Of a stretch of 37,817 bases of DNA, positions 1 through 37,817 are shown piece after piece. Under the pieces are notes generated by a model. The model had not been told where the DNA came from and ran no database searches. It saw only the letters and a program-made list of their open reading frames with translations. The DNA lies in the NCBI GenBank assembly GCA_902590705.1, contig CACIXU010000017.1, positions 1-37,817 on the forward strand, written 5' to 3'. The position numbers and the translations under genes were made by a program. Position 1 is the first letter of the stretch; the number at the start of each line of letters is the position of its first letter. This stretch comes from an uncultured Bacteroidota bacterium. GTDB taxonomy: Bacteria > Bacteroidota > Bacteroidia > Flavobacteriales > Flavobacteriaceae.

Positions 1-46
1 CTATTGTAAGAGTTCCGTCACGGTCGATAAAAAGTACTTTTTTCAT
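1..46 (-). CDS. hisB: HisB N-terminus (histidinol-phosphatase / IGP dehydratase), cut by window edge
   Basis: Only the first 15 codons are present, reading MKKVLFIDRDGTLTI. The segment FIDRDGT is the DxDGT nucleophile motif of HAD-family phosphatases, which opens the histidinol-phosphatase domain of bifunctional HisB. The start codon overlaps the hisC stop in an ATGA arrangement, so the two are translationally coupled. hisB following hisG-hisD-hisC is a familiar order in Bacteroidota. The rest of the gene, and whether the imidazoleglycerol-phosphate dehydratase half is fused, lies outside the window. Confidence 0.85.
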   Translation of the reverse strand, partial: MKKVLFIDRDGTLTI

Positions 47-1092
47 AGATCAATAGTTTTACAAATCTCAATGAATTTAATATTTTCTTTGGGAGTTCCT
101 ACTGTAACCCTTAAAGTGTTTTTACACCCTTGTAAATGTGATCGATTTCTTAAAACTATACCAGCATCTAAGAATTGATCATATCTTTTGTTAGCATTAT
201 CTACGACAACTAAAAGGAAGTTTGCGTCACTAGGATATATTTTTGTTATAAAGTCAAATTGCTTTAATTCCTGTTCAAGCTTTTTTCTCTCTGAAATAAG
301 CTCAATTACTTGATCCTTTATAGATTCAGTCTCGCCTAATTTTACTAGTGCTCGACTCTGAGTTAGGGAGTTTACATTGTAAGGGGGCTTTATTTTATTA
401 AAATAATCAATTACCAATGGATTGGCAAAACACATTCCAAGTCGAATTCCTGCTAACCCATATGCCTTTGAAAATGTTTGACAAACCAATAGTTGGGGGT
501 ATTGATCTAAAATACTCAATGCACTTTTCTCTTGAGAGAAGTCAATGTATGCCTCATCAATAACTATAATACCGCTAAAACTCTTTAATAATTCCTTTAT
601 TTGGTCAAATGGGATAGAATTTCCCGATGGATTGTTGGGAGAACAAACAAAAATAATTTTAGTCTTTGGATTTACAGCCTCAATAACTGAATCTATCTCA
701 ATTTCAAAGTTTTTGTTCAGGGGGACTTCTTTAACACTAACATTGTTTAGCTTAGCCAAAACAGCATACATAGCATACGTAGGTGGTAACACAAGTACTT
801 CTTCCTCTCCGGGCTCACAAAAAGTCCGGATAATTAAATCCAATACCTCATCACTACCGTTACCCAGGAGGATTTGTTCTTCATTCACCTGCTTAATCTT
901 CGCTATGATTCGTTTGAGGTTTCTTTGTAGAGGGTCTGGGTAACGATTTACACCATTATCAAATGGATTTTCATTTGCATCCAGAAAAATCTTTTGGGCA
1001 TCAAAATCCTTAAACTCGTCTCTTGCAGAACGATAAGGATTAACCTTTCTAATCATTGGACGAACAAGTTTTTCTATAATATCTTGTTTCAT
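43..1092 (-). CDS. hisC: Histidinol-phosphate aminotransferase
   Basis: This 349-aa class I/II PLP aminotransferase interconverts imidazole acetol phosphate and histidinol phosphate with glutamate as amino donor. Visible landmarks are the substrate-contact segment DANENP (38-43), SPNNPSG (151-157), the cofactor Asp in VIDEAY (near 179), the Schiff-base lysine K209 in FSKAYGLAG, and the phosphate-binding arginine R217 in GIRLG. Length fits the family. It sits third in the his operon; its start overlaps the hisD stop (ATGA) and its stop overlaps hisB, so coupled translation is likely. Nothing looks damaged. Confidence 0.96.
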   Translation of the reverse strand: MKQDIIEKLVRPMIRKVNPYRSARDEFKDFDAQKIFLDANENPFDNGVNRYPDPLQRNLKRIIAKIKQVNEEQILLGNGSDEVLDLIIRTFCEPGEEEVLVLPPTYAMYAVLAKLNNVSVKEVPLNKNFEIEIDSVIEAVNPKTKIIFVCSPNNPSGNSIPFDQIKELLKSFSGIIVIDEAYIDFSQEKSALSILDQYPQLLVCQTFSKAYGLAGIRLGMCFANPLVIDYFNKIKPPYNVNSLTQSRALVKLGETESIKDQVIELISERKKLEQELKQFDFITKIYPSDANFLLVVVDNANKRYDQFLDAGIVLRNRSHLQGCKNTLRVTVGTPKENIKFIEICKTIDL

Positions 1093-2375
1093 TGCTTTAG
1101 AGTTTTTAATCGAATTGATACTGCATTTTTGTGGGCTTCAAGACCCTCAGCAGCTGCCATTTCCTCAACTACAGGACCCAAATCAACCAATCCATTGGCA
1201 GTAATTTTCTGATAAGTGATGGCTTTCAGAAAGCTATCAAGATTAACTCCGCTGTATTGCCTAACATAACCATTTGTTGGTAAAGTATGATTAGTACCCG
1301 AGGCATAGTCTCCAGCACTCTCTGGAGTGTAATTCCCTATAAATACTGAACCTGCGTGTTTGATTAGGTCTATAAATTCAGTTTCGTTTTCCAAACAAAC
1401 AATCAAGTGTTCGGCTCCATAAAGGTTGACAAATTCTATCATGTCTTTGTTGTTATCGAAACAGATAACTTTAGAATTATTCAATGCTTTTTGAGCTGTA
1501 ACCTTTCTTTCAAGATTTTCGAGCTGCTCAGAAATTTTTTCAAAAGTAGTGTCAGCAATTTTAATATTATTGGTGACAAGAATTACTTGACTGTCAGGTC
1601 CGTGCTCAGCCTGAGAAAGTAAATCTGACGCTATAAAATCGGGATTTCCTGTTTTATCAGCTACTACCATAAGCTCGCTAGGACCTGCAGGCATATCGAT
1701 AGCTACTTGATATTGAGTAGCCAATTGTTTTGCTACAGTTACAAACTGGTTCCCTGGCCCGAATATTTTGTCCGCTTTTGGAATTGATTCCGTCCCAAGG
1801 GTCATTCCTGCTATGGCCTGCATCCCACCAACCTTAAATATGCGGTCTACACCACATAAATTAGCAGTATAAAGTATTACATCAGGTAGCATGCCTTTAT
1901 TATCTGGTGGTGAGCATAATATAATTTCATTACACCCTGCTATTTTTGCAGGGACTGCCAACATTAATACTGTAGAAAATAAAGGAGCTGATCCACCAGG
2001 TATATATAAGCCTACTCTTTCAATAGGTAATTTTTTTTGCCAGCAACTCACCCCTGGTTGAGTTTCAACTTGAACGGTTGAAGTAATTTGTGCCTTGTGA
2101 AATACTTCAATATTGTTCTTTGCTTTTTGAATCGCAATTTTCAACTTTTTGGGAATTTTTTGAGATGCAGCAGATATCTCATCAGAGCTAACCATATTTG
2201 ATTCCAGCTGAACCTTGTCAAACTTGAGAGTATAACTTCTAATGGCAAGATCACCCTCTTTTTCAACTTTTTTAAAAATTGATTTAGCAAGTGGCTCTAA
2301 CGAATCATAGGAAGCTGAGGATCTTTTAGTAAGCGACTTCCAAGTACTTTTGTCAGGATTAATAAACCTTTTCAT
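1089..2375 (-). CDS. hisD: Histidinol dehydrogenase
   Basis: This 428-aa enzyme carries out the last two steps of histidine synthesis, the NAD- and zinc-dependent oxidation of L-histidinol to L-histidine. The expected zinc ligands are present: Q255 and H258 in SQAEHG, D356 in AGDYASG, and H415 in GLEAHKN. The acid/base pair E322-H323 lies in GAEHL. The glycine-rich segments YIPGGSAP (124-131) and FGPGNQFV (205-212) are typical. It shares one base with the hisG stop and overlaps hisC by 4 bp. Length and residues are normal for a monofunctional HisD. Confidence 0.97.
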   Translation of the reverse strand: MKRFINPDKSTWKSLTKRSSASYDSLEPLAKSIFKKVEKEGDLAIRSYTLKFDKVQLESNMVSSDEISAASQKIPKKLKIAIQKAKNNIEVFHKAQITSTVQVETQPGVSCWQKKLPIERVGLYIPGGSAPLFSTVLMLAVPAKIAGCNEIILCSPPDNKGMLPDVILYTANLCGVDRIFKVGGMQAIAGMTLGTESIPKADKIFGPGNQFVTVAKQLATQYQVAIDMPAGPSELMVVADKTGNPDFIASDLLSQAEHGPDSQVILVTNNIKIADTTFEKISEQLENLERKVTAQKALNNSKVICFDNNKDMIEFVNLYGAEHLIVCLENETEFIDLIKHAGSVFIGNYTPESAGDYASGTNHTLPTNGYVRQYSGVNLDSFLKAITYQKITANGLVDLGPVVEEMAAAEGLEAHKNAVSIRLKTLKQ

Positions 2376-3226
2376 TACAAAACCATTTTTTCAATTGGAC
2401 AGACTAATATATCTTCAGCTCCAGCGGTTTTAAGTGCATCAATTACATCCCAAAAGGAGTCTTCGTCGATTACTGAATGTAGAGATGACCACCCCTCTTG
2501 CGCAAGTGGTAAGACAGTTGGACTTTTTAAAACGGGCAGAATATCACTTATTTCATTGATTTTATTATTAGGAGTATTCAAAAGAATGTATTTAGATTTT
2601 TTGGCTCTTAACACAGATCGCAATCTAAAGTTGAGTTTTTTCATTAGCTCAGTCTTTTCGGCAGACAATTTGGGGGCTTTTACCAGTACTGACTCAGACC
2701 TCATAATCGTTGCGACCTCTTTCAGGTTGTTTTTAAACAAAGTACTACCGCTGGATACGATATCACATATAGCATCTGCCAGTCCTATATTAGGAGCAAT
2801 CTCTACAGATCCATTAATAATGTGAAGATCTGCCGAGATTCCATTTTCATTTAAATACTTTTTGACTGTATTTGGGTATGATGTTGCAATTTTTTTTCCA
2901 TTTAAATCCTCAATTCCATTATAATTAAAATCTTTAGGAACTGCAATTGATACCCGACATTTAGAAAACCCTAATTTTTCAACAACAGTAAGATCTTGTC
3001 CTTTTTCAAGGATTAAGTTCTCACCAATAATTGCTAAATCAACAACCCCATCTCGTAAATACTGAGGAATATCACCATTACGAAGGTAAAGAACCTCTAA
3101 AGGATAGTTTCTGGCGACAGCTTTTAGCTGGTCTTTGCCATTATCTATAGATATTCCACATTTTTTTAGGATGTCAAGAGAGTCCTCGTTTAGACGTCCA
3201 GCTTTTTGAATTGCAATTTTGATCAT
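2375..3226 (-). CDS. hisG: ATP phosphoribosyltransferase, long form
   Basis: This enzyme condenses ATP with PRPP, the first committed step of histidine synthesis. At 283 aa it is the long form, with a C-terminal ACT-like HisG_C regulatory domain (about 205-283) that usually binds histidine for feedback inhibition and makes HisZ unnecessary. The PRPP-binding region is recognisable as ADAICDIVSSGSTL. It is the first gene of the his operon. The ATG at 3226 lies 14 bp beyond the U-tract of the upstream terminator hairpin, so expression probably depends on readthrough of that attenuator. Confidence 0.95.
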   Translation of the reverse strand: MIKIAIQKAGRLNEDSLDILKKCGISIDNGKDQLKAVARNYPLEVLYLRNGDIPQYLRDGVVDLAIIGENLILEKGQDLTVVEKLGFSKCRVSIAVPKDFNYNGIEDLNGKKIATSYPNTVKKYLNENGISADLHIINGSVEIAPNIGLADAICDIVSSGSTLFKNNLKEVATIMRSESVLVKAPKLSAEKTELMKKLNFRLRSVLRAKKSKYILLNTPNNKINEISDILPVLKSPTVLPLAQEGWSSLHSVIDEDSFWDVIDALKTAGAEDILVCPIEKMVL

Positions 3227-3240
3227 AATTAAAATAGTTT

Positions 3241-3276
3241 AAAAAAAAACCCGTTTGAAGAAGTCAAACGGGTTTT
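3241..3276 (-). terminator. His-operon attenuator terminator
   Basis: On the minus strand a perfect 13-bp stem (arms at 3276-3264 and 3258-3246, 5-nt loop) has the core CCCGTTTGA/TCAAACGGG and runs into nine U residues ending at 3241. It lies between the leader promoter and hisG, so it must be read through for hisG to be expressed. No other hairpin is visible after the prohibitin-like gene, so it may also end transcripts of that upstream operon. Confidence 0.85.
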
Positions 3277-3299
3277 AAGTATGAATAATACATTACTCC

Positions 3300-3353
3300 T
3301 CACCTCATTTGAGCGAAAGTAAGAAGATGTGTATGTACGTTTAGGAGAATCAT
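3300..3353 (-). CDS. Candidate histidine leader peptide (17 aa)
   Basis: A short frame encodes MILLNVHTHLLTFAQMR followed by TGA. Two of its 17 codons are His (3335-3333 and 3329-3327), separated by one Thr. It begins only 4 nt after a -7 promoter element, so it may be translated almost without a leader. A ribosome paused at the second His codon would leave 3312-3303 exposed; one reaching the stop would cover it. That segment can pair with the 5' arm of the downstream terminator. The coding role is inferred from position and this geometry. Two His codons is modest for a leader peptide. Confidence 0.55.
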   Translation of the reverse strand: MILLNVHTHLLTFAQMR

Positions 3354-3357
3354 TATG

Positions 3358-3365
3358 CAAATATA
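3358..3365 (-). promoter_or_regulatory. His leader promoter, -7 element
   Basis: TATATTTG on the minus strand matches the Bacteroidota -7 consensus TANNTTTG exactly. Transcription would start about 5 nt downstream, at or next to the leader-peptide ATG at 3353. The best upstream TTTG lies 15 nt away, closer than the usual spacing, so the -33 element is weak or absent. Confidence 0.65.
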
Positions 3366-3396
3366 ATAATTTTTTCAATTCAAATTAATAATCAAT

Positions 3397-4215
3397 TTAT
3401 TGACCTCCTAAAATGATAGGCATTCCATCTTCTCCACTACCAATTACAATAACCTTAGCATTTGGAGAAGTTGAAAGTTCCTTAGTGGCCTCAATTCCTT
3501 TTTCTTTTAGGATCATATTGGTTATAGAGGCGCTTAATATTCGATTTGCAGCAGCCTTACCCTCTGCATCTATTCTCTGTTTTTCAGCTTCTTGTTTAGC
3601 TTTTTCAATACGAAACTCGTATTCTAAGGCTTCTTGTTCTTGGATTAACTTTCTCTCAATACCCTCTTTTATGGCCAAAGGAAGAGAAACATCTCTAACT
3701 AATACTGCGTTCAGTTGAATGTGTTGGTTTTCGACAACCTTTTGAGTTTCCTCGTATATTTCGTTTTGAATTGCGTCTCTTTTTGTAGAATATAATTGTT
3801 CTGGAGTATATCGTCCAACAACACTTCTAGCGACAGCTCGTATTTGTGGAATTAAAACAATATTAACATAGTTTTCTCCTTTAGTTTTATGTAACAGCCC
3901 TAATTCATTATAAATTGGTTGATACAATACTGATACATCCAATGAGATTTCTAATCCATTAGAGGAAAGAACTTGCATATTTCCTTCAAAAAATTCTTGT
4001 TGCTTGACATTATATATGTATACTTTATTCCAAGGAGCAATGATGTGAAACCCCTCTGATAAAGGAGCTTTATCTGTTACCACCCCTCCTCCAAAGGTTT
4101 TAAATAACACTCCAGCCTCACCATAACCAATATTTATGGATGATTTTGAAACAAAGATAATTAGCACAAACGCTAATAAAATAATAGGTAATCCAATTTT
4201 AGGTAATTTTTGCAT
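3397..4215 (-). CDS. Prohibitin-like SPFH/band 7 membrane protein
   Basis: This 272-aa protein has one N-terminal transmembrane segment (about 6-25), then an SPFH/band 7 domain (about 29-190), then a charged helical stretch (about 190-235) containing EKAKQEAEKQ, likely a coiled coil for ring assembly. Such prohibitin/HflC relatives form large membrane-anchored rings, often modulating FtsH-type proteases or membrane domains; its specific partner here is unknown. It is the last gene of the lpxD-to-fabG run, 11 bp after fabG, and no separate terminator follows it before the his leader. Confidence 0.85.
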   Translation of the reverse strand: MQKLPKIGLPIILLAFVLIIFVSKSSINIGYGEAGVLFKTFGGGVVTDKAPLSEGFHIIAPWNKVYIYNVKQQEFFEGNMQVLSSNGLEISLDVSVLYQPIYNELGLLHKTKGENYVNIVLIPQIRAVARSVVGRYTPEQLYSTKRDAIQNEIYEETQKVVENQHIQLNAVLVRDVSLPLAIKEGIERKLIQEQEALEYEFRIEKAKQEAEKQRIDAEGKAAANRILSASITNMILKEKGIEATKELSTSPNAKVIVIGSGEDGMPIILGGQ

Positions 4216-4226
4216 AGTGTTTTAAT

Positions 4227-4976
4227 TTAAGTTAACATTCCCCCATCTACTTGAAGGACTTGACCAGTTATATAATTTGATAAATCCGAAGCCAAAAAAA
4301 TACAGGCATTGGCAACATCTTCGGGTTTCCCACCTCTTTTTAAGGGTATTCCATCCCTCCATTTTTGAACCACATCCTCAGCTAGTTGATCGGTCATTTC
4401 GGTCTCAATAAATCCAGGAGCTATAACATTACTCCTTATATTTCTTGATCCCAGTTCTAAAGCAATAGCTTTTGAAAAACCAATTATGCCTGCTTTGGAG
4501 GCAGCATAATTTGACTGGCCTGCGTTACCTTTTAGTCCAACTACCGAACTCATATGAATCAAAGATCCACTTCGCTGTTTTAAAAAGGTGCGCTGAATAG
4601 CCTTAGTCATATTAAAAACCGATTTTAGGTTGACTTCTATTACTTTATCAAAATCTTCTTCTATTATTCGCATCAAAAGGTTATCTTTTGTTATTCCAGC
4701 ATTATTAACCAAAACATTAACTGTGCCAAAATCTTCTAGAACCTGATCAACTACTTCCTGGGCTTCAATAAAATCAGCTGCATTGCTTCTGTATGCCTTG
4801 GCTTTTACACCAAACCTATTTAATTGAGTCTCCAGCACTTTTGCTGCATCAACAGAACTATTATAAGTAAAGGCAAGATTGCATCCTTGTTTAGCGAATG
4901 AGGTTGCAATACCATGTCCTATACCTCTTGTCGCACCAGTTATGATTGCTATTTTACCTTCTAATAATTTACTCAT
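4227..4976 (-). CDS. fabG: 3-oxoacyl-ACP reductase
   Basis: This 249-aa short-chain dehydrogenase is predicted to reduce 3-oxoacyl-ACP with NADPH in fatty-acid elongation. The nucleotide-binding motif GATRGIG is at 14-20 and NNAG at about 91-94. The catalytic Ser143/144, Tyr157 and Lys161 lie in the MSSVVG and YAASK segments. The C-terminal ITGQVLQVDGGM is typical of FabG. It is in an operon with the FabZ half of LpxC-FabZ and with lipid A acyltransferases that consume 3-hydroxyacyl-ACP, which supports the FabG call over a generic SDR. Spacings are 9 bp from sucD and 11 bp to the prohibitin-like gene. Confidence 0.92.
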   Translation of the reverse strand: MSKLLEGKIAIITGATRGIGHGIATSFAKQGCNLAFTYNSSVDAAKVLETQLNRFGVKAKAYRSNAADFIEAQEVVDQVLEDFGTVNVLVNNAGITKDNLLMRIIEEDFDKVIEVNLKSVFNMTKAIQRTFLKQRSGSLIHMSSVVGLKGNAGQSNYAASKAGIIGFSKAIALELGSRNIRSNVIAPGFIETEMTDQLAEDVVQKWRDGIPLKRGGKPEDVANACIFLASDLSNYITGQVLQVDGGMLT

Positions 4977-4985
4977 AAAATATCT

Positions 4986-5858
4986 TTAGGCTAAAACCTC
5001 GGCTACTTTTTTTCCAATTTCCGCAGGGGAATCGACCACAAAAATACCACAAGATCGCATTATTCTTTTTTTTGCTTCTGCTGTATCATCTTTACCACCG
5101 ACAATTGCACCCGCGTGCCCCATCGTCCTTCCCTTAGGGGCAGTCTCTCCGGCAATAAATCCAATTACAGGCTTTTTGTTTCCATTATCTTTTATCCAAT
5201 TCGCTGCATCGGCTTCTAATTGGCCTCCAATCTCTCCAATTACAACAATGGCATCTGTTTCAGGGTCATTCATAAACATCTCAACAGCATCTCTAGTTGT
5301 TGTTCCAATTATGGGATCTCCTCCAATTCCAATTGCTGTAGTAATTCCCATACCCTCCCTTACAACTTGATCAGCAGCTTCATAGGTAAGGGTTCCAGAT
5401 TTTGAAACTATCCCTATATTACCTTTTTTAAATACAAATCCAGGCATAATTCCCACTTTTGCTTCCTCGGGAGTAATCACCCCAGGACAGTTTGGCCCTA
5501 CCAATATGCAGTCTTTATCTTTAATATAATCTGCTACCTTTACCATATCGGCTATGGGAATTCCCTCAGTAATTGTAATGATTACCTTAATGCCAGCTTC
5601 AGCAGCTTCCATTATAGCATCAGCAGCAAATGCAGGAGGGACAAAAATAATTGTTGTATCAGCATGAGCTTTATTAACAGCTTCGGAAACACTATTGAAT
5701 ACAGGTTTGTCTAAATGAACTTGACTACCTTTACCTGGGGTTACTCCACCAACAATTTGGGTACCATATTCAATCATTTGGCGAGCATGAAAGGTTCCCT
5801 CTCCTCCTGTAAAGCCTTGAACAATTACTTTTGAATCTTTATTTATAAGTACACTCAT
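4986..5858 (-). CDS. sucD: Succinyl-CoA synthetase (ADP-forming) alpha subunit
   Basis: This 290-aa subunit, with SucC, interconverts succinyl-CoA and succinate with substrate-level phosphorylation. The CoA-binding segment [10 protein letters not shown] is at 15-24, ITEG at 96-99, GPNCPG at 131-136, and the phosphorylated histidine is H248 in [10 protein letters not shown]. The beta subunit SucC is not in this window, so the two subunits are encoded apart. The gene lies 63 bp after efp, across a perfect 9-bp inverted repeat, and 9 bp before fabG. Confidence 0.95.
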
Positions 5859-5883
5859 TAATTTATAGAATTATTAATGTAAA

Positions 5884-5906
5884 ATTACCTAATTATATTA
5901 GGTAAT
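5884..5906 (-). terminator. A/T-rich hairpin between efp and sucD
   Basis: A perfect 9-bp inverted repeat, ATTACCTAA and TTAGGTAAT around a 5-nt loop, lies in the only sizeable gap of the lpxD-to-prohibitin run. On the minus strand it is followed by only four T residues, so it could be a partial terminator, an mRNA processing or stability hairpin, or a protein-binding site. It may lower expression of sucD-fabG relative to efp. Confidence 0.35.
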
Positions 5907-5921
5907 CCTTTTAAAATGAAG

Positions 5922-6488
5922 TTATTCTTTAATACGTTCAATATAAGATGCTTTTTCAGTATCAACCTTTATCTTATCTCCTTCATTTATAAACAAAGGA
6001 ACATTAATTTTAGCGCCAGTTTCAACAGTAGCTGGTTTACTAGCATTAGTAGCTGTATTTCCCTTTATTCCTGGCTCTGTATGTTTAATTTGCAAAATCA
6101 CACTGGCAGGCATATCAACAGAAAGTGGTAAACCGTCTTCCGAATTAATCGAGATACTCACAATTTCACCTTCTTTGAGTAAATCTGGGTTTTCAATAGA
6201 GTTTTTACTGACCATAATTTGATTAAAATCATCAACGTTCATAAAGTTAAACTCATCTTCTTCTCTGTATAGATATTGAAATTTATTTGTCTCCACTCTA
6301 ATATCATCAATTTTGTGACCTGATGAGAAAGTATTATCAATTACTTTTCCATTAGTAACACTTTTTAATTTAGTTCTTACAAATGCAGGGCCTTTACCTG
6401 GCTTGACGTGAAGAAACTCTATGATTTTGTATATATCGTTATTATATTTAATACAAAGGCCCTTTCTAATATCTGAGGTTGTTGCCAT
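5922..6488 (-). CDS. efp: Elongation factor P
   Basis: This 188-aa protein matches EF-P in length and three-domain layout. EF-P binds between the P and E sites and relieves stalling at polyproline stretches. The tip loop of domain I, VKPGKGPAF, presents Lys32, equivalent to the lysine modified in Escherichia coli EF-P (K34). The C-terminal OB domain includes the recognisable DMPASVILQI region. The ATG follows lpxA by 9 bp. The modifying enzymes are not in the window, so whether K32 is modified cannot be told. Confidence 0.96.
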   Translation of the reverse strand: MATTSDIRKGLCIKYNNDIYKIIEFLHVKPGKGPAFVRTKLKSVTNGKVIDNTFSSGHKIDDIRVETNKFQYLYREEDEFNFMNVDDFNQIMVSKNSIENPDLLKEGEIVSISINSEDGLPLSVDMPASVILQIKHTEPGIKGNTATNASKPATVETGAKINVPLFINEGDKIKVDTEKASYIERIKE

Positions 6489-6497
6489 TTTGATGAT

Positions 6498-7283
6498 TTA
6501 GTTTTTTTGGAAGTATCCCTTCATTATTCCTCTTTTAGAATTTCGAATAAATTGAAGGATTTCATCTCTTTCAGGTGATGCTATCATTTCAGCTTCAATT
6601 ATATCAGCCGCTTGAGAGTTATTAAACTTTTTTTGATAAAGAATCCTATAAATATTCTGGATTTCAGTTATTTTTTCTGAACTAAAACCTCTCCTTCTTA
6701 AACCAACTGAATTTATTCCTACGTATGATAAAGGCTCTCTTGCGGCTTTAACATATGGAGGTACATCTTTTCTAACCAAAGATCCTCCTGCAACAAATGC
6801 ATGATCACCAATAGTGGAGAATTGATGAACTGCAACCAAACCAGCCAGAATAACATAGTCACCAATTGAAATATGACCAGCAAGTGTACTGTTGTTGGAA
6901 AAAATACAATTGTTTCCCACAAAGCAGTCGTGAGCTATATGGCAATAAGCCATTATTAGACAATTATCCCCAATTTTCGTTAGCTGTCTGTCAGAAGTTC
7001 CACGGTTAATAGTTACACACTCTCTAATTGTAGTATTATTTCCAATAACAGCAAGGGTGTCTTCTCCTTCAAATTTTAAATCTTGAGGCACTGCAGCAAT
7101 AACTGATCCAGGAAAAATATTACAATTCTTTCCAATTCTTGTGCCCTCCATTATAGTAACATTTGATCCTATCCAGCTTCCCTCTCCAATTTCAACATTA
7201 TTATCAATCGATGTAAATGGCTCTATAACTACGTTTTTAGCTACTTTTGCGTCAGGGTGAATATATGAAAGAGGTTGTTTCAT
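6498..7283 (-). CDS. lpxA: UDP-N-acetylglucosamine 3-O-acyltransferase
   Basis: LpxA catalyses the first step of lipid A synthesis, transferring a 3-hydroxyacyl chain from ACP to UDP-GlcNAc. The 261-aa protein (family about 262) shows the left-handed parallel beta-helix pattern of hexapeptide repeats over about residues 10-180, then a C-terminal helical region. The catalytic histidine is H118 in CHIAHDC. It lies 1 bp after lpxC/fabZ, in the cluster lpxD - lpxC/fabZ - lpxA. Confidence 0.96.
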   Translation of the reverse strand: MKQPLSYIHPDAKVAKNVVIEPFTSIDNNVEIGEGSWIGSNVTIMEGTRIGKNCNIFPGSVIAAVPQDLKFEGEDTLAVIGNNTTIRECVTINRGTSDRQLTKIGDNCLIMAYCHIAHDCFVGNNCIFSNNSTLAGHISIGDYVILAGLVAVHQFSTIGDHAFVAGGSLVRKDVPPYVKAAREPLSYVGINSVGLRRRGFSSEKITEIQNIYRILYQKKFNNSQAADIIEAEMIASPERDEILQFIRNSKRGIMKGYFQKN

Positions 7284-7284
7284 T

Positions 7285-8682
7285 TCATTTTTGTTTAATA
7301 ATTTGGGCCATGAGTTCTCCTTCAGTCATTAACATGTTATTGGCGTAAATCTGACCTTTCATGTGACATATCCCTCTTCTTATTGGAGAAATTAGTTCTA
7401 ATTTAAATATCAGAGTATCACCAGGCTTTACTGGTCTTTTAAATTTGACATTATCCATTTTCATAAAAAAAGTTAGATAATTCTCTGGGTCTGGAACTGT
7501 ATTTAAAAGCAGTACGCCTCCTGCTTGCGCCATCGCCTCAATCTGAAGTACACCAGGCATTACCGGGGCCCCAGGAAAGTGACCTGCAAAAAAAGGCTCA
7601 TTCATTGTTACATTTTTTAAACCAACAACATGTTTGTCTGATAATTCAAAAATTTTGTCAACTAAAAGAAATGGTGGGCGATGCGGTAGCATTTTAATAA
7701 TAGCATTAACGTCCATGATAGGATCTGAATTAATATCAATCTTTGGAGCGTTTTGGCGTCTATCTTTTTTAATAATCTGAGATAATTTTCTAGAAAAAGC
7801 TGCGTTAACTTCATGTCCAGGTTTATGTGCGAAAACTTTTCCTCTAATTGAAACTCCAACCAAGGCTAAGTCTCCAATGACATCTAGAAGCTTATGACGA
7901 GCAGCTTCATTTGAGAAATGAAGACTTAGGTTATCTAAAATTCCATTAGGTTTAACAGAGATATTTTCTTTACCAAATGCAGCCTTCAAACGTTTCATTG
8001 TTTTTTGAGAAAGAGGTTTGTCTACATATACAATAGCGTTATTTAAATCCCCACCTTTTATTAAGCCATTTTCTAATAATGTTTCTAATTCATGTAAGAA
8101 ACTGAAGGTTCTTGAAGGTGCAATTGTTTCTTTAAAATCTGTTATTTTATCAAGCGAGGCATTTTGAGTTCCAAGTATTTTTGTGTCAAAATCAACCATT
8201 GTTGTAACTTGGAATTTATCAGAGGGAATTAATGTAATTTCACTTCCTGTTTTCTCATCTTTATATGATATAGGCTCGGTTACAATGTATTCATCTTTGA
8301 TTTCTTCTTGTTCTATTACCCCTGCGGATTCAATTGCATCAACAAAAAATTTGGAAGATCCGTCCATTATAGGTGATTCTGCGGCATCTAACTCTATATA
8401 GCAATTATTTACACTCATTCCTACTAATGCAGCTAAAACATGCTCAGAAGTTTGAATACTTACACCATCTTTCTCTAGGTTGGTTCCTCTATCAGTATTA
8501 ATGACATGCTGTATATCGGCTGGTATTTCTACTTTAGGAACTAAATCGCTTCTTACAAATATAAAACCAGTATTTACTGGTGCCGGTTTAAAGGTTAGAT
8601 TAACTTCTTTACCAGTATGCAGACCTACCCCCTTTAAATTTACTTCATTAGCTAAAGTTTTTTGAAGGGTACTATTTATCAT
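7285..8682 (-). CDS. lpxC/fabZ: Bifunctional LpxC deacetylase / FabZ dehydratase
   Basis: This 465-aa fusion joins two enzymes. The N-terminal LpxC domain (about 1-305) is the zinc UDP-3-O-acyl-GlcNAc deacetylase, the committed lipid A step; E80 and H81 in TSEHV, H263 and D267 in RHKLLD, and H290 in KPGHEVN are in the expected places. The C-terminal FabZ hot-dog domain (about 322-465) dehydrates 3-hydroxyacyl-ACP, with [11 protein letters not shown] at 332-342, catalytic H368 in AGHFPG and E382 in IEAMAQ. Both consume or act on 3-hydroxyacyl-ACP-derived units, so fusion fixes a one-to-one dose. The fusion is known in Bacteroidota. It overlaps lpxD by 4 bp. Confidence 0.96.
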
Positions 8683-9701
8683 AGTTTTAGTTTTTTTAGT
8701 ATTGAATTTATCTCTTTACCTAAATTGGGGAGGTTTTTAAAATAAACGTATGATTTGTTGTAATCGTTATATGAAAAAGCTGGGGTTCCCTGAATCTTCA
8801 TATCATCTTTAATACTACTAGTTACTCCTGATTGGCCTTGAATTTTAACATTATCTCCAATAGTTATATGTCCAGCCACGCCTACCTGTCCACCTATAAC
8901 ACAATTTTTACCAATCTTAGCAGATCCAGCGATACCGGTTTGAGCTGCGATAACAGTATTTTCTCCTATTTCAACATTGTGCGCAATTTGTATTTGATTA
9001 TCAAGCTTTACTCCATTTCCAATTGAGGTAAAGCCAAGAGTAGCTCGATCAATTGTAGAATTTGCTCCAACATCAACATTATCACCAATAACAACAATTC
9101 CTGTTTGTGGAATTTTTTTGTATGAACCATTTTCTTGCGGTGCAAATCCAAATCCATCTGAGCCAATTACTACTCCAGTGTGTATAATGCAATTATCACC
9201 AACTATTGATCCATCTAAAATCCTTGCACCAGGAAAAACTATCGATCCTTTACCAATGGTGACGTTTGATCCAAGGTAGCATTGTTCAAATATTTTAACG
9301 TTGTCACTTATTTCGGATCCTTCACCTATTATCGACATGTCACCGACAAAGCAATTATTTGGTAATTTAACAGAGGAGTGAATTAAAGCGGTTTTAGAAA
9401 TGCCCGTTTTGCTAATTTTAACCTTATTGTACTGATCTAATAAAATTGTAAAGGAGTCATAAGCATTTGGGACACGAACAAGAGTAGTGGATAAATCGTC
9501 TTCAGCAACAAAATCCTGATCAACAATAGTAATAGATGCCTGAGTCTTATAGATGTAAGGTTTGTATTTGGGATTAGACAGGAAGGTTAGAGATCCTTTT
9601 TGTGCCTCTTCAATTTTTGATAACTGAAACACTTCCGCATCAGGATCTCCATCTACAGTGCCTTCGAGTTTAGTAGCGATTTGTTGGGCAGTAAATTTCA
9701 T
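8679..9701 (-). CDS. lpxD: UDP-3-O-(3-hydroxyacyl)glucosamine N-acyltransferase
   Basis: LpxD adds the second 3-hydroxyacyl chain, N-linked, in lipid A synthesis. The 340-aa protein has the N-terminal uridine-binding domain (about 1-100), a long run of hexapeptide repeats (about 105-300) and a short C-terminal helix. The catalytic histidine is H241 in [16 protein letters not shown] is a typical LpxD segment. It heads the minus-strand run, with a -7 element ending 5 bp before its ATG, which implies a very short leader. Confidence 0.96.
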
Positions 9702-9706
9702 TTGTG

Positions 9707-9714
9707 CAAAAATA
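9707..9714 (-). promoter_or_regulatory. lpxD promoter, -7 element
   Basis: TATTTTTG on the minus strand matches TANNTTTG. Only 5 bp separate it from the lpxD ATG at 9701, so the predicted transcript would start at or beside the start codon. No clear TTTG -33 element is visible at the usual distance. Confidence 0.5.
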
Positions 9715-9918
9715 TAAAAATTAAGTTACATGTCTTTACCCCCTTGTTTTAAATAAGGAAACAAACGTGACAATTTACCTCCAAACTATTGCATAATTTA
9801 TAAAATAAATACTCATGAAATTTAAATATAAGTGGATCTAATAAATCCGTAAATTAGGAGAATAAAGGATTTTCCTTTTTATTTTAGACTTGTTGATCTT
9901 AATTAAAGATATTTAAAT

Positions 9919-11472
9919 ATGAGCTCAATTAAAATTCTTTGGGTAGACGATGAGATCGATTTGTTGAGACCTCACCTTATATTTTTAGAGCAAAGAGACT
10001 ATAAAATAGTGCCATGTAATAACGGCCAAGATGCTTTGACTCAAATTAAATCGAACTTGTTTGATGCTGTTCTTTTGGATGAGAATATGCCTGGTCTAAA
10101 TGGTTTAGAAACCCTTAATGAGATTAAATCTATTTTCCCTAATCTTCCTGTAATTATGATTACTAAAAATGAGGAGGAGCAAATCATGGAAGAGGCTATA
10201 GGTTCCAAAATTTCAGATTACTTGATTAAGCCAGTCAATCCTCACCAAATTTTACTTGCATTGAAGAAATTGTTTCAACATAAAAATTTAATTCAAGAAA
10301 AAACGATTAATAATTACCAACAAGAGTTTCGAAAAATATCTCTTGAGTTAAGTGAGTTAGGTACACATGAGGAATGGATAGATTTTTATCTAAAAATGGT
10401 ATACTGGGAAATGGAGCTAGAGAGCCTAGAGGACCTTGGAATGCTTGAGATTTTTCAGAATCAGATGAAAGAAGCTAACCGGTTTTTTGCCAAATTCATT
10501 TCTCAAAACTATACTAATTGGATTCAAGACAGCATTGGACCAATATTATCTGATCAAATTTTAAAGGAAAAACTATTTCCCAGAATTAAAAAGGGTGATA
10601 AAAAAACTACTCTATTACTTATTATAGATAATTTAAGGTATGATCAGTGGAAAATGATTTCCCCTATAATACAAGATTATTATCTAATTGAAGAAGAATT
10701 TCCTTACTTCAGTATACTTCCAACAGCAACCCATTATGCTAGAAATGCAATTTTTTCAGGATTGATGCCTTCAGAAATGGAAAAACATCATCCTGATTTA
10801 TGGGTAAATGAAAACGATAAAGGTGGGAAAAATTTGAATGAAAAAAGTTTTCTAAAGTCACAACTAAAAAGAAACGAGTTAAATTTAAGGTTTAATTATT
10901 CAAAGATCACAAATTTAAAAGCAGGTCGGGATTTAGTCGCTCAAATACAGAATTACCAAAACGAAGATCTTCTTGTTGTGGTTTACAACTTTGTTGACAT
11001 GATTTCTCATGCCAAAACCGATATGGAAATTATAAAGGAATTGGCATCAGACAATAAAGCGTTTAGATCATTAACCCTTTCGTGGTTTAAAAACTCCCCC
11101 CTTTTGGAGGTTATCCAAAAAACCAGTGAATTAGGATTTAACCTTGTAATTACAACAGATCATGGAACGATAAACGTGGATCAAGCAATAGAGGTAATTG
11201 GCACAAGGGAAACCAGTATGAACCTACGATATAAAACTGGACAAAGCATTTCTTTAAAGAGTGGGGAGGTGTTGGAAATCAATGAGCCTAAGAAATTAAA
11301 ACTCCCCTCTGCTCACCTAAACAGCAAATATATTTTTGCTAAAGAACAAGGTTATTTTGTTTATAAAAATAATTTTAATCAGTTCGCAAATCACTTTCGA
11401 AACACGTTTCAACATGGCGGTATATCTATGGAAGAAATGATTATTCCTTTTGTTGTTATGCGTCCTCGATAG
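9919..11472 (+). CDS. porX: PorX: response regulator with PglZ domain (type IX secretion regulation)
   Basis: This 517-aa protein has an N-terminal receiver domain (about 1-120) with acidic pair D10/D11, phospho-acceptor D54 in LLDENMPG, T82 and K104. A helical middle section follows, then an alkaline-phosphatase-superfamily PglZ domain (about 225-517). Metal-site candidates there include D237 in IIDNLR, T271-H272 in ATHYARN, D360, D414-H415 in TTDHG and H499 in QHGG. This architecture and length are those of PorX, the PorX/PorY regulator of the type IX secretion system in Bacteroidota. No PorY, SigP or secretion component is in the window. It is divergent from lpxD across 217 bp and leads porX-tsaE. 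Confidence 0.93.
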   Translation: MSSIKILWVDDEIDLLRPHLIFLEQRDYKIVPCNNGQDALTQIKSNLFDAVLLDENMPGLNGLETLNEIKSIFPNLPVIMITKNEEEQIMEEAIGSKISDYLIKPVNPHQILLALKKLFQHKNLIQEKTINNYQQEFRKISLELSELGTHEEWIDFYLKMVYWEMELESLEDLGMLEIFQNQMKEANRFFAKFISQNYTNWIQDSIGPILSDQILKEKLFPRIKKGDKKTTLLLIIDNLRYDQWKMISPIIQDYYLIEEEFPYFSILPTATHYARNAIFSGLMPSEMEKHHPDLWVNENDKGGKNLNEKSFLKSQLKRNELNLRFNYSKITNLKAGRDLVAQIQNYQNEDLLVVVYNFVDMISHAKTDMEIIKELASDNKAFRSLTLSWFKNSPLLEVIQKTSELGFNLVITTDHGTINVDQAIEVIGTRETSMNLRYKTGQSISLKSGEVLEINEPKKLKLPSAHLNSKYIFAKEQGYFVYKNNFNQFANHFRNTFQHGGISMEEMIIPFVVMRPR

Positions 11473-11487
11473 CCTTAAATTTACGAA

Positions 11488-11901
11488 ATGTTATTTAAGT
11501 ATCACCTTGATGAAATTAAAGCTGCTGCCAATTATTTGGATAAAAATATCCATTCTACCATTATTTGTTTCAACGGGCCAATGGGTGCAGGAAAAACTAC
11601 ATTAATTTCTGCACTATGTAGAAAATGGAACGTCAAGGACCAAGTATCTAGTCCTACTTTTTCTATTGTTAATGAATATGAAACTTATTCCAAAAACTTG
11701 TTGTTTCATTTTGATTTTTATCGGTTAAATAGCATTGAAGAAGCACTAGATATTGGGGTTGAGGAATATCTAGACTCGGGTAATATTTGTTTAATTGAGT
11801 GGGGAGAAAGGATCAAAAGCCTACTTCCGGATAATAAGTATATTGTTGAAATCGCATTAAATGAAGATGATTTCCGGACTTTAAAAATTATATATAAATG
11901 A
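11488..11901 (+). CDS. tsaE: tRNA threonylcarbamoyladenosine biosynthesis ATPase TsaE
   Basis: TsaE is the small ATPase that works with TsaB and TsaD to make t6A at position 37 of ANN-decoding tRNAs. The 137-aa protein has the P-loop GPMGAGKTT at 30-38, the SSPTF segment near 68, HFDFYRL in the middle and IEWGERI near the end, all typical. The start is 15 bp after porX, so co-transcription is likely; I recall the porX-tsaE pairing in other Flavobacteriia. Its stop overlaps the next gene's start by 4 bp. Confidence 0.94.
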   Translation: MLFKYHLDEIKAAANYLDKNIHSTIICFNGPMGAGKTTLISALCRKWNVKDQVSSPTFSIVNEYETYSKNLLFHFDFYRLNSIEEALDIGVEEYLDSGNICLIEWGERIKSLLPDNKYIVEIALNEDDFRTLKIIYK

Positions 11902-12260
11902 AGTTACTGTACCGCCTAGGGTTTTATTTATTTGGACTTTTTATTGGTCTTATCTTGCTTTCAGTAATTTTTAAAGGAAAAAAAACTACATGTAATTATG
12001 GTCCGAATGATCGTGTGATAAGCAATCTGTCAAAGAAAAGCTGGAATTCAAAATTAGTAGACATTGAAATGTTCGATTCTATTTCATTTCATGAGTTTCT
12101 AGATATGGCGCGTATTGATTTTAATAAAAGTGATACTTCAAAAGATAGTTGTAAAGTTTATTACCTAAATGGGTACTGGAAAGAACAAGCCATTTCACTA
12201 GAGGTTGAAAACTGTGAAAAAAACGTTAATCTCATTCACCTCAACATAAAAAATAAATAG
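11898..12260 (+). CDS. Small single-pass membrane protein, probable DUF4258 type
   Basis: This 120-aa protein has one N-terminal hydrophobic helix (about 7-25) followed by a soluble domain that would sit outside the cytoplasm if K2 and R6 stay inside. The segments KKTTCNYGPNDRV after the helix and VENCEKN near the end resemble a flavobacterial group that I recall being labelled DUF4258; that name is from memory. Three cysteines lie in the exported part (in TTCNY, DSCKV, ENCEK), so a disulfide is possible. It overlaps tsaE by 4 bp. Function unknown. Confidence 0.75.
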   Translation: MKLLYRLGFYLFGLFIGLILLSVIFKGKKTTCNYGPNDRVISNLSKKSWNSKLVDIEMFDSISFHEFLDMARIDFNKSDTSKDSCKVYYLNGYWKEQAISLEVENCEKNVNLIHLNIKNK

Positions 12261-12274
12261 TTAATCTAAAGTTA

Positions 12275-12282
12275 TACTTTTG
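12275..12282 (+). promoter_or_regulatory. aroB promoter, -7 element
   Basis: TACTTTTG matches TANNTTTG and ends 5 bp before the aroB ATG at 12288, the same spacing as at lpxD. It would give a nearly leaderless aroB transcript independent of the porX-tsaE operon. Confidence 0.5.
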
Positions 12283-12287
12283 TAAAG

Positions 12288-13367
12288 ATGAATAAGAGTT
12301 TAGCCACCATATTTGGAGCTGATTATAAAGTTTCCTTTTCTGAAAAGGGTTATCAAGACCTAAATGATCAATTATCTAATAATTATTCCACTATCTTCCT
12401 TTTGGTGGATAAGAACACTCAAAAATATTGTTTACCTCATTTTTTAAATAAAATTAAAGTTTTGAGAGATAAACCGGTCATAAGTATTGAAGCCGGTGAA
12501 GTCAATAAACACCTGGAGACTTGCAAGCAAGTATGGAATCAACTTTCTGAATTAGGTGCAGACAGAAAAAGTTTATTAATCAACCTGGGAGGTGGCGTTT
12601 TAACTGACCTTGGTGGATTTGTTGCTGCAGCTTTTAAGCGTGGAATTCATTTTATTAATATTCCTACTACCCTGCTTTCAATGGTTGATGCCTCAGTAGG
12701 AGGTAAAACTGGAGTAGACTTTCAAGGCTTGAAGAATCAAATTGGAATCATAACCAATCCTGAACTAGTACTCATAGATTCCATTTATTTAAAAACTTTA
12801 CCTGAAAACGAATATCGGAGTGGCTTTTCGGAAATGCTTAAACATGGTATAATTAGTGATGCGGAATTTTTTAAAAGGCTTTCAAAATACCAATTTTTTG
12901 AAAAAAATGATATCTCTCATCTGATTCATCATTCAGTTTCAATCAAGAATTCTGTAGTCACAGGTGACCCCTTAGAAAAAAATTTAAGAAAAATTTTAAA
13001 TTTTGGACACACTTTGGGTCATGCTATTGAGTCCTATTTCCTTGTCAATTCGGATAAAAAATCACTGCTACATGGAGAAGCAATCGCCATAGGAATGATT
13101 TTAGAGGCCTATCTTTCTTCGCGGATCACTGGCCTTAGCATTGAAGCCACGAAGGAGATTAAATCTGTTTTTTTAGGGATTTTTCCTAGGATTCAATTCA
13201 ATGAAGAAGATATAAATTCTATAATAGCTCTTTTAAAATACGATAAGAAAAATAGTCACGGTAAACTAAATTTTGTCCTACTTGAGGCAATTGGCAAACC
13301 TATTATTGATATTGAGGTAGGGGAAGAAAACTTTTCAGCAGCATTTGACTTTTATAAAGCAAATTAA
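12288..13367 (+). CDS. aroB: 3-dehydroquinate synthase
   Basis: AroB converts DAHP to 3-dehydroquinate, the second step of the shikimate pathway, using NAD and a divalent metal. The 359-aa protein carries GGGVLTDLGG (101-110), the signature IPTTLLSMVDASVGGKTG (125-142), metal ligands E182 in FSEMLKHG, H245 in HTLGHAIE and H262 in LLHGEA, and K185. Its stop codon shares bases with the stop of the convergent ppc gene, leaving no space for an independent terminator. Confidence 0.97.
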   Translation: MNKSLATIFGADYKVSFSEKGYQDLNDQLSNNYSTIFLLVDKNTQKYCLPHFLNKIKVLRDKPVISIEAGEVNKHLETCKQVWNQLSELGADRKSLLINLGGGVLTDLGGFVAAAFKRGIHFINIPTTLLSMVDASVGGKTGVDFQGLKNQIGIITNPELVLIDSIYLKTLPENEYRSGFSEMLKHGIISDAEFFKRLSKYQFFEKNDISHLIHHSVSIKNSVVTGDPLEKNLRKILNFGHTLGHAIESYFLVNSDKKSLLHGEAIAIGMILEAYLSSRITGLSIEATKEIKSVFLGIFPRIQFNEEDINSIIALLKYDKKNSHGKLNFVLLEAIGKPIIDIEVGEENFSAAFDFYKAN

Positions 13368-15952
13368 GCGGAGTTTCTACTTGCATTAATATTGCCAAAT
13401 AACGAACGGGTTACCATCTTTTCATACAATGATTTTATTTCATCACTCATATTTCCTTCATCATTATTCTTGAGAATGGTAATTAATGCGTGCTGTTGAA
13501 TTGTCAGTAATGGCTGAACGATTTCCTCTCTGATCTTAATCGAGGCTCTTCCAGCAGGCTCGCTCTCCATTAGTTCGTCAAATCCTGTCAATTTTAGGAT
13601 CATTTCCTTGGTTAAGGAATATTCATCGTGAATAAGGGTCCAAAAATCACCAAATCTTTTGTCATTTTTCATGTAAGCAGTCAAACCAAAGAAGGATTTC
13701 GTAAGACTCATCATGCTATTGGCAATAAGTGTTCGAAAAAAAGATGATTGCTGATACAGTTTAATAACTTTTTTAAATTCACCATTTTTGTCAAAATCTT
13801 TAAGCGCTGTACCTACGCCAAAAAATCCAGGAACATTCTGTTTAGACTGGCTCCAACTGCCAACAAAAGGAATAGCCCTCAAATCAGAAAAATTAAGTTT
13901 TTTTGAACTTCCTCTTTTAGATGGGCGACTGCCTATATTTGCCTTTGAGTAATATTTAAGGGTTGTCATCTGTTCAAGATACGGTAAAAACTCAGGATGC
14001 GCCTTGAAATTTTGATAAGCTGAATGACTTTTTAAGGCCAGTTTATTCATTGTTTCACGATCTTCATCGGAGAGCACATTACGTTCTGAATTAAAAACTT
14101 GGTTGTGAATCCCAGAGCTCAATAACTGTTCTAGATTATATTGACAGGAATCATTAGTGCCAAAATTGGAGGAGATAGTTTGTCCTTGAATGGTCAACTG
14201 TATATCATCAGCCTGGATTTTATTGCCCATTGAGGCATAAAACTCATGAGTATTTCCGCCTCCCCTTGCCGGTGGACCTCCCCTACCATCAAAAAAAGCA
14301 ATGTTAATGCCGTATTTTTTTGACAAACTTGTTAGATGTTCTTTGGCTTTATATATACTCCAATTAGCCATGAAATAACCGCCATCTTTAGTTCCATCTG
14401 AAAAGCCAAGCATAACAGTTTGCTTGTCTCCCCTTGTGGTAAGGTGTTTTCGATATTCTTCGTTTTTGTAGAGCGAATTCATTATTTCTTCACAAACCTC
14501 TAGATCGGGAATGGTCTCAAACAATGGAATAATGTCGACAGATGGTCTATCCCAATCACAAATTTTATGCAAGGCAAATAGCTCCAAAAGATTATCTATG
14601 GTTTGGCAATTACTAATAATGTAGCGGTTACAACCTCTTTCCCCATTAAGTTCTTGAATTTTTCGCATGGCTCTAATGCTTCCAAGTGTTTCTTTTGTAA
14701 TTGTAGATTCAAAAATATCAACAGGAACATTACCTTTAACAGAGGTAAGTACTTGATGTCTTGATTTGGCGTCTAATTGACTGAAGTTTTCTGGAATTCC
14801 CTTTACATAGTCTCGAATTTTTGGATGCGATAAAATCTCATCAAAAACCTGTTTATGTATCCTTGAATCTTGACGAATATCTAAACTAGCAAAATGGAAC
14901 CCAAAAATTTTAACTTTATGTTTCAAATCTAAAATAAGTGATTCATAGAGTCCGTCACTATGGTTTTTGATAATTTCATGGATATCATCTAATGCATTTT
15001 CAAAATAAGTAATATTGAAATATTGAGGTTTATTTTTGGAAAAAAGCGTAGCATATAGATCGTTCTCAAGTGAATCGAGCTTTTCCTCCAGACCGTCAAA
15101 TGTCAAGCTTCGTTTCATTTTTCTTACTTCTCTGAAATAATTTCTTAAAATTGAAAACTTAAGACTCTCTGCTGTTTTAATTGTTATTTCTGGCGTAACA
15201 TAAGGGTTTCCATCGCGATCACCACCAGGCCAGAATCCAAAATCGAAAATAGAGTTATCTAATTCGTTTTTATCAAATATATTTCTTTTAATATATGTGT
15301 AGATTGTGCTTGCACTATGATAGAATACATTTTCCAAGTACCAAATCAAGCTAATTGCCTCATCCAATGGAGTTGGTTTTGTTTTTTTATAAAATTTTGT
15401 TTTACCCAACTGGGTTAAAAGCATTTTCACTGACTCCAGTTCTCCTCCATTAATTGCTTTAGCGAGATCATTGATTATACCCAATACACTCCCTGGATAA
15501 AACTGAGTTGGGTGGGCTGTTAACACAATTCTAACTTTAAACCGATTGAGATAATCTTTTAGTTGATCAATTTTTAGATTGTCTGTTGCGTCTTCTTTAA
15601 TATTTCGAATGGTTCCCCTGCCGTGCATATTATTTACATAACCAAACGCAGCGTCTTCAATTGCATCAAAAAGAACTACCTGTCTCTCTATATATTGGAT
15701 AAATCGATAAAGTAAATCAATTTGCGACTTCTCATCATATTCAGGTAAGTAGCGAGTAAAAAAGCTAGATGTAATTTCTCTTGGGTCTAACTTTTTCTCA
15801 TAACCATTTTTGCAGTGATCAGCAAATAGTGGAATCAATACGGAAGTATTTCTAATTGAATCAAAAGGGAGAGTCAAAAAAAGGCTGTTGTATATCTGAA
15901 AATTCGATAGGACACTTTCATTAAATCTCTCGATTTTAGGTTTTCGAGCCAT
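13364..15952 (-). CDS. ppc: Phosphoenolpyruvate carboxylase
   Basis: This enzyme carboxylates PEP to oxaloacetate, replenishing the TCA cycle. At 862 aa it is slightly shorter than the Escherichia coli enzyme (883). The catalytic signature VLTAHPTQ contains H147; GFWPGGDRDGNPYV and the glycine-rich FDGRGGPPARGGG are present. The chain ends NASRNSA rather than the common QNTG terminus but keeps the arginine-asparagine pair; I believe this ending is usual in Flavobacteriia. It lies 24 bp after the Lrp-type gene, so the two are probably co-transcribed. Confidence 0.96.
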   Translation of the reverse strand: MARKPKIERFNESVLSNFQIYNSLFLTLPFDSIRNTSVLIPLFADHCKNGYEKKLDPREITSSFFTRYLPEYDEKSQIDLLYRFIQYIERQVVLFDAIEDAAFGYVNNMHGRGTIRNIKEDATDNLKIDQLKDYLNRFKVRIVLTAHPTQFYPGSVLGIINDLAKAINGGELESVKMLLTQLGKTKFYKKTKPTPLDEAISLIWYLENVFYHSASTIYTYIKRNIFDKNELDNSIFDFGFWPGGDRDGNPYVTPEITIKTAESLKFSILRNYFREVRKMKRSLTFDGLEEKLDSLENDLYATLFSKNKPQYFNITYFENALDDIHEIIKNHSDGLYESLILDLKHKVKIFGFHFASLDIRQDSRIHKQVFDEILSHPKIRDYVKGIPENFSQLDAKSRHQVLTSVKGNVPVDIFESTITKETLGSIRAMRKIQELNGERGCNRYIISNCQTIDNLLELFALHKICDWDRPSVDIIPLFETIPDLEVCEEIMNSLYKNEEYRKHLTTRGDKQTVMLGFSDGTKDGGYFMANWSIYKAKEHLTSLSKKYGINIAFFDGRGGPPARGGGNTHEFYASMGNKIQADDIQLTIQGQTISSNFGTNDSCQYNLEQLLSSGIHNQVFNSERNVLSDEDRETMNKLALKSHSAYQNFKAHPEFLPYLEQMTTLKYYSKANIGSRPSKRGSSKKLNFSDLRAIPFVGSWSQSKQNVPGFFGVGTALKDFDKNGEFKKVIKLYQQSSFFRTLIANSMMSLTKSFFGLTAYMKNDKRFGDFWTLIHDEYSLTKEMILKLTGFDELMESEPAGRASIKIREEIVQPLLTIQQHALITILKNNDEGNMSDEIKSLYEKMVTRSLFGNINASRNSA

Positions 15953-15976
15953 CAGTTTTTACGGGAATCTTAAAGT

Positions 15977-16456
15977 TTACAATTCATTAAAAATTCTATG
16001 CATTAATCTTTTTTTGTCATTGATGCTTTCCTCTAGAGAAATCATAGTTTCAGTTCTTGAAACCCCATCAATATCATCAATCATAAAAATTATATCTTTT
16101 GCATGTTTAGTGTCATGAGCTCTAACTTTACAGAAAATATTGAATTTACCTGTAGTTATGTGGGCGACTGTAACAAATGGGATTTCTCTTATATCCTCTA
16201 TAACCTTATTTATTTTCTTGGTGTTTTCGAGAAAAATTCCAATATATGCAATAAAAGAGTAACCAAGCTTTACATAGTCTAAGTTTAATGAGGAACCCTT
16301 AATTATTCCTGCCTCCTCCATTTTTTTAACACGTACGTGAACTGTTCCAGCAGATATAAAAAGTCGCTTTGAGATGTCCGTAAAAGGTACACGTGTATTG
16401 TCAATCAGTATATCTAAAATTTGGTGATCTACTTCGTCTAACTTTACCTTGTTCAT
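15977..16456 (-). CDS. Lrp/AsnC family transcriptional regulator
   Basis: I place the start at 16456, giving 159 aa beginning MNKVKLDEVD, the usual size. A longer frame to 16498 would add 14 hydrophobic residues and run through the upstream palindrome. An AsnC-type winged helix-turn-helix covers about 4-55 (DNTRVPFTDISKRL, SAGTVHVRVKK), and a ligand-binding RAM domain about 65-145. Such proteins assemble as dimers to octamers and often respond to amino acids. A perfect 18-bp palindrome 6 bp before the start suggests autoregulation. The linked ppc gene is a plausible co-regulated target. Confidence 0.92.
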   Translation of the reverse strand: MNKVKLDEVDHQILDILIDNTRVPFTDISKRLFISAGTVHVRVKKMEEAGIIKGSSLNLDYVKLGYSFIAYIGIFLENTKKINKVIEDIREIPFVTVAHITTGKFNIFCKVRAHDTKHAKDIIFMIDDIDGVSRTETMISLEESINDKKRLMHRIFNEL

Positions 16457-16462
16457 AGTATT

Positions 16463-16480
16463 ATTTGTTTTAAAACAAAT
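16463..16480. promoter_or_regulatory. 18-bp palindrome before the Lrp-type gene (probable operator)
   Basis: ATTTGTTTTAAAACAAAT is a perfect palindrome lying 6 bp before the ATG at 16456. On the minus strand it overlaps TTAATTTG (16483-16476), one mismatch from the -7 consensus. A dimer bound here would block that promoter. Perfect two-fold symmetry and location make autoregulation by the Lrp-type protein the simplest reading; an mRNA hairpin at the start codon is the alternative. Confidence 0.6.
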
Positions 16481-16506
16481 TAACGTAAAAATTAACAATA
16501 ATTAAA

Positions 16507-16532
16507 TTAAAAAACCCTTTTACTGTTTTTAA
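16507..16532 (-). terminator. Weak terminator-like hairpin after the M14 peptidase
   Basis: On the minus strand an imperfect stem of about 7 bp pairs TTAAAAAC with GTTTTTTAA across a 9-nt loop; the T-rich right arm runs into further A/T. It lies between the peptidase stop at 16553 and the Lrp-type gene and could separate the two transcripts. It is almost all A/T. Confidence 0.3.
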
Positions 16533-16552
16533 TTTATCTAAAACCACTTTTT

Positions 16553-17620
16553 TTAAAAAATTTCGATGATTTTACCAGTTTTAAACTCGATTGAATCAGG
16601 AATATTTAAATCTGAAATTAGGAATGTTTGATGGCCAATTAAATCTAAATTTCTCCCATAAGTTAAACATTTGGGTTGGAATAAAATTCTATTATTATCT
16701 AAAACTTCTTCATATTGAAGTGCCAATGATTGATTACTTAAAGTTTCATTTCCATCATGAATTGTAACCCCATGAACAATAATATCTATGTAATCTTTGC
16801 TGTTTTCAGGAATTTGAAGGTATTCATCAGCATTAAATTTAATATAATCTTCTTTAGCGATGACATTTAAGCCACTCATGATGGCGTCCTGAACGAAATT
16901 AAGAGTTACATCCCGATCATAATCCATTGGATAATGACCAGCCTCAAATAATACAGTGGGAGCCCCCAAGGATGTAAACAAATCACCTACACAATTAATA
17001 TTAAAAGAATCATCATACCTTCCTATTTGATTTTTAATGCTGGTCGATAAGTTATTTTTGATGGCTACAATGATTTGCATCGCCTTAAGTCTTGATTTAG
17101 TTATTGATCCTTCGGAATTAACAGCAGGGGATAAGAAAGATAAAACACTAGGCTGACCCTTTTTTCCAGCAGCAAAAATAGTACGCTGGCCGTGTAAATT
17201 AAAACAAAAATGAGGTTTAAACTCATCAAATACCCCTCTTAAAGCAATGCTCTCTGGTTGTGTAAGATTTACTGCATCTCGGTTGAGGTCCACACCATTT
17301 GCGTTAAATCGCGTGTAGGTCGCGGCACCATCGGGATTAAGCTGTGGAATAATAAATAATGAAAGATGGTTTAACATTAATGATGGTTTTCCTGATTTTA
17401 AATCCTCTATTATTCTAATTATTGCACGTGTAGTGGTCGATTCATTACCATGCATTTGGGACCACATTAGTACTTTTACTGGACCATTCCCTAATTTTAG
17501 TCCATAAATAGGTAATAGGTTAACAGACCTACCGATGATTAATAGGGATTTTGAACTTACTAATACTTTTAATAAATCATTTAAGGTTTTGGGTGGTAAG
17601 TATCGATTAATTGAAGTCAA
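16553..17620 (-). CDS. M14-family zinc carboxypeptidase, no signal peptide
   Basis: This 355-aa protein has the M14 zinc site: H57 and E60 in MHGNES, and H143 in NLHGQR. NPDGA (95-99) and the substrate-binding N113-R114 in VDLNRDA are present, and the catalytic glutamate is probably E226 in LFEAGHYP. There is no signal peptide, so it is probably cytoplasmic and may act on muropeptides or small peptides; the substrate is not evident. The start is a TTG at 17620: an in-frame TAA lies four codons upstream and the first internal ATG is at about residue 52. A -7 element lies 14 bp upstream. Confidence 0.88.
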   Translation of the reverse strand: MTSINRYLPPKTLNDLLKVLVSSKSLLIIGRSVNLLPIYGLKLGNGPVKVLMWSQMHGNESTTTRAIIRIIEDLKSGKPSLMLNHLSLFIIPQLNPDGAATYTRFNANGVDLNRDAVNLTQPESIALRGVFDEFKPHFCFNLHGQRTIFAAGKKGQPSVLSFLSPAVNSEGSITKSRLKAMQIIVAIKNNLSTSIKNQIGRYDDSFNINCVGDLFTSLGAPTVLFEAGHYPMDYDRDVTLNFVQDAIMSGLNVIAKEDYIKFNADEYLQIPENSKDYIDIIVHGVTIHDGNETLSNQSLALQYEEVLDNNRILFQPKCLTYGRNLDLIGHQTFLISDLNIPDSIEFKTGKIIEIF

Positions 17621-17634
17621 AATAAATATTTATA

Positions 17635-17642
17635 CAAATGTA
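17635..17642 (-). promoter_or_regulatory. M14 peptidase promoter, -7 element
   Basis: TACATTTG on the minus strand matches TANNTTTG and lies 14 bp before the TTG start. A TTG at 17661-17659 is 16 nt upstream of it, slightly short for a -33 element. The element overlaps one of the three TGTAAAC sequences in this intergenic region. Confidence 0.5.
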
Positions 17643-17883
17643 AACAAGTCTACGTTAACAATTATAAACTTCAAAAATTAACATTTATATACACTTACTA
17701 ACCTTAAGAATTTGTTTTTGTAAACAATTGTAATCAAAATGAAAAAAGTATAGTATAAATAATTGATAATCATATATATAAATGATATTTTTAATGTAGT
17801 AGTTTATAAAAAAAAAACTTTCTAAGTGCTTTTTTTTATAATAATTTAATACCTAAATTTGTTTTTTAACTAAACAGTTTACA
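17639..17883. repeat. Three TGTAAAC repeats in the peptidase/XRE intergenic region
   Basis: TGTAAAC occurs at 17639-17645 and 17719-17725, and inverted (GTTTACA) at 17877-17883. The first two share the 9-mer TGTAAACAA. The first overlaps the peptidase -7 element, the second is the right half of TTGTTT-N4-AAACAA, and the third abuts the XRE ATG. The arrangement suggests operators for the neighbouring regulator. The rest of this 263-bp gap is A/T-rich sequence in which I see nothing else. Confidence 0.4.
17854..17861 (+). promoter_or_regulatory. XRE regulator promoter, -7 element
   Basis: TAAATTTG matches TANNTTTG and lies 22 bp before the ATG at 17884. No clear -33 TTTG is visible in the T-rich stretch upstream. 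Confidence 0.5.
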
Positions 17884-18285
17884 ATGTTAAACAATACAGC
17901 CATTGTATCAAGAATTGAGGAAGTCAGAAAAAATCATCAACTAACTGCTGCCTCATTTGCAACCAAAATTGGAGTACAAAGATCAGCTATTTCACATATT
18001 CTTTCAGGTAGAAATAAACCCAGTTTAGAATTTTTGATGAAAATACATGATACCTTCGAGGAAGTAAACTTAGAATGGCTGATTCTTGGAAAATCTTCTC
18101 CTATATCACAAGATTCCAAAACTGGCCCGAATCCAAAGATCAATCAATTAACCAATGTTCAAGATAATCTCCTTCCTGTTTCAAAAAATGATACATTAAA
18201 TGAATCACAAAGTGCTGAAGCTCCCAAAGAAATAATTTATCTTTACGAAAATGGAAAATTTGAACGTTTCACGCCAAAAAATTAA
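17884..18285 (+). CDS. XRE-family helix-turn-helix regulator
   Basis: This 133-aa protein has an N-terminal Cro/C1-type HTH (about 5-62). TAASFATKIGVQRSAISHIL forms the two recognition helices, followed by SGRNKPSLEFLMKI. The C-terminal half is polar and probably flexible, ending in a short conserved-looking tail with IIYLYENGKFERF. I recall similar short XRE proteins with this kind of tail in Flavobacteriia. No ligand domain is visible. TGTAAAC repeats in its upstream region include one touching its start codon, so autoregulation is possible. It overlaps the next gene by 35 bp. Confidence 0.88.
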   Translation: MLNNTAIVSRIEEVRKNHQLTAASFATKIGVQRSAISHILSGRNKPSLEFLMKIHDTFEEVNLEWLILGKSSPISQDSKTGPNPKINQLTNVQDNLLPVSKNDTLNESQSAEAPKEIIYLYENGKFERFTPKN

Positions 18286-18658
18286 TCCTTATTTTTTTTT
18301 AATTATGATACTCGTTTATCTAATCTCTTGCTATAATGTGGAGCGTGATTGCATTAATTTCCATACAGGTGAGTTCGAATTTTCAAGTATAGTCAATGGA
18401 ACTTTAAAAACTTCTTATTTCACACGAACTGAAAAATTAGAAATCGAAACCTATGAGGGTAAGATTGATTCAGCTAGTATTAGATGGGTAAATGATTGTG
18501 AATGTATTTTAACAAAATTAAATCCCGTATCAAACCAAGACAAGCGACCTGTCCAAATCAAGATTCTCTCCACCACTTCTGATACCTACGTTTTCGAATA
18601 TTCTATAGTAGGTAAAGCCGGTAATAAACAACGCGGGACAATTAAAAAAATTAATTAA
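18251..18658 (+). CDS. Small putative lipoprotein of unknown function
   Basis: The frame encodes 135 aa with a lipoprotein signal: basic residues R8 and K10, a hydrophobic core (about 14-25), then LISC with the cysteine at 27. The start at 18251 overlaps the XRE gene by 35 bp. I prefer it to the ATG at 18305, which would leave only eight residues before the cysteine and no basic end. The mature part (about 108 aa) contains RDCINFHTGEFEF and RWVNDCECIL, so a disulfide is possible. I recall homologues named DNA topoisomerase IV in databases, almost certainly because of the neighbouring parC/parE; nothing here resembles a topoisomerase. Confidence 0.75.
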   Translation: MENLNVSRQKINPYFFLIMILVYLISCYNVERDCINFHTGEFEFSSIVNGTLKTSYFTRTEKLEIETYEGKIDSASIRWVNDCECILTKLNPVSNQDKRPVQIKILSTTSDTYVFEYSIVGKAGNKQRGTIKKIN

Positions 18659-18686
18659 TATTAGTAAAAAATATTTCTAACAAAAC

Positions 18687-18709
18687 ATCAACATTTTTGA
18701 ATTGTTGAT
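18687..18709 (+). terminator. Possible terminator after the small lipoprotein gene
   Basis: ATCAACA and TGTTGAT form a 7-bp stem around a 9-nt loop, followed by CCTAATTTTTC. It lies between the plus-strand lipoprotein gene and the convergent parC gene. The stem is weak but the position fits a terminator. Confidence 0.35.
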
Positions 18710-18795
18710 CCTAATTTTTCTGAAATACTAATAGGGATTTATTTTTGATGCAGTAGAAATTTATAAATTTAGTTTTTACGGACTCAAAAATGAGT

Positions 18796-21378
18796 TTAAA
18801 GGTCGAGTTTTGTTTGGGGTTGTTTTCCATTCACTTCCTCTTGATCAGTGACTTCGATCTCCTCTAACACTTTCGTTTCCTCCTCGAAGGGCAAAACTTC
18901 TTTTAGGGTAATGTTTTTAACTTTTTTGGCTGTGATCTGGTTTCCTAAAGCTTTAAACCCTTTGATGGTTATGAAATCCTCTGCATTTATTTCTAGCGAT
19001 GGGATTACATCTCTTTCACGAGGCTTAATAAATTCTATTTCAATTATTGGGCGCCAATCTGAATTAAAAAATAATAGTTCGCCCCCATCTTTTAAAAAAT
19101 TATCTTCCTTTGTTTCACTTTCAATCAAAAAACGTTTAATGAAGTAACGTCCTTTTTCAGTATCATAATAAATTGCGGTTAAAGGCTTTTCGGGGATCCA
19201 TTTCTCAATCCATATCATTTTATCATCGAAATGCAATGACATTTCAGGTGAAACAACCTTGGAAAAACCGTCTTTATTGATTAATAGTATCTTATCTTCA
19301 CCTGTAAATGCCCCTAATAAAATCCCTCTTTCTTCTGTATTCAACCTTTTTATAGTTTTGTCAAACCAAATATTTCTTGGCTTTAGTGTGGAAACGCCCT
19401 TTTCCTTTAATTCCACTCGTAGAACAGAATACTTGGTAACTGTATTGCCCCTAACACTTCTTCCCTTAATCTGAAGATCAGCAAAATCCAAATCCCATTT
19501 TAATTTTTTAATACTACCGGTATTTCTTAAGGTGATATTAACCACTTCTGCTTCTCCATTAAGATTAGCAGTGAAATAGAGTACTGTTGAGCCATCAGTT
19601 CCTTGAGTCAAAACATACATCTTATCTCGGGTAATTCCTTTAACAGCAAATCGTTTGATATAAGATGTACCCCTTTTTCCATCTCGGTAGATCATGTTAT
19701 AAATTGTCCGTTCATCATTGCGCTTGAATATCGCAGCATGAATAATATCTTTACCCACAAATACCTTACTATCCACTCTAACGACCTGCATTTCCCCTTT
19801 TTTAGTAAACACAATAATATCATCAATATCAGAACAGTCACATATGTATTCATCCTTTTTTAGCGAAGTTCCGATAAAACCTTCTTCCCTATTAATGTAT
19901 AGCTTTTGATTTCGGACAACTACCTTTTTTGCATCGACATCATCAAAAATTCTAATCTCAGACTTACGTTTTTTTTCAACACCATAAGTTTTAATTAGGT
20001 GATTAAAATATCTAATGGCATAATCAACAAGGTGCTCTAAATTATTTTTTACCTCAGAAATATCTACCTCTAAAGCTTCGATTTTCTGTTGAGCCTTATC
20101 AATATCAAATTTCGAAATTCTCTTAATCCTTATCTCGGTTAGTCTAATCAGATCGTCCTTGTTTACCGCTCTTTTTAGCTTTGATATGTGGATAGACAGT
20201 CCTGTACTAATAGCCTTTAATACATCTTCCCAAGTAGATTTATCTTCAATATCTCTGTATATCCTGTTTTCAATAAATAAGCGTTCTAGAGAAGCATAAT
20301 GCCACTGATTCTCTAATTCTTGTAATTGAACCTCAAGTTCTTTTTTAAGCAAAACTACCGTATGGTCTGTCGAAAGCCTCAACATTTCACTTACCCCAAT
20401 GAAATGGGGTTTACTATCAATAATAATACACCCTAAAGGCGAAATTGAACTTTCACAATCTGTAAAAGCATATAAAGCATCTATGGTTTTATCTGGAGAT
20501 ATTCCTGCTGGGAGATGGACAAGTATTTCAACAGAAGCAGCTGTATTATCCTCGATTTTTCTAATTTTTATTTTACCTCTTTCATTTGCCTTTAAAATAT
20601 TTTCAATCAAACTAGTTGTGGTTGTTCCATATGGAATTTCGCTTATAACCAAGGTATTTTTATCGAGTTGGGAGATTTTAGCTCTCACCCTCACTTTTCC
20701 TCCCCTATTACCATCATTATAGGATTGAATATCAATAATACCCCCAGTCTGAAAATCAGGATAAAGATTGAATTTTTTTCCTTTCAAATGTTGTATACTA
20801 GCTTTAAGCAGCTCTACAAAGTTGTGGGGTAAAATCTTGGTGGAAAGACCAACCGCAATGCCCTCAGCTCCTTGAGCCAATATCAAAGGAAATTTGATAG
20901 GCAAGTGAACTGGTTCCTTTTTACGTCCATCATAGGATAGTTGCCAGTCAGTTACTTTAGGACTAAACACTACCTCAAGGGCAAACTTAGATAGTCGGGC
21001 TTCAATATATCTAGATGCGGCGGCACGGTCACCAGTGAGGATATTCCCCCAGTTACCTTGGGTGTCGATCAAAAGTTCTTTTTGACCAATCTGCGCCATA
21101 GCATCAGCAATACTGGAATCTCCATGTGGATGGTACTGCATTGTATGACCCACAATATTAGCAACTTTGTTATATCGTCCATCATCGAGGTCTTTCATAG
21201 AATGAAGAATTCTTCTTTGAACTGGTTTAAGTCCATCATAGATTGCAGGTACAGCTCGTTCGAGGATCACATAGGAAGCATAGTCGAGGAACCAGTCTTT
21301 ATACATTCCAGTGACTTTGACTAAAGAGTCGTCACCATCAGAATTATTAGGTATGTTACTTTTTTCAGTTTCCAACAT
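18796..21378 (-). CDS. parC: DNA topoisomerase IV subunit A
   Basis: This 860-aa type IIA subunit cleaves and rejoins DNA to decatenate chromosomes. The winged-helix domain has the catalytic tyrosine Y124 in SRYIEARLSKFA with its arginine partner R123. The quinolone-interacting stretch HPHGDSSIADA (83-93) keeps a serine (S88) and an acidic residue (D92) at the positions usually altered in resistance. The rest is the tower/coiled coil and a beta-propeller-like C-terminal domain. It lacks an obvious GyrA box and is in an operon with parE, 3 bp apart, so I call it ParC rather than GyrA. Confidence 0.93.
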   Translation of the reverse strand: MLETEKSNIPNNSDGDDSLVKVTGMYKDWFLDYASYVILERAVPAIYDGLKPVQRRILHSMKDLDDGRYNKVANIVGHTMQYHPHGDSSIADAMAQIGQKELLIDTQGNWGNILTGDRAAASRYIEARLSKFALEVVFSPKVTDWQLSYDGRKKEPVHLPIKFPLILAQGAEGIAVGLSTKILPHNFVELLKASIQHLKGKKFNLYPDFQTGGIIDIQSYNDGNRGGKVRVRAKISQLDKNTLVISEIPYGTTTTSLIENILKANERGKIKIRKIEDNTAASVEILVHLPAGISPDKTIDALYAFTDCESSISPLGCIIIDSKPHFIGVSEMLRLSTDHTVVLLKKELEVQLQELENQWHYASLERLFIENRIYRDIEDKSTWEDVLKAISTGLSIHISKLKRAVNKDDLIRLTEIRIKRISKFDIDKAQQKIEALEVDISEVKNNLEHLVDYAIRYFNHLIKTYGVEKKRKSEIRIFDDVDAKKVVVRNQKLYINREEGFIGTSLKKDEYICDCSDIDDIIVFTKKGEMQVVRVDSKVFVGKDIIHAAIFKRNDERTIYNMIYRDGKRGTSYIKRFAVKGITRDKMYVLTQGTDGSTVLYFTANLNGEAEVVNITLRNTGSIKKLKWDLDFADLQIKGRSVRGNTVTKYSVLRVELKEKGVSTLKPRNIWFDKTIKRLNTEERGILLGAFTGEDKILLINKDGFSKVVSPEMSLHFDDKMIWIEKWIPEKPLTAIYYDTEKGRYFIKRFLIESETKEDNFLKDGGELLFFNSDWRPIIEIEFIKPRERDVIPSLEINAEDFITIKGFKALGNQITAKKVKNITLKEVLPFEEETKVLEEIEVTDQEEVNGKQPQTKLDL

Positions 21379-21381
21379 ACA

Positions 21382-23241
21382 TTAAATGGTTTCATCTGCC
21401 GTATCGAGCACAACCTTAAGGTTTTCAATGATAAATTTTTGACGATCCTGAGTGTTTTTACCCATGTAGAACTGAAGCAGATCATCTGTGGTAGTTGATT
21501 TGTCTAACATCAGTGGGTCTAGTCGAATATCCTCACCAATAAAGAACTTAAATTCATCGGGAGAAATTTCGCCCAAGCCCTTAAATCTCGTAATTTCTGC
21601 CTTACCACTTAATTGATTCACCGCATTTACCTTTTCTTGATCACTATAACAATAAAAAGTTTGTTTTTTGTCCCTTACCCTAAAAAGGGGAGTTTGCAGG
21701 ATGTAGAGGTGCCCCTCTTTAATCAATTCAGGGAAAAATTGAAGAAAAAAGGTGATTAATAACAGTCTAATATGCATGCCATCCACATCGGCATCTGTAG
21801 CAATCACAATATTGTTATATCTTAAATTCTCGATACTATCCTCAATATTTAAGGCTGCCTGAAGCAGATTAAACTCTTCATTTTCGTAAACAATTTTTTT
21901 CGTCATACCATATGTGTTTAAAGGTTTACCTCTTAGACTAAAAACAGCTTGGGTATTGACATCTCTAGACTTAGTAATTGATCCACTTGCAGAGTCTCCC
22001 TCAGTAATAAATATAGTAGACTCCAACCGACGGTCCTTTTTTAAATCACTTAAGTGGACCCTGCAATCTCTCAATTTCTTATTGTGTAAACTCGCCTTTT
22101 TGGCACGTTCTCGGGCTAATTTTCTAATCCCAGACAATTCCCTACGCTCCTTTTCAGCTTGAAGGATTTTACTACGTATTGCATTAGCAGCCTCAGTATT
22201 CTTATGCAGATAGTTATCCAGTTGTGTACTCAAAAAATCATTAATATATGCTCTAACGGAAGGCATTCCCCCACCCATTTCTGTCGAACCAAGTTTTGTT
22301 TTAGTTTGGGACTCAAATACTGGTTCCATGACTTTGATACTTATTGCAGAAATTATTGATTTCCTTATATCAGATGCATCAAAGTTCTTTCCAAAATGCT
22401 CTCTAATAGTTTTAACCAAAGATTCTCTAAAAGCAGCTTGATGAGTGCCTCCTTGGGTTGTATTCTGACCATTTACAAAGGAGTGGTATTCTTCACTATA
22501 CTGAGATCGACTATGGGAAATTGCAACTTCTATGTCTTCTCCGCGTAAGTGAATAATTGGGTAGAGCAAGTCTGTGGGATTGGTTTGATCTTCTAATAAG
22601 TCCTTGAGACCGTTGTTAGAAAAAAACTTTACTCCGTTTAAATCGATTGTCAAGCCTGGATTAAGGTATACATAATTTCTGATCATCCTTTCAACATACT
22701 CCAATCGGTATTTATAATGCTTGAATATTGTCTTGTCCGGAATGAACAAAACCTTAGTTCCTCTTCTTCTGGATGAAGCTTCAATTGGGCCTTGGGAAGT
22801 AAGGTTTCCAAACTCGAATTCTGCACTGCTCATTTGATTATCACGTACAGATTCTATACGAAAAATTGATGATAAAGCATTAACGGCTTTTGTTCCAACA
22901 CCGTTAAGTCCTACCGATTTTTTAAAAGCACGGGAGTCATATTTTCCCCCAGTATTCATTTTAGATACAACATCAACTACTTTACCTAAGGGAATCCCCC
23001 TACCATAATCTCTAACGGATACTCTATTATCTTTAATTACAATTTCAATATTTTTTCCCGCTCCCATTACAAACTCATCTATACAATTGTCCAGAACCTC
23101 TTTGAGCAATATATATATTCCATCGTCAGGTGAAGATCCGTCTCCGAGTTTACCAATATACATACCGGGACGCATTCGTATATGTTCCTTCCAGTCAAGA
23201 GATCGAATGTTATCTTCAGTATATTGGATTTCTTTAGCCAT
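21382..23241 (-). CDS. parE: DNA topoisomerase IV subunit B
   Basis: This 619-aa GHKL ATPase subunit pairs with ParC. E48 and N52 in [11 protein letters not shown]78-G80 in RDYGRG and GLNGVGTKA (111-119) form the ATP site. The TOPRIM domain is visible as ITEGDSASG and [11 protein letters not shown], which supply the metal-binding acidic residues. Length fits ParE, without the large insert seen in many GyrB proteins. It is the first gene of parE-parC. Its upstream 204-bp gap, shared with the divergent Dabb gene, shows only a one-mismatch -7 element (23301-23294). Confidence 0.94.
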
Positions 23242-23445
23242 AAAGACATCACTAAATTAAAATTTGAAGGTTAATTTAAGGAGTAAATTATAGCAAAGAA
23301 ATTAACAAAATTCTAGTAAGGATTGTTGAGAAGTTAAAATTTGATTAACTATTGATTTGGCTTTTGATAAAAATATTTTTACAAACAAGAAAAAATTCTA
23401 AATTAAGATAACTAAGTCTTAAATTAGTTTAAATTTAAAAATTCT

Positions 23446-23793
23446 ATGACTAAATCAATGAGCTCAGAAAAGATTAAAGGAGATTTTATCCATATGGTTT
23501 TTTTTTGGCTAAAAAACCCCGATAACCATAATGAAAGAGAGATTTTTAAAACTCTATTAACTGAGTTTATCGATACCAACCCTCAAGTAGTAAGTATACA
23601 TATTGGGGAACCGGCGGATACAAATCGATCAATAATTGAAAACTCCTATAATTTTAGTTTGGTAGTTACATTTCCCGATTTAGCAACACATGATGCCTAC
23701 CAGATTGATCCTTCTCACTTGAAATTTATTGAAAAAGGCAAGTCGCTCTGGGAAAAAGTAGTGATTTATGATTCCATTCAAGATAAGACCTAG
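23446..23793 (+). CDS. Dabb (stress-responsive alpha/beta barrel) family protein
   Basis: This 115-aa protein fits the dimeric ferredoxin-like Dabb fold: FIHMVFFWLKNP at the start, a central NFSLVVTFPDLATHDAY and a late DPSHLKFIE. The conserved histidine near the first strand (H16) and the final HLKF segment are typical. Bacterial members are mostly uncharacterised. It stands alone between the divergent parE and the convergent ychF, so context gives no function. I find no good -7 match upstream. Confidence 0.8.
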   Translation: MTKSMSSEKIKGDFIHMVFFWLKNPDNHNEREIFKTLLTEFIDTNPQVVSIHIGEPADTNRSIIENSYNFSLVVTFPDLATHDAYQIDPSHLKFIEKGKSLWEKVVIYDSIQDKT

Positions 23794-23887
23794 CTTTTAT
23801 CTAATCTACATCTTTAACTTGACTTAATTCTAGGAAGATTGATTAATTAATTTGAAAAAGGGATAATTGTATTTTTTCACTAAATCC

Positions 23888-23912
23888 AAAAAAATCTTTA
23901 TGATTTTTTTTT
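23888..23912. terminator. A/T hairpin between convergent Dabb and ychF genes
   Basis: AAAAAAATC and GATTTTTTT form a 9-bp stem with a 5-nt loop and run into further T residues on the plus strand and A/T on the minus. It may serve the Dabb transcript. A second 7-bp hairpin, CTTATTT/AAATAAG, at 23971-23987 sits 3 bp after the ychF stop and could serve ychF. Both are almost pure A/T, so the calls rest mainly on position. Confidence 0.35.
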
Positions 23913-23990
23913 AAAATAATGAAACAAGACATTTATTATTAACAAAAAATAATGTTTTGTATTTCTAAGACTTATTTTTTAAATAAGCAG

Positions 23991-25088
23991 TTATGATACA
24001 TTAAATCTAAAATGGATAACATCTCCATCCTGAACGGTATACCCCTTTCCCTCTACCCTAATTTTACCTGCTTCTTTAACTTTTTGTTCACTACCTAGAT
24101 CTTGATAATCTGCATAGGCGATTACTTCGGCACGTATAAAGCCCTTTTCAAAATCAGAATGTATAACACCAGCGGCTTGGGGTGCAGAGGCGCCCTTAGG
24201 TATAGTCCAAGCTCGAACTTCTTTCTCACCAGCGGTAAAAAAGGTTTGAAGCGATAATAGATTGTAGGCAGAACGAATCAGTTTAGCTGAACCAGGTTCT
24301 GTTAGTCCTAAGTCTTCCAAAAATAAGTGTCTTTCCTCATAAGACTCTAATTCGTTGATATCTGCCTCAATACTAACCGCCAATACCAGCACCTCAGACT
24401 TCTCATTAGTAATAGCGGTTTTGACCTTTTCAACATATGCATTACCTTTGGCTGCAGAATTTTCGTTCACATTACATACATACAAAACCGGTTTGTCGGT
24501 TAACAACTGCAATGAGTTTACATAAGTCTTTCGGTCATCATCAATAAAATCAATTGACCTCACATTCTCTGCCCTTTCAAGTGAAGAAATAATTTTTTTA
24601 AGGATTTCTAATTCTTTTTGAGCTTCTTTATTACCAGTTTTGGCAGAACGATTAATTTTTTCTTTTCGTTTTTCGACTGTTTCCATATCTTTTAACTGCA
24701 ATTCCATATCGATTGTCTCTTTATCTCTAATGGGATTCACAGTACTATCTACATGTACAACATTATCATCATCAAAACATCTGAGTACATGTAGAATTGC
24801 ATCAGTCTCTCGGATATTACTCAAAAACTGATTTCCCAGTCCTTCACCCTTACTCGCTCCTTTAACCAATCCAGCTATATCGACAATTTCCACTGTGGCA
24901 GGAATTACTTTTTTTGGATTTAGGAGTTTACTTAAGAAATCTAATCGCTCATCAGGTACATTAACCACTCCAATATTTGGCTCTATTGTACAAAAGGGAA
25001 AATTAGCACTCTGAGCCTTAGCATTAGATAGACAATTAAATAAAGTTGATTTACCTACATTAGGCAACCCTACAATACCTGCTCTCAT
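23991..25088 (-). CDS. ychF: Ribosome-binding ATPase YchF
   Basis: I place the start at 25088, giving 365 aa beginning MRAGIVGLPNVGKST, matching the family length. A longer upstream frame would overlap the ferredoxin gene and start with unrelated residues. The P-loop GLPNVGKST is at 7-15, DIAGLVKGASKGEG is the switch II region, and the base-recognition motif is NVNE instead of the NKxD of true GTPases, which in YchF/OLA1 proteins goes with ATP preference. A central coiled coil and a C-terminal TGS domain complete it. It follows ferredoxin by 13 bp. Confidence 0.95.
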   Translation of the reverse strand: MRAGIVGLPNVGKSTLFNCLSNAKAQSANFPFCTIEPNIGVVNVPDERLDFLSKLLNPKKVIPATVEIVDIAGLVKGASKGEGLGNQFLSNIRETDAILHVLRCFDDDNVVHVDSTVNPIRDKETIDMELQLKDMETVEKRKEKINRSAKTGNKEAQKELEILKKIISSLERAENVRSIDFIDDDRKTYVNSLQLLTDKPVLYVCNVNENSAAKGNAYVEKVKTAITNEKSEVLVLAVSIEADINELESYEERHLFLEDLGLTEPGSAKLIRSAYNLLSLQTFFTAGEKEVRAWTIPKGASAPQAAGVIHSDFEKGFIRAEVIAYADYQDLGSEQKVKEAGKIRVEGKGYTVQDGDVIHFRFNVS

Positions 25089-25101
25089 AAAATTGAAGCA
25101 A

Positions 25102-25452
25102 TTAATCGTTGTGCATAAAACGTTGTTTACTAAGCAACTCTTCTTTGGTTTCCACATTATCCTCATCTGGTACACAACAGTCCACTGGACACACCGCAGC
25201 ACATTGGGGTTCGTCGTGAAATCCCTTACACTCAGTACATTTATCGGGAACTATAAAGTAAAGTTCATCGGAGATGGGAACTTGGGGTTCATCTGCATTG
25301 ACTACTTTTCCATTTGGAAGAATAAGGTCACCAGTCAAATCGGTTCCGTCTTTATAACTCCAATCATCAGCACCTTCATAAATCGCAGTATTGGGACACT
25401 CTGGTTCACATGCACCACAATTTATACATTCATCGGTAATGATAATGGCCAT
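25102..25452 (-). CDS. 4Fe-4S dicluster ferredoxin
   Basis: This 116-aa electron carrier has two cluster motifs. The first is [12 protein letters not shown] near the N-terminus; the second has the longer insert [13 protein letters not shown] followed by AAVCP. That insert and a long middle loop are typical of the low-potential ferredoxins (YfhL/FdxA-like) often annotated as 4Fe-4S dicluster domain proteins. It is acidic, as expected. A good promoter with both -33 and -7 elements lies upstream, interlocked with the promoter of the divergent acyl-CoA reductase. It is co-transcribed with ychF. Confidence 0.92.
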
Positions 25453-25468
25453 AGTAAATATGTTTAAT

Positions 25469-25476
25469 TAAATTTG
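25469..25476 (+). promoter_or_regulatory. Acyl-CoA reductase promoter, -7 element
   Basis: TAAATTTG matches TANNTTTG and would start transcription near 25481, leaving about 34 nt of leader before the ATG at 25515. Only 3 bp separate it from the oppositely oriented ferredoxin -7 element. Confidence 0.5.
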
Positions 25477-25479
25477 AAC

Positions 25480-25511
25480 CAAAATTAAGACCAATTATTC
25501 TTCTTTACAAA
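25480..25511 (-). promoter_or_regulatory. Ferredoxin-ychF promoter with -33 and -7 elements
   Basis: On the minus strand TTTG (25511-25508) is followed after 20 nt by TAATTTTG (25487-25480), close to the Bacteroidota TTTG/TANNTTTG promoter. Transcription would begin near 25475. It is the best two-part promoter I found in the window. Confidence 0.65.
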
Positions 25512-25514
25512 TAA

Positions 25515-26534
25515 ATGGACACGCTTAGTAAAAGAATTGATGCTCTAGAATCATTGGGAGATTATTTCATGAATTTTAATGAAAATAACCCTGAATACTT
25601 TCCCTTTGTCAAAGCAATTGAAAAAGCCACTATAGAAAATGGTTGGTTTAGGAGGGAAGAGTGTATTTATGCTGTATCTTGCTGGGGAAAAGCTTTAGAA
25701 AGAATTAATATAGAAAAATGGTTAGCCCCTTATGCGCTTGAAGAAAATCAATCTACGAAAACCATTGCTTTAGTATTGGCCGGTAATCTACCTATGGTAG
25801 GATTCCACGATATTCTAGCAGTTTGGATTACTGGAAATACCGCCTTGATCAAATGTGCATCTAAAGACAAAGTATTGATCCCATTTATTATCAAAAACAA
25901 TCCCCAATTAAAATCTATGTCCCTTTTTACCGAGGAAAAATTGGAAAATTTCGATGCCGTGATCGCTACTGGAAGTAATAATTCAGCCCGCTATTTTGAT
26001 TATTATTTTGCCAAATATCCGAGCTTGATAAGAAAAAACAGGAATGGGGTAGCTATATTAAATGGTAAAGAAACTAAATCTGAATTGGAAAATTTAGGAA
26101 AAGATATGCTTCGATATTTTGGACTGGGTTGTAGAAATGTTTCTAAACTCTACTTGCCAAATGGTTTTGATTTAAACAGAATATTTTCTGGTATTTATCC
26201 ACTTTCTAATCTTATCAAGATTAAAAAATATGCCAATAATTATGATTACAATAAAGCTGTTTTTTTGATGAGTGAATTTGATTTTTCTGATAATGGATTT
26301 TTTATACTTAAAGAAGATACTGCAATCTCCTCACCCATTGCCTGTGCCTTCTATGAATACTATGACGATGCCGCCAAATTAAGAGATCATATGAAGAATC
26401 AAAAAGATAAAATACAATGTATAGTAACCAATGAATCCTATACAAATGCGGTATCTTTTGGTCAAACTCAAATGCCAGGTTTATCTGATTATGCTGACGG
26501 AATAGATACAATTGAATTCTTGCGATCTCTATGA
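25515..26534 (+). CDS. Acyl-CoA reductase, LuxC-like
   Basis: This 339-aa protein belongs to the LuxC/acyl-CoA reductase family in the aldehyde dehydrogenase superfamily. The dinucleotide region reads VLAGNLPMVGFHD, ATGSNNSARYF (151-161) resembles the cofactor loop, and the thioester-forming cysteine is probably C206 in YFGLGCRNVS. Members reduce acyl-CoA to aldehyde with NAD(P)H; the natural substrate in non-luminous Bacteroidota is unclear. It is divergent from ferredoxin with crossed promoters and lies 110 bp before serC, an arrangement I recall in other Flavobacteriia. Confidence 0.85.
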   Translation: MDTLSKRIDALESLGDYFMNFNENNPEYFPFVKAIEKATIENGWFRREECIYAVSCWGKALERINIEKWLAPYALEENQSTKTIALVLAGNLPMVGFHDILAVWITGNTALIKCASKDKVLIPFIIKNNPQLKSMSLFTEEKLENFDAVIATGSNNSARYFDYYFAKYPSLIRKNRNGVAILNGKETKSELENLGKDMLRYFGLGCRNVSKLYLPNGFDLNRIFSGIYPLSNLIKIKKYANNYDYNKAVFLMSEFDFSDNGFFILKEDTAISSPIACAFYEYYDDAAKLRDHMKNQKDKIQCIVTNESYTNAVSFGQTQMPGLSDYADGIDTIEFLRSL

Positions 26535-26621
26535 ATAAAGTTTAAAAAAAATATTTTGCAGAATGTTAAAAAAAAAAATCAAAAATTATCTTTTTTGAAT
26601 GGGTAATTGCACTTAACTTTT

Positions 26622-26629
26622 GATATTTG
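26622..26629 (+). promoter_or_regulatory. Possible serC promoter, -7 element
   Basis: GATATTTG is one mismatch from TANNTTTG (G for T in the first position) and lies 15 bp before the serC ATG at 26645. An A/T hairpin (26579-26598, TCAAAAA/TTTTTGA) just upstream may end the acyl-CoA reductase transcript. Confidence 0.35.
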
Positions 26630-26644
26630 CAAATTATAATTTAT

Positions 26645-27715
26645 ATGAAAAAACATAATTTTAGTGCCGGTCCGGCTGTGTTGCCGCAGGAGGTAATTGA
26701 AGGAGCAGCACAGGCCGTTTTAGAGCTTGACAATATCGGTTTGTCTTTAATTGAAATTTCCCACCGCAGCTCAGAATTTAAATCTATAATGGAAGAAGCT
26801 AGCGATCTAGCTCTTCAATTACTTGGACTGGAAGGGAAAGGATACAAAGCGATTTATTTACAAGGAGGAGCTAGTATGCAATTCCTGATGACGGCTTATA
26901 ATATGCTTCAATTTAAAGCAGGTTATATTAATTCAGGTACATGGTCAACCAAGGCGATTAAAGAAGCTAAAATTTTAGGTGATGTGATTGAATTGGCCTC
27001 ATCCAAAGACAAGAATTTCAGTTATATACCAAAAGAATACGAAATTCCAAATGATTTAGATTACCTGCATATTACAACAAATAATACCATTTTTGGTACT
27101 CAATATAAAAAGTTGCCAAAAACCAATGTACCTCTAGTAGCAGACATGAGTTCGGATATATTTTCCCGACCTCTCGACTATTCCAAATTTGACCTTTTTT
27201 ATGCAGGGGCTCAAAAAAACATGGGACCTTCAGGTGTTACTTTGGTAGTTGTAAAGGAAACTATTTTCGATATGGTAAAGAGAGAAATTCCTTCAATGTT
27301 GAGTTATAAGGTACATGCAGATTCAGGAAGTATGTTTAATACACCTCCTGTATTTCCAGTATACACTGTATTACTAAACCTTCGTTGGATTGCCAACAAT
27401 GGCGGTTTAGATGGAGTGGGTGCGCAAAACGATAAAAAAGCAAAGCTGATATATGATGAGATTGACCGAAATCAGTTTTTTGAAGGATTTGCAAATATCG
27501 ATGATCGTAGCGCAATGAATGCAACTTTCAATCTAATTGATGAAAGTCATGCTGCGGTTTTTGATCCAATTTGGAACAATACCAAAATTAGTGGACTAAA
27601 AGGACACAGATCCGTTGGAGGTTACCGTGCTTCGATTTACAATGCCCTTTCTATGGAAAGTGTGCAGACACTGGTAAATTGCATGAAAGAATTTGAAAAA
27701 AAAATGCATAAATAA
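26645..27715 (+). CDS. serC: Phosphoserine aminotransferase
   Basis: SerC makes 3-phosphoserine from 3-phosphohydroxypyruvate and glutamate, and also serves pyridoxal phosphate synthesis in many bacteria. I place the start at 26645 (MKKHNFSAGP), giving 356 aa; six extra upstream codons do not fit the family. The opening HNFSAGPAVLP is characteristic, GGASMQF (74-80) binds PLP phosphate, and the Schiff-base lysine is K191 in AGAQKNMGPSG. It is followed by serA after 6 bp, so the two serine genes form an operon. Confidence 0.96.
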   Translation: MKKHNFSAGPAVLPQEVIEGAAQAVLELDNIGLSLIEISHRSSEFKSIMEEASDLALQLLGLEGKGYKAIYLQGGASMQFLMTAYNMLQFKAGYINSGTWSTKAIKEAKILGDVIELASSKDKNFSYIPKEYEIPNDLDYLHITTNNTIFGTQYKKLPKTNVPLVADMSSDIFSRPLDYSKFDLFYAGAQKNMGPSGVTLVVVKETIFDMVKREIPSMLSYKVHADSGSMFNTPPVFPVYTVLLNLRWIANNGGLDGVGAQNDKKAKLIYDEIDRNQFFEGFANIDDRSAMNATFNLIDESHAAVFDPIWNNTKISGLKGHRSVGGYRASIYNALSMESVQTLVNCMKEFEKKMHK

Positions 27716-27721
27716 TTTATA

Positions 27722-28672
27722 ATGAAAATATTAGCTAACGACGGTATTTCTTTGTCGGGTGAAATCGCCTTGACAGAGGCTGGTTATGAAGTTATTACCA
27801 CTAATGTCTCTCAAGAACAATTGGTAAGTTTTATCAATGAAAATAACATTACTGTTTTGTTGGTGAGAAGTGCAACGACTGCAAGAAAAGAACTTATTGA
27901 CTCTTGTCCAAGTTTAAAAATTATTGGTCGCGGTGGGGTTGGAATGGATAATATAGATGTAGAATACGCTAGAGAAAAAGGTTTGAGTGTGATCAACACA
28001 CCTGCATCCTCTTCATCTTCAGTAGCAGAATTGGTTTTTGCTCATCTGTATGGGGGAGTTAGGTTTTTATATGATTCTAATAGAAATATGCCTCTAGAGG
28101 GAGAAAGCAATTTTAAAGGTTTAAAAAAAGCTTATGCCAAAGGTATTGAACTCCGCGGAAAAACCCTTGGAATAATTGGATTTGGAAGAATTGGACAAGA
28201 AGTAGCTAAAATCGCTTTAGGAATTGGAATGAAAGTTAAGGCGTCTGATAAATATTTAAATAACGTAGAAGTTTCCGTTAGTTTATTCAATGGAGATTCT
28301 ATAAAAGTATCTATCAAAACTGATGATATGAATGAGGTTATTAAGAGCTCTGATTTTATTACTCTTCACGTTCCTGCTCAGAAGGATTATGTCATTGGAA
28401 AAGAAGAATTTGCTATGATGAAAGACGGTTCAGCAATTATTAATGCTGCTCGAGGGGGTGTCATTGACGAAGCAGCATTGGTCAACTCTTTAGATGATGG
28501 TAAATTATCTTTTGCATGCCTGGATACCTATGAAAACGAACCTAAACCCGAAATTAAGCTGTTAATGCATCCTAGAATTTCGCTAACTCCTCACATTGGA
28601 GCTGCTACATTAGAGGCTCAGGATAGAATTGGATTAGAATTGGCTAGCCAAATTAAAACAATTTTAAGTTAA
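27722..28672 (+). CDS. serA: D-3-phosphoglycerate dehydrogenase, short form
   Basis: SerA oxidises 3-phosphoglycerate to 3-phosphohydroxypyruvate with NAD, the first step of serine synthesis. The 316-aa protein has the D-2-hydroxyacid dehydrogenase layout with the NAD motif GFGRIG at 153-158 and catalytic R244 in NAARGG, E273 in ENEP and H291 in TPHIGA. It ends soon after the catalytic domain, so it lacks the C-terminal ACT domain that gives serine inhibition in the Escherichia coli type. The serC neighbour supports SerA over other members of the superfamily. Confidence 0.93.
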   Translation: MKILANDGISLSGEIALTEAGYEVITTNVSQEQLVSFINENNITVLLVRSATTARKELIDSCPSLKIIGRGGVGMDNIDVEYAREKGLSVINTPASSSSSVAELVFAHLYGGVRFLYDSNRNMPLEGESNFKGLKKAYAKGIELRGKTLGIIGFGRIGQEVAKIALGIGMKVKASDKYLNNVEVSVSLFNGDSIKVSIKTDDMNEVIKSSDFITLHVPAQKDYVIGKEEFAMMKDGSAIINAARGGVIDEAALVNSLDDGKLSFACLDTYENEPKPEIKLLMHPRISLTPHIGAATLEAQDRIGLELASQIKTILS

Positions 28673-28679
28673 CGATTAA

Positions 28680-29036
28680 ATGATAAAGTATTTAAAGGAA
28701 AAATGGAATATTTCAAGTAACTATCAATTGATTGTAATCTTTATTGTGTTTGCAATTACAGGCACAGCAAGCGCAAAATTAGCTGTCCCTCTCTTAGAAT
28801 TTCTCAATATTTACCCATCTATTTTTGATAATGTAAAACTGGGAAATGTGCTTTATACATTGTTAAGAATCCTTGTTATTTTTCCTATTTATCAAATTTT
28901 ACTTATAGTTGTAGCGGTGTTTTTTTTTCAATTCAAGTTTTTCTGGGAGTTTGAAAAAAAAATATTGAAGCGAATAGGTTTTGGATTTCTTTTAAAAAAA
29001 AAAAATGATTTTAAAGCTGTTATGAACAGGGTATAA
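28680..29036 (+). CDS. Small two-helix membrane protein, probable DUF6787 type
   Basis: This 118-aa protein opens with a basic amphipathic stretch containing EKWNISSNYQL, has one hydrophobic segment (about 18-38), a short loop, a second long hydrophobic region (about 56-86), then FKFFWEFEKK and a basic tail. The WNISSN and FFWEFEKK segments resemble a flavobacterial family that I recall as DUF6787; the name is from memory. It follows serA by 7 bp, so it is probably in the serC-serA operon. No catalytic residues are evident and the function is unknown. Confidence 0.75.
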   Translation: MIKYLKEKWNISSNYQLIVIFIVFAITGTASAKLAVPLLEFLNIYPSIFDNVKLGNVLYTLLRILVIFPIYQILLIVVAVFFFQFKFFWEFEKKILKRIGFGFLLKKKNDFKAVMNRV

Positions 29037-29037
29037 A

Positions 29038-29062
29038 TGTTAACCAAATTTTTATGTTAACA
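29038..29062. terminator. Inverted repeat between convergent genes
   Basis: TGTTAAC and GTTAACA form a 7-bp stem around an 11-nt loop in the 38-bp gap between the membrane-protein gene and convergent msrA. Each arm contains the palindrome GTTAAC. There is no strong T-run, so a shared terminator is only a possibility. Confidence 0.3.
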
Positions 29063-29074
29063 AACTCCATTTCA

Positions 29075-29608
29075 TTATTCAACCCTATATTTATCAAACA
29101 AAGACTGAAATTTTTTGATTTTAGGTCTAATTATATTTTGACAATATGGTTGAGATTTATTTTGATTGTAATAGTCATGATGCTCAATTTCAGCCTCATA
29201 AAACTCTGATTTTTTATTAATTTCAGTAACAAAAGACTCATTATAAATTTTGTTCTTCTCAAATAGTGATATGCATTCTATTATTTGGATCCTTTCAATT
29301 TGATTTTCAAAAAAAACAGCTGATCTATATTGTGATCCTATGTCATTGCCTTGCCTGTTAAGTTTTGTCGGATCATGTGTAGAAAAAAAAATTTCCAATA
29401 GTGCTCTGTAAGAAACAACATTTTGATCATAAGTTATTTTAATAGTTTCAGTATGACCAGTTTTTCCAGTACAAACCTCTCTATAAGAAGGGTTTTTAAT
29501 GAATCCACCCATATAACCTGGAATAACTTGTGACACCCCCCTAATCCTCTGAAAAATTGACTCAGTACACCAGAAGCAACCTCCAGCAAAATATGCGTTT
29601 TTAAACAT
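29075..29608 (-). CDS. msrA: Peptide methionine (S)-S-oxide reductase
   Basis: MsrA repairs oxidised methionine using thioredoxin-derived electrons. The 177-aa protein opens with AYFAGGCFWCTE, placing catalytic C11 within four residues of the N-terminal GG and a second cysteine at C14. The family segments GYMGG, TGHTETI and GSQYRSAVF are present. There is no signal peptide, so it is cytoplasmic, and no MsrB domain is fused. It is divergent from the LolD-like gene and has its own -7 element 16 bp upstream. Confidence 0.95.
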   Translation of the reverse strand: MFKNAYFAGGCFWCTESIFQRIRGVSQVIPGYMGGFIKNPSYREVCTGKTGHTETIKITYDQNVVSYRALLEIFFSTHDPTKLNRQGNDIGSQYRSAVFFENQIERIQIIECISLFEKNKIYNESFVTEINKKSEFYEAEIEHHDYYNQNKSQPYCQNIIRPKIKKFQSLFDKYRVE

Positions 29609-29624
29609 ATTAAAATTTTATTAA

Positions 29625-29632
29625 CAAAGATA
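29625..29632 (-). promoter_or_regulatory. msrA promoter, -7 element
   Basis: TATCTTTG on the minus strand matches TANNTTTG and lies 16 bp before the ATG at 29608. No clear -33 TTTG is seen. Confidence 0.5.
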
Positions 29633-29712
29633 ACGACTTAAAATATTTAATGACTAAGAAAACTGCGTAGAAGAGAAAAATATTTAATTTGTAAGTGATT
29701 TAAAAACTATTG

Positions 29713-30384
29713 ATGGAAAAAATAATTTCATGTATCAACATTAACAAAACTTACGATGGGTTAAAAGTCCTTAAAGGGATTAATTTAGAAATTCGATCAG
29801 GTGAAATAGTTGCAATAGTTGGACCTTCTGGGGCGGGAAAAACTACCTTACTTCAAATAATCGGAACACTAGATGAGCCAGACAAGGTGCATAATAGCTC
29901 TCTAATAATTGATTCAATTGACGTAAAAAAAATGAATCAGTCTTCATTTGCTTCTTTCAGAAATCATAATTTGGGCTTCATATTTCAATTTCATGAGTTG
30001 CTACCTGAGTTTACTGCCCTAGAAAATGTTTGTATTCCTGGCTGGATTGGGAAACGAAAGCAAAAAGAGCTCAGGCAATCAGCTGAGGAATTACTTAACC
30101 TAATTGGTCTTTCGGATCGGCTCAATCATAAACCTCAGGAACTCTCTGGAGGTGAACAGCAGAGAGTTGCAGTAGCTAGAGCACTAATTAATCAACCAAA
30201 AATTATTTTAGCAGATGAACCAAGCGGAAATTTAGATACTGAAAATGCAAATGCATTACATAAGATCTTCTTTGAAGTTAGGGATAAATTTGGCACTACC
30301 TTTATAATAGTAACTCATAATGAAAGTCTAGCCAACATGGCAGACAGAAAAATTATTCTTAGAGATGGAGAAATTAATATATGA
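29713..30384 (+). CDS. lolD: ABC transporter ATP-binding protein, LolD/MacB type
   Basis: I use the ATG at 29713 (223 aa); a TTG precedes it in frame. Walker A GPSGAGKTT is at 37-45, the Q-loop FQFHELLPEFTALENV is the form typical of the LolD/MacB subfamily, the signature LSGGEQQR is at 144-151, Walker B ILADEP at about 165-170, and the switch histidine is H202. In LolCDE this ATPase powers release of lipoproteins from the inner membrane. No permease gene is adjacent, so the partner is elsewhere and the symbol is by subfamily only. It overlaps the next gene by 4 bp. Confidence 0.83.
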   Translation: MEKIISCININKTYDGLKVLKGINLEIRSGEIVAIVGPSGAGKTTLLQIIGTLDEPDKVHNSSLIIDSIDVKKMNQSSFASFRNHNLGFIFQFHELLPEFTALENVCIPGWIGKRKQKELRQSAEELLNLIGLSDRLNHKPQELSGGEQQRVAVARALINQPKIILADEPSGNLDTENANALHKIFFEVRDKFGTTFIIVTHNESLANMADRKIILRDGEINI

Positions 30385-31139
30385 ATCAAATTGAATTAAA
30401 AGAGTTTTTAGATTACAATGCCAATAAATACGAATCGGTTAATTTTATCGATACTGACCCAATCAAAATACCCCATCAATTTTCTCAAAAAGAAGACATT
30501 GAAATTTCAGGCTTTCTAGTTGCCTCAATAGCCTGGGGAAATAGAGTTAGTATTTTAAACTCCGCTACCAAAATGATAAATATGATGGATGGTTCACCAT
30601 ATGATTTTATTATTAATCATAATAAAAGTGATCTTAAAGTTTTTGAGGGTTTTGTTCACCGCACATTCAATGAAACTGATCTTAATTTTTTTGTTCGGTC
30701 ATTAAAAAACATTTATAAAAATCACCAAGGGCTTGAAAATGTTTTTAATTCTAACAAATCGTCATTACAAGAGGCTATCCACGATTTTAAATCCATTTTC
30801 TTTGAAATTAATTATCCTCCAAGAACAGTGAAACATGTTTCTGACCCCCATAAGGGTAGTGCAGCAAAAAGATTAAACATGTTCTTGAGGTGGATGGTTA
30901 GACCCAATACTAGGGGGGTCGATTTTGGGATTTGGAAGAATCACTCCCCTGCACAACTTTCTATACCGCTAGATGTGCACACGGGGAATATCGCAAGAAA
31001 ATTAAAAATGATTAAGCGTAAACAGAATGATGCTAAAACACTCAGAGAATTGGATAAAAAATTAAGGGAATTTGATTCTATTGATCCGGTTAAATATGAT
31101 TATGCTTTATTTGGATTAAGTGTTTTTGAAAAATTCTAA
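30381..31139 (+). CDS. TIGR02757 (DUF2400) family protein
   Basis: This 252-aa protein matches the TIGR02757 family: FLVASIAWGNRVSIL near 48-62, HRTFNETD in the middle, a RLNMFLRWMVR segment, then PLDVHTGNIARKL and a C-terminal FDPVKYDYALFG-like end. The WMVR and DVHTGN segments recall HhH-GPD/endonuclease III-type folds, so a nucleic-acid role has been suggested for such proteins, but I know of no demonstrated activity. It overlaps the LolD-type gene by 4 bp, so the two are translationally coupled. Confidence 0.85.
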   Translation: MNQIELKEFLDYNANKYESVNFIDTDPIKIPHQFSQKEDIEISGFLVASIAWGNRVSILNSATKMINMMDGSPYDFIINHNKSDLKVFEGFVHRTFNETDLNFFVRSLKNIYKNHQGLENVFNSNKSSLQEAIHDFKSIFFEINYPPRTVKHVSDPHKGSAAKRLNMFLRWMVRPNTRGVDFGIWKNHSPAQLSIPLDVHTGNIARKLKMIKRKQNDAKTLRELDKKLREFDSIDPVKYDYALFGLSVFEKF

Positions 31140-31183
31140 GTAAGATTGTTTTCAGTATATAATTTTTATTAACATTGATTTTA

Positions 31184-31191
31184 TATTTTTG
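31184..31191 (+). promoter_or_regulatory. Dihydroorotase-like gene promoter, -7 element
   Basis: TATTTTTG matches TANNTTTG and lies 18 bp before the ATG at 31210, within the 70-bp gap after the TIGR02757 gene. No convincing -33 element is at the usual distance. Confidence 0.5.
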
Positions 31192-31209
31192 TATAATACT
31201 GAAGCTTAG

Positions 31210-32466
31210 ATGAAGATACTTCTTAAAAACGCTACCATCTTAGATCCCTCCAGTGCCTTTCATTCTAGTAAACAAGACATCTTAATCAAAGATGGCAAAA
31301 TTGCAAATATTAGCCTCGATATTAATGATACTGATAATGCCAAAGTGATTGAGAATAACAATCTCCATGTATCCAAAGGTTGGTTTGATCCTGGAGTTTC
31401 ATTTGGAGAGCCGGGTTATGAGGAGCGAGAGACCCTGGAAAACGGATTGTTGGTTGCTGCAAGCAGTGGATTTACAAAAATACTTCTAAATCCAGACATA
31501 ATTCCCATTCCAGACTCCAATGCGACGATTAGCCATTTGATTAAAATGGCGCAAAATAAAACTACTTCCCTCTACCCTATTGGAGCACTTACCAAAAAAG
31601 GGGAGGGAAAACAACTGGCATCACTGTATGATATGCATCAGCAAGGCGCTATAGGTTTTGGCGACTACAAATCCTCTTTAATTAGTGGAAACTTACTTAA
31701 AATAGCATTACAATACGCACAAAGCTTTGATGGAACGATTTTTTCTCATCCTATGAACCATGAAATAGCTGAGTGTGGTATGATACACGAAGGCATAATT
31801 AGTACCAAAATTGGTGTAAAGGGTATTCCTACTATTGCAGAGACGATCCAAATATCGAGAGATTTACAAATTTTATCTTACACAGAAGGAAAGCTACATA
31901 TTCCATTCATTAGCTCAAAAGAAGGTTTAGAATTGATAAGAATAGCGAAAAAACAGGGCCTAAACATTAGTTGTAGTGTTGGGCTTCCAAATTTAATCTT
32001 CGATGATACTGACCTCGAAGGATTTGATGTCAACTTTAAGGTTTTTCCTCCAATACGTTCCAAAGCAGACCAACAAGCTTTAAGGTTAGGACTGCTTGAT
32101 GGCACGATAGATATGGTGAGCAGTATGCATGAGCCGATGAACATAGAACGCAAAAAAATGGAATTTGAACATTCATCTCCTGGCACTATTGGACTTGAAA
32201 GCTGTTTTGGTTTGTTATCAAATATATTTCCCCTCGACAAAGTATTGAGTTTCCTAACCCGCGGAATTGAATCTTTTAAGCTTCAATCTACAAGTATAGA
32301 GAAAGGTAAAACAGCCGACTTGACTTGGTTTGATCCTGAAAAAATATTCCGATTAAAAAGAGATGATCTAAAGTCTACGGCTAAAAATTGCGCCTATTTA
32401 GACCTTGACTTACAAGGAAAGGTTCTCGGCACTTTTAATAATGGTCTCCTAACTACCAATACATAA
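31210..32466 (+). CDS. Dihydroorotase homologue, probably inactive (PyrC-prime type)
   Basis: The 418-aa sequence follows class I dihydroorotase from end to end (GWFDPGVSFGEPGYEERET, then IGALTKKGEGK, GTIGLES, GKTADLTWFDP). Measured against the Aquifex enzyme as I recall it, the metal-binding HxH is replaced by G62-V-S64, the histidine of HVST is F233 and the catalytic aspartate of TDHAPH is M306. Only D152 and H180 of six expected positions remain. A normal hydrolytic role in pyrimidine synthesis is therefore unlikely. In some bacteria a defective dihydroorotase acts as a structural partner of aspartate transcarbamoylase (PyrB), and this is the likeliest role. The frame is intact, so it is not a decaying pseudogene. 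Confidence 0.85.
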   Translation: MKILLKNATILDPSSAFHSSKQDILIKDGKIANISLDINDTDNAKVIENNNLHVSKGWFDPGVSFGEPGYEERETLENGLLVAASSGFTKILLNPDIIPIPDSNATISHLIKMAQNKTTSLYPIGALTKKGEGKQLASLYDMHQQGAIGFGDYKSSLISGNLLKIALQYAQSFDGTIFSHPMNHEIAECGMIHEGIISTKIGVKGIPTIAETIQISRDLQILSYTEGKLHIPFISSKEGLELIRIAKKQGLNISCSVGLPNLIFDDTDLEGFDVNFKVFPPIRSKADQQALRLGLLDGTIDMVSSMHEPMNIERKKMEFEHSSPGTIGLESCFGLLSNIFPLDKVLSFLTRGIESFKLQSTSIEKGKTADLTWFDPEKIFRLKRDDLKSTAKNCAYLDLDLQGKVLGTFNNGLLTTNT

Positions 32467-32470
32467 ACTT

Positions 32471-33109
32471 ATGTTGTCTTACAGAATAAAAAAATCTATC
32501 CTTACTGGGGGACCTTACCCAGCATTAATTTTAATTCATGGCTATGGTAGTAATATGGATGATTTGTTTTCATTTTCTAATTACCTTCCTGAGGAATATA
32601 CAATTATCTCCCTGCAAGCACCATTGGATTCTCCATTCGGTGGCGGTGCATGGTATTCTATCAACTTTGATTCGAATTTTAAAAAATGGTCAGACAATAA
32701 TGAGGCATTGACTTCTATTCGTAAAATAAAAGATCAATTGGATTATTTTACCTCCACATACGAACTTAACTCTGATGATATCAGCTTAATGGGTTTTAGT
32801 CAAGGTGCGATTCTTAGTTGGTCTTTATTGCTAGATTACTCCTCTCTTTTTAGACGAGCTATATGTATGAGTGGATATATTAATGAAGAAATATTACAAA
32901 AGCCTTTGGGAGAATACCGCAATGTGCTGGCTTATTGCTCTCATGGATTAAATGACTTAACAATTCCTTATGAATGGGCCCAAACGAGTATTGAATTACT
33001 TAAAAAAAATAATCCAAATGTTTTTTTTAATACTTATCCCAATGGGCACAATGTGTCGTCAGAAAATCTTGAATCTATTTTAGGTTGGATTATAAAAACT
33101 ACTCTTTAG
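32471..33109 (+). CDS. Alpha/beta hydrolase, phospholipase/carboxylesterase family
   Basis: This 212-aa cytoplasmic serine hydrolase has LIHGYGSNMDD near the N-terminus (oxyanion region, 22-31), nucleophile S110 in GFSQG, D162 in HGLNDLTIP and H193 in NGHNVS, giving a complete triad. Relatives hydrolyse carboxyl esters, lysophospholipids or thioesters; the substrate is not evident. It lies 4 bp after the dihydroorotase-like gene. Its end overlaps the convergent small membrane protein gene by 11 bp. Confidence 0.88.
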   Translation: MLSYRIKKSILTGGPYPALILIHGYGSNMDDLFSFSNYLPEEYTIISLQAPLDSPFGGGAWYSINFDSNFKKWSDNNEALTSIRKIKDQLDYFTSTYELNSDDISLMGFSQGAILSWSLLLDYSSLFRRAICMSGYINEEILQKPLGEYRNVLAYCSHGLNDLTIPYEWAQTSIELLKKNNPNVFFNTYPNGHNVSSENLESILGWIIKTTL

Positions 33110-33593
33110 TAGGATAAAGAAAGTGTTCTTTTAGCTCAAAGCTAATATCGCCGGACTTATCAATCTTAAAAAAAATCAGTAGTTCACCCCAAAGCTTACC
33201 ATCAGAAAAGTTTGCAATTAGCCATTTGTGGTTTAAGACCTTAACTTTGTTAATTAAAAAAGTCCTATTCATTTTTGTATAAGGGATTAATTCATCTTTA
33301 TCCATTAGTAAATTCTTTTTATACAATTGATCTTTAATTCGATTTGTAATATTGTTAATATTAATATCTTCAAAATAACCTAAGGCATATTCGTTTTCCT
33401 CTAAAGAGAAATCATTGACTTCATCCAATTGGTTTTGAAGTTTTGAAAGTGCTGCTAAATTAAATTTATTTTCCGCTTTTAGATTATCGAATCTTTCAGT
33501 CTGGTCATCGAGAATTTTTTTAGAGTTTACTAATTGAAAAATCAGCACTAAAGCTGTAAATACAAAAAGGTAAAGGGTGATTTTATTCTTCAT
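33099..33593 (-). CDS. Small membrane-anchored protein with coiled coil, unknown
   Basis: This 164-aa protein has one N-terminal hydrophobic helix (about 5-22), a heptad-like charged stretch (about 28-60, including LAALSKLQNQLDEV), then a mixed alpha/beta domain ending in FELKEHFLYPT. The soluble part would lie in the periplasm. I do not recognise a catalytic motif; I recall homologues labelled hydrolase in databases, but nothing here supports that. It follows the metallo-beta-lactamase-fold gene by 2 bp and is probably co-expressed with it. Confidence 0.7.
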   Translation of the reverse strand: MKNKITLYLFVFTALVLIFQLVNSKKILDDQTERFDNLKAENKFNLAALSKLQNQLDEVNDFSLEENEYALGYFEDININNITNRIKDQLYKKNLLMDKDELIPYTKMNRTFLINKVKVLNHKWLIANFSDGKLWGELLIFFKIDKSGDISFELKEHFLYPTKE

Positions 33594-33595
33594 TT

Positions 33596-34366
33596 TTAAT
33601 TACAGTTGATTTGTAGGTTATCATAAGCTAAATGAACATTTTTGGGAAGCTTTTTGGATACTTCATCATGAAATCCTAAAAGATGACTTATATGGGTGAA
33701 ATAGGCTTTCTTGGGCTTTAGTTCTTCAACCAAACTCAATGCTTCTTCCAGGTTAAGATGCGTTGGATGAGATTCAATCCTAAGTGCATTAAGCACCAAG
33801 ACTTCAGAATTCTTAACTTTCTCCATCTGATCAGCATTAATGTATTTAACGTCAGTTAGGTAAGAAAATCCCCCTATACGATACCCCATAACTGAGAGGC
33901 TATTGTGCATCACCTCAACAGGCGTAACTATTTGATTACCAATACTAAAGTTGTTATTTTTAGAAATTATTTGAACTTTTACAGTGGGGGCTCCAGGATA
34001 TTTGTTTTGACTATTTAAAATATATCCAAAACGATGATTTAAATTTTCTACAACTCGCTGGGTACCATAAATAGGAATATCCCCTTGGCGAAAAAAATAA
34101 GGGCGAATATCATCTAATCCAGAAGTATGATCAGCATGTTCGTGTGTAAACATAATACCATCTATATGCCTACAATTATTTTTCAACATTTGCTGCCTAA
34201 AGTCTGGACCGCAATCAATTATATAATTATAATTTTTCCATTGCAACAAAACGGAAGACCTAAGTCTTTTGTCTTTTAGGTTTTGACTCAGACAAACAGG
34301 ATGTCGACTCCCAATTATTGGTATTCCTTGAGAGGTTCCAGTTCCAAGAAAAGTTATTTTAAACAT
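33596..34366 (-). CDS. MBL-fold metal-dependent hydrolase, PhnP/RNase Z-like
   Basis: This 256-aa cytoplasmic protein opens FLGTGTSQGIP, typical of the PhnP-like branch, and has the di-metal motif THEHADH (H75, H77, D79, H80). A conserved cysteine lies in HPVCLS (about 22-25) and late histidines in YFTHISHLLGFH. Relatives are phosphodiesterases acting on cyclic phosphodiesters, cyclic nucleotides or lipoyl/octanoyl derivatives; the substrate here cannot be assigned. It has its own -7 element and is the first of a two-gene operon. Confidence 0.87.
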   Translation of the reverse strand: MFKITFLGTGTSQGIPIIGSRHPVCLSQNLKDKRLRSSVLLQWKNYNYIIDCGPDFRQQMLKNNCRHIDGIMFTHEHADHTSGLDDIRPYFFRQGDIPIYGTQRVVENLNHRFGYILNSQNKYPGAPTVKVQIISKNNNFSIGNQIVTPVEVMHNSLSVMGYRIGGFSYLTDVKYINADQMEKVKNSEVLVLNALRIESHPTHLNLEEALSLVEELKPKKAYFTHISHLLGFHDEVSKKLPKNVHLAYDNLQINCN

Positions 34367-34382
34367 AGTGCATATTCAAATG

Positions 34383-34410
34383 CAAATATATATTGAGAAA
34401 TAAAAACAAA
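34383..34410 (-). promoter_or_regulatory. MBL-fold hydrolase promoter
   Basis: On the minus strand TTTG (34410-34407) is followed after 16 nt by TATATTTG (34390-34383), a perfect -7 match with a slightly short spacer. It lies 16 bp before the ATG at 34366. Confidence 0.5.
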
Positions 34411-34439
34411 CTTTGTAATTTTAGGAAATATATCAAAAT

Positions 34440-35891
34440 ATGGCGATCATACTTCCTGGAGACAAAGAATTTGAAAAGAGACCATCAACTGAAAGGAAAG
34501 CTTTAAAAATCAATCTAAATGATGGAGTTTACGGCACATTTGCTGAGATTGGCGCTGGTCAAGAGGTAGCAAGGCACTTTTTTAGAGTAGGCGGTGCTTC
34601 TGGTACAATTGCTAAAACAATCAGCGCATATGATAAAAACTTTAGTGATACTATCTATGGTGAGGAAGACGATAAGCGTTATGTCACTGAAAAGCGATTA
34701 CATAAAATGTTGAGTCGGGAAATTATGCTATTAGAGAGCCGAATTCCCAAAAAGATTCATCCTAATAAAATGTTTTTTGCATATGCAAATACTGTAGCTA
34801 CGATTGACTTTGCTAAAAAATTTAAAGGTCACGGGTGGATGGGTATTCGATATCAACCAGCTCCAGAACAACCATATAATGAAATTATGCTTCATGTTAG
34901 ATTTCATCAAACAGAGGCAAGACTTCAACAAGAAGCTATTGGAATTATGGGAGTAAACCTTGTTCACGGTGCCTTTTACAGTCATGACGAGCCTAAAAAG
35001 CTACTGAAATACCTATACGACCATATTGACAGATCTGCCATTGAAATTGACACGATTAATTTTTCTGGCCCCTTATTTGAGGGAATTGACAATCGTATTC
35101 TCAGTTTACAGTTAGTTAAAAATGGGATGACTGAGGCGGTAATGTTCAATCCTCAAGGCAATAATGTTTTACCAGCAAGAGCTTTATACAAGAAAAACAT
35201 CTTGGTGTTGAGAGGTAGTTTTAGACCTGTTACCAAAGTAAATATTGATATGTTCGAAAAATCGTTTGATATTTTTATAAAGGAGCAGCAAGTCAAAGAA
35301 AAAAATACGGAAGTTATATTTGAAATAACGCTTTCCAACCTTACCGCTCAGGGTGAAATTGATGAAAGTGATTTTATGGACCGCGCTAAACTTCTCGGCT
35401 CACTGGGCCATACAGTCATGATCTCTGATTTCAAAGAGTATTACCGAATGGTCGATTATCTGTCAAAATACACCAAAGAACAATTGGGACTCGCAATGGG
35501 TGTCAGTAATTTTGTGGAAATCTTTGATGAGCATTATTATGAGGATATTGATGGAGGAATTTTAGAAGCTTTTGGTAAAATGTTCCACAATAACCTCAAG
35601 GTTTATCTTTATCCGATGAAGGATTTGGAAACTGGGCAAATCGTCACATCAAATAATCTCAAACTTCATCCTCGTATGAAGGATTTTTATAAATTTTTCA
35701 AATATAACGGTAAAATTGTTGATATTTTTGAATATGAAAATGAATACCTATCCATTTTTTCCAGGGAGATCCTAAACAAAATAAGAAATGGCAATGAAGA
35801 CTGGATGGATCAACTTCCAGTTGGAGTAGCTGAAAATATTATGAAAAATAATATGTTTGGCTGGAAAAGCAAGAAGATGAAAATCGATTAA
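34440..35891 (+). CDS. Large conserved protein of unknown function (483 aa)
   Basis: The protein is cytoplasmic by composition, with no signal peptide or membrane helix. Its opening (NLNDGVYGTFAEIGAGQEVA, HFFRVGGASGTIAKTISAYD) and later PQGNNVLPARALYKK and LRGSFRPVT are glycine- and charge-rich segments of the kind kept under strong constraint. I recall very similar proteins across Flavobacteriia, sometimes carrying names such as TonB-dependent receptor or nicotinate-nucleotide adenylyltransferase. Neither fits: there is no beta-barrel or plug and no HxGH nucleotidyltransferase motif. It stands alone between the divergent MBL-fold gene and convergent bcp. Function unknown. Confidence 0.8.
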   Translation: MAIILPGDKEFEKRPSTERKALKINLNDGVYGTFAEIGAGQEVARHFFRVGGASGTIAKTISAYDKNFSDTIYGEEDDKRYVTEKRLHKMLSREIMLLESRIPKKIHPNKMFFAYANTVATIDFAKKFKGHGWMGIRYQPAPEQPYNEIMLHVRFHQTEARLQQEAIGIMGVNLVHGAFYSHDEPKKLLKYLYDHIDRSAIEIDTINFSGPLFEGIDNRILSLQLVKNGMTEAVMFNPQGNNVLPARALYKKNILVLRGSFRPVTKVNIDMFEKSFDIFIKEQQVKEKNTEVIFEITLSNLTAQGEIDESDFMDRAKLLGSLGHTVMISDFKEYYRMVDYLSKYTKEQLGLAMGVSNFVEIFDEHYYEDIDGGILEAFGKMFHNNLKVYLYPMKDLETGQIVTSNNLKLHPRMKDFYKFFKYNGKIVDIFEYENEYLSIFSREILNKIRNGNEDWMDQLPVGVAENIMKNNMFGWKSKKMKID

Positions 35892-35900
35892 TAAATACTA

Positions 35901-36359
35901 CTATAGAACCGTGAGTATCTGAGCAGCATGGTCCTTCGTTTTGACTTTACTTATTACGTGCTCAACAACACATTCTTGATTAATGATAAAAGTAATTCTA
36001 TGAATTCCATCATATTCCCGTCCTTGAAATTTTTTAGGTCCCCATACACCAAAGGCATTAATAACTACTTTATTCTCATCAGCTAATAAGGTGAAAGGTA
36101 ATTCATTTTTTTTCGCGAAGTTACTTTGCTTTTTTTGATTATCAGCACTTACACCAATCAATTGAAAACCTGCAAATTGTAGCTCTTTGTAATGATCTCT
36201 TAAATTACAGGCTTCGGCAGTACATCCAGGTGTATTGGCTCTAGGGTAAAAGAATATAATAGTTTTTTTGCCTTTCAAGAGGCTTAGATTAATTGCATTA
36301 CCATTTTGGTCAACTGTTGAAAATTCTGGAACCTTGTCTCCTACCTTTAATGTATCCAT
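35901..36359 (-). CDS. bcp: Thioredoxin-dependent peroxiredoxin, BCP/PrxQ type
   Basis: This 152-aa peroxiredoxin reduces hydrogen peroxide and organic hydroperoxides with thioredoxin as donor. The motif PRANTPGCTAEACNLRD places the peroxidatic cysteine at C46 and the resolving cysteine five residues on at C51, as in the atypical two-cysteine PrxQ group. There is no signal peptide. It is divergent from nth across 44 bp. Confidence 0.95.
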   Translation of the reverse strand: MDTLKVGDKVPEFSTVDQNGNAINLSLLKGKKTIIFFYPRANTPGCTAEACNLRDHYKELQFAGFQLIGVSADNQKKQSNFAKKNELPFTLLADENKVVINAFGVWGPKKFQGREYDGIHRITFIINQECVVEHVISKVKTKDHAAQILTVL

Positions 36360-36403
36360 GTTATTATTTTTTTATTTTACCTTCGAAATAACAAAAAATA
36401 CAT

Positions 36404-37060
36404 ATGACAAAAAAGGAAAAGGTAGTGTTTGTAATTAATGAATTAAAGAAGCTGTATCCTAAAATACCAATTCCTTTAGAACATAGTGATCCTTACACTC
36501 TATTAATTGCTGTTTTGATGTCTGCACAAAGTACCGATGTTCGTGTTAATAAAATTACTCCTTTATTGTTTAAAAGAGCCAATAATCCTTACGATATGAT
36601 TAAACTAAGTGAAAATGAAATTAGAGAAATAATCAAGCCTGTAGGGCTTTCTCCAATGAAATCAAAAGGAATTTATGAATTGTCCCATATTTTAATAAAT
36701 AAATTCAATGGGGAAGTCCCAAAAAGCTTTGAAGAACTAGAGAAACTTCCAGCAGTTGGTCACAAAACAGCTAGCGTAGTTATGTCTCAAGCATTTGGTA
36801 TTCCTGCTTTTCCAGTTGACACCCATATTCATCGACTGATGTACCGGTGGGGATTTAGCAATGGTAAAAACGTAGTCCAGACAGAAAAAGATGCCAAGCG
36901 GATCTTTCCTAGAGCATTATGGAATGATCTACACCTTCAGATTATTTGGTATGGACGAGAATATAGTCCAGCCAGAGGATGGAATCTAGAAAAGGATAAA
37001 ATAACTAAAACTATAGGTAGAAAAAGTGTAATCCAGAAGTATTTCAAAGCAAAGGGTTAA
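36404..37060 (+). CDS. nth: Endonuclease III, cysteine-free variant
   Basis: This 218-aa HhH-GPD DNA glycosylase/AP lyase removes oxidised pyrimidines. The catalytic lysine K121 in LPAVGHKTAS and D139 in PVDTHIHR are present, as is LMSAQSTD (38-45) at the start of the fold. The C-terminal CX6CX2CX5C motif that holds the 4Fe-4S cluster in Escherichia coli Nth is absent; that region reads WYGREYSPARGWNLEKDK and the whole protein has no cysteine. I recall the same ending in other Flavobacteriia, so it is probably a lineage trait, not damage. Its stop overlaps the stop of the next, convergent small gene. Confidence 0.92.
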   Translation: MTKKEKVVFVINELKKLYPKIPIPLEHSDPYTLLIAVLMSAQSTDVRVNKITPLLFKRANNPYDMIKLSENEIREIIKPVGLSPMKSKGIYELSHILINKFNGEVPKSFEELEKLPAVGHKTASVVMSQAFGIPAFPVDTHIHRLMYRWGFSNGKNVVQTEKDAKRIFPRALWNDLHLQIIWYGREYSPARGWNLEKDKITKTIGRKSVIQKYFKAKG

Positions 37061-37194
37061 ACTTGCTTTTCAATCTCATCATGCTGCTCCTTGGTAATGG
37101 AATAGTACTTTGAAAATGCCAATATACGCTGAATTACAATAGACCTTGGTTGTTTTTGAGAAATAGATTTTTTTTTAAAGTAATTTTGCACCAT
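37057..37194 (-). CDS. Small conserved-type protein (45 aa) downstream of the sigma factor
   Basis: A 45-codon frame on the minus strand reads MVQNYFKKKSISQKQPRSIV and continues IQRILAFSKYYSI, ending in EIEKQV. It fills the gap between the ECF sigma gene (44 bp upstream) and nth, whose stop overlaps its own by 3 bp. The pattern of a basic, Gln/Lys-rich start followed by I.ILAFSK resembles short proteins that I recall after this sigma factor in other Flavobacteriia. It has no membrane helix. Function is unknown. Confidence 0.65.
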   Translation of the reverse strand: MVQNYFKKKSISQKQPRSIVIQRILAFSKYYSITKEQHDEIEKQV

Positions 37195-37238
37195 AGAATT
37201 GCTTTTACCTTATAACGTAAAAATTCTAAAAAAATTAT

Positions 37239-37817
37239 TTATTGTGCTAAAAGAATCTGATTATCTATCACCATTTTTCTTAAATTGATGATAGCATAGC
37301 GCATCCTTCCTAGAGCTGTATTAATACTTACCCCAGTAGCCTCAGCAATCTCCTTAAAACTCATGTCTCGGTAAATACGCATATTTAGTACCTCTTTTTG
37401 ATCTAAAGGAAGTTCTAATATTAATTTTTGAATATCATTTACAATTTGTTTGTTAATTAGGGTATTTTCTGCATTGGGTGAATCATCCTTAATAAACTGA
37501 AAAATGTCATAATCTTCATTGCTCGCCTCAAACTTTGGCATTCTATTTGTTTTTCTAAAAAAGTCAATAATTAAATTATGCGAAATGCGCATTACCCAAG
37601 ACAAAAATTTACCCTCTTCATTGTAGGAGCCATTTTTGAGAGTTTTAATTACTTTGATAAAGGTTTCTTGAAAAACATCTTCTGCAACTTCACGATCAAG
37701 AACTTTTGAGAAAATGAAATTATAAATTTTCGACTTATATTTATAAATCAATGTTTCTAGAGATTTTTCATCTCCATTGATATAGTTTTTAATAAGATTA
37801 GCATCAGTGGAATAAGA
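37239..37817 (-). CDS. ECF-type RNA polymerase sigma factor, 5' end beyond window
   Basis: At least 192 aa are encoded and the reading frame stays open to the window edge. The first 22 visible codons (SYSTDANLIKNYINGDEKSL and on) match the usual start of such factors, so the ATG lies beyond 37817. A TTG at 37751 could serve as a start only if region 2.1 were cut. Sigma region 2 covers the AEDVFQETFIKV segment and sigma region 4 the LPLDQKEVLNMRIYRDMSFKEIAEATGVS helix-turn-helix region. No anti-sigma gene follows; the next gene is the 45-aa small protein. Confidence 0.9.
   Translation of the reverse strand, partial: SYSTDANLIKNYINGDEKSLETLIYKYKSKIYNFIFSKVLDREVAEDVFQETFIKVIKTLKNGSYNEEGKFLSWVMRISHNLIIDFFRKTNRMPKFEASNEDYDIFQFIKDDSPNAENTLINKQIVNDIQKLILELPLDQKEVLNMRIYRDMSFKEIAEATGVSINTALGRMRYAIINLRKMVIDNQILLAQ

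Follow-up and report, generated by a model that had tools for sequence, protein, structure and literature searches.

A probable ribosome-mediated attenuator before the his operon of an uncultured Flavobacteriaceae bacterium and its relatives

Described leaders and the his locus

The his leader of E. coli and Salmonella encodes a peptide with seven His in a row, and its RNA forms either an antiterminator or a terminator, the two being mutually exclusive. A 2004 study of attenuators by Vitreschak et al. reportedly also names Bacteroidetes/Chlorobi in its abstract. The leader analysed here lies before hisG in a stretch of 37,817 nucleotides, the whole of which is called the window. It resembles the E. 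coli/Salmonella attenuator in its His-codon leader peptide and its mutually exclusive antiterminator and terminator before hisG, and the same logic is proposed for it. Unlike that system, leaders of the window's family hold two to six His codons, a Bacteroidota -7 box stands close to the ATG, and there is no Rfam match.

A nearer relative has been described by Guerin et al. (2021, PMC9723704), who found a structured 5′ element before hisG of F. psychrophilum and in other Flavobacteriaceae genera, with no Rfam hit. The paper also mentions strong clues for leader-peptide attenuation before amino acid operons. Gene and bacterial family are shared with the window leader, and both lack an Rfam hit; the section on the element gives no structure, His codons or antiterminator for hisG, and the two are compared by description. 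A homologous leader before F. psychrophilum hisG is likely, as judged from the family-wide conservation presented below. Going by the same section, a conserved hisG 5′ element in F. psychrophilum was already reported (PMC9723704), and what is worked out here is the three hairpins of the window leader, the covariation and a wider spread.

Other amino acid operons offer further points of comparison. The Bacteroid-trp RNA (RF01692; Weinberg et al. 2010, PMC2864571) has a structure similar to the trp attenuator and is conserved before the F. psychrophilum trp operon, according to another paper (PMC6414381). It shares with the window leader the phylum and a place before an amino acid operon, whereas operon and codons differ. 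In Bacteroides thetaiotaomicron, a transcriptome study of 2020 describes short frames in long 5′ UTRs that are reminiscent of attenuating leader peptides, in a main text from which the word histidine is absent (PMC7366714). The attenuator RNA of Sinorhizobium meliloti trpL starts with the leader ATG (PMC7298713), and thus leaderless attenuator leaders exist; that case concerns tryptophan, Alphaproteobacteria and a known 5′ end, whereas the start of the window leader is only predicted. No direct test of an amino acid attenuator in Bacteroidota was seen in the open-access literature searched.

The window is part of the genome of a marine flavobacterium, 1.93 Mb long and split over 59 contigs; a comparison of HisG gives, as its closest relatives with a name, mostly assemblies of Flavobacteriaceae or Bacteroidetes. 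The leader is followed, on the minus strand, by hisG (ATP phosphoribosyltransferase with a HisG C-terminal domain, 2375..3226; NCBIfam TIGR00070 and TIGR03455), hisD (histidinol dehydrogenase, 1089..2375; NCBIfam TIGR00069) and hisC (histidinol-phosphate transaminase, 43..1092; NCBIfam TIGR01141), in this order. The same-strand gene directly upstream of the leader (3397-4215, minus strand) has a weak HflK-type match, under the family cut-off. Elsewhere in the window, 9919-11472 (plus strand) encodes a response-regulator domain fused to a PglZ domain, a product that we take to resemble PorX of the type IX secretion system.

No family of Rfam 15 exceeds its cut-off in the window, and in the 14 homologous loci scanned the sole hits above cut-off, an SRP RNA and two tRNAs, lie outside the leader. 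Below threshold, the leader matches anti-hemB best, at 25 bits against a cut-off of 49.5. The Rfam His_leader, which we take to be RF00514, has no match in the window and is absent from the 14 leader matches listed to an E value of 5. The T-box leader, presumably RF00230, gave no covariance-model match over cut-off in window or leader, and Bacteroid-trp (RF01692) gave none in the window or its genome. A covariance model of the leader could annotate his operons that Rfam 15 missed, namely those of the window and the 14 loci.

Leader frame, start and terminator

The original prediction placed before hisG a -7 element, a 17-codon frame with His-Thr-His and a U-tailed hairpin, and a base-by-base check on the minus strand found the element, the frame and all coordinates to be right. 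The -7 box TATATTTG (3358..3365), from which the start site is predicted, is of the TAnnTTTG type, and 4 nt after it comes the ATG (3353-3351) of the leader frame MILLNVHTHLLTFAQMR (3300..3353, ATG to TGA, 17 codons and a stop), which is recognized from both sequence and homologues. Its regulatory codons CAT ACA CAT (3327..3335) set His at 3335-3333 and 3329-3327. F. psychrophilum has TAnnTTTG as its sigma-A consensus, a median 5′ UTR of 24 bp and 5.5% leaderless mRNAs (PMC9723704). Among family leaders, 82/122 have an exact TAnnTTTG no more than 45 nt from the leader start, against a shuffled rate of 3.9%; the commonest distance is 7 nt, and 53 leaders have 4-8 nt. A scan for sigma-70 promoters yielded 8 sites where 6.9 were expected. 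With an assumed offset from the -7 box, transcription is predicted to start at about 3354-3353, at or beside the leader ATG.

To follow the leader across relatives, HisG matches were taken from 166/199 family, 78/148 order, 68/149 class and 171/198 phylum genomes, in samples that overlap. After removal of duplicates, a subset of these matches gave 258 distinct hisG upstreams, made up of returned loci and 92 chosen places. A short frame that has two or more His within five codons occurs in 232/258 upstreams against 169/774 dinucleotide shuffles, with a slight bias for the real ones, which were searched to 330 nt while shuffles were 300 nt long. The original prediction had called for a check that the His codons are conserved, and the His frame is indeed present in 122/122 family upstreams, as well as in 39/46 from the order, 60/66 from the class and 11/24 from other classes of the phylum; 13 of these last 24 distinct upstreams have no His frame. 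Family leaders carry two to six His codons (three to five in 109/122), and only two are found in the window leader and in 10/122 family leaders. The first His is residue 7 in 98/122, and from it to the stop there are 11-13 codons in 113/122.

The terminator stem consists of segment 3, the 5′ arm AAAACCCGUUUGA (3264..3276), and segment 4, the 3′ arm UCAAACGGGUUUU (3246..3258), which form 13 bp around a 5-nt loop. The perfect 13-bp stem and the nine U's (3241..3249) are as first described, but the U's do not all form a tail: four lie in the stem and five are unpaired. By fixed criteria (a minimum of 8 pairs including 4 G-C, a loop of 3-8 and a T-rich tail), this hairpin (3276-3246) is the sole terminator on both strands of the 37.8 kb, and it is also the only structure that RNAalifold recovers from the whole alignment. 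At -30.7 kcal/mol, the fold of the 113-nt leader lies far below those of shuffles (-15.1, sd 2.9; z = -5.5; 0/200 as good). Such strong structure, together with the reading of segment 2 in different frames described below, might speak for a leader that senses histidine or tRNA-His directly, like a riboswitch or T-box, without translation and with His codons that are incidental. This is extremely unlikely in view of the window, where no Rfam family reaches its cut-off, and of what is conserved, namely two to six in-frame His codons that begin at residue 7 in 98/122 leaders.

The attenuation logic first proposed is largely right, and most of the relatives covered share the design, with its His codons and terminator. 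Frame and terminator occur together in 207/258 upstreams against 1/774 shuffles, or by scope in 118/122 family, 38/46 order, 43/66 class and 8/24 phylum upstreams; all these counts are lower bounds, as the terminator detector misses mismatched or odd-tailed hairpins, some of which were seen by eye (L049, L065, L078, L090, L179, L190, L193, L195, L199). The four family upstreams that miss a terminator call show the hairpin on folding. At 8/24, the leader is found in a minority of upstreams from other classes. Among the first 111 loci, 102/102 distinct upstreams have the hairpin (by pattern, with up to three mismatches) as well as a frame that contains two His or more.

A covariance model, R1, was built from 63 leaders and run on 199 family genomes, some of which were sources of its training leaders. 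It matches 166/166 hisG-bearing genomes, with a weakest E value of 3.0e-6. Among the 33 hisG-less genomes (20 named as such and 13 inferred from their absence among HisG matches), 20 have no R1 match, 12 match weakly (E 8e-6 to 8e-4) and a single genome, G027, matches strongly (E 7e-14). Weak R1 matches at about 35-42 bits were considered as leaders and rejected, the 11 readable ones being ordinary terminators of other genes.

One may argue that the hairpin is a mere terminator of the upstream gene at 3397-4215 and that the short frame and the antiterminator are there by chance. That gene does end at 3397 on the same strand, and no other terminator was found by the fixed criteria between it and hisG. 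However, an upstream-gene terminator hardly explains why the His frame accompanies a terminator in 207 of the 258 hisG upstreams and in only one of the 774 shuffles, why the leader model tracks hisG (166/166 genomes with the gene, and strongly in 1/33 of the others) or why a -7 box precedes the frame by no more than 45 nt in 82/122 family leaders, and it is accordingly very unlikely.

Antiterminator and protector pairings

Attenuation as first proposed includes an antiterminator that competes with the terminator. Its strand, segment 2, is UCAAAUGAGG (3303..3312, minus strand) in the last codons of the frame, and it pairs with CCCGUUUGA (3272-3264), the part of segment 3 that has both partners, through one G-U pair and with one bulged A. 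This 2:3 pairing exists as it was drawn, but in the window alone it is not significant, 7/100 linker shuffles being as good. Thus, its weight comes from homologues only, the window sequence by itself being unremarkable. No more than 5/100 shuffles are as good in 102/117 family, 30/38 order, 19/43 class and 8/8 phylum leaders, and more than 5/100 are as good in 47/206 leaders, of which 15 are from the family, 8 from the order and 24 from the class.

Covariation was assessed in 72 diverse leaders from 11 chosen families, and distant families that could not be aligned entered the foreign-arm test only; since families and relatives are non-independent, the p values and shuffle counts given here serve as a guide only. 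Sixty-three of the 72 form alignment A1, which is based on sequence only and in which segment 2 has the consensus CUCAAGCGAG. The nine others (L072, L140, L148, L149, L150, L153, L157, L171, L253) were left out because of bad alignment or other segments, an omission that favours the structure. Within A1, 89.6% of the 2:3 cells are paired, against 87.9% in shuffled alignments (0/500 as high) and 18-48% with slid partners. The covariation score is 0.176 against 0.146 (0/500), and 12 cells are double-changed against 5.7 (1/500 as high). At one pair, A-U is replaced by G-C in 9/63 sequences, and in 12/72 of the wider set. Further pair types, one of the five measures, are not above shuffles in the 63 leaders (155/500); a slide of -3 gives 17 double-change cells against 12 in the real register, with only 17.6% of its cells pairing, and many sequences break the outermost pairs (34 and 17 of the 63). 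In the 72 leaders, 86% of cells are paired and 20 double changes stand against a shuffled mean of 9.7 (0/500), 12 of the 20 being a single A-U to G-C replacement.

The covariation sought by the original prediction is thereby found in the terminator and, between families, in the antiterminator, but inside the window's family it is not significant for the latter, with 3 double changes and with shuffles reaching the paired count in 28/500 and the double changes in 46/500. The foreign-arm test, with arms cut to 14 nt, covered 35 families. Pairing of the leader end scores -9.1 kcal/mol with the own arm and -7.0 kcal/mol with unlike foreign arms; the own arm beats the mean foreign arm in 26/35 families (Wilcoxon p ~9e-5) and the own core beats foreign cores on the same arm in 24/35, while some families fail, such as L215 and L178. 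A first rank test, in which each family's own partner stood among all 35, was blunt because the arm is shared by many families, and it was repeated with foreign arms only. On this comparative evidence, the antiterminator pairing is kept via compensatory change, chiefly between families.

The reading frame of segment 2 is Q-A-R in about 87 and S-N-E in about 21 of 117 family leaders (88 and 20 by script, 60 of the 88 being printed, with L037, L043 and L044 reassigned by eye). In the remaining 9, L017 and L083 carry the strand after the stop and the others are off-register script matches. Being read in two frames, the strand is kept as RNA and not as peptide. This bears on a further possibility, that the nascent peptide itself arrests the ribosome, as in TnaC or Erm leaders, rather than the ribosome waiting for charged tRNA-His. 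A short peptide with a fairly fixed distance from His to stop (11-13 codons in 113/122) would suit such arrest; against it, the peptide is unconserved outside the His codons, its C-terminal codons are read in two frames and the frames of L017 and L083 end before segment 2, so that arrest by the peptide is hardly credible.

A ribosome that waits at His codons would act on a further hairpin, which the original structure had missed and without which it was incomplete. The 5′ arm, segment 1 (3316..3334, minus strand), overlaps the His codons, and the 3′ arm (3288..3306, minus strand) overlaps the antiterminator strand and the stop, both as placed by the minimum-energy fold. In single folds, at least three protector pairs fall inside the His codons in 114/116 family, 37/38 order, 40/43 class and 4/8 phylum leaders, and the protector part folds with z < -2 in 97/116 family leaders. 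RNAalifold recovered no consensus 1:2 hairpin from the whole alignment or from the part upstream of the terminator, probably because this region aligns poorly, and the hairpin was therefore judged sequence by sequence. The pairing 3334-3316/3306-3288 corresponds to the 1:2 or protector hairpin of trp-type attenuators and completes the switch logic.

The proposed switch and its variants

The effect of a paused ribosome was modelled by refolding on geometry only, the ribosome being assumed to reach 12 nt beyond the first base of the A site. With the ribosome on the last His codon and RNA made up to the terminator loop, 2:3 forms in 114/116 family, 28/38 order, 30/43 class and 7/8 phylum leaders; with shuffled linkers, the same refolding gives 2:3 in 17-30%, and in 30% for the family. 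The stalled state of the window leader, at -14.6 kcal/mol, adds a tenth pair and a small inner hairpin to the nine pairs drawn originally. When the ribosome is placed at the stop instead, all 205 leaders tested form 3:4. Hence the idea that a stall frees segment 2 and a ribosome at the stop covers it is borne out in these states, but the full-length RNA prefers the terminator even when the ribosome is stalled, in 115/116 family, 38/38 order, 41/43 class and 6/8 phylum leaders. Thus, the switch must be kinetic, with the antiterminator forming first.

These results point to transcription attenuation of the his operon mediated by the ribosome, with the three-hairpin logic of the trp/his type, a reading to which we give a probability of about 0.92. 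Anatomy, conservation and covariation are seen directly, and we infer where transcription starts, that the frame is translated, that a ribosome pauses on it and that the leader responds to histidine. If the leader is not translated, the region of the His codons would pair around and after the stop (1:2), segment 2 would be hidden and the 3:4 terminator would form. When charged tRNA-His is scarce, a ribosome would pause at codons 7-9 and melt 1:2; its 3′ edge, with the assumed footprint, would lie at about 3318 and leave segment 2 (3312-3303) free. Once free, segment 2 would pair with 3272-3264 of segment 3 ahead of the synthesis of segment 4, and transcription would continue into hisG. With plentiful histidine, the ribosome would reach the stop and cover segment 2, and 3:4 would end transcription. 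In classical attenuation, the first ribosome must closely trail RNA polymerase. A leader of this kind that is kept across many families implies ribosome-polymerase coupling there and would be a ready reporter for it.

A terminator that is kept where the His frame is lost, the case named originally as one that would speak against attenuation, does not occur in the 122 family upstreams, but it does occur in family f16, with genomes of about 600 kb. All seven f16 upstreams fetched (L158, L161, L162, L163, L172, L173, L174) are without a His frame and retain the TATATTTG box and a GC-poor hairpin; in L158, L172 and L173 the frame is ATG-CAT-TAA. Because 122/122 distinct family upstreams keep the His frame, the f16 state is read as a loss, and it looks like attenuator decay in reduced, endosymbiont-like genomes.

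Other leaders have His-rich frames and no recognizable strong U-tailed terminator: L231-L234 (f55), L216 and L222 (f30), L254, L258 and L259 (f90), L204 (f17), L227 (f46) and L217 (f64). Several of the f55 and f30 leaders have a hairpin that overlaps the stop or the final His codons. Another output, through Rho or translation, is possible for the terminator-less leaders. Taken together, the his leaders of Bacteroidota might represent one ancient attenuator class, near-universal in the window's class, whose peptide is started without a Shine-Dalgarno at or within a few bases of the RNA 5′ end. Whole segments would have been exchanged for other sequences (the window's family has CUCAAGCGAGG/CCCGUUUGAG, and types such as GGUAAGCC/GGCUUACC occur elsewhere) with the logic kept, and several families would have dropped the U-tailed terminator but not the His codons and come to use, for example, Rho-dependent termination or control of hisG translation. 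This joint reading is tentative and may well prove wrong.

Two strong matches of R1 stand apart from an intact hisG. In G027, a full leader (L298, C11, minus strand) is followed by a hisG-like start without a 100-aa frame, as read by eye, and thus the leader seems to outlive a decayed gene. G138, which has a leader before hisG, carries a second strong one (L299, C126) about 400 bases from the end of its contig; it may be a duplicate assembly or a second his locus.

Finally, a second short frame in the window, MYYSYLKPV (3293-3264, minus strand), ends inside the terminator arm. It was considered as a second sensor and rejected as chance, as relatives do not conserve it; a version with an in-frame ATG is present in 17/114 family arms. 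In genus g127, the second frame reads MHVNHHILKPV, with His codons. Thirty g127 loci were fetched and the arm was readable in 12 (plus orientation), of which 7 have the frame and 5 are without it (L302, L303, L312, L326, L328).
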